64,000 nucleotides of DNA from positions 1-64,000 of the forward strand of contig NZ_JASIRT010000001.1 of assembly GCF_030063475.1 (NCBI RefSeq), read 5' to 3'. The notes under the pieces were generated by a model, which was not told where the DNA came from, searched no databases, and was given only the letters and a program-made list of their open reading frames with translations. The position numbers and the translations under genes are program-made. This document shows, piece by piece, positions 1 through 64,000 of the stretch. Numbering within the stretch: the stretch's first letter is position 1; each line of letters begins with the position of its first letter. Source of the stretch: Roseomonas sp. E05. Its GTDB lineage: Bacteria > Pseudomonadota > Alphaproteobacteria > Acetobacterales > Acetobacteraceae.

Positions 1-2
1 AC

Positions 3-104
3 AACCTCAAGCAGTTCCGTCGCGTCGCAACCCGCTACGACAAGCTCCTCGCCAACTTCCGCGGCTTCGTTCTGCTCGCCTCAATCGCCATCCTACTCCG
101 CTGA
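3..104 (+). CDS. IS5-family transposase, C-terminal fragment (cut by window edge)
   Basis: An open frame enters from the left edge and ends at TGA 102-104. The visible residues (NLKQFRRVATRYDK, then FRGFVLLASIAILLR) are the conserved tail of IS5-type transposases, which often run QFRR(I/V)ATRYDKL followed by a hydrophobic stretch. The catalytic DDE residues are outside the window, so activity cannot be judged. Confidence 0.72.
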   Translation, partial: NLKQFRRVATRYDKLLANFRGFVLLASIAILLR

Positions 105-121
105 AATCGTCACCACCGCCT
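3..121 (+). mobile_element. 3' end of an IS5-family insertion sequence
   Basis: The first 104 bases encode the last 33 residues of a transposase, starting NLKQFRRVATRYDKL and ending in a TGA at 102-104. This matches the C-terminus usual for IS5/IS4-type DDE transposases. The remainder lies upstream of the window. The right edge at about 121 is inferred, because base 123 begins a sequence that matches the second half of a dispersed chromosomal repeat. The terminal inverted repeat cannot be confirmed without the left end. Confidence 0.7.
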
Positions 122-122
122 A

Positions 123-163
123 GAGCGTTTCTCGTGAGCCTGGGCGAACGGAAAATGCTCTAG
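123..163 (+). repeat. partial copy (second hairpin) of the 106-bp dispersed repeat
   Basis: This 41-bp stretch matches the last 41 bp of the copy at 16151-16256 with a few changes. It keeps the GAGCG...TGCTCTAG hairpin ends. The first hairpin of the element is missing and IS sequence lies in its place, which suggests the IS inserted into the repeat. The CTA at 160-162 is the TAG stop codon, read on the minus strand, of the neighbouring MFS gene. Confidence 0.75.
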
Positions 164-1260
164 GCCCGCAGCGTGAGGGCGAGCGGGATGGCCAGCAGGC
201 ACAGCCCGGCCATCGGCAGGAACACCCCGCCGCCGAGCGCAGCGTAGAGCGGGCCACAGAGCCAGGTGAACAGCCCCATCAGCAAGCCGACGCCGAGCGC
301 TGCATGCAGGGTTTGCGCGGTGCCGGCCAGGGCAGGCGGCACCAGCCGCAGGATCAGATGCATCGCCGCCAGATGCTGCGCCCCGAAGCTCAGCGCGTGC
401 AGCGCCTGCACCACCGCCAGGGCCGGCAGCCAGGTGGTGGCGGCCAGCACGCTCCATCGCAGCAGCCCCGCGCCGGCGGCCAGCAACGCCATGCCGCGCG
501 GGCCAAGTCGCGCCACCAGCCTGCGCCCGAACAGGAACAGCGCCACCTCGCCCACCGCCCCCTCGGCCCAAAGCAGGCCAATGACGCCGGCCGAATGCCC
601 GGCCGCCGCCCAGTGGATGCTGCCGAAGGCGTAATAGGCGGCATGGCTGCTCTGGATCAGACCGGAGAGCAGCAGCAGCCGCGCGAAGCCCGGCAGCCGC
701 AGCACGGCGCGAAGGCCGCCCGCCTTTCGCTGCTCCGGCCGGGCGGGCGGGCGCGGCAGGATGCAACTCGCCGCCAGGGTGGCCAGCATGGCGGCGCCGA
801 TCAGCCAGGGCACCACGGCGAAGCCGGCGCGCCCCGCCAGCCATCCGGCGAAGGCCGCCATCACGATGTAGGCCACCGAGCCTGCCGCCCGCACGCGACC
901 GTAATCCAGCCGCCCCTCGCGCATGGCGGCGAGGCAGAGCGCATCGGCCAGCGGCGTGAGCGGTGCGCTGGCGGCGTTCAGCAGCATCTGCACCAGCAGG
1001 AAGCCGAGCAACCCGGCCGCCACCAGGAAGCCGCCCGCCGCCAGCAGCCCGAGCAGCGCCAGACCTGCCAGCAGCAGCCTTGGATCGCCCACCGCATCGG
1101 CGCAGCGGCCCGCCATCGGCGCGGCCAGCAGCCGCACCCCGGAGCCCAGCGCCAGGGCGAGTGCGATCTCGTCCGGGCTCAGCCCCCGCAGGGCCAGGAA
1201 GGCAGGCAGGAAAGGCTGCACCACGCCGATGGCGGCAAAGACCGCGCAGAGCAGCAGCAC
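160..1260 (-). CDS. MFS transporter (MFS_1-like / HcaT-LacY type)
   Basis: Predicted inner-membrane protein of about 366 residues with roughly a dozen hydrophobic segments. It opens with VLLLCAVFAAIGVVQPFLP and a following LRGLSPDEIALAL, the usual first-helix pattern of the MFS_1-like group (phenylpropionate or sugar-proton symporter type). The frame is open back to 1503, but that part overlaps the chemoreceptor gene and reads like low-complexity shadow. The GTG at 1260 is therefore my preferred start, without a strong ribosome site. The substrate is unknown. The TAG stop is provided by a dispersed repeat. Confidence 0.75.
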   Translation of the reverse strand: MLLLCAVFAAIGVVQPFLPAFLALRGLSPDEIALALALGSGVRLLAAPMAGRCADAVGDPRLLLAGLALLGLLAAGGFLVAAGLLGFLLVQMLLNAASAPLTPLADALCLAAMREGRLDYGRVRAAGSVAYIVMAAFAGWLAGRAGFAVVPWLIGAAMLATLAASCILPRPPARPEQRKAGGLRAVLRLPGFARLLLLSGLIQSSHAAYYAFGSIHWAAAGHSAGVIGLLWAEGAVGEVALFLFGRRLVARLGPRGMALLAAGAGLLRWSVLAATTWLPALAVVQALHALSFGAQHLAAMHLILRLVPPALAGTAQTLHAALGVGLLMGLFTWLCGPLYAALGGGVFLPMAGLCLLAIPLALTLRA

Positions 1261-1363
1261 ATGGCGAAGGGCAGGAATGCGGGCACCCCGAGTTCGAAGG
1301 GGCCGGCAGGAACAGCCGCCGGCCCCCTCATTCTCCGTGCAACAAAGGCGGCGGTCCAGCCGG

Positions 1364-3052
1364 TCAGCCGTTGCCGATGCGGCTGAGGAACCCGTCCACC
1401 GCACCGCGCAGGCTGGTATTGCGTGCCTGCAGCGTGCCGGCGGCCTCGGCCAGCGCCGCCACCTCGCCCTGCGACTCGCCGGCGGCACTGCGCACCTCCT
1501 CATTGCGGCGGGCGACCTCGGTGGTGCCTCGCGCCGCCGCCGCGGCGGCCCGGGCGATCTCGCGCGTGGCCGCCCCCTGCTCCTCGACCGCCGCGGCGAT
1601 GCTGCCGCTGATGCGGTCCACCTCGGCGATGGTGCCGGCGATGCTGCCGATTGCCTCCACCGCCGCGCCGGTGGCCTGACGCATCGCGGTGATCTGGCTG
1701 GCGATCTCCTCCGTCGCCCGGGCGGTCTGGTTGGCCAGGGTCTTCACCTCGGAGGCCACCACGGCGAAGCCCTTGCCCGCCTCGCCCGCGCGCGCCGCTT
1801 CGATCGTGGCGTTCAGTGCCAGCAGGTTGGTCTGCCCGGCGATGTCGCCGATCAGCTTCACCACGTCGCCGATCCGCGCCGCCGCCTCGGTCAGGCTCTG
1901 CATGGTGCGGTCGCTCTCCTGCGCCGCCTGGGCGGCGGCGGCGGCCACCTGGGTCGCCTCGCCGGTCTGCCGCGCGATCTCCTGCACCGCCGAGGCCATC
2001 TGCTCGGCGGCGGCGGCCACCGTGCGCACCTCCTGCGCGGTGCTGTCGGCCGCCTCGGCCGCCGCGCCGCCGGCGGTGGCGGTGCGTTCCGAGGTCTTGC
2101 GCAGCGCCGCGGCGGCGCCATCCACCGCCCGGGCAGCCTGGGAGAGTTCGGCCATGGCGCCATCCACCTCCTGCCGGAAGCTCCCCACGGCGGCGGCATA
2201 GGTCTCCGCCCTCTGCAGGCGGGCCTCGTTCTGCGCGCGCGCCTCCCGCTCCAGCTCGGCGGCGTGGCTCAGGTTGCCGCGCAGGCTCTCCGCCGCGCCG
2301 GCCAGCACGCCGATCTCGTCTGCCCGATTGACACCCGGCACCGGGCGATCCAGCCGCCCGCCCGCCATGGCGGTGATGCCGCTGGTGGCGCCCACCAGCG
2401 GGTCGAGGATGGTCCGCCGCACCGTCAGGGCCAGGACCGCCCCAAGCACGGCCAGCGAGACGCAGACCAGCAGCAACAGCAGGCTGGAAAGCTGGCCGGC
2501 ATAGGCGATGGCGCCTTCCGCGGCCGCAGAGCTGTCCTCTTCGGCGGCCTTCGCGGCCTTGTCCAAAAGGGCGTTCAGCGCCTTCCGGTTGGTCCGGTTC
2601 GCCTCGTTGTTGCCAAGCAGGTTCGCCGCCGGGGGGCCTTCCTCCACGCCGGCGCGCGCAACTTCTGTACGGAAGCGGACGAACTCGTCCACCACCCGCG
2701 CGAGCTCGTTGAAGCCGGGCCGCTCATTGGCCGGAACCAGGGCGGCCCAAGCGGCCATCTCCGCCTGAAGCTGGGTCAGGTTGTCGTGCAGCGAGGCCGC
2801 CGCCTTGGCGGCGTCAGCTCCGGGCTGGGCGAAGTAGAGCAGGCGGCTGTCCGCCACCGCCCCCATCACGCGCCCGTTCACCCGCTCGGCGCGCCAGGCC
2901 ACCGCCCCGGCGCGATGGATGTTCCGCACCTCGGCCTCGTAGCTGGACAAGGCCCAGAGTGCGAAGGCCGCCGTGCTGAGCGCCACCAGTCCCGAGAGCC
3001 CCAGCAGAACGTACAGCCTTGTCGCCAGCGAACGTGACAGCCAACGGAACAT
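1364..3052 (-). CDS. methyl-accepting chemotaxis protein
   Basis: A 562-residue transmembrane chemoreceptor. Membrane segments are at about 12-34 and 188-210, flanking a periplasmic domain of about 150 residues. A HAMP linker follows, then a long coiled-coil signalling domain. The hairpin tip is clear: [20 protein letters not shown] and then [17 protein letters not shown], the binding surface for CheW/CheA. The start at 3052 has GAAGGGGAAG just upstream; the frame extends to 3223 but that part has no site. The ligand is not predictable. No che genes are nearby, so it is an orphan receptor. The flaF/flbT pair at 25.5-26.3 kb fits a motile organism. Confidence 0.93.
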
Positions 3053-3189
3053 GCACTTCCCCTTCATTTCGCGCAGGCGCTGGCAGCCTGTGCCGCGGTT
3101 CCCGGCCCACAGTAGGGGGCGCTTCCCTTCGCGATGATTAATCAGCCACGGTTGCCAAGCCCCCGCGTTGGCGTCAGACAGAGACTGCG

Positions 3190-6021
3190 ATGCCAGACCG
3201 CGCTTTCTCTTCCGCCGCCTCATCGATGTTTCCCGCGCGGGTCAAGGCGGTGCTTGGCCCGACCAATACCGGCAAGACCCATCTGGCGATCACCCGGATG
3301 CTGGCGCACGCCTCCGGTATCATCGGCTTTCCGCTGCGCCTGCTGGCGCGCGAGAACTATGACCGGATGGTGGCGGTGAAGGGCGAGCGCCACGTCGCCC
3401 TGATCACCGGCGAGGAGAAGATCGTCCCGCCGGAGGCGAAGTGGTTCGCCTGCACCGTCGAGGCCATGCCGCTCGACCGCCGCACCGAGTTCGTCGCGGT
3501 GGACGAGATCCAGCTCTGCGCCGACCCCGACCGCGGCCACATCTTCACCGACCGGCTGCTGAATGCGCGCGGCATGGTCGAGACGATGTTCCTCGGCGCC
3601 GAGACCATCCGTCCGCTGCTGCAGCGCCTGGTGCCGCAGGCCGAAATCGAGACGCGCCCGCGCCTGTCGCAACTCACCTATGCCGGACCCGCGAAGCTTA
3701 CCCGCCTGCCGCCGCGCAGCGCCGTGGTCGCCTTCTCGGCCGGCGAGGTCTATGCCATCGCCGAGGCCATCCGGCGCCGCCGCGGCGGCTGCGCGGTGGT
3801 GATGGGCCGGCTCAGCCCGCGCACCCGCAACGCCCAGGTCGCGCTCTACCAGAACCGCGAGGTGGACTTCCTGGTGGCGACCGACGCCGTCGGCATGGGG
3901 CTGAACATGGACGTGGACCATGTCGCCTTCGCCTCGCTGACCAAGTTCGACGGCCACCGCTCCCGCCCGCTGGAGGCGCAGGAGGCCGCGCAGATCGCCG
4001 GCCGTGCCGGGCGCGGCATGCGCGACGGCACTTTCGGCGTCACCGCCGACTGCCCGCCCTTGCCGGAGGAGATGGTGGCCAAGATCGAGGGCCACCAGTT
4101 CGAGGCGCTGATGACGCTGGCCTGGCGCAATGCCCAGCTCGACATGACGAGCATCGACGGGCTGCTGGACAGCCTCGCCGCGTCGCCGCCGGTGCCCGGC
4201 CTCGCCAAGGGCAACGACGCGACCGACCACATCACCCTCGCCGCCCTGTCGCGCGAACAGGAGGTGCGCAACCTCACCAATTCGCGCGCCCGTGTCCGGC
4301 TGCTCTGGGAGACCTGCCAGATCCCGGATTTCCGCAAGCTGGCCGATGACAGCCACACCCGGCTCTGCGCCCGCATCTTCGGCCACCTGGTGAAGGAGGG
4401 CCACCTGCCGGCCGACTGGGTGGGCGGGCAGATCGCGCAATGCGCCAGCATCGAGGGCGACATAGACACGCTGATGACGCGGCTCTCGGCGATCCGCGTC
4501 TGGTCCTACATCGCCGCCCGCGCCGACTGGCTGCGCGACGCCACGCGCTTCCAGAACGAGGCCCGCGCCGCGGAGGACGCGGTGAGCGACGCCCTGCACG
4601 AGCGCCTGACCGCCCGCTTCGTGGACCGCCGTGCCGCGCACCTGATCCGCCGGCTCGACGACACCGCCGAGGAACTGCTCTCCGCCGTCACCCGAAAGGG
4701 AGAAGTGGTGGTGGAGGGTCACCCGGTTGGCCATGTGACGGGTTTCGTGTTTGAACCCGACGCAACTGCGGGTAATGGAGAAGAGCGCAAGCTCGTGCTC
4801 CGCGCCGCCCGCCGTGCCCTTCAAAGTGAGATGCCGAAGCGCGTGACTGAACTGGAAACGGCGTCCGACGACGCCTTCACCCTCACCCCCGCCCATCGGA
4901 TCACCTGGAACGGTGCCGAGGTCGCGCGCCTGCGTCCGGGTCCGACGCCGGACAAGCCCCTGGTGGAGCCGCTGGCCTCCGAGTTCCTCGATGGCGCCCA
5001 GCGTGAGCGGGTGCGCGCGCGCCTCGCCACCTGGATCGAGGGGATGATCAAGCGCGACTTCGCCGCGATCGAGACCGCCGAGACCAAGGCGGCTGAGGAC
5101 GGCACGCTGCGCGGCCCCGCCTTCCGGCTGCGCGAGCATCTCGGCCTGGTGCCCGGCGGCACCGAGGCGGAGATCAATCCCGAGCTGCGGCAGAAGCTGA
5201 AGGCCATCGGCATCCGCGCCGGGCGCTTCGCGCTCTACCTGCCGGAGGTGCTGAAGCCACGCCCGATGGCGCTGCGCGCCCAGCTCTGGGCGCTGAAGGC
5301 GGAATGCGACACGCCGGAGCTGCCGGGCGGCGGCCTGGTCTCCGTGCCGCCGCCGGAAGGCTGGCCGGAGGGCTTCGCCGCCAGCATGGGCTGGGTGCAG
5401 GCGGGGCCGGTGCTGCTGCGGCTCGACGTCGCCGAGCGCGTGGCCGGCGAGCTGGGCCACCTGACGCGGCGGGCACCCGCCATGCTGCCGCTGGACGTCG
5501 CCAGCCGCCTCGGCGTCAAGGCCGACACGCTGCCGACGGTGCTGAACGTGCTCGGTTTCCGCCTGCTGAACCCCGAGCCGCTGGCCGAGGACGCCTTCGG
5601 CCCGCCCGCGCCGCCGATGGTCAGCGCCCGGCGGGAGGACCACCGCAGCCGTTTCCGCCCCGAGCGGCGCGGCGACCGCCGCCCCGAGCGCGGCCCCGCC
5701 CGCCCGCCGCGCGAGGCCGCGCCGGCCGGCGCCGAGGCCGCCGCCCCGGCGGAGGGCGGCGAGCCCGCTGCCCGTCCGGAACGCGGCCCACGCCCGCCGC
5801 GGCGGGATGGCGGACCGCGCCCGCAGGGCAAGGGCGGCCCCCGTCCGCAGGGCGAGCGGCGCGAGTTCGACGGCCCGCCCCGAGGCGGCCGGGACCGCCG
5901 CCCCCCGCGCGAGGACCGCGGCGAGGCCCGCTCCTTCAGCTTCGCCCCGGCCAAGGAGAAGGGGCCGGACCCTGACAGCCCCTTCGCCGTGCTGGCCCGG
6001 CTGAAGCTCGGCAAGGAGTGA
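3190..6021 (+). CDS. Suv3-like DEAD/DEAH-box RNA helicase with basic low-complexity tail
   Basis: A 943-residue superfamily 2 helicase of the mitochondrial Suv3 type, common in alphaproteobacteria. Motif I is GPTNTGKTH (23-31), motif II is DEIQ (105-108, the Suv3 form rather than DEAD), motif V is [12 protein letters not shown] and motif VI is [10 protein letters not shown] helical C-terminal region follows. The last 135 or so residues are an Arg/Pro/Gly-rich tail (repeated [16 protein letters not shown]) ending in [12 protein letters not shown]. The probable role is ATP-driven RNA unwinding in decay or ribosome processing. ATG 3226 is a possible alternative start. The next gene is an RNA-binding S4 protein, 31 bp on. 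Confidence 0.9.
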
Positions 6022-6052
6022 CAGCGGTGCGGCCCCCGCCTCACGCCTGACC

Positions 6053-6352
6053 ATGGCGGAGACCGAGGACCGGGACTGGCAGCGGCTGGACAAGTGGCTC
6101 TGGTGCGCGCGGGTGGCCAAGACCCGCACGGAATGCGCCCGCATGGTGACGCGCGGCCAGCTCCGCCTGAACCGTCAGCCGGTGGACAAACCACATGCCC
6201 GGCTCCGGGTGGGCGACGTGCTCACCCTGGCGCTGGGCGGGCCGGAGCGCGGCGTGGTGCGCGTCTGGCGCATCCTGGCGCTGGCCGAGCGGCGCGGCCC
6301 GGCCCCCGAGGCCCGCGCCCTCTACAAGGATCTCGACCAGCCCCACGCGTGA
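6053..6352 (+). CDS. S4-domain RNA-binding protein (Hsp15 type)
   Basis: A 99-residue protein with an N-terminal S4 fold: RLDKWLWCARVAKTRTEC, then ARMVTRGQLRLNRQPVDKPHARLRVGDVLTL. This is the Hsp15/HslR signature. In E. coli the homologue binds 50S subunits carrying stalled peptidyl-tRNA. The role here is inferred from the family. It lies 31 bp after the helicase gene, on the same strand and upstream of the ferredoxin, an order often seen in alphaproteobacteria, so co-transcription with the helicase is likely. Confidence 0.88.
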   Translation: MAETEDRDWQRLDKWLWCARVAKTRTECARMVTRGQLRLNRQPVDKPHARLRVGDVLTLALGGPERGVVRVWRILALAERRGPAPEARALYKDLDQPHA

Positions 6353-6454
6353 GGCGCAGCCGAGGCACCACACAAAGGTGGTTGCTTCGCATCGCGCTGC
6401 GGTCCATCTCTGCGCCGCACCGCGCGCCCGAACGATTGCCGAAGGAACCCGGCC

Positions 6455-6787
6455 GTGACCTACGTCGTCACCGAGAACTGCATTCGCTGCAAGTACATGG
6501 ACTGCGTCGAAGTCTGCCCGGTCGACTGCTTCTATGTCGGCGAGAACATGCTGGTGATCCATCCGGACGAATGCATCGACTGCGGCGTGTGCGAACCGGA
6601 ATGCCCGGCCGAGGCCATCGTGCCCGATAGCGACGACAAGGCCGCCGAATGGGCCGAACTGAACCGCCAGTATGCGCAGGAATGGCCGAACATCACCCGC
6701 AAGGGGGAGCCCCCGGCCGATGCCAAGGAGTGGGACGGCAAGGCCGGCAAAAAGGAAATGTTCGATCCCAACCCCGGCAAGCCCTGA
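6455..6787 (+). CDS. fdxA: 7Fe-8S ferredoxin FdxA
   Basis: A 110-residue ferredoxin starting at GTG 6455. The clusters are visible as [20 protein letters not shown], which builds the 3Fe-4S site and gives one ligand to the 4Fe-4S site, and [18 protein letters not shown]. The roughly 50-residue acidic C-terminal extension ([13 protein letters not shown]...) is typical of FdxA. It is a soluble electron carrier whose redox partners are not evident here. It sits between the S4 protein and CarD, all on the plus strand. Confidence 0.93.
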
Positions 6788-6972
6788 GCGCACCGCCTCC
6801 CCGGCGCGCAGCGTGACGGCCCGGCGATTTTTTTGTATTCTAGGCTCCCGGGTGTGGTTGCCGGCGCCATGGCGCGGCCCCACCCTTTCCAGTTGCGTGA
6901 GGCCATGAGGCGGCTGCCGGTCGGGCAATGCCCCTCCGCCCACGCGGCAGCGGCACCAGGAGTTGAGAGCGG

Positions 6973-7629
6973 ATGAAGCCACCCGCCGGCGCGAAATCCC
7001 CCCCCACGCAACCCGAGCCGGCCCAGGCCGCCCCCTCCTCCTCACGTCGCCCCGGCATGGCCGAGGGCCAGGCGCCCTCCCCCACCGAAGGAGGCGCCCC
7101 TTCCCGCCCGGTGCCGCCGCCAAAGCCGCTCGGCAATCCCGGCAGCGACTTCAAGGCGGGTGACCATGTGGTCTATCCCACCCACGGCGTCGGCCAGGTG
7201 CAGGGCATCGAGGCGATGCAGGTGGCGGGGATGGAGCTGAAGGTGATCATCGTCACCTTCGAGGAGAACCGCATGACGCTGCGGGTGCCGCTGGAGAAGG
7301 CAGCCTCCTCCGGCCTGCGCAAGCTCGCCGGCAACGACATGATGGGCGAGGCGATGGAGACGCTGAAGGGCCGCGCCCGCATCAAGCGCACCATGTGGTC
7401 CCGCCGCGCGCAGGAATACGAGCAGAAGATCAACAGCGGCGACCCCGTGCAGATCGCCGAGGTGGTGCGCGACCTGCACCGCAATGCCGGCCAGCCGGAC
7501 CAGTCCTTCTCCGAGCGGCAGATCTACGAGCTGGCGATGGACCGGCTGGCGGCCGAGGTGGCCGCGCTCGACCAGACCGACAAGAATGCTGCGATGAACA
7601 AGCTGCTGGAGCACCTGAAGCAGGGCTGA
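6973..7629 (+). CDS. CarD family transcriptional regulator (CdnL-like)
   Basis: A 218-residue protein. A Pro-rich N-terminal extension of about 55 residues precedes the CarD/TRCF RNA-polymerase-interaction domain (GDHVVYPTHGVGQVQGIEAM). The helical C-terminal domain (RAQEYEQKINSGDPVQIAEVVRDL) is the DNA-contacting part. In the family it binds the RNAP beta subunit and stabilises open complexes, acting as a growth-essential general activator. The start is preceded by AGGAG at the right distance. The gene ends 33 bp before a perfect intrinsic hairpin. The N-terminal extension is longer than usual. Confidence 0.93.
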   Translation: MKPPAGAKSPPTQPEPAQAAPSSSRRPGMAEGQAPSPTEGGAPSRPVPPPKPLGNPGSDFKAGDHVVYPTHGVGQVQGIEAMQVAGMELKVIIVTFEENRMTLRVPLEKAASSGLRKLAGNDMMGEAMETLKGRARIKRTMWSRRAQEYEQKINSGDPVQIAEVVRDLHRNAGQPDQSFSERQIYELAMDRLAAEVAALDQTDKNAAMNKLLEHLKQG

Positions 7630-7662
7630 TCCGCCCCGCTTCCCACGCTGCCCGCATAAGAA

Positions 7663-7694
7663 AAGGCCCCGGAGGGTTCTCCCTCCGGGGCCTT
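7663..7694. terminator. perfect 14-bp hairpin between convergent carD and Bax-inhibitor genes
   Basis: The arm AAGGCCCCGGAGGG (7663-7676) pairs perfectly with CCCTCCGGGGCCTT (7681-7694) around a TTCT loop. A-rich sequence lies on the left and T-containing sequence on the right. Its place between two converging genes suggests a bidirectional terminator. Confidence 0.85.
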
Positions 7695-7720
7695 CCTGTT
7701 CGTGGCCTCCGCGCCGCAGG

Positions 7721-8506
7721 TCAGTCCTGCTGGCGCACGCCCATGAACTGCAGCAGCAGCTGGAACAGGTTGATGAAGTTCAGGTACAGGCCGAGCGCGT
7801 CGAACACGCTGCGCTTGGCGGCGACGTCCGTACCCTGCTCATACGCGAACTCCAGGTAGTCCGCCTTGATCCGCTGCGTGTCGTAGGCGGTGAGGCCGAC
7901 GAAGACGACCACGCCGATGACGCTGATGGCGAACTGCAGCGCGGAGGAGCCGACGAACATGTTCACCAGGCCAGCAATGATGATGCCGATCAGGCCCATC
8001 ATCATCAGGCTGCCGAGCTTCGTCAGGTCCGCCTTGGTGGTGTAGCCGTAGAGGCTGACGCCGGCGAACATGCCGGCCGTCACCACGAAGGTGGTGGCGA
8101 TGGAGGCGCCCACATAGACCGCGAAGATGCTCGACATGCTCGCGCCCATGGCGGCGCAGAACAGCCAGAACAGCGCCTGCACCGTGGTCTTGCTCATCCG
8201 GTTCACACCGAAGGAGAGCACCAGCACAAAGGCGAGCGGCGCCAGCATCGCGGCGAAGCCGAGGATCGTCGGCTGGGTCGCCGCGCCGCGCGGCGTCATC
8301 ACCCGGGCGAAGAACAGCTCGGACAGGCCGGTATTGGCGATCACGTAGGCGACAACGGCGGTCAGCAACAGGCCGGACGCCATCCAGTTGTAGACGCCGA
8401 GCATGTAGGAGCGCAGCCCGGCATCGACGGCGGCCGCGTCAGCCGTGCCGACGCGGCCCCAGCCGGACGCGCCCGTCGTGTACCGGTAGTCGGGACCAGA
8501 GGCCAT
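7721..8506 (-). CDS. Bax inhibitor-1 / YccA family membrane protein
   Basis: A 261-residue inner-membrane protein with about seven hydrophobic helices. It ends LGLYLNFINLFQLLLQFMGVRQQD, with the YDTQRIK motif before it, both typical of bacterial BI-1 (YbhL/YccA) proteins. Family members are thought to act as pH-sensitive calcium leak channels or to modulate FtsH; the function here is inferred. ATG 8506 is preferred over an upstream TTG (8515) because TAGGAG lies 10 nt before it. A good sigma-70-like promoter lies at 8550-8579. Confidence 0.9.
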   Translation of the reverse strand: MASGPDYRYTTGASGWGRVGTADAAAVDAGLRSYMLGVYNWMASGLLLTAVVAYVIANTGLSELFFARVMTPRGAATQPTILGFAAMLAPLAFVLVLSFGVNRMSKTTVQALFWLFCAAMGASMSSIFAVYVGASIATTFVVTAGMFAGVSLYGYTTKADLTKLGSLMMMGLIGIIIAGLVNMFVGSSALQFAISVIGVVVFVGLTAYDTQRIKADYLEFAYEQGTDVAAKRSVFDALGLYLNFINLFQLLLQFMGVRQQD

Positions 8507-8549
8507 AGGTGTCAAACTCCTAGCAGCGCGGAGAATCCGCGGGTCATGG

Positions 8550-8579
8550 TTTATATGGACAATCCGTAATCTTGTTCAA
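8550..8579 (-). promoter_or_regulatory. sigma-70-like promoter of the Bax-inhibitor gene
   Basis: On the minus strand, TTGAAC (8579-8574) and TATAAA (8555-8550) are separated by 18 bp. They sit 44 bp before the ATG at 8506, in a locally AT-rich patch that stands out from its surroundings. Confidence 0.6.
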
Positions 8580-8619
8580 CGGGAATCGCCCTGCCGTTGG
8601 AGAAGGACGAGCCGTCACG

Positions 8620-9129
8620 TCATGCCGGGCCTGCCTCCCAGTACCCAAGATGGGGTTCCGCGCCTTCTTCCTCCAGGCATGGCCCGATCACGCAAGGTGG
8701 TGCGGCGGCACTTTCCAGCACTGCCCGGCAGGAGAGCGAAAGTCCTGCCGTCTCCGGCCGCGCGTTGCGCAGGTGCAGGATGGCGGCGCCGGAGAGCCCG
8801 TACACCACCCGGCCGATGCCGCTGTAGAAAATCGCGGCCGCGCACATCGCGCAGGGTTCGCCGGAGGAATAGATCGTTGCCGCTGCCAACTGCGCGCGCG
8901 GCACGCCGGCGGCCTGCAGGGCGGCGAGCGCGTTCATCTCGGAATGCGCCAGGGTGCCGCCGCCGCTCGCGCCCTGGGTGCTGCCGGCCTCCGCCAGCAC
9001 CGCTCCCTCCGGCGCCGCCACCACCGCGCCGAAGGGCCGGTCGCCCCGCCGCCGGGCGGCCGAGGCCAGGGCGAAGGCGCGCCGCAGCAGGCTGGCATCG
9101 GGCGTGGCGAGCGGTTGGGTCTGGGCCAT
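8620..9129 (-). CDS. nucleoside deaminase (cytidine/deoxycytidylate deaminase fold)
   Basis: A 169-residue zinc deaminase of the guanine / tRNA-adenosine deaminase type. The zinc-binding histidine and catalytic glutamate are in LAHSEMNAL, where the common HAE is HSE. The two zinc cysteines are in SSGEPCAMC. The following AAIFYSGIGRVVYGLS also fits the family. The substrate cannot be fixed from sequence: guanine, cytosine or a modified nucleoside is possible. It is on the minus strand, alone, downstream of the FtsX-type permease. Confidence 0.85.
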   Translation of the reverse strand: MAQTQPLATPDASLLRRAFALASAARRRGDRPFGAVVAAPEGAVLAEAGSTQGASGGGTLAHSEMNALAALQAAGVPRAQLAAATIYSSGEPCAMCAAAIFYSGIGRVVYGLSGAAILHLRNARPETAGLSLSCRAVLESAAAPPCVIGPCLEEEGAEPHLGYWEAGPA

Positions 9130-9207
9130 GCGCCAGTCTAGGCTCCGCTGGCCGTCCTGTCAGCGGGGATGAAAGGGGGATGCCGGCCAGCCGCATGGTG
9201 CGCCCCC

Positions 9208-11709
9208 TCACTCGTTCCGCAGCAGCGGCGCCGCGCGGCCGCGCAGGGCGAGCGCGGTGCCGGCATAGCCGAGCAGCAGGGTCAGCGCGGTGCAGCCGGC
9301 CACCGTCAGCGCCAGGGTGCCGGGGAGGAAGACCCAGTCCGTGTGCATGACGAAATGCGCCACCGCCCAGCTTGCCGCCGTACCGCAGAGCGCCGCCAGC
9401 AATCCGGCGGTCAGGCCGAGCAGGCCGAACTCCACCAGCCAGGCGTGGCGGATCTGCGCCCGGGTGGCGCCCACCACCTTCAGCACCACGGCATCCCGCA
9501 CGCGGCGCCGCTGCCCGGCCGCCATGGCGCCGGCCAGCACCAGCCCGCCGGCCAGCAGCGTGACGCCCGCCACCGCCGAGATCGCCGTGCCCAGCCGCTC
9601 CAGCAGCCCGGCCACCGCCGCCAGCGCGTCCCGCACCCGGATGCCGGAGACGTTGGGGAAGGCGTCCGTCACCGCGCGCAGCACCGTGGCGTCCTCGGCG
9701 GGGTCGCCGCGCACCGTGGCGATGTGGGTGTGCGGCGCCGCCTCCAGCAGGCCGGGCGAGGCGATCAGCACGAAGTTCAGCCCCAGCCCCTGCCACTCGA
9801 TGTCCCGCGTGCTGGCGACCTTCAGCGGCACCTCGCGGCCGAGCACATCCACCGTGATGGTGTCACCGATGCCCACGCCCCAGCCCTCCGCCAGCCGCGC
9901 GTCGAGCGAGACCAGCGGCGGCCCCTGGTAGTCGGCCGGCCACCATTGCCCGGCGGCGATGCGGGTGCCCTCGGGCGGGGTGGCGGCATAGGTGAGGCCG
10001 CGGTCGCCGCGCAGTGCCCAGCGGGTGCCCTCGCTGGCCTGCACCTGCTCCACCGGCACGCCCTTGATGGCGACGATGCGGGCGCGCAGCGAGGGCACCC
10101 GCTTCACCTCCACCACGCCGGGCTGGGCGCGCGCCACCGTGTCGAAGCGCTGCGCCTGGTCGGACTGGATGTCGATGAAATAGAAGTTCGGCGCCGCCTG
10201 GGGGAGCTGGTCGTGGATCTGCCGGCGCAGGTTGCCCTCGATCATCGCGACGGCGGACAGCGTGGTCAGCCCGATGCCGAGCGAGACCAGCATCAGCGCG
10301 GTCGGCGCCCCCGGGCGGTGGAGGTTGGCCAATCCCAGCCGCAGCGCCGGGCGGCGGATGCCGCGCAGCCGCCGCGCGAAGGCGATCAGCGCCGCCGCCC
10401 CGAGGCGGAACAGCAGCAGCGTGCCTCCCGCCGCGGCGCAGAAGCCGAGGGCGAAGAGCGGCTGCTCGGCGGTGCCCACCACCAGCGCCACCAGGGCCAG
10501 CACGGCGGCGGCGTTCACCGCCAGCAGCGAGAGGCGGGGCCGGGAGCGCGTGGCCTGCACCGTGTCGCGGAACAGCGCGGCGCCCGGGATCTCCCGCGCC
10601 CGGCCGAGGGGCCAGAGGGCGAAGGCCATCGCCGTCAGCAGCCCGTAGAGCGCCGCCTGGGCCAGCGGCAGCGGATAGATGCCGAGCCGGGGCGGCACCG
10701 GCAGCGTGCCCTGCAGCAGATGCGCCGCCAGCAGCATCAGCCCCTGCCCCGCCACCAGCCCGACCAGGATGCCGAGCGCCGAGAGCGCCAGCACCTGGAT
10801 CAGGTAGGTGGCGAAGATCACCCGCGCCGGCGCGCCGAGGCAGCGCAGGGTGGCGATGGTGCGGCTGCGCTGGTCCAGCCAGGCGCGCACGCCCGTCGCC
10901 ACGCCGATGCCGCCCACCAGCAGCGCCGTCAGCCCCGCCAGCGTCAGGAAGGAGGCGGCGCGGTCGAGGAAGCGGTTGACGCCGGGGGAAGCCTCGGCGG
11001 CGTCACGGATGCGCCAGCCGCCATCGTCGAAGGCGGCGCGCAGGTCGCGCGCGAAGGCTGCGGGCGCCAGGCCGGGCGGCAGGGCGATGCGGTATTCGTA
11101 CTGCACGAGGCTGCCGGGCTGGATGAGCTGGGTGCGCGTCACGGCCTCCAGCGCGATCATCGCGCGCGGGCCGAGGATGGCAGGGCTGGCCACCTTGTCC
11201 GGCTCGCTGCGGATCAGCCCGGCAAGGCGGAACCGCCCCTCGCCCAGCCGCACGGTGTCGCCGGCCTTCAGGCCGAGCCGTTCCGCCACCAGCGGCTCCA
11301 GCGCCACGCCATCCGCCGGCAGCGCACCGGGCGGGTCGAGCTCAAGGCTCCCGTAGAGCGGATAGGCGCCATCCACCGCCTTCAACTCCACCAGCGTCCG
11401 CTGGCCGGAGGGGGCGATGGCCATGGCCCGCATCTCCACCACTTCCGAAAGCCGGGCGCCACGCGAGGTGATCCAGTCCCGCGCTTCCTGCGGCATCGGG
11501 CGATAGGAGACGCGCACGGAGAGGTCGCCGCCCAGGATGCGGGCGCCGTCCGCCGCCAGCCCCGCCTCGGTGGCGGCGCGCAGCGTGCCGACGGCCGCGA
11601 TCGCGGCGACCCCCAGCGCCAGGCAGGCCAGCACGATGCGCAACCCCTTGATGCCGCCGCGCAGCTCGCGCCGGGCGAAGCGGAAGCCGAGCGCGAGCGT
11701 GCCGCTCAT
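9208..11709 (-). CDS. FtsX-type ABC transporter permease (YbbP-like)
   Basis: An 833-residue permease of the macrolide-exporter / lipoprotein-release superfamily. An N-terminal membrane segment follows MSGTLALGFRFARREL. A large periplasmic domain comes next, then three helices, a second periplasmic domain and the closing helices with the FtsX pattern (ALTAGLLAALCGTAAS). The double FtsX arrangement and length match E. coli YbbP. It overlaps the ATPase gene by 4 bp (ATGA, 11706-11709). The divergent tesA neighbour reproduces the E. coli tesA/ybbA/ybbP arrangement. The substrate is unknown. Confidence 0.88.
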   Translation of the reverse strand: MSGTLALGFRFARRELRGGIKGLRIVLACLALGVAAIAAVGTLRAATEAGLAADGARILGGDLSVRVSYRPMPQEARDWITSRGARLSEVVEMRAMAIAPSGQRTLVELKAVDGAYPLYGSLELDPPGALPADGVALEPLVAERLGLKAGDTVRLGEGRFRLAGLIRSEPDKVASPAILGPRAMIALEAVTRTQLIQPGSLVQYEYRIALPPGLAPAAFARDLRAAFDDGGWRIRDAAEASPGVNRFLDRAASFLTLAGLTALLVGGIGVATGVRAWLDQRSRTIATLRCLGAPARVIFATYLIQVLALSALGILVGLVAGQGLMLLAAHLLQGTLPVPPRLGIYPLPLAQAALYGLLTAMAFALWPLGRAREIPGAALFRDTVQATRSRPRLSLLAVNAAAVLALVALVVGTAEQPLFALGFCAAAGGTLLLFRLGAAALIAFARRLRGIRRPALRLGLANLHRPGAPTALMLVSLGIGLTTLSAVAMIEGNLRRQIHDQLPQAAPNFYFIDIQSDQAQRFDTVARAQPGVVEVKRVPSLRARIVAIKGVPVEQVQASEGTRWALRGDRGLTYAATPPEGTRIAAGQWWPADYQGPPLVSLDARLAEGWGVGIGDTITVDVLGREVPLKVASTRDIEWQGLGLNFVLIASPGLLEAAPHTHIATVRGDPAEDATVLRAVTDAFPNVSGIRVRDALAAVAGLLERLGTAISAVAGVTLLAGGLVLAGAMAAGQRRRVRDAVVLKVVGATRAQIRHAWLVEFGLLGLTAGLLAALCGTAASWAVAHFVMHTDWVFLPGTLALTVAGCTALTLLLGYAGTALALRGRAAPLLRNE

Positions 11710-12449
11710 GCGGCTTCATCCGCCACGAAGCGCCCGTCGGCCATGCGGAGCTGCCGCCCGCAGCGGGCGGCGAGCGCCGGGTCATGGGTGATCAGCAGCA
11801 GGGTGGTGCCGAGCTGCTCGCGCAGGCCGAAGAGCAGGTCCATCACCTTCTGGCCGGTGGCGCCGTCCAGGTTGCCGGTCGGCTCGTCGGCCAGCAGCAG
11901 GCTGGGCTCGGCCACCACGGCGCGGGCCAGCGCCACGCGCTGCTGCTCACCGCCCGAAAGCTGGCCGGGATAGTGCCCGAGCCGGTGCCCCAGCCCGACC
12001 CGCGCCAGCGCCGCCTCGGCGCGGTCGAAGGCATCGGCCCGGCCGGCGAACTCCAGCGGCACGGCGACGTTCTCCAGCGCCGTCATGGTCGGCACCAGAT
12101 GGAAGGACTGGAACACGATGCCCAGATTGTCCCGCCGGAAGCGCGCCAGCGCGTCCTCGTTCAGCCGGGCGAGCTCGGCGCCGGCCACGGTCAGGCTGCC
12201 GCCCGAGGGACGCTCCAGCCCGGCCAGCAGCATCAGCAGCGTGGTCTTGCCGGAGCCGGAGGGGCCGACGAGGCCCACCGCCTCGCCCCGTTTCACCTCC
12301 ATATCGAGCCCGCGGAGGATGTTGACCTCACCCCCGGCCGCCGCCACCTTGAAGGTTAAGCCACTGGCCCGGATCAGGGCCGTGTCGCGCCCGCCCCCCG
12401 CCGGGGGCTGCGCTGCGGGGGATCGGATGGCATTGGGTGCGTCCAGCAT
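11706..12449 (-). CDS. ABC transporter ATP-binding protein (YbbA-like)
   Basis: A 247-residue ATPase. Walker A is GPSGSGKTTLL, the signature is LSGGEQQRVALARA, Walker B is LLLADEPTGNLD, and the H-loop is LLLITHDPALA. This belongs to the LolD/MacB/YbbA subgroup, which pairs with FtsX-type permeases, here the next gene. The ATG at 12449 overlaps the divergent tesA start codon within one CATG. The frame is open further upstream to 12590, but that part would lie inside tesA, so the shorter form is preferred. Confidence 0.9.
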   Translation of the reverse strand: MLDAPNAIRSPAAQPPAGGGRDTALIRASGLTFKVAAAGGEVNILRGLDMEVKRGEAVGLVGPSGSGKTTLLMLLAGLERPSGGSLTVAGAELARLNEDALARFRRDNLGIVFQSFHLVPTMTALENVAVPLEFAGRADAFDRAEAALARVGLGHRLGHYPGQLSGGEQQRVALARAVVAEPSLLLADEPTGNLDGATGQKVMDLLFGLREQLGTTLLLITHDPALAARCGRQLRMADGRFVADEAA

Positions 12450-13119
12450 GTTCCGCAGATATGGCCGCCGTGCCGCACTGCGAAGGGCTGCTCTCGGTAT
12501 CGGAATATTTCTTTCGGTGAAGCCCGGCGGCGGCGCGCGCGCCCAGGGTGAGGCACCGGTGAAGCTGCTGATGCTCGGCGACTCCATCACCGCCGGCTAC
12601 GGCCTCGCCAAGGAGCAGGCGCTGCCGGCGCAACTGGAGGCGCTGCTGCGTCAGTCCGGCGAGAAGGTGCAGGTGATCGCCGCCGGCGTCTCCGGCGACA
12701 CCACGGCCGGCGGCAAGTCCCGCCTCGACTGGGCGCTGGCCGACCAGCCGCAGGCGGTGATCGTGGCGCTCGGCGGCAATGACGGGCTGCGCGGCCTGCC
12801 GCCCGCCGACACCTATGCCAACCTGGACGACATCCTGACCCGCCTGAAGGCCCGCGGCATCCCGGTCCTGCTGGCGGGGATGCTGGCGCCGCCCAACCTC
12901 GGCGCCGATTACGGGCGCGACTTCGCCGCCACCTTCCAGCGGCTGGCCCGGGCGCATCCCGGGGCCGTCTTCTACCCCTTCCTGCTGGAGGGCGTGGCGG
13001 GCGACCCCGAGCTCAACCAGCCCGACCGCATCCATCCCAATCCCCGGGGCGCGGAGGAAGTGGCACGCCGCATGCTTCCCGCTGTCCGGGAGCTTCTGTC
13101 CAAGGTGCAGGGAGGTTGA
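12448..13119 (+). CDS. tesA: arylesterase / lysophospholipase TesA (SGNH hydrolase)
   Basis: A 223-residue secreted esterase. A basic signal region (MFRRYGRRAALRRAAL) ends near ARAQG. All four SGNH blocks are visible: LGDSITAGYG (catalytic Ser), GVSGDTTAGG (Gly), VALGGNDGLRG (Asn) and DRIHPNPRG (Asp and His). In E. coli this periplasmic enzyme cleaves thioesters and lysophospholipids. The start codon overlaps that of the divergent ybbA-like gene. The thpR gene follows after 6 bp. Confidence 0.92.
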   Translation: MFRRYGRRAALRRAALGIGIFLSVKPGGGARAQGEAPVKLLMLGDSITAGYGLAKEQALPAQLEALLRQSGEKVQVIAAGVSGDTTAGGKSRLDWALADQPQAVIVALGGNDGLRGLPPADTYANLDDILTRLKARGIPVLLAGMLAPPNLGADYGRDFAATFQRLARAHPGAVFYPFLLEGVAGDPELNQPDRIHPNPRGAEEVARRMLPAVRELLSKVQGG

Positions 13120-13125
13120 GCCGCC

Positions 13126-13710
13126 ATGCCACGCCTGTTCGTTGCCCTGCCGGTCCCGGAAATGCTGCGCGTGCAGCTCGCCGACCTCGCCGGCGGCATC
13201 CCCGGCGCCCGCTGGGTGCCCCCCGAGAACTATCACCTGACGCTGCGCTTCATCGGCGAGGTCAACGGCTGGCAGGCCGATGAGGTGGATGACGCGCTCG
13301 CCGGCATCCATGGCCGCCCCTTCGACCTCCAGCTCGCCGGGGTGGACGTGTTCGAGAAGGCGGGGCGCATCCACTCGCTGCACGTGAAGGCGGAGCGCAG
13401 CGAACGCCTCGCCCATCTTCAGGCCAAGGTGGAGACAGCCCTGCAGCGCGCCGGCCTGCCGCCGGAGCGGCGCCGCTTCACGCCGCACATCACCCTCGCC
13501 CGCACCGACAAGGCGGCGCCGGACAAGCTGATCGCCTTCGTGCAGGCGCACAACCTGTTCCGCCCACCGCCGGTGGTGATGGACCGTTTCTCCCTCTTCT
13601 CTTCCCGGCTGGGGAAGGAGCAGGCGCATTACGAGGCCGAGGTGGACTACGCGCTGGACGGGCCACCGAACGGCGGCGAGGACCGCACCTCGCGCGAGGC
13701 GGACGCCTGA
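13126..13710 (+). CDS. thpR: RNA 2',3'-cyclic phosphodiesterase (ThpR / LigT)
   Basis: A 194-residue 2H phosphoesterase. The two catalytic HxTx motifs are YHLTLRFIGEV and PHITLARTD, about 85 residues apart as usual. The N-terminus MPRLFVALPVPE is characteristic. The family opens 2',3'-cyclic phosphates and can ligate tRNA halves in vitro. It lies 6 bp after tesA, so co-transcription is likely. A hairpin repeat follows 8 bp past the stop codon. Confidence 0.93.
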   Translation: MPRLFVALPVPEMLRVQLADLAGGIPGARWVPPENYHLTLRFIGEVNGWQADEVDDALAGIHGRPFDLQLAGVDVFEKAGRIHSLHVKAERSERLAHLQAKVETALQRAGLPPERRRFTPHITLARTDKAAPDKLIAFVQAHNLFRPPPVVMDRFSLFSSRLGKEQAHYEAEVDYALDGPPNGGEDRTSREADA

Positions 13711-13718
13711 GGGAAAGA

Positions 13719-13756
13719 CCGGGGGAAGGAATTCCCCCGGACCCCCATCTTTTTTC
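13719..13756 (+). terminator. hairpin repeat (GGGGGAAGGAATTCCCCC family) after thpR
   Basis: The stem CCGGGGGAA (13719-13727) pairs with TTCCCCCGG (13732-13740) around a GGAA loop. ACCCCCATC and a T-rich run (TTTTTTCT) follow. Essentially the same hairpin plus tail recurs at 39109-39145, and it appears inverted at 39190-39230. The layout suits an intrinsic terminator. Confidence 0.7.
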
Positions 13757-13808
13757 TGTCCGTCGGGCAACGCTTCCGCTGGCGCGCCAACTGCTCTAGG
13801 CAGAGGCC

Positions 13809-14195
13809 GTGATCGCCTGGCTGCGTGCCCTCCTGGTGAGCCTCTTCGCGATGCTGCTGCTCGGCCAGAGCGCGGCGGCGGCGTCGCACTGCCTCTGGCA
13901 GGCCCGGCACGTCGCGGCCGCGAACGGGCTGGCGGTGCCGATCTGTACCCCGGAGGGGCTGCGGCAGGCGCACAGCGCCCCCGGCTGGCCGGATGACCCG
14001 CCACCGGTCCATGCCGAGCCCTGCCTGTGCATGGTATGCCACGCGCTGCCACAGGCCCAGCTGCCGCAGCCGCCCATCCTGCCGGCGCCGGCCTGGCAGC
14101 TGTTGGCCCGCGTCACGCCGCTGCCGCCGGCACTGCCGCCCCGGCCGGCGACCCGCGCGCCGCCCGGATTGCCGCGCGGGCCGCCGTCCGCCTGA
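13809..14195 (+). CDS. secreted Cys/Pro-rich protein, DUF2946-like
   Basis: A 128-residue protein starting at GTG 13809. The signal sequence MIAWLRALLVSLFAMLLLGQSAAAASH is clear. A central HAEPCLCMVCHAL gives a CxCxxCH cluster able to bind metal. The C-terminal 50 residues are Pro-rich. DUF2946-type proteins of this form often accompany copper genes, and a PCu(A)C chaperone follows 106 bp later. A role in copper handling is inference. Confidence 0.6.
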   Translation: MIAWLRALLVSLFAMLLLGQSAAAASHCLWQARHVAAANGLAVPICTPEGLRQAHSAPGWPDDPPPVHAEPCLCMVCHALPQAQLPQPPILPAPAWQLLARVTPLPPALPPRPATRAPPGLPRGPPSA

Positions 14196-14301
14196 CCTCC
14201 CCACGCCTCACCCGCCTTTTTCTTCCTGCGGCCCCTTGCCGCGCCGGACCCCTTGCGGATGGCCCGGCGGCATGGCGGCCGCCCTCCTGGATTGCTCACG
14301 C

Positions 14302-14769
14302 ATGTTCCACCGTCGTCTTCTGCTCGGTGCCCTGGCCGGACTCGGCCTCGCCACCGCCGCCGCCGCGCACAGCTACACCGCCGGCGACATCGCCATCGGC
14401 CATCCCTGGAGCCGCGCCGCGCCGGCCGGCATCACCGGCGCCGGCTTCATGACGTTCCACAACACCGGCAGCGCGCCGGACCGCCTGCTCTCCGCCCGTG
14501 CCGAGATCGCCCGCACCGTCGAGATGCACAGCAACGTGCAGGACGGCGCGGTGATGCGGATGCGGCCGGTGGAGGCCATCGAGATCGCCCCGGGCCAGGA
14601 GGTGAAGCTCGCCCCGGGCGGCCTGCACCTGATGCTGATCGGGCTGAAGCAGCCGCTCACCAAGGGCGCCCGCGTGCCCCTGACCCTGGTCTTCGAGCGC
14701 GCCGGCGAGATCACGGTCGAGCTGGCGGTGGAAGCGGCGGGCGCCGCCGGCGACCAGCACGCGCATTGA
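14302..14769 (+). CDS. periplasmic copper chaperone PCu(A)C
   Basis: A 155-residue secreted protein. The signal peptide is MFHRRLLLGALAGLGLATAAAA. The copper site H(M)-x10-M-x21-H-x-M is present: the MHSN histidine, the MRM methionines and GLHLML. The family delivers Cu(I) to the CuA site of cytochrome oxidase in the periplasm. The ORF extends upstream, but the signal peptide fixes the start at 14302. The DUF2946-like gene precedes it. Confidence 0.92.
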   Translation: MFHRRLLLGALAGLGLATAAAAHSYTAGDIAIGHPWSRAAPAGITGAGFMTFHNTGSAPDRLLSARAEIARTVEMHSNVQDGAVMRMRPVEAIEIAPGQEVKLAPGGLHLMLIGLKQPLTKGARVPLTLVFERAGEITVELAVEAAGAAGDQHAH

Positions 14770-14840
14770 GGCGCTCCGGCCGGGGAGCCCTGCTCCCCGG
14801 CCATTGATCCGGGGCGGCGGATCGCCAACTCTCCCCGCGC

Positions 14841-15563
14841 ATGTCCGCTCCACCCCTGATCATCCTGACCGGCGCCGGCATCTCCGCCGAGTCCGGCCTT
14901 TCCACCTTTCGCGACCCGGACGGCCTCTGGGCGCGCCACTGCATCGAAGACGTGGCGACGCCCGAGGCCTTCGCGCATGACCCGGCGCGGGTGCACGCCT
15001 TCTACAATGCCCGCCGGGCACAGCTGCGCGATCCCGCCATCCAGCCCAATGCCGCGCATCACGCGCTGGCCCGGCTGGTGGCCGCCTGGCCCGCCCCCGC
15101 CTTGCTGGTGACGCAGAACGTGGACGACCTGCACGACCGCGCCATGGCCGGCCCCGCCGCCGGCTCACTGCTGCACATGCACGGCGAACTCGGCCGGATC
15201 CGCTGCCTGGCCTGCGGCACCGGCCGGCGCTGGGCGGAGGACCTCTCCACCGCCACCCCCTGCCCCGCCTGCCGCCAGGCGGGCGGCCTGCGCCCGGACG
15301 TGGTCTGGTTCGGCGAGGTGCCGCTCGGCATGGAGCGGATCGAGGAGGCGCTGGAGGATTGCGGCCTGTTCCTCTCGATCGGCACCTCGGGGCAGGTCTA
15401 TCCGGCGGCAGGCTTCGTCGCCGCGCTGCGCGGCCGCGCCCGCACCGTGGAGCTGAACCTGGAGCCCAGCGCCGGAACCCATCTGTTCGACGCGGCGGAG
15501 CACGGCCCCGCCACGCAGGTCGTCCCTCGCTTCGCCGAGCGCCTGCTGGCCGAATGGACCTGA
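14841..15563 (+). CDS. cobB: NAD-dependent protein deacylase (sirtuin, CobB-like)
   Basis: A 240-residue Sir2 protein. NAD-binding motifs are GAGISAESGLSTFRD and TQNVDDLH, and the catalytic histidine is in HMHGEL. Four zinc cysteines are in CLACG and CPACRQ. GLRPDVVWFGE follows. It removes acyl groups from lysines using NAD. It overlaps the next gene by 10 bp, which implies translational coupling with a UDG-like protein. Confidence 0.94.
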   Translation: MSAPPLIILTGAGISAESGLSTFRDPDGLWARHCIEDVATPEAFAHDPARVHAFYNARRAQLRDPAIQPNAAHHALARLVAAWPAPALLVTQNVDDLHDRAMAGPAAGSLLHMHGELGRIRCLACGTGRRWAEDLSTATPCPACRQAGGLRPDVVWFGEVPLGMERIEEALEDCGLFLSIGTSGQVYPAAGFVAALRGRARTVELNLEPSAGTHLFDAAEHGPATQVVPRFAERLLAEWT

Positions 15564-16144
15564 CGCTGGAAGCGGCGGCCGCGGCCGCCCGCGCCTGCAC
15601 CCGCTGCGCCGACCTGCCGCTCGGGCCGCGCCCGGTCTTTCGCGTCAGCCCGACCGCCCGGCTGCTGGTGATCGGCCAGGCGCCCGGCACCAGGGTGCAC
15701 GCAACAGGCATCCCCTGGAACGACCCTTCGGGCGACCGCCTGCGCGACTGGCTGGGCATGGACCGCGACGCCTTCTACGACGTTACGCGCATCGCCATCG
15801 TGCCGACCGGCCTCTGCTATCCCGGCCGCCTGCCGCGCGGGGGCGACGCACCGCCACGCCCGGAATGCGCACCGCTCTGGCACCCGCGCCTGATCGGGCC
15901 GATGCGCGCGCGCCGCCTGACCCTGCTGGTGGGCAGCCACGCCATCCGCAGCGTGCTGGGGCGCGCGGCGGCCGCCCAGTTGGGCGAGACGGTGCGGAAT
16001 TTCGCAACCTGCCTGCCGCGCGGCTATTTCCCGCTGCCGCATCCCTCCTGGCGCACCCGCAGCTGGGCGGCGGACCGGCCCTGGTTCGCGGCGGAGGCGC
16101 TGCCCGCCCTGCGGCGGGCGGTGACGGCGGCGCTGGACGGGTAG
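15554..16144 (+). CDS. uracil-DNA glycosylase superfamily protein
   Basis: A 196-residue protein. VIGQAPGTRVHATGIPWND and SGDRLRDWLG form the first UDG-type motif, and LPHPSWR near the end is the second (HPS). An N-terminal CTRC pair plus later cysteines could hold an iron-sulfur cluster as in family 4/5 enzymes, but this is not certain. Its catalytic competence and substrate are unknown. The ATG is inside the 3' end of cobB (ATGGACCTGA), a 10-bp overlap. A dispersed repeat follows its stop. Confidence 0.8.
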   Translation: MDLTLEAAAAAARACTRCADLPLGPRPVFRVSPTARLLVIGQAPGTRVHATGIPWNDPSGDRLRDWLGMDRDAFYDVTRIAIVPTGLCYPGRLPRGGDAPPRPECAPLWHPRLIGPMRARRLTLLVGSHAIRSVLGRAAAAQLGETVRNFATCLPRGYFPLPHPSWRTRSWAADRPWFAAEALPALRRAVTAALDG

Positions 16145-16150
16145 CGCGCC

Positions 16151-16256
16151 GGAGCAGATCCCGTTCCGATGGCATCATCGGAATGGGTGAAGATGCTCGT
16201 CAAAACAAACGGCTGGAGCGTTTTCCGTGAGCCAGGGCGAACGGGAAATGCTCTAG
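16151..16256 (+). repeat. 106-bp double-hairpin dispersed repeat, copy A
   Basis: Two hairpins lie side by side. The first runs GGAGCAGATCCCG...GATGCTC with an inner CCGATGGCATCATCGG stem. The second runs GAGCGTTTTCCGT...GGGAAATGCTC. It matches the inverted copy at 44824-44929 at 99 of 106 positions by eye. Its last bases (CTAG) contain the minus-strand TAG stop of the adjacent zincin gene. It resembles RIME- or MITE-like palindromic units. Confidence 0.88.
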
Positions 16257-16645
16257 CCCTCGCCTTCCAGCCGGGCGATCTCCTCGTCCGAGAAGCCGAA
16301 ATGGTGGCCGATCTCGTGGATCAGCACGTTGCGGACCAGGCGGAACAGGTCCTCGCCGGTCTCGATCCACTCCACCAGGATGGGCTCGCGGTAGAGCAGG
16401 ATGGTGTCCGGCTCGGCGGGGACGCCAAGATGCGTCTTCTCCGTCAGCGGCACGCCGCGATAGAGGCCGGTCAGTTCCCAGGGATGCTGGAGTTCAAGCG
16501 CCTCCAGCGTTTCCTCGTCCGGCAGGTCCTCGACGAGGATGGCCGTGCCCTGCACGGCATTGCGCAATTCCTCGGGGATGGCGGAGAAGGCCGTCTCGGC
16601 CATCTCCTGCAGGTCCTCGATCGAGGGAGGATGGTTGAAGCGCAT
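16253..16645 (-). CDS. metallopeptidase family protein (zincin-like, PF06262 type)
   Basis: A 130-residue small cytosolic protein with HEIGHHFGFSDEEIARLE near the C-terminus. This is the HExxH zinc motif in the form typical of the zincin-like family once called DUF1025. The N-terminal half (RFNHPPSIEDLQEMAETAFSAIP) also fits. The substrate is unknown. The TAG stop lies in the edge of the dispersed repeat. Confidence 0.88.
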   Translation of the reverse strand: MRFNHPPSIEDLQEMAETAFSAIPEELRNAVQGTAILVEDLPDEETLEALELQHPWELTGLYRGVPLTEKTHLGVPAEPDTILLYREPILVEWIETGEDLFRLVRNVLIHEIGHHFGFSDEEIARLEGEG

Positions 16646-16694
16646 GGGGCCATCCTAGCACCCGCCAGCGGGTGCCGCGAAGCGCCGCGTCGCG

Positions 16695-17192
16695 TCAGGG
16701 CGCGGGCGGCGGGGATGAGGGCTCGGGCCTCGCCGGCGCGGTGGAAGGCCGCACCAGCGCATCGCGGATTTCCATCAGCAGCTTTTCCTGCGTCGTCGGC
16801 GCCGGCGGCGCGGCCGGCTTGGCGGCCTGGCGCAGCCGCAGCCGGGTCAGCATGCGCAGCAGCCAGAAGATCGCCAGGGCGACGATCAGGAAGCGGATGA
16901 TGGCGTTGAGGAACACGCCGACGGCCAGCACCGCCGCGCCGCTCTGCCGGGTCGCCTCCAGCGAGGGGCCGCGCTCGCCGCTCAGCACGATGAAGACGTT
17001 GGAGAAATCCACCCCGCCGATCAGCAGGCCGAGGAGCGGATTGATCAGGTCCTGTACCAGCGAATTGACGATGCCGGTGAAGGCGGCGCCGATGACGATA
17101 CCGACCGCCAGGTCCACCACGCTGCCGCGCATGATGAAGGCCTTGAATTCCTCGAGCCAGGCCGGTTCGCGGACAGGCAGATGCGGCCGCAT
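16695..17192 (-). CDS. mscL: large-conductance mechanosensitive channel
   Basis: A 165-residue MscL. The N-terminal amphipathic helix and first membrane helix are FKAFIMRGSVVDLAVGIVIGAAFTGIV. A periplasmic loop follows, then the second helix (AVGVFLNAIIRFLIVALAIFWLL) and a cytosolic C-terminal helix bundle (TQEKLLMEIRDAL). A Pro-rich tail of about 25 residues is longer than usual. It releases solutes on hypo-osmotic shock. GGAGAAGG precedes the start at 17192. Confidence 0.95.
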   Translation of the reverse strand: MRPHLPVREPAWLEEFKAFIMRGSVVDLAVGIVIGAAFTGIVNSLVQDLINPLLGLLIGGVDFSNVFIVLSGERGPSLEATRQSGAAVLAVGVFLNAIIRFLIVALAIFWLLRMLTRLRLRQAAKPAAPPAPTTQEKLLMEIRDALVRPSTAPARPEPSSPPPAP

Positions 17193-17298
17193 GCGTCATC
17201 CTTCTCCGAGGTGGTGGTGCTTGGGGCAAGCGCCACGTGCCGGCGGCCCTGGGGACCGCCGGCGAAAAGGCGCTGAAGCCATGCGCCGGCGGGGCGCC

Positions 17299-17835
17299 TC
17301 AGGGCGAGGTGCGCGGCGCCGGGTTGGTCGGCGAGGCCGCGGAGGTCCCGCCCGTGCCGCTGCCCGACATGCCGCTGCCCGACGTGCCGCTGCCCGACGT
17401 GCCGCTGCCCGACATGCCGCTGCCGCCGGACATGCCGCCGCCGCCCGGGTTGCCGACGGCGGAGGACGGGGTCTGGCCCGGCGGCACCACCATGCCACCG
17501 CCCATGTAGACGTCCCCGCTGCCGGAGCGCGAGGAGGAGCGATTGCTCCGGCGGCTGCTCCGGTTGTTGTCCAGCGGGGTCTGAACCTCCGGGTCCTTCC
17601 AGAGCGGCCGGCCGAGATTCACATCGCCCGGCGAGGTCGTGGCGCCGGTCACGGCACCCGCGCCGCCACCGACCAGCGCACCCACCGCCGCGCCCGCGGG
17701 ACCGCCCAGCGCACCGATGCCGGCGCCGGTCGCCGCACCCGCGGCCGCGCCGCCCTGGACGCGCTCGCGCTCGTTGGTCCCACAGGCGGCCAGAGCCAGC
17801 GCCAGCGCAGCAGCACTCAAGATTCGCAGCTTCAT
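17299..17835 (-). CDS. glycine-zipper lipoprotein with short tandem repeats
   Basis: A 178-residue lipoprotein with signal MKLRILSAAALALALAAC. A Gly/Ala-rich stretch (GAAAGAATGAGIGALGGPAG...) resembles glycine-zipper outer-membrane proteins. A Ser/Arg segment (RSSRRSNRSSSRS) follows, and then Gly/Ser/Thr-rich repeats (GMSGS/GTSGS). The repeats come from four 15-bp DNA units at 17356-17415. The function is unknown. Confidence 0.75.
   Translation of the reverse strand: MKLRILSAAALALALAACGTNERERVQGGAAAGAATGAGIGALGGPAGAAVGALVGGGAGAVTGATTSPGDVNLGRPLWKDPEVQTPLDNNRSSRRSNRSSSRSGSGDVYMGGGMVVPPGQTPSSAVGNPGGGGMSGGSGMSGSGTSGSGTSGSGMSGSGTGGTSAASPTNPAPRTSP
17356..17415. repeat. four tandem 15-bp units in the lipoprotein gene
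   Basis: The units GCCGCTGCCCGACAT / GACGT run head to tail from 17356. The four copies differ only at one position, and a degenerate fifth follows. On the coding strand they give MSGSG/TSGSG. The whole-codon unit means copy-number change would keep the frame. Confidence 0.8.
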
Positions 17836-17924
17836 CGCGGTTCTCCCTGTGCGATGCGGGCTGAACGCATGAGGCACCGAAAGGTTGTGCTGCCGCTTTC
17901 GCCGAATTCGTTTTTCTTGCGGAC

Positions 17925-18362
17925 CTACCCCGCCGAGGCGACGTAGTCGCGCAACTGGCTCGCCTCCTGCTCCGCCTCCTCGATGCGGGCCTTCACCAGA
18001 TCGCCGATCGAGACCATGCCGGCGAGTTGGCCGCGCTCGTCCAGCACGGGCAGGTGGCGCACGCGGCGGTCGGTGATCATCGCCAGCGCATCGCAAACGC
18101 GGGTGGCCGGCGCGACGGTGTGCAGCACCCGGGTCATCAGCTGGCTCGCCTGCAGCGCGGCGGCCTCCTCTCCGCGGCTGGCGAGGGCGCGCACCAGGTC
18201 GCGCTCGCTGACGATGCCCAGCACCTGCCCGGCTTCGTCGCGCACCAGCACGGCGCCGATCCGGTGCTGCGCCAGGGTGCGGCAGATGGCCAGGGCACCG
18301 TCCTGCGGGCCGACCGAAATCACCTGCGTGCCCTTGTGGGCCAGGATCCGGGAAATGGTCAT
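17925..18362 (-). CDS. CBS-domain pair protein
   Basis: A 145-residue soluble protein made of two CBS domains (about 5-60 and 75-130). The pairs IGAVLVRDEAGQVLGIVSERDLVRAL and VRHLPVLDERGQLAGMVSIGDLV are visible. Such stand-alone pairs usually bind adenosine nucleotides and regulate a partner, which is not identifiable here. ATG 18362 has AAGGGAGCAG upstream, which sets the start. Confidence 0.9.
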   Translation of the reverse strand: MTISRILAHKGTQVISVGPQDGALAICRTLAQHRIGAVLVRDEAGQVLGIVSERDLVRALASRGEEAAALQASQLMTRVLHTVAPATRVCDALAMITDRRVRHLPVLDERGQLAGMVSIGDLVKARIEEAEQEASQLRDYVASAG

Positions 18363-18491
18363 GACGCTGCTCCCTTCTCGCGGTTGGCGCCGCTCAGGGA
18401 GCCGCACGCCCCGCCTTGCCGGAAGCGCGAACGATGCGGCGCAGGAACAAGCGAAGTCCAGGAAAATCCGAGCGAGGCCCGGCGGCGGCGC

Positions 18492-19217
18492 TCAGGCGGC
18501 CGCGGCGCCCAGCAGCCGCCTCGCCTCCGCCTCCGCACGGCGGATCGAGAGCACGAAGACCTGCCGGTCGGACTGCGCCAGGCCGTCGATATCGGCGCCG
18601 AGCAGGAAGGCCAGGGCACCGGCCGCGCCCGGTTGCGGCAGGGCGGCGGTCAGGCCCAGGAGCTGACCGTCCTCATCCACCACCGGTCCGCCGGAATAGC
18701 CCATCAGCGCCGGCATGCGCGCGGTGAAGCCGCGGCCGAAGCCCGGCATCTCGGCATCCGGCGCCTCGACATGCCCCTGCGCGATGGGGCTGCCGATGCT
18801 TGGCGCCCCGGCGGCCCAGACCAGCTCGCCGCGGCGGGGCGGAGCCTCGGCGCGCTCGGCGGGAGCGAGGAAGCCCGCCGCCACCCGCAGCACCGCCAGA
18901 TCCATCCGGCCGCTGCGCGCCACCAGGCTGGCCGCCGTCTCCGCCCCGTCCGCGCGGCGCAGCCGGATTGAGGGCGCCCCCGCCTCCAGCACATGCGCGC
19001 AGGTGAGCACGTGGTGGCCGTCGAAGCCGACCACGCCGCCGCGCGTCAGGCCGTTGCTCTGCAGGGTGGCGAAGCTCGCGGTGGTGATCTGCTCGACCGG
19101 CGTGCCCTGGGCCAGCCGGGCGACGGGCGCGGCGCAGCCGGAAAGCAGCGCGGGCAGGCCAAGCGTGCTCGCCACCATGCCCTGGAGGAAGCTGCGCCGT
19201 CCGTTGGCCGCCTGCAT
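18492..19217 (-). CDS. trypsin-like serine protease, Tat-type lipoprotein
   Basis: A 241-residue S1/HtrA-like protease without a PDZ domain. The triad is visible: TCAHVL (His), GRMDLAVLRV (Asp) and GYSGGPVVD (Ser). The N-terminus has RRSFLQGM followed by a hydrophobic run and LLSGC, suggesting a twin-arginine lipoprotein signal. ATG 19217 (GAGG 7 nt before) and ATG 19232 are both possible starts. A perfect palindrome lies upstream at 19270-19287. The substrate is unknown. Confidence 0.8.
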   Translation of the reverse strand: MQAANGRRSFLQGMVASTLGLPALLSGCAAPVARLAQGTPVEQITTASFATLQSNGLTRGGVVGFDGHHVLTCAHVLEAGAPSIRLRRADGAETAASLVARSGRMDLAVLRVAAGFLAPAERAEAPPRRGELVWAAGAPSIGSPIAQGHVEAPDAEMPGFGRGFTARMPALMGYSGGPVVDEDGQLLGLTAALPQPGAAGALAFLLGADIDGLAQSDRQVFVLSIRRAEAEARRLLGAAAA

Positions 19218-19269
19218 CCTGCTACCTCGCATCTGCGCCTCACGGAATAGAGAAGGGTCATCAACCTCC

Positions 19270-19287
19270 GGGTGAAGTTCTTCACCC
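19270..19287. promoter_or_regulatory. perfect palindrome upstream of the serine protease gene
   Basis: GGGTGAAGTTCTTCACCC is an exact inverted repeat with 8-bp arms around TT. It is 38-53 bp before the possible starts of the minus-strand protease gene. It could be a dimeric operator or a 5'-UTR hairpin. No cognate regulator is nearby. Confidence 0.4.
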
Positions 19288-19454
19288 AAGTTGCTCAAAA
19301 ACATGAATTCGGCCGCTTGTGAAGCCGGTCTGACGCAGACTGCGAGAAGAAGATGAGGAGAAGGTGAATCCATGCGCCGCAGCCATCGCCGCGGCGGCCC
19401 AGGGGGCTTGGAAAGCTGCCGGAAGAGGCCGCCGCCGGATCGCGGCGCGGCCTG

Positions 19455-20339
19455 TCAGGCCTCCGGCTCGGCCGGCGGATGGCTGCCGATCGGCTGGATC
19501 AGCGACTCGGCCTCGCGCTTCAGCCGGAGGTAGGAGCGGAAGGAGAAAGGCAGCATGGCGCAGTAGATCAGTCCGGCCGCCGCCAGCGCCGCCCAGGGCT
19601 CGCTCACCAGCAGCGCCGCGAAGGCGCCGACCGAGAGCAGCAGCGGCAGGATGTATTCCCGCCGCACCTTGAAGTTCTTGAAGGACCAAGTCGGCAGCGT
19701 GCTGACCAGCGCCAGCGCCACCAGGATCAGCAGGATGCCGACAAAGGCCGGGTAGCGCACCGCCGAGGCCAGCCCGAACCAGCCCCAGCCCTCGAAGGCC
19801 AGCGAGGCGAAGAGCGGGAACATCGCCAGCAGCGCCCCGGCCGGGGCCGGCACGCCGGTGAAGAAACTTTGGGCATAGGCGGGCTTGGGCGGCGGCCCCG
19901 GCAACGGCATCGGCCCGGCATCCAGCGCCGCGTTGAAGCGCGCCAGCCGCAGCGACATGCAGACGGCGAACATCACGCAGGGCACGAAGCCCAGACCGCG
20001 ATAGTCGTGCATGGTCCAGAGATAGAGGATCATGGCCGGCGCCACGCCGAAGGAGAGGAAGTCGGCCAGGCTGTCGAACTCGGCGCCGAAGCGGCTGGTG
20101 GCCTTCAGCAGCCGCGCCAGCCGCCCGTCCAGGCCGTCGATCGCGCCGGCGGTGATGATCAGCCCCGCCGCCACTTCCCAGCGCCCTTCCAGCGCGAACC
20201 GCATCGCCAGCAGCCCGGCGCAGAGGCCGAGCAGCGTGAGAATGTTGGGGATCAGCCGGTTGAAGGACTGACCCTGGAAACGCGGCCGCTGGCGGGCGGC
20301 GAAGCGGAAGCGGCGCGGGCGTGGCGGGGAAGCATTCAT
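19455..20339 (-). CDS. pssA: CDP-diacylglycerol--serine O-phosphatidyltransferase
   Basis: A 294-residue membrane enzyme of the CDP-alcohol phosphatidyltransferase family. The catalytic motif is seen as DGLDGRLARLLKATSRFGAEFDSLAD (D-G-x2-A-R-x8-G-x3-D-x3-D). Several membrane helices follow. It makes phosphatidylserine, which the upstream psd product converts to phosphatidylethanolamine. The ATG at 20339 overlaps the psd stop by one base (TGATG). An upstream TTG (20342) is less likely. Confidence 0.95.
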   Translation of the reverse strand: MNASPPRPRRFRFAARQRPRFQGQSFNRLIPNILTLLGLCAGLLAMRFALEGRWEVAAGLIITAGAIDGLDGRLARLLKATSRFGAEFDSLADFLSFGVAPAMILYLWTMHDYRGLGFVPCVMFAVCMSLRLARFNAALDAGPMPLPGPPPKPAYAQSFFTGVPAPAGALLAMFPLFASLAFEGWGWFGLASAVRYPAFVGILLILVALALVSTLPTWSFKNFKVRREYILPLLLSVGAFAALLVSEPWAALAAAGLIYCAMLPFSFRSYLRLKREAESLIQPIGSHPPAEPEA

Positions 20340-21058
20340 CAAAGCACGGAACCCGGCGCGACGTCCGCGGTTGCGGGCTTCGGCGCGGCGGGGGCGAGTT
20401 CGGCGATCACCGTCTCGCCGCCGACCATGAGCTGCCGCGCCCCCACCAGCGGGCGCACGCCCTCCGGCAGATAGAGGTCGGTGCGGCTGCCGAAGCGGAT
20501 CAGGCCGAAGCGCTCGCCGGCGCGCAGGCTGTCGCCTTCCCGCACGAAGCAGAGGATGCGGCGGGCCACCAGCCCGGCGATCTGCACCACCGCCACGTCC
20601 TGCCCGTTCGGCATCCGGATCGCCAGCGCGTTGCGCTCGTTGTCGTCGCTCGCCTTGTCCAGGTTGGCGCTGACGAACTTGCCGTGCCGGTAGGCGATGC
20701 GCGTCACCACGCCCTCGACCGGGCTGCGGTTGATGTGCACATCGTTCACGGAGAGGAAGATCGCCACCCGCCAGCGCGGCGCCGGGCCGAGGCCCAGCTC
20801 GGCCGGCGGCACCGCCGGCTCGACGCTGACCACCCGCCCGTCGGCCGGGGCGACGATCACCGGCCGGTCCGGCGTCACCCGCTCGGGGTCGCGGAAGAAG
20901 TAGAAGCAGAAGGCAGTGAAGGCGGCCGCCAGCCAGAACAGCCAGGAGCCCAGCAACAGGCCCCCGACCACGGCCACGACCGCGCCACCGATGATGAAGG
21001 GCCGGCCCGCCGGATGCGGCGGGGCGAGGACCATGCGAAGGCTTTGCAAGAGCGCCAT
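20339..21058 (-). CDS. psd: phosphatidylserine decarboxylase proenzyme, short form
   Basis: A 239-residue protein of the short Psd type. The N-terminal [21 protein letters not shown] and two membrane helices are typical. [14 protein letters not shown] comes next. The self-cleavage site is the Gly-Ser in [13 protein letters not shown], which yields the pyruvoyl-bearing alpha chain. The frame is open to 21169, but the family N-terminus matches 21058. It is coupled to pssA, so both phosphatidylethanolamine steps are adjacent. Confidence 0.94.
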
Positions 21059-21198
21059 GACAGCAAGGTTATGGTCCGTCGCGCCCACGTAAACAACCCG
21101 CCTCCCGGAAGGGGCGGGCAGGCCCACCTTCCGTCCCCCCTTGCGGCGGAGGGCATGAATGCGCCTCAATCCCTGGCCACGGCGAAGGCGGAGGGACC

Positions 21199-21870
21199 AT
21201 GCAGCCGAGTGGAACAGTCCGCGTGAAGGTCTGGGACCCCTGGGTCCGGCTGGTGCACTGGGCGATTGTCGGGCTGATCGGCCTGTCCTGGTGGACGGCT
21301 GAGACCGGCCGCATGGACCTCCATCTCACCAGTGGCTACCTGGCGCTGACCCTGCTGCTGTTCCGGCTGCTCTGGGGCTTCATCGGCTCGGAGACGGCGC
21401 GGTTCCGCCACTTCCTGCGCTCGCCGCTGGCGGCGCTCGGCCATCTGCGATCCCTGTTCCGGCGCGCCCCGGACACCGAGCTGGGCCACAATGCCGCCGG
21501 CGGCTGGATGGTGCTGGCGCTGCTCGGTGCGCTGCTGCTGCAGGTGGGCACCGGCCTCTTTGCCGACGACCAGATCCTCACCCGCGGTCCGCTTGCCGGC
21601 TTCGTCTCCGGCGCGGCGAGCGACTGGGCGACCTTCATCCACATCCGCAACTTCAACGTGATCCTGGCCCTCGCCGCGCTGCACGTGCTGGCGGTGGCGG
21701 TCTATGCCCTGGCCAAGGGGCAGAACCTCGTGCTGCCGATGCTGACCGGCGTCAAGCGGGTGCCGGCCGCCCTCGCCCGCCATGCGCCGCGCCTCGGCTC
21801 GCCGGTGCTGGCGCTGGCGCTGCTGGCGGCGGCGGGCGCGGCGGCCTGGGGCCTGTCGCGGCTCGGCTGA
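21199..21870 (+). CDS. cytochrome b561-type di-heme membrane protein
   Basis: A 223-residue protein with four main helices, of the cytochrome b/b6 hydrogenase-subunit type (CybB-like). Candidate heme histidines are in [15 protein letters not shown], in ELGHNAAGG and in [16 protein letters not shown]. It probably passes electrons between the quinone pool and a periplasmic c-type cytochrome. A cytochrome c' like gene lies convergently, 47 bp away. Confidence 0.85.
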
Positions 21871-21917
21871 GGGCCGGTGGAGGGAGAAAGCCCCCCTTTC
21901 CCTGTCAGCGGGCTTTG

Positions 21918-22373
21918 TCAGCGGGCGCGGAACTCGCGATGGCAGGCGCCGCAGGTGCCGCCCGCCTCGCGGAAGGCGGTCGCGGTGGCGCCCGCATCGC
22001 CTGCCGTCGCGACCTGGTTCAACTTGGTGGCGGCAGCGACCATCCGCGTGGCGGCGGCCTCGAAGCCGGCCCGGTTCGACCAGACCTCGGGGCGGGCATG
22101 GGTATCCCCCTTGTCGCTGCCGGGCGGGAACAGTGCGGGGAAGCCCTGGAAGAAGGCCACCATGTCCTGGCTGCGCTCCGCCACGATGGAAAGCTCGCCC
22201 TTCGCCTCCAGCGTCTTCTTGATCGTCTCCAGGTTCCCGCTCATCCGCTTCAACCCCGCCTGCCGCTGGGCGATGACATCGCCCTGCGCCCGGGCGGAGC
22301 CGCTGGGGGCCAGGCCGGCGAGGCCAGTGGCGCCCAGCAGGACGAGGGCCAGGGAGACTTGCTTCATCCGCAT
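21918..22373 (-). CDS. class II cytochrome c (cytochrome c'-like)
   Basis: A 151-residue secreted four-helix cytochrome. The signal peptide ends near SARAQG. The heme motif CGACH is near the C-terminus (GGTCGACHREFRAR), the class II arrangement. ATG 22373 is chosen because CGGAG lies 7 nt before it. The family binds NO or carries electrons. Its convergent partner is the b-type cytochrome, an association common in proteobacteria. Confidence 0.9.
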   Translation of the reverse strand: MRMKQVSLALVLLGATGLAGLAPSGSARAQGDVIAQRQAGLKRMSGNLETIKKTLEAKGELSIVAERSQDMVAFFQGFPALFPPGSDKGDTHARPEVWSNRAGFEAAATRMVAAATKLNQVATAGDAGATATAFREAGGTCGACHREFRAR

Positions 22374-22530
22374 GCGCGACTCCGGATCACGTTCGAGGAC
22401 GCCCATCACACCACGCCCGGGGGAAGAGAAAAGCAGCTTTTCTGCGCGGGCGGTGCGAAGCCGCCCTTGCCGAGCCTCTCGGGCGGGGCTATACGCCGCG
22501 CCGTCCCTATGAGACGCCCGGCCGGAACGA

Positions 22531-22607
22531 CGGAGCGTAGCTCAGCCTGGTAGAGCACTGTGTTCGGGACGCAGGGGCCGGAGGTTCGAATCCTCTCGCT
22601 CCGACCA
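22531..22607 (+). tRNA. tRNA-Pro (anticodon CGG)
   Basis: A 77-nt cloverleaf. The acceptor stem CGGAGCG pairs with CGCTCCG. The D-arm contains AGCCTGGTA. The anticodon stem CTGTG/CGCAG encloses the loop TTCGGGA with CGG at positions 34-36. The T-arm is GGAGG-TTCGAAT-CCTCT. ACCA is encoded. The C-G first pair and A73 fit proline. It reads CCG, a frequent codon in this GC-rich genome. Confidence 0.95.
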
Positions 22608-22624
22608 AATGATCCGGCCGGGCC

Positions 22625-22673
22625 AAAGCCCCGCCACGCCTCCCCTTCCCAGGGAGCGCGCGGCGGGGTTTTT
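22625..22673 (+). terminator. terminator after tRNA-Pro
   Basis: AAAGCCCCGCC (22625-22635) pairs with GGCGGGGTTTT (22662-22672) across a partly structured 26-nt loop, and the T-run continues. It lies 17 nt past the tRNA 3' end. Confidence 0.7.
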
Positions 22674-22776
22674 CATGGCGGCAGGGCGGAAGCCGATCGC
22701 CGCCGAGCACATGTATTGCTTGGGCAACATCCGCCACCGGAGGCACCCCGCCGCCGGCTGGAGGGAACCCAAGCCC

Positions 22777-23526
22777 ATGAAGCCAAGCCTGGCTTTCGCT
22801 TTTGCTTTACCCTTGAGCATTCCGGCGCTGGCCCTGCCCGCGGCGGCGCAGACCACGATCGACAGCGCCGGTCTGACCATCGCCGCCACCCCCGCCGTGG
22901 CCTCGGACTACCTGTTTCGCGGCATCTCGCAGACCCGCAACCGGCCGGCGATCCAGCTCACGCTCGATGCGCAGCACGAATCCGGCTTCTATGCCGGCGC
23001 CTTCGCCAGCAACGTCACCTTCCCCGGCAGCAACGCCCGCCAGGAGTTGGACCTGCTGGCCGGCTACCGCCTCGCCATCGGCAATTTCGGCCTCGACCTC
23101 GGTGGCGTCTGGTACACCTATCCCGGCTACGACAAGCCGGATGGCAGCTATGCGTACAACTATGCCGAGGCCGTCGCGAAGGGCAGCTACACGCTGGACC
23201 CGGTGAAGTTCGTCGGCACCGCCGCCTGGTCGCCGGACTTCTACTTCGAGTCCGGCAGCGCCGTTTACCTGGAGGGCGGCGCGGACGTCACCCTGCCGCT
23301 GGGCTTCACCCTCTCCGGCCGCTACGGCCACCAGTGGATCGACCGCAACCCGCGCTACGGCGCGCCGGACTATGCCAACTGGTCGGTCGCCGTCTCGCGC
23401 GAGGTGCTGGCAGGCGTTCTCCTGAGCGTCGGCTACTACGACACCGACCTCTCGAAGAACGACTGCTTCGCGGGCACCAAGTACTGCGATGCCCGTGCCC
23501 TGGTGATGCTGAGCCGCCCCTTCTGA
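22777..23526 (+). CDS. TorF family putative outer-membrane porin
   Basis: A 249-residue beta-barrel protein. The signal peptide is [24 protein letters not shown]. The mature start [17 protein letters not shown] is the hallmark of the TorF / Gcw_chp family. Alternating aromatic strands follow, ending in LVMLSRPF with a C-terminal Phe as expected for outer-membrane insertion. The substrate is unknown. GGAGGG lies upstream. It follows tRNA-Pro, but a terminator separates them. Confidence 0.88.
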
Positions 23527-23558
23527 TGCCTCCGGCCCCGGCGCGGCCGGGGCCGCCC

Positions 23559-23753
23559 TCAGCGCGGCCGCCGCGCCGCCCAGAACATCAGGCTGCGGAC
23601 GGGGAACACCCAGGCGAAGCCCGCCGCCACGTAGAACGGCACCTGCAGCGCCCAGTGCCACTGCTGCACGTGGTCACCGGCCCAGAGCACCATGCCCAGA
23701 TAGGTCAGCAGCCCGGCGAAGCCGGCAAGGCAGGCAATGAGGATGCGCGACAT
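23559..23753 (-). CDS. DUF2842 small membrane protein
   Basis: A 64-residue protein with two membrane helices: [21 protein letters not shown], and then [19 protein letters not shown]. This fits the alphaproteobacterial DUF2842 family of unknown function. It is divergent from apt and converges on the porin gene. Confidence 0.75.
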
Positions 23754-23897
23754 GGCTCCCTCTTGGCAGGGCGGCCCGGCTTCGCCAAGTGCAGAACCAC
23801 CCGTGTTTGCAGCAGGGCGCCGGGGGGCCTAGTCTTCGGCCCCGACCTCCGGGGCTCCGCCCCTTCCCGCCCCTTTCTGCGTGCCCGAAAGATCCAG

Positions 23898-24455
23898 ATG
23901 CCCGAGCCCGGCCTGACCACCGCCCGCCATGATGCCGCCTTCGACCTGAAGGCGCACATCCGCAGCGTGCCGGATTTCCCGAAGCCCGGAATCCTCTTCT
24001 ACGACATCTCGACGCTGTTGCGGGATGGCCCGGCCTGGAAGGCGGCGATGGCGCAGCTCGCCACGGTGGTGCGGCCGCACCGCCCGAAGCTGCTGGCGGG
24101 CATCGAGAGCCGCGGCTTCCTGCTGGCGGCCCCGCTGGCGCTGGAGCTCGGCCTCGGCTTCATCATGCTGCGCAAGGCGCGCAAGCTGCCGGGCCCGACC
24201 ATCGGCCATGACTACGCGCTGGAATACGGCACCGACCGCATCGAGATGCAGGCCGATGCCGTGGCGCCGGGCGACCGCGTCGTGATCCTGGACGACCTGC
24301 TGGCCACCGGCGGCACCATGGCCGCCGGCGTGCAGCTCCTCCGCAATGCGGGGGCGGAGGTGCCGCTGGCCGCGGCGATGATCGAGCTGGCCTTCCTGAA
24401 GGGCCGCGAGCGGCTGGACGTGCCGGTGGAAACCCTCGTCTCCTACGACTCCTGA
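23898..24455 (+). CDS. apt: adenine phosphoribosyltransferase
   Basis: A 185-residue purine-salvage enzyme making AMP from adenine and PRPP. The PRPP loop [14 protein letters not shown] is clear. [19 protein letters not shown] at the N-terminus and the [14 protein letters not shown] segment are typical of Apt. The frame extends far upstream, but the Apt N-terminus fixes the start at 23898. The following binding-protein gene begins 2-60 bp after its stop. Confidence 0.95.
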
Positions 24456-24514
24456 CCATGGCGCGCCGCGGCTCCCGCCTCCATGCCGCCGCCCGGACGA
24501 GAGCGTCCGGCGGC

Positions 24515-25519
24515 ATGAGCAGGCCCGGGCGCCGCGAATGCCTGGGCCTCGGCGCCCTCGCCCTGCTGGCGGGGGCCTGCGCACGGCCTGCCCTCTCCCA
24601 GCCACAGCCTGCCGCCCTGGTGCCGGACAGCACGACCCTGCTGCTGCCCGGGCCGGAAGGCGGCGCTGCCGCGCAATGGGCGCAGGACGTGGCCGCCCGG
24701 CTGGCGCGCGGCCTGCCGCATGCGGTGGCCCTGCACAGCCTCGTGCTCGGCGGCTCGGATGGCGTGACGGCCGCCAACCGCTTCGCCACCACGGAAGCGG
24801 GCGACGGGCGGCTGCTGCTGGCGATGCCCGGCCTTGCCGCGCAGGCCCGGCTGATCGGCGAGAGCCGCGCCCAGTTCGACCCGGAGGGATGGCTGCCGAT
24901 CTGCGTCTCCTGGCAGCCGGCGGTGCTGGCGGGGCGGGGCCGCGACCCGCTCTCCGGCAACCGTCCTCTGCGCCTGGCCCTGCCCACGCCGGGCGCACCG
25001 GAGACGGCGGCGCTGCTGGCACTGGACCTGCTGGGCCACCCGGCGGTGCCGCTCTTCAATCTCACCGGCCGGGCGGCCGAAGCCGCGCTGGCCGCGGGCG
25101 AGGTGGACGCGATGGTGATCGCCGCGCCCGCGGCTGCCCGCCGGGCGGCGGAACTCGGCCTGACGCCCTGGCTGGAGCTGGAGGTGCCGGGCCGCCGCGA
25201 CTATCCGGACCTGCCCTCCACCGCCAGGGCCGCCACCCATCCACTGCCATTGGCGGCGGCGGAGGCGGGCTTCGCGGCGCTGCGGCTGCGCACCGCCCTG
25301 ATGCTGCCGCGCCTGACCTCGGCCGATGTGGTGGCCGCCTGGCGCCGCGCGGCGCTGCGCTGGCAGGAGGAGGAAGCGCATCAGCCGGCCGAGGGCGCGA
25401 CGCTGGCACTGGTTGGCGCCGAGGCGCGCGCCATGGTGGCGGCGCTCACCCCCGCCCCGACCGCGGTGCTGGCCTATCGCGAATGGCTGCTCCGCCGGCT
25501 CGGCTTCCAGGCCGCCTGA
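24515..25519 (+). CDS. divergent periplasmic binding protein, Bug/TctC-like lipoprotein
   Basis: A 334-residue protein. The N-terminus MSRPGRRECLGLGALALLAGAC has a twin-arginine-like pair and a lipobox. The body resembles tripartite tricarboxylate receptors weakly (TTLLLPGPEGGAAAQWAQDVAARL in place of VPF.AGG..D; GRPGVPL-like segments). An ATG at 24458, 2 bp after apt, is an alternative start. No permease is nearby. The ligand is unknown, and the family call is moderate. Confidence 0.55.
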   Translation: MSRPGRRECLGLGALALLAGACARPALSQPQPAALVPDSTTLLLPGPEGGAAAQWAQDVAARLARGLPHAVALHSLVLGGSDGVTAANRFATTEAGDGRLLLAMPGLAAQARLIGESRAQFDPEGWLPICVSWQPAVLAGRGRDPLSGNRPLRLALPTPGAPETAALLALDLLGHPAVPLFNLTGRAAEAALAAGEVDAMVIAAPAAARRAAELGLTPWLELEVPGRRDYPDLPSTARAATHPLPLAAAEAGFAALRLRTALMLPRLTSADVVAAWRRAALRWQEEEAHQPAEGATLALVGAEARAMVAALTPAPTAVLAYREWLLRRLGFQAA

Positions 25520-25537
25520 GCCTTCCGGCTGCGCTTC

Positions 25538-25885
25538 TCAATGGCAGGTGGCGAGCCCGGCCATGACCTGTTCGTTGATGTCGGCCAGGAAGCCGTAGTC
25601 AGGGGCCGGCCGGGCAACCTCGCGCATCACCGCCTGGCCGAGGGTCTCAAGGCCCTGCCGCAGCGCCGGAGGCAGTGTGCAGCCAGGAGCATGAAGCGCC
25701 AGCAGCACAGCCTCCCACAGGCGCCGGGTGGCCTCGGCCGCTGCCCGGCCCCTGGTGGGGTCTCCGCCCTCCCGCGCCTGCCGCAGCAGCAGGACCACCT
25801 GACGGAACAGCATGGCCTCCTCCATCCGCTGCCCGACCGCGCTGGGCGGGCAGGGAGGCGGGCGGCACGCGGCCGCCGGGGTCAC
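25538..25885 (-). CDS. flaF: flagellar biosynthesis regulator FlaF
   Basis: A 115-residue helical protein starting at GTG 25885, which overlaps the flbT stop in GTGA. The C-terminal DYGFLADINEQVMAGL matches the FlaF signature (LxDINRxIMxGL), and ATRRLWEAVLLAL matches the central helix. In Caulobacter, FlaF promotes flagellin translation/secretion against the repressor FlbT. No flagellin or hook genes are in the window. Confidence 0.82.
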   Translation of the reverse strand: MTPAAACRPPPCPPSAVGQRMEEAMLFRQVVLLLRQAREGGDPTRGRAAAEATRRLWEAVLLALHAPGCTLPPALRQGLETLGQAVMREVARPAPDYGFLADINEQVMAGLATCH

Positions 25886-26310
25886 AGCGCCGGCTCCCCC
25901 GTGGCGGGCACATCGCCGGGGCCCCGCAGCACCGCGTCCTCGTGCTGGATCAGGCGACGGATCATCCGCAGCGCCTGATAGCATTCGTCCTGCTCGGCGG
26001 CAGCGATGGCGCTGTCCAGCAGCTCCCGTGCCTGGTCCGAGGTGGTGGCGGCGCGGAACTCGGCGGCAAGATCGCGCGCCAGCTCGAGGCCCAGCGCGCG
26101 CTCCTCCTCATTGCCGATATAGGCGGTCTGGACGGCGAAGTAGATGCGCCGCGCCGGCGTGGTCGCGGCCTCGGGCGTCATGATCTGCTTGCCGAACAGG
26201 AAGCGCGCCCGGCTTGTCAGCTCGACCCGGGCGCGATTGCGGAAGCGGAGAGGCGCTCCATTGACGACCAGCAGGTCACCTTGGCGCAGTTCGAGCACAA
26301 GCGTCGACAT
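25882..26310 (-). CDS. flbT: flagellar biosynthesis repressor FlbT
   Basis: A 142-residue protein. STLVLELRQGDLLVVNGAPLRFRNRARVELTSRARFLFGKQIM is the FlbT fold start, and ARRIYFAVQTAYIG is its central part. FlbT represses flagellin synthesis by destabilising its mRNA in Caulobacter. It overlaps flaF by 4 bp. The frame is open to 26664, but the family N-terminus begins at 26310. Together with the chemoreceptor at 1.4-3.1 kb it implies motility. Confidence 0.85.
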   Translation of the reverse strand: MSTLVLELRQGDLLVVNGAPLRFRNRARVELTSRARFLFGKQIMTPEAATTPARRIYFAVQTAYIGNEEERALGLELARDLAAEFRAATTSDQARELLDSAIAAAEQDECYQALRMIRRLIQHEDAVLRGPGDVPATGEPAL

Positions 26311-26959
26311 GGTTCGGCGGTTTCTCGTGCGGGACGGCACGCGCCGGCGCCCGCTTGGGGAAGCCGGTCCACAGCGCCGCGGCGCGGCGGTGGGGAACGG
26401 CCAGGGATGCTCGCAGGAGCCGCCCAACCTTCTTCCGGGGTGGCGGCCATGGAGCGGCTCAGGCGAATCAGCATTCAGAGCATGAGGGCCCTTCTCCTTG
26501 CCTCCTGCGGCCACGGCCGCGCCCAGGGGGTCCGGCTGCCGGATGGGACCATCACCGCCGGGCGCCGCGTGTCGCGACAGCAGGCAATCTGGCCTGGAAC
26601 GGCTAACGCTTCCTGAACCGCGGGGCTCAACCGGAACACAGTCCCAACGGAACGCGGGCGGCATGACACGACCGCGCCCGGCTGCCGGGCCGTCCGGCGC
26701 TCACCGCAGCGTAAGCCACCGCTGGCGCCACCAGCCCGCTGCCATGCGGTGGCCGCGCGAAATTGGGATGCAGGCGCCAGGGCGAGCTCTCCGGAACGAC
26801 CTTGAGAGTGCCATGTAGCGGTAATCCGGCCTTACTGCGAAGCCTTTGCTTGCAGTGGCGCTCGGGACGAGTCGCCCACAGCGCCGGAGCGACGGAGAAG
26901 GGCCGGCGGATGGCGCTCCGCCGGCCCTTCCCGCCGTCACCCGGCGCGCGCGCCTCGGC
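26311..26959. other. 649-bp intergenic region between flbT and fhs (both minus strand)
   Basis: No convincing gene was found. Short frames such as 26450-26614 (+) have no ribosome site or recognisable sequence. The right part holds the fhs terminator hairpin (26897-26930). A weaker stem GCGGTAA/TTACTGC lies at 26818-26838. The flbT promoter must lie here, but no sigma-54 site of the TGGCAC-N5-TTGC form is visible. Confidence 0.5.
26897..26930 (-). terminator. hairpin after fhs
   Basis: GAAGGGCCGGCGGA (26897-26910) pairs with TCCGCCGGCCCTTC (26917-26930) around a six-base loop. It lies 30 bp past the fhs stop codon. There is no long T-run, so termination strength is uncertain. Confidence 0.6.
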
Positions 26960-28630
26960 TCAGAACAGGCCCTCGATGCGCCCCTCGGCATCGAGCCCGA
27001 TGCCCTCCGCCGCGGGGCGGCGTGGCAGGCCGGGCATGGTCATGATGTCGCCGGCGATGGCGACGACGAAGCCCGCCCCTGCCGAGAGCCGCGCCTCGCG
27101 CAGCGGCAGCACATGGCCCTCCGGTGCGCCCATCAGGGCCGGATCGGCGCTGAAGGAATACTGCGTCTTGGCAATGCAGACCGGCACATGGCCGAAGCCC
27201 TGCTCCTCGAAACGCCGCAGCTTCGCCGCCACTGGCGGCGGGATGACGACGCCGCCGGCATGGTAGATCTCGCGCGCCACCGTCTCGATCTTGCCGGCGA
27301 GCGAGAGATGGTCGGAGTAGAGCGGCTCGAAGCGCGCCGAGCCGCCGGCGACCAGCGCCTGCACGGCGCGCGCGAGATCGGCCGCGCCGGCCGCCCCCTC
27401 GCCCCAATGGGTGCAGAGGATGGCCTCGGTGCCGAGCTTCGCCATCGCCTGCTTCACCGCGTCGATCTCGGCCTCGGTGTCGCTGGTGAAGCGGTTCATC
27501 GCCACCACCACGGGCAGGCCGAACTTCTGCATGTTCTGCACGTGCCGCGCCAGGTTGGCGATGCCGCGCCGCACCGCCGCGACATCCTCGGTGCCGAGCG
27601 CCGATTTCGCCACGCCGCCATGCATCTTCAGCGCCCGCACCGTGGCGACGACGACGCAGGCCGAGGGTGCCAGGCCGGCGGCGCGGCACTTGATGTCGAG
27701 GAACTTCTCGGCGCCGAGGTCGGCGCCGAAGCCGGCTTCGGTCACCACCATCTCGGCCATCCGCAGGCCGAGCTGGGTCGCCATCACGCTGTTGCAGCCA
27801 TGCGCGATATTGGCGAAGGGCCCGCCATGCACCAGCGCGGGCGAGCCTTCCAGCGTCTGCACCAGGTTGGGCGCGAAGGCCTCGCGCAGCAGCGCCGCCA
27901 TGGCGCCATCCGCCTTCAGGTCGTGCGCGGTGATGCTGCGCCCGTCCCGCGTCTGGCCGACGATGATGCGGCCGAGCCGCGCGCGCAGGTCGTCGAGGTC
28001 GCGCGCCAGGCAGAACACCGCCATCACCTCGGAGGCCACGGTGATGTCGAAGCCGTCCTCGCGCGGGAAGCCGTTGGCCACGCCGCCCAGCGCGGCGGTG
28101 ATCGATCGCAGCGCGCGGTCGTTCATGTCCACCGCGCGGCGCCAGGAAATGCGGCGCGCATCGAGGCCCAGCTCGTTGCCCCAATAGAGGTGGTTGTCCA
28201 CCATCGCGGCGAGCAGGTTGTTGGCCGCGGTGATGGCGTGGAAGTCGCCGGTGAAGTGGAGGTTGATCTCCTCCATCGGCGCCACCTGCGCCCGCCCACC
28301 CCCCGTCGCGCCGCCCTTCACCCCGAAGCATGGCCCGAGCGAGGGCTCGCGCAGGCAGATCATGGTGCGGGTGCCGAGCGCGTTCAGCGCGTCGCCGAGG
28401 CCGATGGTGGTGGTGGTCTTGCCCTCGCCGGCGGCGGTCGGGCTGATGCCCGTCACCAGGACCAACGCCCCTTGCGGCCGGTCCCGCTGCGCCGTCACGA
28501 AGTCCAGGTTGATCTTGGCCTTGTAGCGGCCATAGGGCTCCAGCGCCTCGTCGGGGATTCCCGCGCGGGCGGCGATCTCACCGATCGGAAGGAGCTTCGC
28601 CGCGCGGGCGATGTCGAGGTCCGTCGCCAT
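26960..28630 (-). CDS. fhs: formate--tetrahydrofolate ligase
   Basis: A 556-residue cytosolic enzyme that makes 10-formyl-THF from formate, ATP and THF for one-carbon metabolism. The N-terminus [29 protein letters not shown] is typical. The ATP loop is [18 protein letters not shown], and [22 protein letters not shown] follows. Length matches the family (about 556). It is transcribed alone and ends at a hairpin. The divergent neighbour is a Bug receptor. Confidence 0.97.
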
Positions 28631-28724
28631 GAGGTCATCCTGCTATCTGCAGGCGGCTTATCGTCGCGCCCGGCGGGCGACAAGCCACCTCGCCCATTGG
28701 CAAGTGCTGCCGTCCCATGTCACG

Positions 28725-28735
28725 TTGTCAGACAA
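28725..28735. promoter_or_regulatory. GntR (FadR-type) operator-like palindrome
   Basis: TTGTCAGACAA is a perfect palindrome and fits the published FadR-subfamily consensus TNGTNNNACNA. It is 21 bp before the ATG of the Bug receptor and could block or overlap its promoter. No GntR gene is in the window. Confidence 0.45.
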
Positions 28736-28756
28736 GAACAACCCTGAGGAACCTCC

Positions 28757-29743
28757 ATGCATCGCCGTACGCTGCTGGGCGCATCGCTGACCGGGGCCAC
28801 GCTGGCCCTTCCTGCCCTCCGCACCGCCCGTGCCCAGGGCGCCTGGCCGAATCGGCCGGTCACCATGCTGGTGCCCTTCGTCGCCGGCGGCCCGAGCGAC
28901 ATCGTCGCCCGCGCCGTCGCCAACCGCATGAGCCAGACCATCGGCCAGCCGGTCGTGGCCGAGAACCGCGCCGGCGCCAATGGCGAGGTGGCGGGCCGCC
29001 TGCTCGCCCGCGCCGAGCCGGACGGGCACACGCTGATGATCGGCTCGATCGGCGTCTATGCCATCAACGCGGCGCTGCGGCCCGACCTCGGCTACGACCC
29101 GGTGAAGGACTTCACCCCCATCACCCTCGCCGTCAGCATGCCGAACGTGCTGGTGGTGAACCCGGAGAAGGTGCCGGTGAAGACCACCGCCGAACTGGTC
29201 GCCTGGCTGAAGGCCAATCCCGGCAAGGCCTCCTATTCCACCAGCGGCGTCGGCTCCTCGGACCAGATGACGACCGAGCTGTTCAAGCAGCGCACCGGGG
29301 TGGACGTGGCGCATGTGCCCTATCGCGGCGGCGCCGCGGCGGCGACCGACCTGATCGCCGGCAATGTGCAGATGTCCTTCCAGAACCTCGGCACCGTTGC
29401 CGGCCATATCGAGGGCGGCCGGCTGCGCGCGCTGATGGTCACCGACGCGAAGCGGCACCCGGTGCTGCCCGATGTGCCCACCGCGGCCGAGGCGGGGCTC
29501 GACGACTTCGTCATCACCAGCTGGCAGGCGCTGATGGCACCGGCCGGGATGGCGCCCGAGCTGCTGCAGCGGGTGCATGCCGCCGCCGCCGAGGCGCTGC
29601 GCCATCCGGAGGTGCGGCCGCGCCTGGAGCAGATCGGCATGACGGTGGTGGCCAACAGCCCGGAGGAATACGGCAAGTTCCAGCGCGCCGAGATCGAACG
29701 TTGGCGGAAGGTGATCCAGACGGCGGGCATCACCGCCGACTGA
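28757..29743 (+). CDS. tripartite tricarboxylate transporter (Bug) substrate-binding protein
   Basis: A 328-residue secreted receptor. The signal peptide MHRRTLLGASLTGATLALPALRTARAQ is Tat-like. Bug family marks are ITMLVPF-like VTMLVPFVAGGPSDIVAR, VVAENRAGANGEVA, YDPVKDFTPI, HVPYRGG and LPDVPTAAEAGL. It binds a small organic (often carboxylic) acid in the periplasm. No TctA/TctB genes accompany it, so it is an orphan receptor, as is common in this lineage. GAGGAACC precedes the start. Confidence 0.93.
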   Translation: MHRRTLLGASLTGATLALPALRTARAQGAWPNRPVTMLVPFVAGGPSDIVARAVANRMSQTIGQPVVAENRAGANGEVAGRLLARAEPDGHTLMIGSIGVYAINAALRPDLGYDPVKDFTPITLAVSMPNVLVVNPEKVPVKTTAELVAWLKANPGKASYSTSGVGSSDQMTTELFKQRTGVDVAHVPYRGGAAAATDLIAGNVQMSFQNLGTVAGHIEGGRLRALMVTDAKRHPVLPDVPTAAEAGLDDFVITSWQALMAPAGMAPELLQRVHAAAAEALRHPEVRPRLEQIGMTVVANSPEEYGKFQRAEIERWRKVIQTAGITAD

Positions 29744-29759
29744 CAAGTCCGTGCACGGT

Positions 29760-29773
29760 ATGACGCAGATCAA
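29760..29773 (+). promoter_or_regulatory. FNR/FnrL-like site upstream of ompW
   Basis: ATGACGCAGATCAA matches the FNR consensus TTGAT-N4-ATCAA in the right half fully and in three of five bases in the left half. Its centre at 29766.5 is about 41.5 bp before a predicted start at 29808. A -10-like TAGCTT is at 29796-29801, the class II activator arrangement. Confidence 0.5.
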
Positions 29774-29833
29774 AGCCGCGCTCAGCGCAACGGCCTAGCT
29801 TCACCTCCGGCGGTGCTCGCGCCGCCTGGAATG

Positions 29834-30502
29834 ATGAGGTTGGTCGTGAAGAAGACACTCTGCGGGGCGCTTGCCGCTGCCGCCATGGGCGCCGCCCTGC
29901 TGGCGGCGCCCGCCCAGGCCCAGGACGCCGTACGCGGCAAGCAGGCCGGAGATCTGGTCCTTGGCTTCGGCCTGATCGGCGTGCTGCCGGAAGATGGCGG
30001 GCGGGTGGACGCCATTGGCGGCAAGCCCTCCGCCTCCGACACCGTGACCCCGCAGCTCGACCTCACCTACTTCCTGACGCCACAGCTCTCGCTGAACCTG
30101 ATCGCCGCCACCAGCCATCACGACGTGAAGGTGAAGGGCTCGGCGCTGGGTGATGTCGATCTGGGCAGCGTCTGGGCGCTGCCGCCGACCCTGACGCTGC
30201 AGTTCCATCCGCTGCCGCAGTCCCGCTTCAGCCCCTATGTCGGCGTCGGCGTGAACTACACCGTCTTTTACAGCGAGGGCGGCAGCCGCACCGCCCCGGT
30301 CAGCAAGGTGGATGTCGAGAACTCCTGGGGCTGGGCGCTGAACGCCGGCGTGGACTACGAGATCACGCCGCACTGGGGCGTCAATTTCGACGTGAAGAAG
30401 CTGTTCCTGCGGCCCGACGTCTCGGTGAACAGCGGCGCCATCGGCGCGCGGGCGGATCTCGATCCCTGGATCGTCGGTGCAGCGGTGCGCTACCGCTTCT
30501 GA
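29834..30502 (+). CDS. ompW: OmpW family outer-membrane protein
   Basis: A 222-residue eight-stranded barrel. A signal peptide ends at PAQAQD. DLVLGFGLIGVLPEDGG is the OmpW start. The central TVTPQLDLTYFLTPQLSLNLIAA and LPPTLTLQFHPLPQSRFSPYVGVGVNYT are diagnostic. It ends IVGAAVRYRF with terminal Phe. The start is uncertain among ATG 29831/29834 and GTG 29846. The FNR-like box upstream suggests induction at low oxygen, as for ompW in enterobacteria. Confidence 0.92.
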   Translation: MRLVVKKTLCGALAAAAMGAALLAAPAQAQDAVRGKQAGDLVLGFGLIGVLPEDGGRVDAIGGKPSASDTVTPQLDLTYFLTPQLSLNLIAATSHHDVKVKGSALGDVDLGSVWALPPTLTLQFHPLPQSRFSPYVGVGVNYTVFYSEGGSRTAPVSKVDVENSWGWALNAGVDYEITPHWGVNFDVKKLFLRPDVSVNSGAIGARADLDPWIVGAAVRYRF

Positions 30503-30538
30503 GTGGCCCGGGAGGGGCGATGCGCCCCTCCCCCCCTT

Positions 30539-31183
30539 TCAGACCTGGCCGTCCGGCGGGTCGAGCAACTGCAGGCGGGTCACCCGCCAGCCGCCGGCCT
30601 CCCAGGCGAGGTCCAGCCCGAGGCCGCCCGGCCCCTGCGCCGGGCCGATTTCCAGCCGCACCGCCCCCCAGCCCAGCGGGCGCAGCCTGCGCACCGCCTC
30701 CAGCGGCCGCAGCGCGGCATTGCGAACCGGCGGCAGGCCCTGCCGCGCCAGCATCATGCGGCGCAGGGCCTCGGGGTCGCGCCAGCCCTCCGTCACCTCC
30801 CCCGCCAGGCTGGCGAGATAGCGCTCCGCCTCCCGGCCACCGATGGCCTGCAGCGGCGGCATTGGCGGCAGCGTGAGCGAAGGCGCCGGCAGGTTGGAGG
30901 GCAGGTCCAGCCCACCCAGCAGCGCGGGCACGTCCGGCCAGAGCGCCAGCCCCGCCATGCCGAGCAGCGGCCGGGCCGGGCCGGAGAAGCCTGCCAGGCC
31001 AAAGGCCAGGCAGGCGGCGAGCGCCATCAGCCGTCGGCGCCGGCGCGGCGCCGGCCGTGCCACCGCCTCCGATCGCCGCGGCGCAGGTGGCAACAGCGCT
31101 GGCGGTGGGCGCAAGCCTGCCTGCCGCGCCTCGTAGGCGTCCCACACCTCGCTCCACGGATCAGCGGCCTCAGCGGGGGGCAT
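30539..31183 (-). CDS. hypothetical membrane-anchored protein
   Basis: A 214-residue protein I do not recognise. The N-terminus is acidic/Pro-rich (PPAEAADPWSEVWDAYEARQAG), followed by RRRRRLMALAACLAFGLAGF as a single membrane helix near residues 52-72. The remainder is predicted outside. It includes YLASLAGEVTEGWRDPEALRRMML and ends ELAW-like LDLAWEAGGWRVTRLQLLDPP, resembling a small alpha/beta ligand fold. GGTGGAGG 6 nt before ATG 31183 sets the start. It lies downstream of the lipid-transport operon, separated by an AT-richer gap. Confidence 0.6.
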   Translation of the reverse strand: MPPAEAADPWSEVWDAYEARQAGLRPPPALLPPAPRRSEAVARPAPRRRRRLMALAACLAFGLAGFSGPARPLLGMAGLALWPDVPALLGGLDLPSNLPAPSLTLPPMPPLQAIGGREAERYLASLAGEVTEGWRDPEALRRMMLARQGLPPVRNAALRPLEAVRRLRPLGWGAVRLEIGPAQGPGGLGLDLAWEAGGWRVTRLQLLDPPDGQV

Positions 31184-31321
31184 GAGCGCCTCCACCCGCG
31201 ATGCGCCGTCCCTGTCCCGAATGTCTCATGCGGCGTTCCAACCGTCTCAGTGTTCTATTTTTTGAGATTACCGGGACAGAGGTTGGTATTTGGTAAACGC
31301 GCCGCAACGGCGCCCGCCGGT

Positions 31322-31924
31322 TCAGGCGAAGCGGGCAAGCTGGCTTTCGAGCTGCGTCAGCGCGTCGGCGAAGGCGGTGTTCATCGCGGCGGCGGCGGCC
31401 TCCGGCGGCAGCGGGCGCGCCGGCGGCAGGGGCGCCGTGCCGGTGAGGGAAAGCTGCGTCAGGATCCGCGTGTTGTTGCCGCTCTCGCGCAGCAGCACGG
31501 CGGAAAGTCCCACCCGCGCCTCGCCGCGGCCGAGATCGGCGAGCAAGGTGGTCAGTTCCGTCTCCAGCACCAGGTCGGCCTGCGCCCGGCTGCCCGGCGT
31601 GATCACCGCGGAGAACAGGCCGGAAGCGGTCAGCCAGCGGCGCAGCGCCTCCTCCGCCAGTTCGGCCGGGGGCGCCGTCCACTCGGCGTAGAAGTCCACC
31701 GACTCGGTACCGTCGGCGCGCAGGCTGCGCAGCCCGCGGGTGTCGAGCGCCGGCGAGGCGCGCATCAGCCGCACCAGCAGCACCCGCCCATGCCCGCCCC
31801 GCGCCGGCGGCGCCTCGCGGCGCGCCGTGAGCGGGAAGCGCTTGACCTCGACATAGGGGTATTCGGGCAGCACCGAGCAGGCGGCGAGCGTCGGAAGGGT
31901 GAGCAGGAGCAGGCGGCGGCGCAT
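31322..31924 (-). CDS. ABC-type transport auxiliary lipoprotein (PqiC/MlaC-position)
   Basis: A 200-residue lipoprotein: MRRRLLLLTLPTLAACSVLP. The body matches the ABC_trans_aux family: a beta/alpha core with FPLTARR, RVLLVRLMRASPALDTRGL, YAEWTAPPAELAEEALRRWL and ADLVLETELTTLLADL. It is last in the four-gene operon, 19 bp after the MCE gene. It probably sits in the outer membrane as the acceptor side of the lipid shuttle. Confidence 0.88.
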   Translation of the reverse strand: MRRRLLLLTLPTLAACSVLPEYPYVEVKRFPLTARREAPPARGGHGRVLLVRLMRASPALDTRGLRSLRADGTESVDFYAEWTAPPAELAEEALRRWLTASGLFSAVITPGSRAQADLVLETELTTLLADLGRGEARVGLSAVLLRESGNNTRILTQLSLTGTAPLPPARPLPPEAAAAAMNTAFADALTQLESQLARFA

Positions 31925-31943
31925 GGAACTTCCCTTCAGGGGA

Positions 31944-32960
31944 TCAGCGGTTGGGCGGCGGCGGCGCGCCGAACAGCACCTGGCCCGGGGCGCGGCGCAG
32001 CGCCTCGGTCGTGTCGCGCAGGTTGCTGACCGTGGCGCGCAGGTCGCGCAGCAGCGGCACCAGGTCCGCGGTGGTGCTCTGGGTGGTGTTGCGGGCGGAG
32101 CGGGCGGTCTGCTCCAGCGCGCTGATCACGGCGGGCAGGCGGCTCAGGCTCTCGCGCAGCTCGTCCGCGGCGGTGCGCGCGCTGGCCAGCGCCGCCTTCG
32201 CCTCGGCGCTGCCCAGCAGGGCGCGCAGATCAGCCGCGGCGCCGCGCAGCTCCGCCACCATGGCCGGGATGTCGGACTGCGTCACCGCCTGGCGCAGGGC
32301 GCCCAGCGTGGCGGCGGCCTCGGTGAAGGTGTGGGCAAGGTCGCCGTCCTCCACCTGGCCACGCACGGCGGAGACCACCGCCGTCACGTCGGTCAGCAGC
32401 TCCTCCAGGGGAGCCTGCTGAATGCGGGCGAGGATCGCCTCCGCCGCATTCTGCACCTGTGCCACGGTGGAGGGGATGGAGGGGATCACCGGATAGGCCG
32501 GCGTCCAGGGCAGGTCCCGCTCCGGGAAGCGCTCGGGGCTGACGAAGTCCAGCTCGATATAGGCGACGCCGGTGATGCCCTGGGTGGCGAGACGGGCACG
32601 CAGGCCGCGCGTCACCGCCTGCTTCACCTGCGCCGGGTCGTCCATGGTGGCCTTCTCGGTATCGAGCGCGAGGCGCACCAGCACCAGCTGGAAGGCCTCC
32701 ATGGCGGCGTTGCGGTTGGTCGGCGGGTATTCGGCATTGACCAGGCCGACCTGGCTGACCTGCCCGACCTGCACGCCGCGGTAGCGCACCGGGGCGCCCA
32801 CCTCCAGCCCGGTGACGCTCTCGCGCAGATAGGTCTCGAAGATCATGCTCTGGCGCCCGAAGCCGCCGCCGCTGAGGAACAGCAGGAAGCCGAGGCCGAG
32901 GCCGAGGCCCACCAGGATCAGCGCGCCGACGCGCACATAGAGGCTGCGGGATGTCGCCAT
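31944..32960 (-). CDS. MCE-domain lipid-transport protein (MlaD family)
   Basis: A 338-residue protein. One N-terminal membrane helix (VGALILVGLGLGLGFLLFLSGGG) is followed by an MCE domain containing VTGLEVGAPVRYRGVQVGQVSQV. A long helical C-terminal region runs from about 160 to 320 and is likely coiled-coil. The longer helical tail resembles PqiB/YebT or Mce types more than E. coli MlaD (183 residues). It binds lipids in the periplasm. It is 3 bp after the ATPase gene. Confidence 0.9.
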   Translation of the reverse strand: MATSRSLYVRVGALILVGLGLGLGFLLFLSGGGFGRQSMIFETYLRESVTGLEVGAPVRYRGVQVGQVSQVGLVNAEYPPTNRNAAMEAFQLVLVRLALDTEKATMDDPAQVKQAVTRGLRARLATQGITGVAYIELDFVSPERFPERDLPWTPAYPVIPSIPSTVAQVQNAAEAILARIQQAPLEELLTDVTAVVSAVRGQVEDGDLAHTFTEAAATLGALRQAVTQSDIPAMVAELRGAAADLRALLGSAEAKAALASARTAADELRESLSRLPAVISALEQTARSARNTTQSTTADLVPLLRDLRATVSNLRDTTEALRRAPGQVLFGAPPPPNR

Positions 32961-32963
32961 GGT

Positions 32964-33755
32964 TCAGGTCGCCTCCCGGCGGAAGAAGGCGCGCACCGTG
33001 GGGTGCGTCGCGTGGTCGCGTAAGCGCCGCGGGTCGCCCTCGGCGATCATGCCCTTGGCCTGCTTGTCCAGCATGATGCAGCGGTCGCCGATGGCCAGGA
33101 TGCTCTGCAATTCGTGGGTCACCACCACAAAAGTGGTGCCGAGGTCGCGCGCCAGGTCCTTGATGAGCTGGTCGAGCCCGGCGGAGGTGATCGGGTCCAG
33201 CCCCGCCGAGGGCTCGTCGAGGAACAGCACCGGCGGGTCGAGCGCCATGGCGCGGGCGATGCCGGCGCGCTTGGCCATGCCGCCGGAGATCTCCGCCGGC
33301 AGGCGGTTGGCGGCATCCGACAGGCCGACAAGCCCGAGCTTGAGCCGCGCCACCTCCTCCCGCGCGCTGCGCGGCAGGCGGGTGTGCTCCTCCAGCGGCA
33401 GCATCACGTTCTCCAGCAGGGTCATCGAGCCGAACAGCGCGCCGGACTGCCACATGACGCCGATGCGCGAGAGCAGTTGCCGCCGCGCCGCGCCCTGCGC
33501 CGCCTCCATGTCCTCGCCGAGGATGTGGATCTCGCCCTCGCTCGGCCGGTAGAGGCCGATCAGCAGCTTCAGCAGGGTGGACTTGCCGCAGCCCGAGCCG
33601 CCCAGGATGACGAAGACCTCGCCGCCCGCCACCTGGAAGGTGACGTCGCGGAACAGGACATTGCTGCCGAAGGCCATGGCGAGGCCATGCGCCTCCACCA
33701 CCGGGTTCTCGACCCGGGTGCGGTGGATGTCGGCCATCTCCGGGGCCTCCGCCAT
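32964..33755 (-). CDS. ABC transporter ATPase of lipid-transport system (MlaF family)
   Basis: A 263-residue ATPase. Walker A is GGSGCGKSTLL, the signature is ISGGMAKRAGIARA (the MlaF form, not LSGGQ), Walker B is VLFLDEPSAGLDP, and the H-loop is VVVTHEL. The start overlaps the permease stop in TGATG, so the two are translationally coupled. It powers phospholipid movement across the inner membrane. Confidence 0.93.
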   Translation of the reverse strand: MAEAPEMADIHRTRVENPVVEAHGLAMAFGSNVLFRDVTFQVAGGEVFVILGGSGCGKSTLLKLLIGLYRPSEGEIHILGEDMEAAQGAARRQLLSRIGVMWQSGALFGSMTLLENVMLPLEEHTRLPRSAREEVARLKLGLVGLSDAANRLPAEISGGMAKRAGIARAMALDPPVLFLDEPSAGLDPITSAGLDQLIKDLARDLGTTFVVVTHELQSILAIGDRCIMLDKQAKGMIAEGDPRRLRDHATHPTVRAFFRREAT

Positions 33756-34864
33756 CACCAGCCCAGCCGGTAGAACAGCACGGCGAAGAGCCCGTCCAGC
33801 ACCACGGTCGCGACGATGCCGCCGACCACCGCCCCGGTCGCGGCGTCGCCCACGGCGCGCGGCCCGCGCCCGGCGGAGAGGCCGGAGCGGCAGCCGATGC
33901 CGGCGATCGCCAGGCCGAAGACCACCGACTTGCCCAGGCCCCCGACCAGCCCGCCCAGCGTCAGCCATTGCTGCAGCTGGTTGATCACCAGCGCCGGCGG
34001 GAAGCCCAGCGTGCCCATCACCACGCCCATGCCGAGCAGGCCGGAGAGGTCCATCAGCAGGCTGAGCACCGGCATCACCAGCATCGCCGCGACGAGGCGC
34101 GGCAGCACCAGCATGGCCATGGGGTCCACCCCCATGATGCGCAGCGCGTCGATCTCCTCGTTCACCGTCATGGTGCCGAGTTCGGCGGCGAAGGCGGAGC
34201 CGGTGCGGCCGGCCAGGATGATGGCGGCCACCAGCGGCCCCAGCTCGCGCACCAGCGAGATGCCGACCAGCGGCGGGATGTAGATCTCGGCGCCGAACTG
34301 CCGCATCGGGATGGAGGACTGGAAGGCCAGGATGACGCCGATCAGCGTGCCGAGCAGCAGGGTCAGCGGGAAGGCGCGCAGCCCGGCCTCGTCGAGGTGG
34401 CGCAGCAGGTCGTTGAAGCGCAGGCGGCGGGGGTGGCGCAGCACGGCGGCGCCCATCACCGCCGTCTCGCCGATGAAGCCGGTGGAGACGAGCAGCCGGC
34501 TCAGCAGGCCGACGCCCCAGGCGCCGATCGAGGCGACGAAGGACAGCCGGCTCTCACCGGCGGCGGGGCGCGGCGCGGCCAGAGCGGCGCGGGCGCGCTC
34601 CATCACCGCCGCCACCGGCTTGCTGGCGCCCTCGACCGCCACATCCCCGGCCAGCGCGGCGCTGCGCAGCACCAGGGCGGCGCCCGTGGTGTCCAGGCTG
34701 GAGACGCCGGAGAGGTCCACCCGCCGTGCACCGCGCGCGGCCTTCTCCACCGCCTCCCAGATCGGGCCGACCTGCCGCGTCACCAGCGCGCCGCGCAGGC
34801 GCAGCGTCTCGTCCTGCCGGTCAAAGCCCGCCTGTTCCACCGTCTCACTCATCGGAGGCTGCAT
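33755..34864 (-). CDS. MlaE family permease with N-terminal STAS domain
   Basis: A 369-residue protein. Residues about 15-95 form a STAS domain (RRVDLSGVSSLDTTGAALVL). In E. coli this job is done by the separate MlaB. The permease domain has the MlaE core FPLTLLLGTLIGVILAFQSSIPMRQFGAEIY, RELGPLVAAIILAGRTGSAFAAELGTM and NEEIDALRIMGVDP. It is the first gene of the operon. The start is at 34864 or 34852. Confidence 0.93.
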   Translation of the reverse strand: MQPPMSETVEQAGFDRQDETLRLRGALVTRQVGPIWEAVEKAARGARRVDLSGVSSLDTTGAALVLRSAALAGDVAVEGASKPVAAVMERARAALAAPRPAAGESRLSFVASIGAWGVGLLSRLLVSTGFIGETAVMGAAVLRHPRRLRFNDLLRHLDEAGLRAFPLTLLLGTLIGVILAFQSSIPMRQFGAEIYIPPLVGISLVRELGPLVAAIILAGRTGSAFAAELGTMTVNEEIDALRIMGVDPMAMLVLPRLVAAMLVMPVLSLLMDLSGLLGMGVVMGTLGFPPALVINQLQQWLTLGGLVGGLGKSVVFGLAIAGIGCRSGLSAGRGPRAVGDAATGAVVGGIVATVVLDGLFAVLFYRLGW

Positions 34865-34912
34865 CTGGGCAGCGATGGCGCAACTTTAACCCCTCGTCCA
34901 TCAACCCTCCGT

Positions 34913-36175
34913 TCATGGCAGGGCTTCGAGGGCGCTGCGGGCTGCCGCCTCGCCCGTCTCCCAGGCACCGCCGACCGTGCCGGCGAAGCGTGGATGGCAG
35001 GCCTCGCCGGCGAAGCAGAGCCGCCCTTCCGCCAGAGGCGCCGCCAGCATGCGCCGCGCCATCGCGCGGCCGGGCCGGGCGTAGGAATAGGCGCCCCGCG
35101 CGAAAGGGTCGGTGCCCCAGTGGCTGGCCAGCACCCCCTCCCGGCGCAGGGCGCGGTCCGCGCGGGCCCCATAGGCACGGCGCAGCTCGGCGAAGGCGAA
35201 GTCGGCGAGCGCCGCCTCCCCTTCCTCGGCCAGCGCCCAGGCCGCGCCGCCGCCGACAAAGCCCATCAGGTGGTCCCGCCCGAAGGGCCAGGCGATGAAG
35301 GTCATCGCCTCCTCCTCCTCCCGCGCGACGTGCCGTTCCAGGCCGGTGAAGGGCTCCAGGTCCAGCCGGTCATCGCCGGCGGCGCGCAGGCCGAGCTTGG
35401 TCAGCAGACCGAGCGGCAGGTCATGGATGGCCTGCTCCGTCCCGGCGGGCAGGGCCGGCTCGAAGCGCAGCCCGCCAGCGGCCAGCACGGCGGTGGGCAG
35501 GGTGACGATGGCCGCCCGCGCCGCGATCCGGCCGAAGCCGCCCTCGGCCACCACGCCCCCGGCTTCGCCCCAGCGCAGCCGCTCCGCCACGGCGCCATAG
35601 GCAATGGGCAGGCCGGCGGCGAGGCCGGCGAGCAGCGCGCCGATGCCGCCGGGCAGCAGCAGGTTGGGGCCGCCGAGCTGCGTGGCCAGGAAATCCCGCA
35701 GGTCCATCGCGGCGAGCGGCGCGGCGGCGATCACCGGCCCCTCCCAGTGCGCCACCGTGGCGTCCCAGAAGCCGCCGCGCGGGGCATAGTCGGCGGCGGT
35801 GGCCTCGGGCGGCGCTGCCGCCAGAGCGGCCTCCAGGCGGGGATGGAAGGCGGCATAGGCGGCGTCATAGGCCGCCATCTCCGCCGCGGTGGCGCGCCGG
35901 CCGTCGAGGAGGCAGACATGGCGGCGCACGGCGTCATGGTCGAAGGGCTCCGCCTTCGCCGCCAGCGCGGTCAGCGGGTTCTCCCCGGCCTGGTGCAGCC
36001 AGGTGGCGCCCAGGTCGAAGGGAGCGTCGAGCGTGGCGGTGTCGGTCCAGGCGCGGCCGCCGGGGCGGTCGCGCGCCTCCAGCACCTGCACGCTGCGTCC
36101 GGCGGCCAGCACGGCCCGCGCCGCGGCAATGCCCGCCGCGCCGGCGCCGATGACCAGGATGTCGGGGTCGCTCAC
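34913..36175 (-). CDS. FAD-dependent amine oxidase family protein
   Basis: A 420-residue flavoprotein. The dinucleotide fold is DILVIGAGAAGIAAARAVLAAGRSVQVLEARDRPGGRAWT. The N-terminal GATWLHQAGENPL and the C-terminal LCFAGEACHPRFAGTVGGAWETGEAAA match the monoamine / polyamine oxidase family. The start is taken as GTG 36175, 14 bp after the YccF gene; ATG 36226 would overlap it. The substrate is unknown. There is no signal peptide. Confidence 0.88.
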   Translation of the reverse strand: MSDPDILVIGAGAAGIAAARAVLAAGRSVQVLEARDRPGGRAWTDTATLDAPFDLGATWLHQAGENPLTALAAKAEPFDHDAVRRHVCLLDGRRATAAEMAAYDAAYAAFHPRLEAALAAAPPEATAADYAPRGGFWDATVAHWEGPVIAAAPLAAMDLRDFLATQLGGPNLLLPGGIGALLAGLAAGLPIAYGAVAERLRWGEAGGVVAEGGFGRIAARAAIVTLPTAVLAAGGLRFEPALPAGTEQAIHDLPLGLLTKLGLRAAGDDRLDLEPFTGLERHVAREEEEAMTFIAWPFGRDHLMGFVGGGAAWALAEEGEAALADFAFAELRRAYGARADRALRREGVLASHWGTDPFARGAYSYARPGRAMARRMLAAPLAEGRLCFAGEACHPRFAGTVGGAWETGEAAARSALEALP

Positions 36176-36188
36176 CGGGGCCGCGCCG

Positions 36189-36650
36189 TCAGTCGCGCCG
36201 CCCCCGCTCCCCGGCCGTCCGGCCACGGCCGAGCTCGGCCGCGTCCGCCACCGAATTCGGCACCACCCGCTTGCCGACCGGGAAGAGCGAGGCGGCCGCG
36301 AGCTTCAGATGCGCCCAGGCGAAGGGCAGTCCGATGATGGTGACGGCGGTGCTCACCGCCAGGGTGAGGTGCGCGATGCAGAGCCAGAGGCCCGCCAGCA
36401 GGAACCAGATCAGGTTGGCCAGCCAGCCGAGCGGGCCGGAGCCGATGGTGCCGAAGCCGTTCAGGTCCTCGGTGGAGACGAGGCGGCGGCCGAAGGGGGC
36501 GAAGCTGTAGCTGGCCATCATCAGGCAGGCGCGTGCCCAGGGCAGACCGATCACGGTGATCGCCATGATCCCCGCCGCCAGCAGCCACAGCAGCGCCGGG
36601 ATGAAGCCCAGGCCCGGCACGTTCCACAGGATGTTCAGCAGCAGTGCCAC
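36189..36650 (-). CDS. YccF-domain inner-membrane protein
   Basis: A 153-residue protein with two YccF repeats: NILWNVPGLGFIPALLWLLAAGIMAITVIGLPWARACL, and then the later LIWFLLAGLWLCIAHL. Each repeat ends IGLPxAxAxxKLA. The function is unknown. It precedes the amine-oxidase gene on the same strand by 13 bp and is divergent from the molybdoenzyme gene. Confidence 0.88.
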   Translation of the reverse strand: MALLLNILWNVPGLGFIPALLWLLAAGIMAITVIGLPWARACLMMASYSFAPFGRRLVSTEDLNGFGTIGSGPLGWLANLIWFLLAGLWLCIAHLTLAVSTAVTIIGLPFAWAHLKLAAASLFPVGKRVVPNSVADAAELGRGRTAGERGRRD

Positions 36651-36796
36651 TTACGCCCTCCTTCCGTCTGTCGGCTGAATGCCGCCCGGCCGCTGGGGTT
36701 GCCGATACAGGCCCGGCGCCCGGAAAGCGAGTGGCGGTGCGTGACAGCGGCGCGCTTCGGCCGCAGAGTGCCGGTTTCACCGCAGGAAGGATGGAC

Positions 36797-39103
36797 ATGG
36801 CGAAGCCGATGGATGCGGGGGCGCTGAAGCCCCATTCCTCGCACTGGGGTGCGTTCCGGGCCGGATGGCGGGGCGACACGCTGGTGGTCGAGCCGCATCC
36901 CGCCGATCCGGACCCCTCACCCATCCTCGGCAACTTCGCCGCCGCCCTGCGCCACAAGGCGCGCATCGCCCGGCCGATGGTCCGGCGCGGCTGGCTGGAG
37001 CGCGGGCCCGGCCCGGACAGCGCGCGCGGAAGGGACGAATTCGTCGCCGTCTCCTGGGAGAAGGCGCTGGACCTGCTCGCCGGCGAACTGGCGCGGGTGC
37101 GCGACGCGCACGGGCCGCGCGCCATCTTCGGCGGCTCCTATGGCTGGTCCTCCGCCGGGCGGTTCCACCATGCCCAGAGCCAGGTGCACCGCTTCCTCAA
37201 CCTCGCGCTCGGCGGCTATGTCCGCTCGGTCAACAGCTACAGCGCCGGCGCCTCGGCGGTGATCATCCCGCATATCCTCGGCAACTACGAGGAGATGACG
37301 AAGCACAACGTCACCTGGGAGCAGATCGTCGAGCATACCGGCCTCTGCCTCTCCTTCGGCGGCATGGCGGTGAAGAACAGCGCGGTGGCGAGCGGCGGCG
37401 TCAGCCGCCACATCGAGCGCGGCTCCATGAAAGCCGCCGCCGAGCGCGGCTGCCGCTTCGTGCTGATCGGCCCGCTGCGCGACGACCTGCCGGAGGAGGC
37501 CCGCGCCGAGTGGATCACCATCACCCCCGGCACCGACACGGCGATGATGCTGGGCATGGCGCATACGCTGGTGGCCGAGGGGCTGCATGACCGCGCCTTC
37601 CTGGCCACCCACTGCGTGGGCTGGGAGAAGTTCGAGCCCTATCTGATGGGCCGGACCGACGGCCAGCCAAAGGACGCCGCCTGGGCCAGCGCCCTCTGCG
37701 ACATCCCCGCCGAAACCATCGCCCAGCTCGCGCGCGACGCAGCGAAGACGCGCACGCTGATCAGCATGGCGCATTCCCTGCAGCGCGCCGAGCATGGCGA
37801 GCAGCCCGTGTGGATGGCGATCGTGCTGGCGGCGATGCTGGGCCAGCTCGGCCTGCCCGGCGGCGGCTACAACTACGCGCTGGGCTCCATCGCCCACTAC
37901 GGCAAGCGCTTCAACGCGGTGCCGGTCGCCTCGCTGCCGCAGGGCCGCAACGGCGTGCCGGACTTCATCCCCGTCGCGCGCATCAGCGACCTGTTGCTGA
38001 ACCCCGGCCAGCCCTTCGACTACAATGGCCAGACGCTGACCTATCCCGACATCCGGCTGGTCTACTGGGCCGGCGGCAACCCCTTCCACCACCACCAGGA
38101 CCTCGCCCGGCTGCGCCGTGCCTTCGCGCAGGTGGACACGCTGGTGGTGCACGAGACCGCCTGGACCGCCACCGCCAAGCATGCCGACATCGTCCTCCCC
38201 TGCACCATGACGCTGGAGCGCGAGGATATCGGCGGCCAGACCACCGACCCGCTGCTGATCGCCATGCACCGGCTGGCCGAGCCCTATGCCGAGGCGCGCG
38301 ACGACTACAGCATCTTCGCCGACCTCGCCGAACGCCTGGGCAAGGGGGCGGAATTCACCGAGGGGCGGGACGCGCGTGGCTGGCTGCGCCACCTCTACGA
38401 GCGCACCCGCGCCGCCCTGGCCGAGCGCGGCGACCCCGCCCCCTCCTTCGAGGAGTTCTGGGCCATGGGCGAGCTGGCCCTCCCCCAGAACCCGGACGAT
38501 GGCGGCCCGCTGCGCGCCTTCCACAAGGACCCGGAGGGCGAGTCGCTCTCCACGCCCTCCGGCAAGGTGGAGATCTTCTCCGAGACCATCGCCGGCTTCG
38601 GCTATGACGACTGCCCCGGCCACCCGGCCTGGCTGGCGCCGCAGGACGTGCCGCGCGCGGAGAACCCGCTGTGGCTGGTGGCCAACCAACCCGGGACGCG
38701 GCTGCACAGCCAGCTCGACTTCGGCGGCACCAGCGCGGAGGCCAAGCGGCGCGGGCGCGAGGTGATGCGCATCCACCCGCGGGACGCCAAGGCGCGCGGC
38801 ATCGCCGAGGGCGATATCGTGCGGCTGTTCAACGCGCGCGGCGCCTGCCTGGCCTCGGCATCACTCAGCGAGGCGGTCAGCCCCGGCGTGGTGCAGCTCT
38901 CGACCGGTGCCTGGTACGACCCCGCCGACCCGGCGGAGGACAACCCGCTCTGCGTGCACGGCAACCCGAACGTGCTGACGCGCGATGTCGGCACCTCGCG
39001 GCTGGCGCAGGGCTGCACGGGGCAGCTCACAACGCTCGACGTGGAGAAGTTCACCGGCAACCTGCCGCCGATCCGCGCCTGGGACCCGCCGGCGGAGCGA
39101 TAA
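36797..39103 (+). CDS. molybdopterin-dependent oxidoreductase, BisC/TorZ type
   Basis: A 768-residue member of the DMSO-reductase family. It has no 4Fe-4S cysteine motif and no signal peptide, like biotin sulfoxide reductase BisC. VSWEKALDLLAGEL, IFGGSYGWSSAGRFHHAQSQVHRFLN and the Mo-ligand-region NSYSAGASAVIIPH are visible, as are AKHADIVLP and ETTALE-like blocks. The C-terminal barrel has LWLVANQPGTRLHSQLD. It probably reduces S- or N-oxides in the cytosol. AGGAAGG precedes ATG 36797; ATG 36791 is too close to it. No maturation genes are nearby. Confidence 0.9.
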   Translation: MAKPMDAGALKPHSSHWGAFRAGWRGDTLVVEPHPADPDPSPILGNFAAALRHKARIARPMVRRGWLERGPGPDSARGRDEFVAVSWEKALDLLAGELARVRDAHGPRAIFGGSYGWSSAGRFHHAQSQVHRFLNLALGGYVRSVNSYSAGASAVIIPHILGNYEEMTKHNVTWEQIVEHTGLCLSFGGMAVKNSAVASGGVSRHIERGSMKAAAERGCRFVLIGPLRDDLPEEARAEWITITPGTDTAMMLGMAHTLVAEGLHDRAFLATHCVGWEKFEPYLMGRTDGQPKDAAWASALCDIPAETIAQLARDAAKTRTLISMAHSLQRAEHGEQPVWMAIVLAAMLGQLGLPGGGYNYALGSIAHYGKRFNAVPVASLPQGRNGVPDFIPVARISDLLLNPGQPFDYNGQTLTYPDIRLVYWAGGNPFHHHQDLARLRRAFAQVDTLVVHETAWTATAKHADIVLPCTMTLEREDIGGQTTDPLLIAMHRLAEPYAEARDDYSIFADLAERLGKGAEFTEGRDARGWLRHLYERTRAALAERGDPAPSFEEFWAMGELALPQNPDDGGPLRAFHKDPEGESLSTPSGKVEIFSETIAGFGYDDCPGHPAWLAPQDVPRAENPLWLVANQPGTRLHSQLDFGGTSAEAKRRGREVMRIHPRDAKARGIAEGDIVRLFNARGACLASASLSEAVSPGVVQLSTGAWYDPADPAEDNPLCVHGNPNVLTRDVGTSRLAQGCTGQLTTLDVEKFTGNLPPIRAWDPPAER

Positions 39104-39108
39104 AAAAA

Positions 39109-39145
39109 GTCTGGGGGAAGGAATTCCCCCAGACCCCCATCTTCT
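39109..39145 (+). terminator. hairpin repeat after the molybdoenzyme gene
   Basis: GTCTGGGGGAA (39109-39119) pairs with TTCCCCCAGAC (39124-39134) around GGAA. CCCCATCTTCTTTCTT follows. The sequence and its tail closely match the hairpin after thpR. It begins 5 bp past the stop codon. Confidence 0.75.
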
Positions 39146-39189
39146 TTCTTCAAGTCTCCGGCGCTTGCGGTGAGGCGGAGCCAAACTGG

Positions 39190-39230
39190 CAAAAAGAAGA
39201 AGGGGGTTTGGGGGAATTCATTCCCCCGAC
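39190..39230 (-). terminator. inverted copy of the hairpin repeat, after the patatin gene
   Basis: Read on the minus strand it is GTCGGGGGAA-TGAA-TTCCCCC, then AAACCCCC and TTCTTCTTTTT. This is the same design as the copies at 13719 and 39109, but it faces the other way and serves the minus-strand patatin gene that ends at 39237. Confidence 0.7.
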
Positions 39231-39236
39231 CTTGTT

Positions 39237-40394
39237 TCAGGCCCGGTGCACGTCATGCACCTGGATGCCGCTGCCCGGCGGCGGCATGGCCAGCCAGTTG
39301 CCGTGCAGCAGGGTGGCGCGGGTATCCTCCAGGCCGCTGCGCCAATGGTCGCGCATGGCGGTGGTGGAGAACTCGTAGTCCTTCGCCTGCCCTTCATGCA
39401 CCTGCTGCTGATAGATCAGGTGCAGGATGACCACCTCCGGCAGCCGCTCCAGCCGCTGCCGGGTCTTCTTCTGCTCGGCGTCGAGCCGGTCCTCGGGGAG
39501 CTGCTCCAGCGCGCGCTTCAGCTCCATCTCCAGCGCCCGGATGCGGCGGTAGAAGTCGGTGACGACACGGGTGCGGCTGCTGTAGCGGATGTCCTTCTCG
39601 CGCGAGAGCACCGCCGGCATCGAGCGCGGCACCAGCCCGCGCGCGCTGAACAGGTCCACCTGGAAGGCCAGCGTGTTGCTGTCCCCGATGTTCTCCAGCA
39701 GGTGCTGCAACGGCGTGTTGGAGACGAGGCCGCCATCCCAGAAATAGTCGGTGCCGACCCGCACCATCGGCAGCGAGGGCGGCAGCGCGCCGGAGGCCAT
39801 GATGTGGTCCTCGGTGATGCGCATATGGGCGCTGTCGAAATAGGCGAAGTTGCCGGTGGCGACGTTGACCGCGCCGACCGAGAAGCGGATGCGCCCGTCG
39901 TTCAGCCGGTCGAAGTCCACCAGCTCGCGCAGCGTCCGCCGCAGCGGCTCGCTGCTGTAGAAGGCGGTCGCGGTCTTCGCGCCGGGCAGCGAGAACCAGG
40001 GGTTCGGCATGTTCGGCGCGAAGAATCCGGGCTGGCCCTGCATCATGGTGAGCAGCGCCGAGGCCTCGTGCCGCCACTGGCGGAACAGGTCGCCATCCGG
40101 CAGGGCGCCCCAGATGCGCTCGTTGGTAATGCGCTCCCAGAAGGTGCGCAGCGCGCTGATCCGGTGCTCCGGCGCATTGCCGGCGATCAGCGCGCCGTTC
40201 ACCGCGCCGATGGAGACGCCGGCGATCCAGTCCAGCCCCAGCCCCGCCTCGGCCAGCGCCTCGTAGACCCCGGCCTGGTAGGCGCCCAGCGCCCCGCCGC
40301 CCTGCAGCACCAGCGCGGTCCTGCGCCCGCCGGCCGGGCGCCAGGAAGCCTCGGCGGAAGAAGGGCCGGACGAGGCGGAGGATGGCAGGTCCAT
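39237..40394 (-). CDS. patatin-like phospholipase with DUF3734-type C-terminus
   Basis: A 385-residue enzyme. The oxyanion loop GGGALGAYQAGVYEAL, nucleophile elbow GVSIGAVNGAL and Asp motif DGGLVSNTPLQ form the Ser-Asp dyad. The C-terminal part (EKDIRYSSRTRVVTDFYRRIRALEMELKRAL) is the DUF3734 helical region. It probably hydrolyses lipids. ATG 40394 has GAGGAAA upstream; the frame is open to 40445. Confidence 0.92.
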   Translation of the reverse strand: MDLPSSASSGPSSAEASWRPAGGRRTALVLQGGGALGAYQAGVYEALAEAGLGLDWIAGVSIGAVNGALIAGNAPEHRISALRTFWERITNERIWGALPDGDLFRQWRHEASALLTMMQGQPGFFAPNMPNPWFSLPGAKTATAFYSSEPLRRTLRELVDFDRLNDGRIRFSVGAVNVATGNFAYFDSAHMRITEDHIMASGALPPSLPMVRVGTDYFWDGGLVSNTPLQHLLENIGDSNTLAFQVDLFSARGLVPRSMPAVLSREKDIRYSSRTRVVTDFYRRIRALEMELKRALEQLPEDRLDAEQKKTRQRLERLPEVVILHLIYQQQVHEGQAKDYEFSTTAMRDHWRSGLEDTRATLLHGNWLAMPPPGSGIQVHDVHRA

Positions 40395-40473
40395 CGGCGG
40401 GTTTCCTCGGTCATGGGCGGAAGGGCTCAGATGCGCCCGTTCCACCGCACTGCCAAGCCCCGCGCGGCGCGCC

Positions 40474-41451
40474 TCAGATGCGCAGGTTGAGCCGGTCGAT
40501 CATCGCCTTCTCCTCGCTCCAGGTGCGCTCGGCAAAGGCCTTGTACTCCTCCGGCCCCATGTAGATCACCGGCATGTCGTAGCGGTCGAGGATGGCGATA
40601 TGCTGCGGGTCGTTCACCGCCTTCCTGAAGGCCTCGTCGAGCACGCGCACCACGGCCGGGTCCATTCCCTTCGGCCCGGCGACGCCGTAGGGCGAGGTGG
40701 AGACGATGTCGATGCCAAGCTCCTTGAGGTTCGGCGTCTCGGGGAAGCGCTTCGCCCGCTCCGGCCCCCAGGTGACCAGCAGGCGCAGCCGGCCATCCTT
40801 CACCATCTCGGCCCAGCCGGAGCTGTCGGCCAGCGCGTGGATCTGGCCGCCGAGCAGCGCCGTCACGTTCTCGGAGAAGCCGCGGAAGGGCACATGCGTC
40901 CACTCGATGCCGCGCTGCCCGGCGATCTGCTCCATCGTCAGGTGCAGCGAGGTGCCGACGCCCGGCGTGCCGTAGTTGATGCTGCCCGGCTTCTGCCTGG
41001 CGGCGGCCAGGAACTCGTCGAAGCTCTTCCAGGGCGCGTCGGCGCGCACCACCACGCCGAACAGGTAGCCGGTCAGGTGGCTGACCCAGGTGAAGTCCCG
41101 CAGCGTGTTGAAGGGCGGCTTGTCCACCATCTGCGGATAGCGGAACACGCTGATCGGCATCTGCGACAGGGTGTAGCCATCCGGCTTCTCGTTCACCAGC
41201 GCCTGCGGGCCCAGCACGCCCCCGGCCCCGGCCCGGTTCTCCACGATCACGGGCTGGCCGAGATGGCGGGCGGCGGCCTCGCAGAAGGCGCGCATCTGCA
41301 CGTCCGTGGTGCCGCCGGCGGCCCAGGGCACGATCATGCGGATGGGGCGGCTGGGAAAGCCGCTCTGCGCCAAGGCGGAGGTCGCCAGGGCGGGGGTCGC
41401 CAGCGCACCGGCCGCCAGGGCCAGGGCAGCGCGACGGGTCAGTAGGCTCAT
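40474..41451 (-). CDS. tripartite tricarboxylate transporter (Bug) substrate-binding protein
   Basis: A 325-residue periplasmic receptor. The Tat-like signal is MSLLTRRAALALAAGALATPALATSALAQ. IRMIVPWAAGGTTDVQMRAF, VIVENRAGAGGVLG and HVPFRGFSENVTALLGGQIHAL are Bug-family marks. GAGAGGA lies 8 nt before ATG 41451. No permease is adjacent, and the ligand is unknown. It is divergent from the heme oxygenase gene, with 210 bp between them. Confidence 0.93.
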   Translation of the reverse strand: MSLLTRRAALALAAGALATPALATSALAQSGFPSRPIRMIVPWAAGGTTDVQMRAFCEAAARHLGQPVIVENRAGAGGVLGPQALVNEKPDGYTLSQMPISVFRYPQMVDKPPFNTLRDFTWVSHLTGYLFGVVVRADAPWKSFDEFLAAARQKPGSINYGTPGVGTSLHLTMEQIAGQRGIEWTHVPFRGFSENVTALLGGQIHALADSSGWAEMVKDGRLRLLVTWGPERAKRFPETPNLKELGIDIVSTSPYGVAGPKGMDPAVVRVLDEAFRKAVNDPQHIAILDRYDMPVIYMGPEEYKAFAERTWSEEKAMIDRLNLRI

Positions 41452-41661
41452 CGTCAGAATCCTCTCTGCGCACGGGCTTCTGAAGGCCCGTGACCGCTGC
41501 CAGATGTGGCGCATCCGGCCGGGGCGGCGCAACCATCCTGTCCCCGGGCGCACGCGCCGCGCCGGCGCGCCCTTGACCGGCGGGGCCATACCGGAAGATT
41601 GATCGGCCTCCCACGGTCAGGCGCTGTGCCGATGCCGGCGCTGGGCGAGAATGCAGCGGAT

Positions 41662-42255
41662 ATGACGACGACTTCCCCGACCGCCCGCAAGGCTGGCCTG
41701 CGCTGGCACCTGCGCACGGCGACCCAGGACCTGCACGCGGAGGCCGACCGGCTCGGCCAGGGCTTCGACCTGCGCAGCCGGGCGGGCTACCGCAGCTTCC
41801 TCCGCGCCCATGCGCGCGCCCTGCCCGCGCTGGAAGCGGCCTGCGATGCCGCCGGACTGGAGCAGATGGTGCCGGACTGGCCGCAGCGCCGGCGCCGCAC
41901 GGCGCTGGAGGCGGACCTGGCGCGGCTGGGCGCCGCCTTGCCGCCGGCCGGGCGCGTGACACTTCCCTCCGGGCCTGCCGCGCTGGGCGCCGCCTATGTT
42001 CTGGAAGGCTCCCGGCTCGGTAACGCCATGCTTCTTCGCATCATCCAAAACGCATCAGCCCTCGCGAATGTCAGCGCAACCGCCTATCTCTCGCATATGC
42101 CCGGCCCGGAAGGCTGGCCCGGTTTCCTCGGCCGCCTGGAACAGGCCCTGCCGGAACCCACCCACTGGGCCGAGGCCACCGCCGGCGCGCGCCTTGCCTT
42201 CGACTGTTTCCTGATGGCCATGCACCGAGAAAGGATGGCTCCCCTGCATGCATGA
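41662..42255 (+). CDS. bphO: bacteriophytochrome heme oxygenase (BphO)
   Basis: A 197-residue heme oxygenase. The proximal histidine lies in LRTATQDLHAEADRL, and the distal helix is LGAAYVLEGSRLGNAMLL (GSxLG). It opens heme to biliverdin, the chromophore of the next gene's product. The gene overlaps bphP by 8 bp, so synthesis of chromophore and apoprotein is coupled. ATG 41662 has AGCGGA upstream; ATG 41632 is an alternative. Confidence 0.9.
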   Translation: MTTTSPTARKAGLRWHLRTATQDLHAEADRLGQGFDLRSRAGYRSFLRAHARALPALEAACDAAGLEQMVPDWPQRRRRTALEADLARLGAALPPAGRVTLPSGPAALGAAYVLEGSRLGNAMLLRIIQNASALANVSATAYLSHMPGPEGWPGFLGRLEQALPEPTHWAEATAGARLAFDCFLMAMHRERMAPLHA

Positions 42256-44827
42256 TGATCTCGGCGAACTGGCGCTGCCCGCTGGCGTTGATCTGACCAA
42301 TTGCGACCGCGAGCCCATCCATCTCCTCGGGACCATCCAGCCGATCGGCTTCCTGGTCGCGGTCTCGACGGACTGGATCGTGCGGCGGGCCTCGGCCAAT
42401 GCCGGCGAGCACCTGAGCCGGAGCACGGAAACCCTGCTGGGCGAATCCCTCACGGCGCTGCTGAGCCGCGAGGCGATGCACCAGATCGGCGGGCGGCTGC
42501 ACCTGCTGCGCGGCGCCAATGCGGTGGAGCGGCTGTTCGGCGTCGCACTGTGTGAAGGCGGCATCCCCTACGACCTCGCCATCCATCTCTCGGACGACCT
42601 GATCGTGCTGGAAGGCGAGCCCTCCGACCTGGAGGACGCGCTGGAAGCCGGCAACACCGTGCGCGGCATGCTCTCCCGCCTGCACCAGGCGGAGGGCTTC
42701 GAGGGCATCTGCCGCGAGGCGGTGCGGCAGATCCGCGGCCTCACCGGCTTCAACCGCGTCATGCTCTACCGCTTCGACCATGGCGGCGCGGGCGAGGTGA
42801 TCGCCGAATCGGCGGCGAGCTTCCTGCCCTCCTTCATGGGGCTGCACTTCCCGGCCTCCGACATCCCGCGGCAGGCACGGAAGCTCTACGAACGCACCTG
42901 GCTGCGCCTGATCGGCGACACCGAGGCGCCGCCGGTGCCGGTGCTGCCGCTGCTCGATGCCCGCCGGCAGCCGCTCGACCTCTCGCTCAGCGTGCTGCGC
43001 AGCGTCTCGCCGATCCATATCGAGTACCTGCGCAACATGGGCGTGCAGGCCTCCATGTCGGTCTCGGTGCTGCGCAAGGGGCGGCTCTGGGGGCTGATCG
43101 CCTGCCACCACAATGAGCCGCTGCGCGTCTCCTTCGAGCGCCGCACCGCCGCCGAGCTGTTCGGGCAGGTGTTCTCGCTGGTGCTGGAGAGCCGCGAGCG
43201 CGAGGCCGACCAGGCGCGCGAGGCCGAGGCCAACCGGGTGCACCAGCAGCTGATGGCGGCGCTGGGCGCCATGCGGCCGGGCAGCCAGTCGCTCACCGAG
43301 TTCCTGGAGCTGCTCTCCGAGGTGATCCCCTGCGACGGCATCGGCCTATGGAGCAAACGCGGCACCGCGATGCGCGGCCATGCGCCGACCATCGAGGAGT
43401 TCTCCGGCCTGGTCCGCTTCCTGAACCGGACGGCCTCGGGCACGATCTACGCCACCCACCGGCTGGGCGAGATGTACCCGCCGGCAAGCGAGTTCGCCGA
43501 GCGCACGGCGGGGCTGCTGGCCATCCCCCTCTCCCGTACTCCGCGCGACTATCTCGTCTTCTTCCGCCGCGCCGTGACGCATTCCGTCACCTGGGCGGGC
43601 GACCCGCACAAGCCGGTGGCGCTCGGCCCCAACGGCGCGCGGCTGACCCCGCGCAAGAGCTTCGCCGCCTGGCAGGAGACGGTCGAGGGCCAGAGCCGCC
43701 CCTGGGCCGAGAGCGACCTGCTGATGGCCGAGCGCCTGCGGGTGACGCTGCTGGAGGTGGTGCTGCAGCTCACCGACCTCGCGGAGCGCGAGCGGCAGGC
43801 GGCGCAGGAGCGGCAGGAGATCCTGATCGCCGAGCTGAACCACCGCGTGCGCAACATCCTCGGCCTGATCCGCGGCCTGGTGACGCAGAGCCGCGGCCAT
43901 GCCGCCACGGTGGACGAGTTCGCCGAGATGGTGGGCGGGCGCATCCAGGCCCTCGCCCGTGCGCATGACCAGATCACCACCGACCGCTGGCGCCCGGCGC
44001 CGCTGGACGAGCTGATCCGCGCCGAGGCGGAGGCCTACCTGAACGGCCAGACCGACCGGCTGCGCCTCTCCGGCCCGCCGGTGCTGCTGGAGCCGGGCGC
44101 CTATACCACCCTGGCGCTCGTCATCCACGAGATGATGACCAATGCCGCCAAGTACGGGGCGCTGTGCGACCGGAGCGGGCGCGTGAGCGTGCGCTGGGAC
44201 TTCACCGGCAACGCGGACCTGGAGATCCACTGGATCGAGGAGGGCGGCCCCCCGGTGAAGCCGCCGATGCGCCAGGGCTTCGGCACCACCATCGTCGAGC
44301 GCGCCCTGCCGCACGACCTGAAGGGTGAGGCCGAGCTGCACTACAAGCTCTCCGGCATGGAGGCCCGCTTCCTGCTGCCGGCCGACTGCGTCCACCGCGG
44401 CGAGGGGGGCGGCCGGATGCCGGAACTGTCCTCCGCCCGGCCGGAGGCTCCACAGGAGGACATTTTCGCGCTTTCCGGCCGGGTGCTGCTGGTCGAGGAC
44501 AACCTGCTGATCGCGATGGATGCCGAGGACCAGCTCCGCCGCATGGGCGCGACGGAGGTGGACGTGGCGAGCAGCGTGCAGGCCGCCCTGCGGCTGCTGG
44601 AGCACGCTCCGCCGCAGATCGCGCTGCTGGATGTCAATCTCGGCCGTGAAAGCAGCTTTCCCGTGGCGGATGCGCTGACGGCCCGGGGCATCCCCTTCAT
44701 CTTCGCCACCGGCTATGGCGAGACCAATGCCTTCCCGGACCGCTTCCGCAGCGCGGAGGTGGTCGGCAAGCCCTATACGGCGACGGAGGTGCGGCAGGCG
44801 CTGCAGCGCCGGCTGTCCGGCCGCTAG
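42248..44827 (+). CDS. bphP: bacteriophytochrome HWE histidine kinase fused to receiver domain
   Basis: An 859-residue light sensor. The order is PAS (Cys19 in TNCDREPIHLLGTIQPIG, the biliverdin-attachment position), GAF (PASDIP at 202-207) and PHY (tongue region PRKSFAAWQETVEG). An HWE/HisKA_2 kinase follows (His532 in ELNHRVRN; W-x-E in IHWIEEGGP). A C-terminal receiver comes last (VEDN, Asp795 in LLDVNLG, Lys in VVGKPY). Red/far-red light probably controls autophosphorylation and transfer to its own receiver. The output regulator is not evident. It overlaps bphO. Its TAG stop lies in a dispersed repeat. Confidence 0.94.
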   Translation: MHDDLGELALPAGVDLTNCDREPIHLLGTIQPIGFLVAVSTDWIVRRASANAGEHLSRSTETLLGESLTALLSREAMHQIGGRLHLLRGANAVERLFGVALCEGGIPYDLAIHLSDDLIVLEGEPSDLEDALEAGNTVRGMLSRLHQAEGFEGICREAVRQIRGLTGFNRVMLYRFDHGGAGEVIAESAASFLPSFMGLHFPASDIPRQARKLYERTWLRLIGDTEAPPVPVLPLLDARRQPLDLSLSVLRSVSPIHIEYLRNMGVQASMSVSVLRKGRLWGLIACHHNEPLRVSFERRTAAELFGQVFSLVLESREREADQAREAEANRVHQQLMAALGAMRPGSQSLTEFLELLSEVIPCDGIGLWSKRGTAMRGHAPTIEEFSGLVRFLNRTASGTIYATHRLGEMYPPASEFAERTAGLLAIPLSRTPRDYLVFFRRAVTHSVTWAGDPHKPVALGPNGARLTPRKSFAAWQETVEGQSRPWAESDLLMAERLRVTLLEVVLQLTDLAERERQAAQERQEILIAELNHRVRNILGLIRGLVTQSRGHAATVDEFAEMVGGRIQALARAHDQITTDRWRPAPLDELIRAEAEAYLNGQTDRLRLSGPPVLLEPGAYTTLALVIHEMMTNAAKYGALCDRSGRVSVRWDFTGNADLEIHWIEEGGPPVKPPMRQGFGTTIVERALPHDLKGEAELHYKLSGMEARFLLPADCVHRGEGGGRMPELSSARPEAPQEDIFALSGRVLLVEDNLLIAMDAEDQLRRMGATEVDVASSVQAALRLLEHAPPQIALLDVNLGRESSFPVADALTARGIPFIFATGYGETNAFPDRFRSAEVVGKPYTATEVRQALQRRLSGR

Positions 44828-44929
44828 AGCATTTTCCGTTCGCTCCGGCTCACGGAAAACGCTCCAACTGTTTGTTTTTAAGAGCATCTTCACCCATTCC
44901 GATGATGCCATCGGAACGGGATCTGCTCC
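44824..44929 (-). repeat. 106-bp double-hairpin dispersed repeat, copy B (inverted)
   Basis: The reverse complement matches copy A at 16151-16256 over its full length, with seven differences seen by eye. The CTAG end overlaps the bphP stop (TAG 44825-44827). The hairpin nearest the gene is AGCATTTTCCGT/ACGGAAAACGCT, placed where a terminator would be. Confidence 0.88.
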
Positions 44930-44950
44930 AGGCCGCGTCGGCCCGCCGCC

Positions 44951-46510
44951 TCAGGCGGCGGGCTGCTTCCGCTCCGGCTGGTTCCGCGCCAGCAGGCTCG
45001 CGGCCTCCGGGCACGGCATGGCGGCGCCGAACAGATAGCCCTGACCGTACTGGCAGCCCAGTTCCCGCAGAAGCCGCTGCTGCCCGGCCTCCTCGATCCC
45101 CTCCGCCGTGATGGCGGTGCCCAGGCCGAGCCCCAGACCGAGGATGGAGCGGACGATCTTCATCTGCTTCTCGTCACCCCGGAAGGAGCGGATGAAGGAG
45201 CGGTCGATCTTGATCTTGTCGAAGGAGAAGCGGGAGAGCAGCGCCAGGCTGGAGTAACCGGTGCCGAAATCGTCCAGGGCGACGCGGATGCCGGCGCCCC
45301 GCAGCTCATCGATCACGCGCTGCGCCACTTCCGGCTCCTGGATCAGGGCGCTTTCGGTGATCTCGACCTCCAGCCGCTGCGCCGGCAGCGTGGCCTCCCG
45401 CGCGGCGGCGATGATGCGGCGCGCGAGCAGCGAATCGGCCAGTTGCAGAGGCGAGAGGTTGAAGGCCACCCAGACCGGCGCCGGCCAGCCCGCCGCATCC
45501 TCGCAGACCTGCCGCAGCAGGTGCTCGCTCAGCGTTCCGATCAGGCCGCAGCGCTCGGCGGCGGCGATGAACTGGTCGGGCGGGACGAAGCGGCCATCGG
45601 GCGCACGCCAGCGGGCCAGCGCCTCGAAGCCGGCGACATGGCCACCGGCGAGATCGACGACCGGCTGATAGTAGGGCCGGATGGCGCCACTCTGCACCGC
45701 GGCCGGCAGCGCGCGGTCGAGCCAGGCGCGGGCCTGCATCTGCGCCCGCATGGCGGGATCGAAGATGCGGATCTCGTTGCGGTTTCCCTGCCGTGCCGCC
45801 TGCAGGGCCACATCGGCGCCGCGCAGCACCTCGCGCAGGGTGGGGCCGTGCTCGGGCACCGCGGCCGCCCCGACGCGTACCCCGATCTCGATCTCCTCCC
45901 CGGCCTCCTTCACGGTGCCACGGACGGCCTTGAGGGCGCGCTGGGCGCTCCATGGCAGCGTCCAGGGCAGCGCCTCCTCCATGATCACCATGAACTCGTT
46001 GCCACCGACGCGCAGGACGGTGGTGTCCGGGAAGGCGGCGCGCAGCCGCTCGGCCGTCTCGGCCAGCAGCCCGTCCCCGGCGAGGTGGCCGAGCGCGTCG
46101 TTCACCTGCTTGAAGCCCGCCAGGTCGATCCGCAGCACGCCGGTGCGGGGCTCGGCGCTGCGGTAGCGGGCTTCGCGCTGCTCCATCAGCTTCGCCAGGA
46201 AGTGGCGGTTGGGCAGGCGCGTCAGCGGGTCGTGACTGGCCATCCAGTCGGCGTCGCCCTCCGCCTGGCGGCGGCGCCGGCTTTCCCGCCGCAGGTCGGA
46301 CAGGCGGCGCAGGGCATAGATGAAACCGCACCAGCCCGTCAGCACCACGGCGGCGAGCAGCTCGTCGGCCTCGATCTCCTCATGATGCGCCAGAAAGGCG
46401 ACGAGGTGCTCGAAAGCATCGAGCCAGGTGGCCAGCAGACCAGCGAATACGCCCAGCGCCAGCAGAGCGAGTGCATCCGTGACCGCCCGGTGGCGCAAGT
46501 ACCCCATCAT
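44951..46510 (-). CDS. GGDEF-EAL protein with degenerate GGNEF site (probable c-di-GMP phosphodiesterase)
   Basis: A 519-residue protein. Two N-terminal membrane helices (about 12-30 and 50-68) precede the GGDEF domain (DPLTRLPNRHF; RVGGNEFMVIM). The active-site motif reads GGNEF, so cyclase activity is doubtful. The EAL domain looks complete: FEALARW, NLSPLQ, EITES, ALDDFGTGYSSL, DKIKIDRSFI and AEGIE. Hydrolysis of c-di-GMP is the likely activity. It converges on bphP. GGAGG precedes ATG 46510. Confidence 0.92.
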   Translation of the reverse strand: MMGYLRHRAVTDALALLALGVFAGLLATWLDAFEHLVAFLAHHEEIEADELLAAVVLTGWCGFIYALRRLSDLRRESRRRRQAEGDADWMASHDPLTRLPNRHFLAKLMEQREARYRSAEPRTGVLRIDLAGFKQVNDALGHLAGDGLLAETAERLRAAFPDTTVLRVGGNEFMVIMEEALPWTLPWSAQRALKAVRGTVKEAGEEIEIGVRVGAAAVPEHGPTLREVLRGADVALQAARQGNRNEIRIFDPAMRAQMQARAWLDRALPAAVQSGAIRPYYQPVVDLAGGHVAGFEALARWRAPDGRFVPPDQFIAAAERCGLIGTLSEHLLRQVCEDAAGWPAPVWVAFNLSPLQLADSLLARRIIAAAREATLPAQRLEVEITESALIQEPEVAQRVIDELRGAGIRVALDDFGTGYSSLALLSRFSFDKIKIDRSFIRSFRGDEKQMKIVRSILGLGLGLGTAITAEGIEEAGQQRLLRELGCQYGQGYLFGAAMPCPEAASLLARNQPERKQPAA

Positions 46511-46640
46511 CCCATGCCTCCGCCGCGGGCCGGGGCGAAACCCGGGTGGCCAGCCGCGCCGTTGTCTGGCGGCATGGCCAGCCCCTCAGGCCGCCCCTGG
46601 TGCCATTCTGGCGGGGCATGCTGAACGGCGGGTTAAGGCG

Positions 46641-47909
46641 TCACAGCGCCCGCCAGCCGATGTCACGGCGGCAGAAGCCGTCCGGCCACTTCAGCTGGTC
46701 CACCGCGTCATAGGCGGCGTCATGCGCGGCGCGCAAAGTCGGGCCGGTGGCGGCGATGCCCAGCACCCGGCCACCCGCGGCGAGCAGCGCGCCATCCGGC
46801 CCGCGCGTGGTGCCGGCATGGAACACATGCGCCCCCGGCACCGCCGCCGCCGCCTCCACGCCCTCGATGCGGGTGCCCTTGGCATAGGCGCCGGGATAGC
46901 CGCGCGCCGCCATCACCACCACCAGCGCCGCCTCCGGCGACCAGCGCAGCGCGAACCGCTCCAGCTCCCCGTCGCAGGCGGCGAGCAGCGCCGCCAGCAG
47001 GTCGGACTGCAGCCGCAGCATCAGCACCTGGCACTCGGGATCACCGAAGCGGACGTTGAACTCGATCAGGCGCGGGCCGGAATCGGTCAGCATCAGCCCG
47101 GCGAAGAGCACGCCGCGGAAGGGGGTGCCGCGCCGCGCCATCTCCGCCAGCGTGGGGCGGATGATGCGCGCCATCACCTCGGCCTCGATCTCCGGCGTGA
47201 AGGCCGGCGGCGGGGAATAGGCGCCCATGCCGCCGGTGTTCGGGCCGAGATCGCCCTCGCCCACGCGCTTGTGGTCCTGCGCCGCGGCCATCGGCAGCGC
47301 CATGGTGCCGTCGCAGAGCGCGAAGAAGGAGACTTCCTGCCCGAACAGGCATTCCTCGATCAGCACCGAGGCGCCGGCCGCGCCATGCACGCGGTCTTCC
47401 ATGATCTCGCTGATGGCGGCCTCGGCCTCCGCCGCCGTCCCGGCCACCACCACGCCCTTGCCGGCGGCGAGGCCATCCGCCTTCACCACGATGGGCGTGC
47501 CCTTGCGCCGGACATAGTCGCGCGCCGCGGCGGGATCGGTGAACTGCGCCCATTCGGCGCCCGGCACGCCGGCGGCGCTGGTCACCTCGCGGGTGAAGGC
47601 CTTGCTGCCTTCCAGCCGTGCCGCCGCCGCGCTCGGGCCGAAGCAGCGGATGCCGGCGGCGGCGCAGGCATCGGCGAGCCCCAGCGTCAGCGGCGCCTCC
47701 GGCCCGACCACCACCAGGTCCACCGCCTTGTCCTTCGCGAAGGCCACCAGCGCCGGCACGTCCTCGGCGCCGATCGGCACGCATTCGGCCAGTTCGGCGA
47801 TGCCGGCATTGCCAGGGGCGCACCACAGCTTGCCCAGCAGCCCGGAGCCGGCGAGCGCCCAGGCCAGCGCATGCTCACGGCCGCCGCCGCCGACCAGCAA
47901 CACCTTCAT
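46641..47909 (-). CDS. purD: phosphoribosylamine--glycine ligase
   Basis: A 422-residue ATP-grasp enzyme of purine synthesis, making GAR from phosphoribosylamine, glycine and ATP. KVLLVGGGGREHALAWAL at the N-terminus, VKADGLAAGKGVVVA and the EFNVRFGDPECQVLM metal site are clear. GAGGAGGGTGG precedes ATG 47909; the frame is open to 47987. It stands alone. Confidence 0.97.
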   Translation of the reverse strand: MKVLLVGGGGREHALAWALAGSGLLGKLWCAPGNAGIAELAECVPIGAEDVPALVAFAKDKAVDLVVVGPEAPLTLGLADACAAAGIRCFGPSAAAARLEGSKAFTREVTSAAGVPGAEWAQFTDPAAARDYVRRKGTPIVVKADGLAAGKGVVVAGTAAEAEAAISEIMEDRVHGAAGASVLIEECLFGQEVSFFALCDGTMALPMAAAQDHKRVGEGDLGPNTGGMGAYSPPPAFTPEIEAEVMARIIRPTLAEMARRGTPFRGVLFAGLMLTDSGPRLIEFNVRFGDPECQVLMLRLQSDLLAALLAACDGELERFALRWSPEAALVVVMAARGYPGAYAKGTRIEGVEAAAAVPGAHVFHAGTTRGPDGALLAAGGRVLGIAATGPTLRAAHDAAYDAVDQLKWPDGFCRRDIGWRAL

Positions 47910-48223
47910 GACCTGCCACCCTCCTCGCGCGAAGTCCGGCCGCGCGCTAGCACAGCGCAGCGCGCGCGTCAGCCCATCGCCGCGCATGACGCTGCGCTCA
48001 GACGCCAGGGTAGCGCAGCCCGCTCCGGTAACGCAGGACCGCTCCGGCCCAGGCCGGTGTCGGCGCGGCGCGCAATCTGCCTCAGCCGCTCGGGCGGGGC
48101 AGCCCGCCAGCAGGCCTCAGGAGGCGCGGACGAGGACATCTTTGCCGCCGCGGCAGGGACTGAGCCGCCCTCCCCCGCGTGTTGGGGACGCCGGCGCAAG
48201 GCCTGGGGCCGGCCGGGCACGCC
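47910..48223. other. 314-bp intergenic region between purD and a lipoprotein gene
   Basis: No gene was recognised on either strand. The part next to purD contains alternating CGCG stretches (CTAGCACAGCGCAGCGCGCGCG). No hairpin with a T-run and no clear promoter hexamers were seen. Confidence 0.4.
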
Positions 48224-48514
48224 TCAGGGTGCGGGCAGGATGCCGCTGCGCCGGTAGGCGTCGAGGCAGTCGTTGCGCACCCGGGCGCCGATCACCGCCG
48301 CCCGCGGGTTGGTCGCGCCCAGCCAGGGCTGGCTCACCTCTGCCGCGCGGCCGCGGCGGATGCAGGCCAGCTCCGCTGCCCGGTCCCGCTCCGTCTGCCC
48401 GGACGGGCGCGCCGGCGCCGGCTCCGCCGGCGCTTCCTGCGGCGCGGCACAGCCCGCCAGTCCCACCGCCCACCCCACCGCCAGCCCCGCCGCGAGCCAT
48501 GCCCTCCGCCGCAT
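48224..48514 (-). CDS. small hypothetical lipoprotein
   Basis: A 96-residue protein with a lipoprotein signal (MRRRAWLAAGLAVGWAVGLAGC) and a Pro/Glu-rich linker. A short helical domain follows, with a cysteine pair (AELACIRRG...VRNDCLDAYRRSG). A strong site (GGGAGAAGGGAGG) precedes ATG 48514. The function is unknown. The much longer frame to 49297 is not credible because it overlaps the opposite gene. Confidence 0.65.
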   Translation of the reverse strand: MRRRAWLAAGLAVGWAVGLAGCAAPQEAPAEPAPARPSGQTERDRAAELACIRRGRAAEVSQPWLGATNPRAAVIGARVRNDCLDAYRRSGILPAP

Positions 48515-48661
48515 TCCCACCCTCCCTTCTCCCCTTGGCGCCGCAGCCGGCGGCCCGCCGGCCCCATTCCGCCGGAGAGCACGCCGGAAGTACACCGCCT
48601 GCCTCGATTGACCCCGTGTCACAGCCGCGCGACAAGCGCGCCCCCCACTGGAAACCGCTCC

Positions 48662-49258
48662 ATGCGCATCCCTCTGCAAAGGCTCCTTGCCGCCCTCGCG
48701 CTGGCCGCCGGCACCACCGGCGCTGCCCTGGCGAAGGACCGCCCGCCTGCCATGCCGACGCGCGACGCCGTGGTCAGCTATGAGGTGGACCCCAGCCCGC
48801 CGACGGTGGAGAGCGTGGCCTTCCTGGCCTCCGAAGGGCGCATCCGCACCGAGGGGCAGGGCCTGCTCAGCCGCGTGACCCATCTGATCGATACCCGGGG
48901 CGGCGAGGTGACCGCCGTGATCGATGAGGAGCGCACCTATCACGATCTCGGGAAGGTGGCCGAGGTCATGACACAGGACATCCTGCCCGTCCGGTCCGGG
49001 GACAAGGTGAGGCGCGAGGGCACCGACCGCGTCGCCGGCCAGCCCTGCACGCTCTGGCGGATCGAGCCGGCGGGCGAGAGCACCGACGAGGAGGCGCGCC
49101 ATGCCTGCATCACCGCCGACGGCGTGCCGCTGCGGCTGCGCGAGGGCGAGGGCGAGGACGCCGTGACCCTCTACGTGGCGACGGAGGTGCGCTACGGCGC
49201 CCAGGACCCGGCGCGCTTCCGCGTCCCCTCCGGCTACGCGCCGCTCACCGAGCCATAG
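48662..49258 (+). CDS. hypothetical secreted protein
   Basis: A 198-residue protein with a signal peptide (MRIPLQRLLAALALAAGTTGAALAK). A beta-rich body follows, with VVSYEVDPSPPTVESVAFLASEGRIRTEG, VIDEERTYHDLGKVAEVM and GQPCTLWRIEPAG...RHACITADGVPLRLREG. The pattern recalls periplasmic DUF4412-type proteins, but the match is weak. Two cysteines could form a disulfide. The next plus-strand gene is xseA, 50 bp on. Confidence 0.65.
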   Translation: MRIPLQRLLAALALAAGTTGAALAKDRPPAMPTRDAVVSYEVDPSPPTVESVAFLASEGRIRTEGQGLLSRVTHLIDTRGGEVTAVIDEERTYHDLGKVAEVMTQDILPVRSGDKVRREGTDRVAGQPCTLWRIEPAGESTDEEARHACITADGVPLRLREGEGEDAVTLYVATEVRYGAQDPARFRVPSGYAPLTEP

Positions 49259-49308
49259 GGGCCGCTCGCCCTCGCCACAGGGCGCGGCGCGCCGCATAAT
49301 GGCGCCCG

Positions 49309-50781
49309 ATGGATACGCTTCCCGAAGCCCCCCCCAGCAACACGCCGGAATTCACCGTCTCGGAGATCAGCGGCGCCATCAAGCGCACGCTGGAATCCGA
49401 GTTCGGCCGGGTGCGGGTGCGCGGCGAGATCACCGAGCTGAAGGCCTATCCCTCCGGCCATATCTACTTCGCCCTGAAGGACGAGGGCGCGAAGATCCGC
49501 GCCATCATCTGGCGCTATGCCGTGCCGCGCCTCTCGCTGCGGCCGGAGAACGGGGTGGAGGTGATCGCCACCGGCAAGGTTTCCACCTATGGCGAGCGCT
49601 CGGACTACCAGCTCATCGTCGACCGGATGGAATATGCCGGCGAGGGCGCGCTGCTGGCCCGCGTCGAGGCGCTGCGCAAGAAGCTCGGCGCCGAGGGGCT
49701 GTTCGACGAGGCGCGCAAGCGCCCCCTGCCGCTGCTGCCGCGCGTCATCGGCGTGGTCTCCTCCGAGAAGGGCGCGGTGATCCAGGACATCCGCACCACC
49801 ATCGCCCGGCGCTTCCCCCGTTCGGTGCTGCTCTGGCCGGTGCCGGTGCAGGGCCAGGGCGCGGCGGAGCAGATCGCCGCCGCCATCGAGGGCTTCTCCC
49901 GCCTGCCGCGCGGCATCCCCCGCCCGGACGTGCTGATCGTCGCGCGCGGCGGCGGCAGCCTGGAGGACCTGATGGCCTTCAACGAGGAGATCGTCGTCCG
50001 CGCCGCCGCCGCCTGCCCGATCCCGCTGATCTCGGCGGTCGGGCACGAGACGGACACCACGCTGATCGACTTCGCCTCCGACCGCCGCGCGCCGACCCCG
50101 ACCGCCGCCGCCGAGCTGGCGGTGCCGGCGCGGGCCGAGCTGCTGGCCGGGCTGGCGCAGACCGCCGCCCGGCTGCTCGCCAGCGGCCAGGGCGCGCTGG
50201 ACCGCGCCCGGCTGCGGCTCTCCCGCGTCGAGGGGCGGATGCCGGACCTGCCCGGTCTGGTCGGCGCCGCGCGGCAGCGGCTGGACGACCGCGCCGAGCG
50301 CCTCGCCCTTGCCCCGCGCGCGCTGCTCACCCGCAAGCGCGCCGCGCTGGACGCCATCGCCCACCGCCTGCCGCATCCGCGCGAGACGCTGGCCGGCCAC
50401 CGGCACACGCTCGACCTGCTTGCCGCCCGCGCCGGGGCGGCGCTGCAGCGGATGCTCGACCGCCGCCAGACCGCGCTGCACCGCCTTCCCGATCCCGGCG
50501 CCCGCGTCGCGGGGCGGCTGCGCGAGGCTCGGCTGCGCCTGCAGGGGCTCACCGCCCGGCTGGAGGGGGCCTCCTACCAGGGCGTGCTGGCGCGCGGCTT
50601 CGCCCTGCTGCGCGACGAGGCCGGCGAGCCGGTGACGCACGCCGCCGATGTCGCGCCCGGCGCCAGGCTGAGCGTGACGCTGCAGGATGGCAGCCTGGAC
50701 GTGACCGCCGACGGCAAGACGCCCGGCGGCACACCGCCCAAGGGCCGGCGCACGCCCCCCGCCCAGGGCTCGCTGCTCTGA
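49309..50781 (+). CDS. xseA: exodeoxyribonuclease VII large subunit
   Basis: A 490-residue subunit. It has an OB-fold N-terminus (FTVSEISGAIKRTLESEFGRVRVRGEITELK...GHIYFALKDEGAKIRAIIWR), a catalytic core with VGVVSSEKGAVIQDI-like text, PDVLIVARGGGSLEDLMAFN and SAVGHETDTTLIDFASDRRAPTPTAAAE, and a long helical arm. It degrades single-stranded DNA with XseB, which is not in this window. It is followed 2 bp later by the M23 peptidase gene. Confidence 0.97.
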   Translation: MDTLPEAPPSNTPEFTVSEISGAIKRTLESEFGRVRVRGEITELKAYPSGHIYFALKDEGAKIRAIIWRYAVPRLSLRPENGVEVIATGKVSTYGERSDYQLIVDRMEYAGEGALLARVEALRKKLGAEGLFDEARKRPLPLLPRVIGVVSSEKGAVIQDIRTTIARRFPRSVLLWPVPVQGQGAAEQIAAAIEGFSRLPRGIPRPDVLIVARGGGSLEDLMAFNEEIVVRAAAACPIPLISAVGHETDTTLIDFASDRRAPTPTAAAELAVPARAELLAGLAQTAARLLASGQGALDRARLRLSRVEGRMPDLPGLVGAARQRLDDRAERLALAPRALLTRKRAALDAIAHRLPHPRETLAGHRHTLDLLAARAGAALQRMLDRRQTALHRLPDPGARVAGRLREARLRLQGLTARLEGASYQGVLARGFALLRDEAGEPVTHAADVAPGARLSVTLQDGSLDVTADGKTPGGTPPKGRRTPPAQGSLL

Positions 50782-50783
50782 CC

Positions 50784-51638
50784 ATGAGGGACCGGATGAT
50801 GATTGGCCGCCGCCTGATCCTGGGAGCGCCTGCCCTGCTGCTCGGCGCCTGCGCCGCCGGGCGGGAGACGGCGACCGCCGCCATGGCTGCCCCGCTGCTG
50901 GAGCTGGCGGCGGATGGGCTCGCCCAGGGTGGCTTCTCGGTGGGGCGGGTGCCGCCGGGCAGCCGCGTCACCCTCGATGGCCGGGCGATCAGCGTCGGAG
51001 CCGAGGGGCGCTTCGCCCTGGGCTTCGGGCGGGATGCGGCGCCCGAGGCGCAGCTTGCCGTCCATGCGCCGGACGGGCGGGCGGAGACGCGCCGCCTCGC
51101 CATCGCACGGCGCGAATGGGACATCCAGCGCCTGACCGGCCTGCCGCCGAAGATGGTCACGCCGGATGCGAAGCAGCTCGCCCGCATCAAGGCGGAGCGG
51201 GCGCGGCTGAACGCGCTGCGCCGGCTGGACAGCCCCCTGCCCCATTTCGCCGAGGGCTTCGACTGGCCGGCGCGCGGGCGGATCAGTGGCGTCTATGGCA
51301 GCCAGCGCATCCTGAACGGCGAGCCCCGCGCACCGCATCTCGGCCTCGACGTCGCCGTTCCCACCGGCACGCCCTGCGCCGCCATGGGGGGCGGGCGCGT
51401 GCTGCTGGCAGACAACCTCTACTTCACCGGCAATACGGTGCTGCTGGACCATGGCCATGGGCTGGTCAGCCTCTATGCCCATCTCTCCCGCATGGATGTG
51501 GCGGAAGGCGCGATGCTCGCCCGCGGCCAGCATCTCGGCGAGACCGGCGCGACAGGCCGCGTCACCGGGCCACACCTGCATCTCGGCCTCTACTGGTTCA
51601 CCACGGCGCTGGACCCCCGCCCGCTGCTGCCGGCCTGA
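50784..51638 (+). CDS. M23 family metallopeptidase, lipoprotein
   Basis: A 284-residue LytM-type endopeptidase. The N-terminus MIGRRLILGAPALLLGAC is a lipoprotein signal. The zinc residues are in HLGLDVAVPTG (HxxxD) and HLHLGL (HxH). The middle contains TLDGRAISVGAEGRFALGFGRD. It probably cleaves peptidoglycan cross-bridges. The start is 2 bp after xseA; ATG 50796 is supported by GAGGGA and is equally possible. Confidence 0.9.
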   Translation: MRDRMMIGRRLILGAPALLLGACAAGRETATAAMAAPLLELAADGLAQGGFSVGRVPPGSRVTLDGRAISVGAEGRFALGFGRDAAPEAQLAVHAPDGRAETRRLAIARREWDIQRLTGLPPKMVTPDAKQLARIKAERARLNALRRLDSPLPHFAEGFDWPARGRISGVYGSQRILNGEPRAPHLGLDVAVPTGTPCAAMGGGRVLLADNLYFTGNTVLLDHGHGLVSLYAHLSRMDVAEGAMLARGQHLGETGATGRVTGPHLHLGLYWFTTALDPRPLLPA

Positions 51639-51815
51639 GGCCGGCGCGCCCTCGGAGGTTCTGCTCCAGGCCCCGCCGCCGGGGAGGCGACGGCCTGCCG
51701 GGAAGCCCGGCCTGAGGGATCAGCATGGCGGCCCCGCGCAGCGCGGGGCAAACACCACGAAATCGCCGCACCATGTTCATGATCCGGTAAGGGTCCTGTG
51801 GGCATAGGGCGGCGC

Positions 51816-52058
51816 ATGACGTCGCCTTCCGGCTCCTCCCTCCGCCCTTCCCGGTCGTCCGAGACGCTGCCCACCAGGGGCAGCATCGAGGCCCCCGTGA
51901 TCGCCCTGTTCGAGGATGCCGGTTCCGCCAGCGCGGCGCTGCGCCGCGCCGGCCTCACGCGCTGGCGCCAATCCTCGCCCGGGGTGGTGGTGCTGGCGCC
52001 GCTGCCCGGCCTGCGCGAGCAGCTCTACGCCGCCGGCGCGCTGCTGGTGGTGGAATAG
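51816..52058 (+). CDS. small hypothetical protein
   Basis: An 80-residue protein of unknown function. A Ser-rich N-terminus is followed by a compact alpha/beta stretch: EAPVIALFEDAGSASAALRRAG, VVVLAPLPGLREQLYAAGALLVVE. This looks like a small ferredoxin-like fold. It is upstream of the convergent acyltransferase gene. Codon use follows the neighbours, which supports its being real. Confidence 0.5.
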   Translation: MTSPSGSSLRPSRSSETLPTRGSIEAPVIALFEDAGSASAALRRAGLTRWRQSSPGVVVLAPLPGLREQLYAAGALLVVE

Positions 52059-52067
52059 CGCCCCGGC

Positions 52068-52976
52068 TCAGCCGGCCCGGTCGCGCCGGTAGGCGGCGCG
52101 CGCGAAGCGGCGGTGCAGCCAGAGCCATTCCTGCGGCCGGGCGCGCACCCAGGCCTCGATACGGGCGTTCACCGCCATGGTCAGGGCGCGCGCATCCGCC
52201 GCGTTGTCGCCACTCTGCGGCAGGGACAGCGGCGGTTCCAGCACGACGCGGAAGCGGCAGGGTCCCATGCGCTCGACCCGCGTCGGGATCAGAGGGCAGC
52301 GGAAGCGCAGGGCGAGTTCGGCCGGCGCCGAGGTGGTCATCGCCGGCTGGCCGAGAAAGGGCAGCTCAAGCCCCTCGTTCAGCTTCTGGTCCACCAGCAG
52401 GCCCAGGGCCTCGCCGCCGGCAAGGTGGCGCAGCGCCTGCCGGGCGCCGCGCGCGCCTTTCGGAAACAGCGGCAGCTCTGCCCCACCCTTGCGCATCTGC
52501 TTCAGTGCCGCGTCCACCAGGGGGTTGTCCGGCGCGCGATAGAGGCTTCCCATCCGCAGGCCCACCCGCTCCGCCACAACCGGCAGGGTTTCCCAGTTGG
52601 CCAGATGCGCCGAGACGAAGATCAGCTGCCGTTCCCCCGGCGGCAGGTTCTCCCGCCCGACCAGTTCCCAGCCCGGCCCTTCCGCCGACTCGGGCAGCCG
52701 CGGCAGGTGCGGCAGTTCCATCATGGTGCGGCCCAGATTGTCCCAGGCGCCACGCAGCACCGTCTCCCGCCAGGCGGCATCGCGTTCGGGGAAGGCCAGT
52801 TCCAGGTTGCGCCGGCCGATGCGCGAAACCGGCAGCCAGGGCCCGACCGTCCGCGCCACCGCGCCGCCCAGCGCCGAAGCGCGGCGCGGCCCCAGCCAGC
52901 GGGAGAAGCCGAGCGCCGCGCGCACCAGAAGCGCCTCCAGCCGCCATTGCCATTGCCGCTGCGCCAAGCCTTTCAT
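52068..52976 (-). CDS. lipid A biosynthesis acyltransferase (LpxL/HtrB-like)
   Basis: A 302-residue enzyme of the lysophospholipid acyltransferase group. The catalytic HX4D/E is HLANWE. An N-terminal amphipathic region (ALLVRAALGFSRWLG) anchors it to the membrane. LYRAPDNPLVD, GALGLLVDQKLNEGLELPFLG and CPLIPTRVERMG also fit HtrB proteins. It adds a secondary acyl chain to lipid A or a related lipid. Confidence 0.9.
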   Translation of the reverse strand: MKGLAQRQWQWRLEALLVRAALGFSRWLGPRRASALGGAVARTVGPWLPVSRIGRRNLELAFPERDAAWRETVLRGAWDNLGRTMMELPHLPRLPESAEGPGWELVGRENLPPGERQLIFVSAHLANWETLPVVAERVGLRMGSLYRAPDNPLVDAALKQMRKGGAELPLFPKGARGARQALRHLAGGEALGLLVDQKLNEGLELPFLGQPAMTTSAPAELALRFRCPLIPTRVERMGPCRFRVVLEPPLSLPQSGDNAADARALTMAVNARIEAWVRARPQEWLWLHRRFARAAYRRDRAG

Positions 52977-53126
52977 CCTCCCCTAGCGAAGGGCGGTCTT
53001 CTGCGGCATTTGCGCGGCTTTGGCCACCGCTTCCGGTGGCGCGCGCAACCGCCCCAGGCGGCATGGATTACGACCCCGTAATCCCCATATGATGGGACGA
53101 TGAACCAAGACCGGAGGATTCTCCCC

Positions 53127-54080
53127 ATGCGTGGAAAGGCCAGGTTGCTGGCAGCCCTCGCCGCCTTCGCCCTGGTGCTGGGCCCGGCCCTGGCGGAAGC
53201 CCGCCCGGGTGGCGGCCGCGGCAGCTTCGGCAGCCGGGGCAGCCGCACCTTCTCCCCGCCCCCCGTCACCCGCACCGCGCCGGACGCGGCGCGGCCGATG
53301 GATCGCACCCTCCAGCAGCCCACCCGCCCTGGCGGCACCGTCCCCGGCGCGGCGAGCACCGTACCGGGCCGCAGCGGGATGTTCGGCGGCTTCGGCGGCG
53401 CGCTGCTGGGCGGCCTGATCGGTGTCGGCCTCGGTGGGCTGCTGTTCGGCAACGGACTGTTCGGCGGCATCCATGGCTTCGGCGGGCTGATCGGCCTGCT
53501 GCTGCAGATCGCGCTGATCGTGCTGCTGGTGCGCTTCGCCCTCAGCTTCTTCCGCGGCCGGCAGCACGCCATGGCCGGCGGGCCGAATCCGCGTGGACCG
53601 AATCCACGCGGGCTGCACCGCATGGCGCAGCCGATGGGCAGCCGGCCGATGGCGGGCGGCGCCGCCTCCGCCCCCGTGGCAGTCGGCGACAGCGACTTCC
53701 GCGCCTTCGAGTCCCTGCTGCGGGAGGTGAACGCCGCCTGGTCGCGGCGCGACGAGGCGGGTCTCGCCCGGCTGGCGACGCCGGAGATGATGGGCTTCTT
53801 TGCCCAGGATCTGCGCGACCTCGCCGCCCGTGGCTGGCGCAACGAGACGCGCGACGTGCGGCTGGAGCAGGGCGACCTGGCCGAGGCCTGGCGCGAGGGC
53901 GGCACCGAGTTCGCCACCGTCGCCATGCGCTTCAGCCTGATCGACGTCACCTATGACGCGCAGGACCGCGTGGTGGAGGGCGATGCGCAACGGCGCGAGG
54001 TGACGACCGAGCTCTGGACCTTCCGGCGCAACAGCCCGGGCGAGGCCTGGAAGCTTTCGGCCATCCAGCAGACCGGCTGA
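53127..54080 (+). CDS. Tim44-domain membrane protein
   Basis: A 317-residue protein. A signal peptide (MRGKARLLAALAAFALVLGPALAEA) leads into a Gly/Ser/Arg-rich segment. Glycine-rich hydrophobic stretches follow (FGGALLGGLIGVGLGGLLFGNGLFGG) and a membrane helix (LIGLLLQIALIVLLVRFALSFF). The C-terminal 140 residues form a Tim44-like domain (SDFRAFESLLREVNAAWSRRDEAGLARLATPEMM). Homologues are linked to envelope stability. GGAGG precedes ATG 53127; ATG 53100 is an alternative. It ends at an intrinsic terminator. Confidence 0.88.
   Translation: MRGKARLLAALAAFALVLGPALAEARPGGGRGSFGSRGSRTFSPPPVTRTAPDAARPMDRTLQQPTRPGGTVPGAASTVPGRSGMFGGFGGALLGGLIGVGLGGLLFGNGLFGGIHGFGGLIGLLLQIALIVLLVRFALSFFRGRQHAMAGGPNPRGPNPRGLHRMAQPMGSRPMAGGAASAPVAVGDSDFRAFESLLREVNAAWSRRDEAGLARLATPEMMGFFAQDLRDLAARGWRNETRDVRLEQGDLAEAWREGGTEFATVAMRFSLIDVTYDAQDRVVEGDAQRREVTTELWTFRRNSPGEAWKLSAIQQTG
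53570..53613. repeat. short duplicated codons in the Tim44-domain gene
   Basis: GGGCCGAATCCGCGT and GACCGAATCCACGCG give the repeated peptide GPNPRGPNPRG just before the Tim44 domain. This is a minor two-unit repeat in the linker. Confidence 0.5.
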
Positions 54081-54103
54081 GCCGGGCGGCCGGAAGGACG
54101 TGG

Positions 54104-54130
54104 AAAGCGCGGCGCGAGCCGCGCTTTTTT
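54104..54130 (+). terminator. intrinsic terminator after the Tim44-domain gene
   Basis: AAAGCGCGGC (54104-54113) pairs with GCCGCGCTTT (54118-54127) around a GCGA loop and is followed by TTT. It is 23 bp past the stop codon. Confidence 0.85.
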
Positions 54131-54383
54131 CATGCCCGGATGCTGATGCAGAACCTTGAGAGCACGGCTTTCCTGCTCCCGGCGCTGGCGCGCTCCGACC
54201 TTCCCTTCATCCCACGCGCATCAAATCGCTCATGAGTTGTGCATTTGCTGAAAAAGCGGGCTTCCATGGCCCGTCAGCGCAGGAAATAAGCCATGGCGCT
54301 GTGCACTTCCCGCCGAAATGGAGTATGCCGCCGCTTCCCTTTGCAGGAGCCGCCGCGCTCCGTGCCTCTGGAAGGAAGCCTGC
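54131..54383. other. intergenic region upstream of the SBP_bac_5 gene
   Basis: About 250 bp after the terminator carry no recognised gene. The stretch 54224-54300 is somewhat AT-richer than the surroundings and probably holds the promoter of the binding-protein pair. I could not fix hexamers with confidence. Confidence 0.35.
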
Positions 54384-55976
54384 ATGCAACGTCGCGATTT
54401 CCTGCTCTCCACCGGGGCCGCCCTGGCCGGCGGCCTCCTCGCCGCGCCGCGCCTGGCACGCGCACAGGATTCGGGCGTGCTGCGCTTCGTCCCGCAGGCC
54501 GACCTGCCCAACCTGGACGCCGTCGCCGGCACCCAGCTCGTGGTGCGCAACGCCAGCCTGCTGGTCTTCGACATGCTCTACGGCCTTGGCGCCGACCTGC
54601 AGCCGAAGCCGCAGATGTGCGAGGGCCACGAGACCAGCGCCGACGGCCTCACCTGGAGCTTCCGCCTGCGCCCCGGCCTGAAGTTCCATGACGGCGAGCC
54701 GGTGCGCAGCGCCGATGTGGTGGCCAGCATCAAGCGCTGGATGCCGCGCGACGGCATGGGCCAGATGATCCAGGCCCGGCTGGAGGCGCTGGAGGCGGTG
54801 GACGACCGCAACTTCCGCTTCCGCCTGAAGCAGCCCTTCCCGAAGCTGCTCTACGCGCTGGGCAAGAGCAACACGCCGCTGCTGGTGATCATGCCGGAGC
54901 GGATCGCCAGCACCGACTCCTATACCCAGATCAAGGAGTACGTCGGCTCCGGCCCGATGCGCTTCAAGCGCGACGAGTGGATGGCCGGCTCGCGCGCCGT
55001 TTTCGAGAAGTTCGCCGACTACCAGCCGCGCGACGAGGCGCCGGACTGGCTGGCCGGCGGCAAGCGGATGCTGGTGGATCGCATCGAGTGGATCACCATG
55101 CCCGACCCCGCCACCGCCCTCGGCGCGCTGCAGAACGGCGAGGTGGACTGGTGGGAGAACCCGATCGCCGATCTCGTGCCGGTGCTGAAGACCAACCGCG
55201 GCGTGACGGTCGAGATCGCCGACCCCCTGGGCAATATCGGCGCCATGCGGATCAACCACCTGCTGCCGCCCTTCGACAACGTCCTGGCCCGCCAGGCGCT
55301 GCAGCTGGCGGCCAGCCAGGAGGACTACATGCGCGCCCTGGTGGGCGACGACGAATCCCTCTGGAAGACGCTGCCCGGCTTCTTCACGCCGGGCACCCCG
55401 CTCTACACCGAGGCGGGCGGCGAGCGGCTGAAGGGTCCGCGCCAGTACGACAAGGCGCGCGAGATGCTGAAGCAGGCCGGCTACAACGGCGAGAAGGTGG
55501 TGATGCTGGTGGCCGCCGACGTGCCGACCACCAAGGTGCAGGGCGACGTCACCGCCGACATGCTGAAGCGGATCGGCGTGAACGTGGACTACCAGTCGCT
55601 CGACTGGGGCACCGTCGGCTCCCGCCGCACCAGCAAGAAGCCGGTCTCCGAGGGCGGCTGGAATATCTTCTTCAGCTGGCACAGCGGCGTGGATTGCATC
55701 AACCCGGCGCCCTACAAGGGCATCTCCGCCAGCGGCGACAAGGCCTGGTTCGGCTGGCCGAGCGACGCCAAGGCCGAGGCGCTGATCGCCGACTGGTACG
55801 AGGCGCCCGACCTCGCCGCCGAGAAGAGGATCATCGACGACCTCAACCGCGAGTCGATGGACAACGTCACCTACCTGCCCACCGGCTTCTTCCTCGGCCA
55901 CACGGCCTGGCGGGCCAAGCTCTCCGGCGTGGTGAAGGCGCCCTTCCCGCTGTTCTGGGGCGTGAAGAAGGCCTGA
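54384..55976 (+). CDS. ABC transporter substrate-binding protein, family 5 (peptide/opine type)
   Basis: A 530-residue periplasmic protein. The Tat signal is MQRRDFLLSTGAALAGGLLAAPRLARAQ. The SBP_bac_5 pattern is clear: WSFRLRPGLKFHDGEPVRSADVVASIKRW, FRLKQPFPKLLYAL, and AARQALQLAASQEDY-like text. It probably binds di/oligopeptides or similar. No permease or ATPase genes lie nearby. GAAGGAAG precedes the start. Confidence 0.92.
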   Translation: MQRRDFLLSTGAALAGGLLAAPRLARAQDSGVLRFVPQADLPNLDAVAGTQLVVRNASLLVFDMLYGLGADLQPKPQMCEGHETSADGLTWSFRLRPGLKFHDGEPVRSADVVASIKRWMPRDGMGQMIQARLEALEAVDDRNFRFRLKQPFPKLLYALGKSNTPLLVIMPERIASTDSYTQIKEYVGSGPMRFKRDEWMAGSRAVFEKFADYQPRDEAPDWLAGGKRMLVDRIEWITMPDPATALGALQNGEVDWWENPIADLVPVLKTNRGVTVEIADPLGNIGAMRINHLLPPFDNVLARQALQLAASQEDYMRALVGDDESLWKTLPGFFTPGTPLYTEAGGERLKGPRQYDKAREMLKQAGYNGEKVVMLVAADVPTTKVQGDVTADMLKRIGVNVDYQSLDWGTVGSRRTSKKPVSEGGWNIFFSWHSGVDCINPAPYKGISASGDKAWFGWPSDAKAEALIADWYEAPDLAAEKRIIDDLNRESMDNVTYLPTGFFLGHTAWRAKLSGVVKAPFPLFWGVKKA

Positions 55977-56053
55977 CCCCCGGCATGCGGGTTGCTTGGA
56001 CCGTTCCGACGCCGGCGCGCGACAGGCGCCCGGCGCGGAACCGGGAGATCCGC

Positions 56054-57082
56054 ATGCTCGCCACCCGCCGCAGCCTCATGCTCGGCTCCGCCGCCAGCCT
56101 GCTCGCCGCGCCCCGCCTGGCGCGCGGGCAGGCCGCCCTGACGCCGGTGAAGTTCTGCCTGGACTGGGCCTTCCAGGGCCCGCAGGCGCCCTATCTGCTC
56201 GCCGCCGACCGCGGCTTCTTCCGCGAGGAAGGGCTCGACGTCACGGTGGACCGCGGCTTCGGCTCCGGTGACACGCCGGTGAAGGTGGCCAGCGGTGCCT
56301 ATGATTTCGGCATCGCCGATCTCTCGCCCGCCATCCGGCTGCGGCTGGCCACCCCGGGCGCCGACATCTTCTCCCCCTTCGTCATCCAGCAGGGCAGCCC
56401 GCTCGCGGTGATGACGCTGAAGAAGACCGGCATCAGCAAGCCCAAGGACCTGGAAGGCAGGAAGCTGGCCGCGCCGGAGACGGATGCCGGGCGGCAGCTC
56501 TTCCCCGCCTTCGCCAAGGCCACCGGCATCGACCTCAACAGGATCAGCTGGCTCACCGTCACGCCGCAACTGCGCGAGCCGATGCTGGCGCGCGGCGAGG
56601 CCGATGCCATCACCGGCTTCGAGGTCTCCGGCGTGTTCAGCCTGCGCGCGCTGAACGTGCCGCAGGAGAACATCGTCTCGATGCGCTATTCCGATGCCGG
56701 GGTGGCGCTGCTCTCCACCGCGCTGCTGGTGAAGCGCCCCTATGCCGAGGCGCATCCGAAACTCGTCACCGGCATGATCCGCGCCATCGCCCGCGGCCAT
56801 GCCGAGGCCTGGAAGGACCCGGACGCCGCCATCGCTTCCCTGGCGAAGCGCGACGCCACCGCGCCGAAGGACCTCGAAAAGGCGCGCATGCTCGCCAACT
56901 TCGCCTTCATCCGCACGCCGCAGGTGCTCTCGGGCGGCTTCGGCAACCTGCCGGAAAGCCAGGTCCAGGCGGCGATCGACACCATCCGCGACGCCTTCAA
57001 CCTCACGGCCGGGCTCGAGGCGAGCACGATGTACACGCCGCGCTACCTGCCCGAGGCGGCGGCGCTGAAACTTCCGGCCTGA
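56054..57082 (+). CDS. ABC transporter substrate-binding protein, NMT1/THI5 type
   Basis: A 342-residue periplasmic protein. The signal is MLATRRSLMLGSAASLLAAPRLARGQ. VKFCLDWAFQGPQAPYLLAADRGFFREEGLDVTVDRGFGSGD is the NMT1/SsuA-like start, with PSQ-like variants later. It may bind a thiamine precursor, a pyrimidine or a sulfonate. It follows the family-5 receptor by 77 bp and has almost the same signal-peptide end (LLAAPRLAR), although the mature proteins are unrelated. No permease is adjacent. Confidence 0.9.
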   Translation: MLATRRSLMLGSAASLLAAPRLARGQAALTPVKFCLDWAFQGPQAPYLLAADRGFFREEGLDVTVDRGFGSGDTPVKVASGAYDFGIADLSPAIRLRLATPGADIFSPFVIQQGSPLAVMTLKKTGISKPKDLEGRKLAAPETDAGRQLFPAFAKATGIDLNRISWLTVTPQLREPMLARGEADAITGFEVSGVFSLRALNVPQENIVSMRYSDAGVALLSTALLVKRPYAEAHPKLVTGMIRAIARGHAEAWKDPDAAIASLAKRDATAPKDLEKARMLANFAFIRTPQVLSGGFGNLPESQVQAAIDTIRDAFNLTAGLEASTMYTPRYLPEAAALKLPA

Positions 57083-57089
57083 CGCCGTC

Positions 57090-57139
57090 CCGGGGGCGCC
57101 GCCCCCGGAACCCCCGCTGGGGTGGTTGAACCACCCCAG
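57090..57139 (+). terminator. two tandem GC hairpins after the NMT1-type gene
   Basis: CCGGGGGC (57090-57097) pairs with GCCCCCGG (57101-57108). Then CTGGGGTGG (57117-57125) pairs with CCACCCCAG (57131-57139). The first begins 7 bp past the stop and shares the GGGGG...CCCCCGGAACCCCC layout of the thpR hairpin, but it lacks a T-run. Confidence 0.55.
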
Positions 57140-57777
57140 ACCCCGACAGGCGCGCCGGATCGTTCTCGGCACGGCGCGCAGGCCCTTCTGGCCCAGCCGC
57201 GGGGGCAAGCTGCGGCCTGGGCCGTCTCCGCCCGGCCACGCGCACGGGCCCGCCTCGCCATCCGGGTTGATCCGGCAGTTGGGAACGACCCGCTCAGCCC
57301 TGCTGTTGCGGACCCGGGTCTAATCCTGCAGCCGCATCAGGCCGTGGGTCCCACCAGGGCCACCCGGCCGCGCGAGGCGGCCCATCATTCCCCGCTCTGG
57401 GCTGGCCACCGCGCCACGCCTCCGAAAGGCGGCGGACGCGCCCGGACCCGAAACGCCCGCTCCGCCCTCTTGCCGCCAGAGTACGTCCCACACTCTCCCT
57501 CCGCCTGCGCCTCGCCTGGCGCCCGCGCTGCGCGATCCGGCGCCGGCTTCAGGTCTGGAGACGGACGCTCAGAGGCCGCGCCGGTGCGGCGGCACTCCTC
57601 CTTCTGGAAGGCGCCCTTCCGCCTGCTCTCAGAGGGCGACAACATCCCATAGTATGGGTTTTTTTCCCACCAGTCAGATCAAAACGGATTTCCGGTATCT
57701 GCGAATCCATTCTGCGTTAACATCCGGTTGATAATCACTTTTTAGTGAATCCCTGCAAGATAAACGCAGGTGAGATG
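57140..57777. other. 638-bp intergenic region before the GH26-like gene
   Basis: No credible gene was found. Frames of 86 and 176 codons cover most of it but are Arg/Pro-rich and lack known motifs. From 57646 the base composition drops sharply to AT-rich. A weak CCCAT-AGT-ATGGG hairpin followed by TTTTTT is at 57646-57664. The 57665-57775 stretch probably holds the promoter of the secreted enzyme. Confidence 0.45.
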
Positions 57778-60075
57778 ATGACTCTACTGGGCGTATACGT
57801 CGGCAACGACGCCGAAGCCGTCGATGAGTTCGAATCCTGGCTCGGCAGCGACGTTGATCTGGTCCATGCCGTGGTGGGCAGCGCCAGCTGGACCGACTTC
57901 ACCAGCAGCGCCTCCTGGATGATCAACACGCTCTGGAGCGGCGTGGATGCCGACCTGCTCTGGTCCGTCCCGCTGATCGTGGATGACGGCTCGGCGAGCC
58001 TCGCGACGGCCGCGACCGGCGCCTACAACGACTACTACCGCAGCGTCGCCGAGACGCTGGCCAGCAGCACCGACGGCGATGGGCCGATCTACATTCGCAC
58101 GGGCTGGGAGTTCAACGGCGACTGGTTCGCCTGGTCCGCCGAGGGGAACGAGGAAGCCTATATCGAGGCCTACCGCCAGTTCGTGGACACCTTCCGCAGC
58201 GTCTCGGACCGTTTCGTCTTCGAGTGGTGCGTGGACGCCGCCTCCGGCGGCATGGACCCTTCCACCGCCTATCCCGGCGACGACTATGTCGACATCATCG
58301 GCATGGATTTCTACTGGAAGACGGAATACAGCGGCACCGACCCGGTGGCCGCCTTCGAGGACATGGCCTACCGCGAATACGGCCTGCAGTGGCTGGAGGA
58401 CTTCGCCGCCGCGCACGGCAAGCCGACCGCCTATTCCGAATGGGGCGTCAGCACCGACAACGCGGCGGAATACATCGAGCTGGTGAACGAGTGGTTCGAC
58501 AGCCACGACGTCGTCTATCAGTCCTATTGGGACTCCGACGCCGCCTACGAGGGCAAGCTGTCGGACGGTTCCAACGCCGATAGCGGCGCGGCCTATCAGG
58601 AGCTTTTCGCCGGCAGTGGCGAGACGAGCGACGACACGCCCGCCTCCGGCACCACGGCCGACACCACCGCCGTGGTGGCCGACAGCACGAGCGACACCGC
58701 AGCCACGACGGACACCACGACCGACACCACCACGGCCGACGCCATCGTCGCGGCGAGCACGACAACCGATCCGGCCACCCTGGCGGCCAGTGCCGATCCG
58801 AGCCGTTGGTTCTACGGCACCAGCGCCACCGAGAGCTGGACCGGCACCTCCGGCAATGACGGCTACAAGTCGGTCGGCGGCGGCGACACCATGGCGGGCG
58901 GCCTCGGCGACGACACCTACGTCATCTATTCCGCCAGCGACACCGTCGTGGAGAACACCGGCGCCGGCACCGACACCGTGCAGACCTGGCTCTCCAGCTA
59001 CACCCTGCCGGACAACGTCGAGAACCTCGTCATCACCGGCACCTCCTGGACCGCCGCCACCGGCAATGCGCTGGACAACCGCATCACCGGCAATGCTTCG
59101 CCCAACACGATCAATGGCGCCGGCGGCGCCGACCTGCTGACCGGTGGTGGCGGCGCCGATACCTTCGTCATCGCCGTGGGCGAGGGCGGCGACACCATCA
59201 CCGACTTCTCCGCCACGGAGGGCGACCAGCTGCAGCTCCAGGGCTTCGGCGACGGCGCCAGCCTGACGCATCAGGGCGGCCTCTGGACCGTCACCGCCGC
59301 CGATGGCGAAACCACCAGCTTCACCCTCTCCGGCGTGAGCAGCCTCGCGGACGGCACCTACAGCTTCACGGGCTCCGCCAGCGTCATGGCGGCGAGCACC
59401 ACGGCCTCCACCGCCGCGACGGCCGATGCAAGCACGGCCGACGCCACCGTCGCGGCGAGCACGACAACCGATCCGGCCACCCTGGCGGCCAGTGCCGATC
59501 CGAGCCGTTGGTTCTACGGCACCAGCGCCACCGAGAGCTGGACCGGCACCTCCGGCAATGACGGCTACAAGTCGGTCGGCGGCGGCGACACCATGGCGGG
59601 CGGCCTCGGCGACGACACCTACGTCATCTATTCCGCCAGCGACACCGTCGTGGAGAACACCGGCGCCGGCACCGACACCGTGCAGACCTGGCTCTCCAGC
59701 TACACCCTGCCGGACAACGTCGAGAACCTCGTCATCACCGGCACCTCCTGGACCGCCGCCACCGGCAATGCGCTGGACAACCGCATCACCGGCAATGCCT
59801 CGCCCAACACGATCAATGGCGCCGGCGGCGCCGACCTGCTGACCGGTGGCGGCGGCGCCGACACCTTCGTCGTCGCCATGGGCGAGGGCGGCGACACCAT
59901 CACCGACTTCTCCGCCACGGAGGGCGACCAGCTGCAGCTCCAGGGCTTCGGCGACGGCGCCAGCCTGACGCATCAGGGCGGCCTCTGGACCGTCACCGCC
60001 GCCGATGGCGAAACCACCAGCTTCACCCTCTCCGGCGTGAGCAGCCTCGCGGACGGCGACTACCTCTTCTCCTGA
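57778..60075 (+). CDS. GH26-like glycosidase with duplicated RTX calcium-binding modules, type I secreted
   Basis: A 765-residue protein with no N-terminal signal. Residues 1-280 form a TIM-barrel glycosidase resembling GH26. Glu111 in TGWEFNGDWF is the likely acid/base. Glu221 in YSEWG is the likely nucleophile. YPGDDYVDIIGMDFYW lies between. A Thr/Asp-rich linker follows. Two RTX modules (GGLGDDTYVIY, GGGGADTFV) come next, each about 208 residues and almost identical. The C-terminal secretion signal is expected in the last residues (SLADGDYLFS). No T1SS genes are nearby. Beta-mannan or a related polymer is the likely substrate by family. ATG 57775 is an alternative start. Confidence 0.85.
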   Translation: MTLLGVYVGNDAEAVDEFESWLGSDVDLVHAVVGSASWTDFTSSASWMINTLWSGVDADLLWSVPLIVDDGSASLATAATGAYNDYYRSVAETLASSTDGDGPIYIRTGWEFNGDWFAWSAEGNEEAYIEAYRQFVDTFRSVSDRFVFEWCVDAASGGMDPSTAYPGDDYVDIIGMDFYWKTEYSGTDPVAAFEDMAYREYGLQWLEDFAAAHGKPTAYSEWGVSTDNAAEYIELVNEWFDSHDVVYQSYWDSDAAYEGKLSDGSNADSGAAYQELFAGSGETSDDTPASGTTADTTAVVADSTSDTAATTDTTTDTTTADAIVAASTTTDPATLAASADPSRWFYGTSATESWTGTSGNDGYKSVGGGDTMAGGLGDDTYVIYSASDTVVENTGAGTDTVQTWLSSYTLPDNVENLVITGTSWTAATGNALDNRITGNASPNTINGAGGADLLTGGGGADTFVIAVGEGGDTITDFSATEGDQLQLQGFGDGASLTHQGGLWTVTAADGETTSFTLSGVSSLADGTYSFTGSASVMAASTTASTAATADASTADATVAASTTTDPATLAASADPSRWFYGTSATESWTGTSGNDGYKSVGGGDTMAGGLGDDTYVIYSASDTVVENTGAGTDTVQTWLSSYTLPDNVENLVITGTSWTAATGNALDNRITGNASPNTINGAGGADLLTGGGGADTFVVAMGEGGDTITDFSATEGDQLQLQGFGDGASLTHQGGLWTVTAADGETTSFTLSGVSSLADGDYLFS
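58731..59355 (+). repeat. RTX-module duplication, first copy
   Basis: This 625-bp segment recurs 702 bp downstream with about six base differences that I can see. It codes one linker-plus-RTX module from AIVAASTTTDPATL to SSLADG. The differences change only a few residues (for example VIAVGE to VVAMGE). Confidence 0.92.
59433..60057 (+). repeat. RTX-module duplication, second copy
   Basis: This is the direct repeat of 58731-59355. The spacing of 702 bp is a whole number of codons (234). The second copy is followed by only six more codons before the stop, so the duplication places the module at the extreme C-terminus. Confidence 0.92.
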
Positions 60076-60194
60076 TCGGGACGACAGCGGGGATGAGTGG
60101 CACACCCATCCCCACCCCAACCTCGCTCCCCCTGGGCAAGCCGCCCCCTCCGGCGCTATCCCTTGCCTCCCTTAGCCAGCGCCGGAGAATGCCC

Positions 60195-61724
60195 ATGCCC
60201 CGTCCCAAGCCCGTGATGCTCGTCATCCTCGATGGCTGGGGCTGGCGCGAGGAGGAGGCCGACAACGCCGTCCGCCAGGCCCGCACGCCGAATTTCGGCC
60301 GGCTCTGGGCCGAGTGCCCGCACAGCTTCCTGCACACCTGCGGCGAGGATGTCGGCCTGCCCGAGGGGCAGATGGGCAATTCCGAGGTGGGCCACCTCAA
60401 TCTCGGCGCCGGCCGCGTCGTGATGCAGGACCTGCCGCGCATCGGCAAGGCGGTGCGGGACGGCTCCATCGCCAGCCTGCCAGCGGTGACCGGGCTGATC
60501 GACAGGCTGAAGGCGAGCGGCGGCACGCTGCACCTGATGGGCCTGCTCTCGCCGGGCGGCGTGCACAGCCATCAGGACCACGGCCTCGCGCTGGCAAAAG
60601 TCTTCGCCGAGGCCGGCATCCCCGTCGCCGTGCACGCCTGGACCGACGGCCGCGACACCCCGCCCGAGGCCAGCCCCGGTTATCTGGCGAATTTCGAGCC
60701 GGAGCTGCCGCAGGGCGCGCGCATCGCCACCGTCATCGGCCGCTACTTCGCCATGGACCGCGACAAGCGCTGGGAGCGCGTGCGCCAGGCCTATGACGCC
60801 ATGGTGGAGGCGAAGGGCGGGCATGCCGACAGCGCCGCCGCCGCCATCGAGGCCGCGCACAAGGCCGGCAGGACCGACGAGTTCATTCCCGCCACCGTCA
60901 TCGGCGACTATGCCGGCATGCGCGACGGCGACGGCCTGCTCTGCTTCAACTTCCGCGCCGACCGTGTGCGGCAGATCCTCGCCGCCCTGCTCGACCCCGG
61001 CTTCGACGGCTTCACCCCGCCGCGCCGCCCGCGCTTCGCCGGCGCCGCCGGCATGACGGAATACTCCACCGAGCTGAACGCGCATCTCACCGCGCTGTTC
61101 GGCGCGGAAACGATGAAGGACATCCTCGGCGCCGTGGTCTCCGCCGCCGGGCTGAAGCAGCTCCGCATGGCCGAGACGGAGAAGTACCCGCACGTCACCT
61201 ACTTCCTGAACGGCGGCGAGGAGACCCCCTTCCCCGGCGAGGAGCGCATCATGGTGCCCTCCCCCAAGGTCGCCACCTACGACCTGCAGCCCGAGATGTC
61301 CGCCCCCGAGCTGACCGAGAAGGCGGTGGCGGCGATCGGCACCGGCAAGTTCGACATGATCGTGCTGAACTTCGCCAATGCCGACATGGTCGGCCATACC
61401 GGCAGCCTGCCCGCCGCCATCAAGGCCTGCGAGGCGGTGGACACCGGCCTGGGCCGCATCGCCGAGGCGGTGCGGGCGCAGGGCGGCGCGCTGATCGTTA
61501 CCGCCGACCACGGCAATGCCGAGCTGATGAAGGACCCGGTGACCGGCGGTCCGCATACCGCCCACACCACCAACCCGGTGCCGGTCCTGCTGATGGGCGG
61601 CCCGCAGGGGGCGGCGCTGCAGGAAGGCCGGCTGGCCGACGTGGCGCCCACCCTGCTGGCGCTGCTGGGCCTGGAGCAGCCCGCCGCGATGACCGGGCGG
61701 AGCCTGCTGCGGAAGGGCGACTGA
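60195..61724 (+). CDS. gpmI: 2,3-bisphosphoglycerate-independent phosphoglycerate mutase
   Basis: A 509-residue glycolytic enzyme of the alkaline-phosphatase superfamily. VMLVILDGWGWREEEADNAVRQARTPNF holds the first metal Asp. MGNSEVGHLNLGAGRVV carries the catalytic Ser, and VTADHGNAELMKD and HTAHTTNPVPVLL the metal ligands. GGAG 7 nt before ATG 60195 decides the start. It overlaps the envC start by one base (TGATG). The gpmI-envC-ctpA order is typical of alphaproteobacteria. Confidence 0.97.
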   Translation: MPRPKPVMLVILDGWGWREEEADNAVRQARTPNFGRLWAECPHSFLHTCGEDVGLPEGQMGNSEVGHLNLGAGRVVMQDLPRIGKAVRDGSIASLPAVTGLIDRLKASGGTLHLMGLLSPGGVHSHQDHGLALAKVFAEAGIPVAVHAWTDGRDTPPEASPGYLANFEPELPQGARIATVIGRYFAMDRDKRWERVRQAYDAMVEAKGGHADSAAAAIEAAHKAGRTDEFIPATVIGDYAGMRDGDGLLCFNFRADRVRQILAALLDPGFDGFTPPRRPRFAGAAGMTEYSTELNAHLTALFGAETMKDILGAVVSAAGLKQLRMAETEKYPHVTYFLNGGEETPFPGEERIMVPSPKVATYDLQPEMSAPELTEKAVAAIGTGKFDMIVLNFANADMVGHTGSLPAAIKACEAVDTGLGRIAEAVRAQGGALIVTADHGNAELMKDPVTGGPHTAHTTNPVPVLLMGGPQGAALQEGRLADVAPTLLALLGLEQPAAMTGRSLLRKGD

Positions 61725-63016
61725 TGCCGCCCTGGCGGCCGCGCCGCTGCGTCGCGCGCGCCGCCCAGCCCCCTGCCCTGCGGCCCTGGGCCTTGCTGGC
61801 ACTGCTGGCACTGCTGCTGCCGCTCGCCCAGGCACCGGCGCTGGGCGAGGCGCCGCCGCCCACCCGCCGCTCGCTGCGGGAGGCGGAGGTGGCCGCCCGC
61901 GCCGCGAAGGAAGCCGCCGCCGAGGCGGAGCGCGCCGCGCATGAGGCCGCCCGGACCGAGGAGCAGCTGGCCGAGCAGCGCGCCGCCGCCGGCCGCCGCG
62001 CCGTGGCCGCCGATGCCGCCGCCGATGCCGCCGCCAGGCGGGCCAAGGAGGCGGCCGCCATCCGCGATGCGGCGCTGGTGGATCTCGGCCGTCGCGCGGA
62101 GGCCATGGCGCCGCTGCTGCCATTGATGCGCCGCTTGCAGCAATGGCCGTCCGAGACCCTGCTGGCCGTGCCGGGCGACCCGGAGACGACGCTGCGCGGC
62201 GTGCTGGTGCTGCGCAGCCTGATGCGCCATCTCTCGGCGGAAGCCGAGGCGCTGCGCCAGGCCCAGGCGGTCGCCGCCGAGGCCACCCGCCGGGCCGAGG
62301 CCGAGGCGGCGGAGCTGGACCAGGCGCGGGCCGAGGTGCGGGCCGCCGCCGCCGCCGTGGAGGCCTCCCTGGCCGAGGCCCGCAGCCGCCACACCGCCCT
62401 GGAGCAGGAGCGCATGGCGGCTGCGCAGCAGGCCGCCTCCACCGCCGCCCATGCCTCCGACCTGCGCGACATGCTGGAGCGGCTGGAGCAGGCGCGCGCC
62501 AAGGCGGAAGCCGAGGCGAAGGTGCGGGCCGAGCGCGAGGCGGAGGCCGCCGCGGCACGGACCCAGGCGGCGCGCGGGCAGACGGAGGCGGAGCCTCGGC
62601 AGCGGGCCAGCATCGCCCCCGTGGTGCCGGTGCCGCAGGGCGGCCGGGCGGTGCCCGTGGCCGGCCGCATCGCCCGCGACTTCGGCGACAGCGGCGCCGG
62701 CGGACCGGCGCGCGGCCTGACCTATGCGGCGCCGCCCGGCGCGCGGGTGGTCAGCCCCTGCGGCGGCAGCATCGCCTTCGCCGGTCCCTTCCGCTCCTAC
62801 GGCCAGCTGTTGATTGTGGATTGCGGCCGAGGGTACCATTTCGTCCTGGCCGGCCTGGAGCGGCTGGATGCGGAGCTGGGCGCACGGGTGCTGGCCGGCG
62901 AGGCCGTCGGGCAGTTGGGCGACGGAGGAGAGAATGGCCGCGCCGCACTCTATGTGGAGTTGCGCCGCGACGGGAAGCCGGTCGATCCGAAGGGCTGGTT
63001 CCGGGTCAGGAGCTGA
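61724..63016 (+). CDS. murein hydrolase activator EnvC family protein
   Basis: A 430-residue protein. A signal region (PWALLALLALLLPLAQAPALG) is followed by an Ala/Glu-rich coiled coil of about 230 residues, then a LytM-fold domain. The zinc residues are lost: HxGxD is replaced by RGLTYAAPPG, and the HxH by LYVELRRDG. It is therefore a non-catalytic EnvC-type activator of amidases at the septum. It is translationally coupled to gpmI, and ctpA follows. Confidence 0.9.
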   Translation: MPPWRPRRCVARAAQPPALRPWALLALLALLLPLAQAPALGEAPPPTRRSLREAEVAARAAKEAAAEAERAAHEAARTEEQLAEQRAAAGRRAVAADAAADAAARRAKEAAAIRDAALVDLGRRAEAMAPLLPLMRRLQQWPSETLLAVPGDPETTLRGVLVLRSLMRHLSAEAEALRQAQAVAAEATRRAEAEAAELDQARAEVRAAAAAVEASLAEARSRHTALEQERMAAAQQAASTAAHASDLRDMLERLEQARAKAEAEAKVRAEREAEAAAARTQAARGQTEAEPRQRASIAPVVPVPQGGRAVPVAGRIARDFGDSGAGGPARGLTYAAPPGARVVSPCGGSIAFAGPFRSYGQLLIVDCGRGYHFVLAGLERLDAELGARVLAGEAVGQLGDGGENGRAALYVELRRDGKPVDPKGWFRVRS

Positions 63017-63160
63017 CTCGGGCCCGGGGTTAGGGGCCAGGGTGAATTGTCGAAAAAGGTTTCAGCTTGCCCCTTCCGCCCGAAAAGGCTCTAGGGTGCC
63101 ATCGGAAGCGGCGGGCCTTGCCGCTGCGAAAGGATAGCTGACCGAATGAGAGGTCGCCGC

Positions 63161-64000
63161 ATGAAGTCTGGAATGCGCATGGCGGGCGTGGTCGGGGCCG
63201 CGTTCCTTGCCGGCACGGTGCTGGGCCCGGTGGTCATGCCGCCGGTGGTCTCCGCCGTCGCCCAGGAAACCGGCAAGAACGCCGAGACCTACCGCCTGCT
63301 CGACCTGTTTGCTGACGTGTTCGGGCGCGTGCGGAACGAGTATGTCGAGCCGGTCAACGACCGGGACGCGATCGAGAACGCGATCAACGGCATGCTGCAG
63401 GGGCTCGACCCGCACAGCAGCTACATGAACGCCCGCTCCTTCCGCGACATGCAGGTGCAGACCCGCGGCGAGTTCGGCGGCCTCGGCATCGAGGTCAGCC
63501 AGGAAGGCGGCTACGTGAAGGTGATCAGCCCGATCGACGACACCCCCGCGGCGCGGGCGGGCGTCAAGCCGGGCGACCTCATCACCCACCTCAACGGCAA
63601 GTCCGTGCAGGGCCTCACCCTGCAGGAGGCGGTCGAGCAGATGCGCGGCGAGCGCGGCAGCAGCATCAAGCTGACCATCCGCCGCCCGGGCGCCGATACG
63701 CCGATCGAGCTGTCCCTGACCCGCGACGTGATCCGGCCGCAGGTGGCGCGCTTCCGCCTGGAGGGGAACGATGTCGGCTATGTCCGCCTCGCCTCCTTCA
63801 ACGACCAGACCGAGAACGCGCTGCGCAACGCCGTCAGCACCATGCGCAAGCAGGCCGGCGGCACCCTCAAGGGCCTGATCCTCGACCTGCGCAACAACCC
63901 GGGCGGGCTGCTCGACCAGGCCGTGCAGGTCTCGGACGACTTCCTGGAGCAGGGCGAGATCGTCTCCACCCGCGCCCGGCGTCCGGATGACTCGCAGCGC
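63161..64000 (+). CDS. ctpA: carboxy-terminal processing peptidase (S41), cut by window edge
   Basis: The frame runs open for 280 codons to the edge. A signal region (GVVGAAFLAGTVLGPVVMPPVVSAVAQ) is followed by RLLDLFADVFGRVRNEYVEPV and the LDPHSSYMNARSFRDMQVQT segment. A PDZ domain (FGGLGIEVSQEGGYVKVISPIDDTPA) comes next. The start of the protease fold (GYVRLASFNDQT, LILDLRNNPGGLLDQAV) is present, but the catalytic Ser/Lys lie beyond the window. GAGAGG sits 7 nt before ATG 63161. It is a periplasmic protease acting on lipoproteins or murein hydrolases. Confidence 0.95.
   Translation, partial: MKSGMRMAGVVGAAFLAGTVLGPVVMPPVVSAVAQETGKNAETYRLLDLFADVFGRVRNEYVEPVNDRDAIENAINGMLQGLDPHSSYMNARSFRDMQVQTRGEFGGLGIEVSQEGGYVKVISPIDDTPAARAGVKPGDLITHLNGKSVQGLTLQEAVEQMRGERGSSIKLTIRRPGADTPIELSLTRDVIRPQVARFRLEGNDVGYVRLASFNDQTENALRNAVSTMRKQAGGTLKGLILDLRNNPGGLLDQAVQVSDDFLEQGEIVSTRARRPDDSQR

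Follow-up and report, generated by a model that had tools for sequence, protein, structure and literature searches.

Repeat copies and adjacent genes in the window

The window, a 64,000-nucleotide stretch at the start of contig NZ_JASIRT010000001.1 of Roseomonas sp. E05, contains two full copies and one half copy of a dispersed double-hairpin repeat, each of which meets the end of a gene. The gene names used here (zincin, MFS and bphP) are those of a first-pass annotation made from the sequence, and fit the sequences only as judged by eye. The relevant features are:

1–119, forward strand: 3' end of a multi-copy insertion sequence (IS) ending in ..ATCGTCACCACCGC, inserted in a CTAG; the contig starts inside this IS
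120–163, forward strand: right half of a full repeat copy into whose internal CTAG the IS has inserted; the left half opens contig C20
160–162, reverse strand: TAG stop of the MFS gene (160–1503, reverse), in the CTAG edge of the half copy
16142–16144, forward strand: TAG stop of the left-hand neighbouring gene of copy 1, a few bases outside the element and not in its edge
16149–16256, forward strand: full copy 1 of the double-hairpin repeat, a putative MITE; the left edge has changed to CCGG and the right edge is CTAG
16160–16187, forward strand: arm 1 of copy 1, 12-bp stem and 4-nt loop
16213–16256, forward strand: arm 2 of copy 1, ~16-bp stem
16253–16255, reverse strand: TAG stop of the zincin gene (16253–16645, reverse), in the right-edge CTAG of copy 1
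44824–44931, reverse strand: full copy 2 of the putative MITE; the left edge has changed to CTGG and the right edge is CTAG
44825–44827, forward strand: TAG stop of the bphP-type gene (42248–44827, forward), in the right-edge CTAG of copy 2

The first-pass annotation had recognized these three copies, and they are real, with a chance expectation of ~0 core-motif matches in the window; its repeat length of 106 bp falls short of the full element (108 bp), and its 41-bp half copy at 123–163 is present but extends over 44 bp. Counted genome-wide, as had been proposed, the repeat has 40 copies in the host assembly (5.73 Mb, 109 contigs), with precise 108-bp ends and 84–100% identity to the window copy; one of these (L039) is truncated, and single-hairpin derivatives of ~50–68 bp are also found. 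Being short, non-coding and present in many near-identical copies with precise ends, the repeat has the general features of a MITE. No family was matched at gathering in an Rfam search (the single sub-threshold match is due to chance), and a search of plasmid DNA with the repeat returned only three partial matches, from Acetobacteraceae.

The 108-bp consensus (CTAGAGCAGATCCCG...GATGCTC-GTCAAAACAAACGG-CTGGAGCG...GCTCTAG) is composed of two hairpin arms and a linker. The loop of arm 1 in copy 1 is at the position where class-wide relatives have GANTC, arm 2 has a conserved asymmetric core (GTGAGCC..GCGAACGG), and the element ends in TA-GAGC, with a G directly after the TA at either end. Both arms fold among 16 copies from the genus, and compensatory changes in these copies preserve pairing at 12 of 32 pairs over both arms.

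It had also been suggested that part of the repeat can be misread as a small protein beginning MASSEWVKML. Such frames exist but are longer than this implies, in that they begin inside the repeat and continue antisense through the neighbouring genes (16169–16900, forward, 243 codons; 43346–44911, reverse, 521 codons). No match to the MASSEWVKML small protein was found in plasmid records.

Target site and a candidate transposase

Edges of the repeat that keep the TA have a pyrimidine outside it on the left and a purine outside it on the right, including one matched TTAG/CTAA pair, and class-wide edges agree with this Y/R rule but with more T and A. The target is thus YTAR, here mostly CTAG, with duplication of the TA. 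Searching relatives with joined flanks revealed five element-free sites in the close relative G005, of which three (L002, L013 and L017) have alignable flanks and a single intact CTAG; the other two have diverged, one to CAG and one to CTAC. The TA is thus duplicated at occupied sites and single at the three intact empty ones, as is characteristic of an IS630-type MITE.

An IS630-family element of 1.05 kb is present twice, in identical form, on contig C38; it has DDE_3 and HTH_Tnp_IS630 domains in two frames, and its ends (TA-GAGCGGTTTCCG) sit in YTAR sites. The ends of the repeat (TA-GAGCATTTTCCGTTC and TA-GAGCAGATCCCGTTC) are close to these, and the shared TA-GAGC core provides the likeness in terminal repeats to a resident IS630-family element that is typical of IS630-type MITEs; past this core the match is partial (~12–13 of 16 bases). 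Related IS630 elements in three other genomes (G010, G069 and G123) also start with TA-GAGC; the remaining end-motif matches, in contigs C6 and C21, were judged to be chance. IS630/Tc1/mariner transposases duplicate TA (PMC2170065), and IS630 of Shigella sonnei inserts at the TA in CTAG, according to a title cited there (Tenzen & Ohtsubo 1991); the target is the same as that of the repeat, but the Shigella element is an autonomous IS and not a MITE. From the end sequences we infer that an IS630 transposase moves the repeat, and that the resident IS630-family element is its likely mobiliser. The C38 transposase has no match at E 1e-20 in G005, the closest many-copy relative, and the mover in that genome is therefore either a different element or has been lost. 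The mosaic of single and double hairpins recalls REP/BIME-like palindromes spread by a RAYT (Y1) transposase, but inverted ends and a YTAR target with duplicated TA point to a DDE (IS630) transposase instead, and we consider the RAYT reading scarcely credible.

The half copy and its adjoining insertion sequence

The IS at the left end of the window looks by eye like a member of the IS5 family, and a profile search gave no match. It is found at 18 contig ends, of which nine adjoin the repeat family by manual reading. The left half of a repeat copy at the start of contig C20 meets the other end of the same IS at its internal CTAG, and C20 sequence lies ~50 bp from the MFS gene in G005, and the half copy is thus one half of a full copy split by the IS. 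A similar relationship is known in Brucella, where IS711, which inserts in YTAR with duplication of TA, has Bru-RS repeats as hot spots and prefers them (PMC2266754). Repeat copies L003 and L004 are identical and have unlike left flanks with the same IS end after both, reflecting either recent transposition or a joint unit of MITE and IS.

Since IS5-family elements (IS427- or IS711-like) are also YTAR/CTAG-targeting, such an element could be proposed as the mover of the repeat; the IS inserts in CTAG, it abuts the repeat at half of its contig-end sites (9/18), and IS711 offers the Brucella parallel. Its ends (GTGGTGGTGACGATTT / ..ATCGTCACCACCGC) are unlike those of the repeat, though, and it interrupts repeat copies at their internal CTAG. 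We rejected it as the mover on the mismatch of the ends, and regard this explanation as quite improbable.

Several other repeats are also present. A second palindrome (TGCCCTGATCGCGAAGT../ CTAGTGTCCTGCCCGCGAA..TTCGCGGGCAGGACACTAG) with CTAG ends adjoins copies of the repeat (in the flanks of L006, L026 and L034, and at L122) and is possibly another CTAG-targeting MITE. A different dispersed repeat, GGGGGAAGGAATTCCCCC..CCCCCATCTTTTTTCT with a T-run, is present at 13714–13757 and 39106–39149, and sequence similar to it lies beside two copies of the putative MITE, L019 and L033, as well as beside an IS site. The window also has direct repeats of 300 bp each at 58695–58994 and 59397–59696 (95% identical, 702 bp apart), and 15-bp tandem units (CGTGCCGCTGCCCGA) at 17353–17427 that probably encode a short peptide repeat within a gene.

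Stop codons at the repeat edges

As had been described in the first-pass annotation, the edge TAG is the in-frame stop of the zincin, bphP-type and MFS genes at all three window sites. When genes around the 40 genomic copies were called by codon usage with a home-made gene caller, the TAG or TAA of the edge proved to be an in-frame gene stop at 24 edges in 23 copies, always within the same 4 bases; none of the called genes reads across an edge in a different frame. Five of these 23 copies depend on short or low-scoring frames, and a strict count of well-scoring genes gives 19 edges in 18/40 copies. At L037 a single copy provides the stops of two convergent genes, which presumably had one CTAG in common. 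When open frames of at least 100 codons are tallied independently of the gene caller, the result agrees, with 33 arrivals at an edge in the TAG frame as opposed to 15 and 21 in the remaining two frames.

To gauge how many target sites are available, 244 kb of the host genome was analysed with the home-made gene caller. CTAG occurs only once inside genes in this sample, and among YTAR or CTAG sites that are non-coding and outside repeats 5–11% are stop codons; with repeats left in, the share is 11–19%. The observed share at stops is 18–23 of 40 copies (45–58%) against the 5–11% expected from random insertion (p <=1e-7), and the excess is therefore real. The earlier suggestion of insertion at gene ends is borne out, and the bias towards stops exceeds what the supply of target sites explains. 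The constant orientation of the repeat relative to the stop, which is seen at 3/3 sites in the window, does not extend to the genome, where stops lie at 13 left and 11 right edges with no orientation rule.

The excess at gene 3' ends, together with strong hairpins that show compensatory changes, is also what could be expected if selection maintained the repeat for terminating transcription or stabilising mRNA at the 3' end and its location at stops reflected that function, a role that the first-pass annotation had raised. Nonetheless, a terminator scan found no GC-rich hairpin followed by a T-run in the repeat and no terminator-like site, left and right edges carry stops equally, the position of the stop within the same 4 bases leaves none of the spacing variation expected with terminators, and the element is absent from most orthologues. 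With no T-run and no orientation bias, such a role is unsupported, and we think it improbable.

Relative age of the stop codons

In orthologues from other genomes of the genus, the majority of which lack the element, the zincin gene ends at the same codon in 16/16 cases and the gene at L023 in 12/12, mostly with TGA for both. The possibility raised earlier, that orthologues without the repeat might end at another stop, is thus contradicted for these two genes, with the same stop position and unchanged protein length in 28/28 element-free orthologues. For most other genes, the orthologue ends are identical or within a few codons, with the widest variation in the bphP-type gene (–2 to +14). In G005, the MFS gene stops at the same codon, the zincin orthologue ends GGC-TAG and has no element there, and the empty site corresponding to L002 has the same in-frame CTAG/TAG stop.

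Orthologue ends and element-free sites with CTAG together show that the stop codon predates the insertion. The first-pass annotation had the repeat supplying the stop of its neighbour; this is accurate in that the first base of the element completes a regenerated TAG, but the stop was not created by the element, as orthologues without it stop at or near the same codon. Insertion might instead have made new stops by truncating or extending genes, and the TAG in use does sit in the edge of the element, while the TGA of most orthologues means that the codon changed at some point. Against this stand the same lengths in both genes compared throughout, the agreement within a few codons for most others, and the same in-frame TAG at the L002 empty site; the proposal is largely refuted by the orthologue ends, and we regard it as very unlikely.

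Relationship to known repeat families

A covariance model of the repeat has matches in 23 of 288 other sampled genomes of the class, in 19 other families. All 18 class-wide homologues examined in full have two arms and a linker, and 16 of them contain GANTC, which in 11 is located at the arm-1 loop (position 24). GANTC is present in three copies from other genomes of the genus and in none of the 40 host copies (0/40). Loss of CcrM was rejected as the cause of the missing GANTC, because a CcrM-type gene with a RAMA domain is present in 19/19 genomes of the genus. In another 40 copies from across the class, 23 have an edge that terminates, in the TAG frame, an open frame of at least 100 codons, and long frames at these edges fall in the TAG frame at 31 edges versus 17 for the two other frames combined. 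The habit is not uniform, with one of seven copies in G069 showing it.

The nearest known repeats are CIR, RIME1 and Bru-RS. RIME1, the Rhizobium intergenic mosaic element (Osteras 1995), is reportedly ~108 bp with two large palindromes; we offer this likeness, in length and form only, as a lead. CIR, the CcrM-associated intergenic repeats of Caulobacter and Brucella (Chen & Shapiro 2003, via Delihas 2008, PMC2229807), are described in that review as abundant, intergenic in Alphaproteobacteria and ~110 bp long, with two long inverted-repeat arms, a linker and TA termini. Compared by this description the repeat is similar in its length (~110 bp), arms, linker and TA termini, and the class-wide homologues also carry GANTC, whereas the window lineage does not. 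Because GANTC was looked for and is absent here, and the CIR likeness rests on a published description, we do not file the repeat as a CIR; it is instead a GANTC-less variant of the CIR/RIME1/Bru-RS kind, likened by description. Bru-RS1 and Bru-RS2 of Brucella (Halling & Bricker 1994) are 103 and 106 bp long (PMC10800456), and resemble the repeat in length and palindromic form, the only attributes compared; Bru-RS is also a hot spot for a YTAR-targeting IS (IS711; PMC2266754), and here an IS uses the CTAG of the repeat.

RUP of Streptococcus pneumoniae, a 107-bp MITE with a TA target and ends like those of the resident IS630-Spn1 (PMC2229807), has the same working mode and is a precedent for a MITE moved in this way. 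It belongs to another phylum and does not have the two arms and linker, and a stop-codon excess is not described for it in the available text of the review.

A model for insertion at stop codons

We propose, with a probability of about 0.86, that the repeat is a non-autonomous, two-armed MITE of the IS630 type and the CIR/RIME1/Bru-RS kind, with a YTAR target, an IS630 source and harmless insertion at stops. Such a MITE would insert into YTAR, mostly CTAG, and duplicate the TA, and its transposase would probably be that of the resident IS630-family element, which shares its end motif. At either end the TA is followed by a G of the repeat, so that landing in a TAR stop codon would be harmless, TA plus G re-forming TAG for genes reading in from either side. 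Such harmless insertions would survive, giving the 45–58% of copies now on a stop codon, and selection rather than targeting would then make stops the commonest surviving site. A broader version, that the class-wide CIR/RIME/Bru-RS family as a whole is an IS630-driven MITE with TAR stops as its main safe harbour, and that the excess may reflect active targeting of gene ends, we advance only tentatively.

Two cautions for annotation follow from these repeats: hairpins adjacent to stops should not pass as terminators, and open frames that begin inside the repeat continue antisense for long distances through the adjoining genes. The CIR review (PMC2229807) calls the mechanism of mobility unknown; for the repeat, a target site, empty sites in a relative and a candidate IS can now be given. 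The model would explain how a class-wide repeat family spreads whose mobility is unexplained in that review, name a transposase that can be tested, and show by what simple means a mobile element may occupy stop codons without harm.
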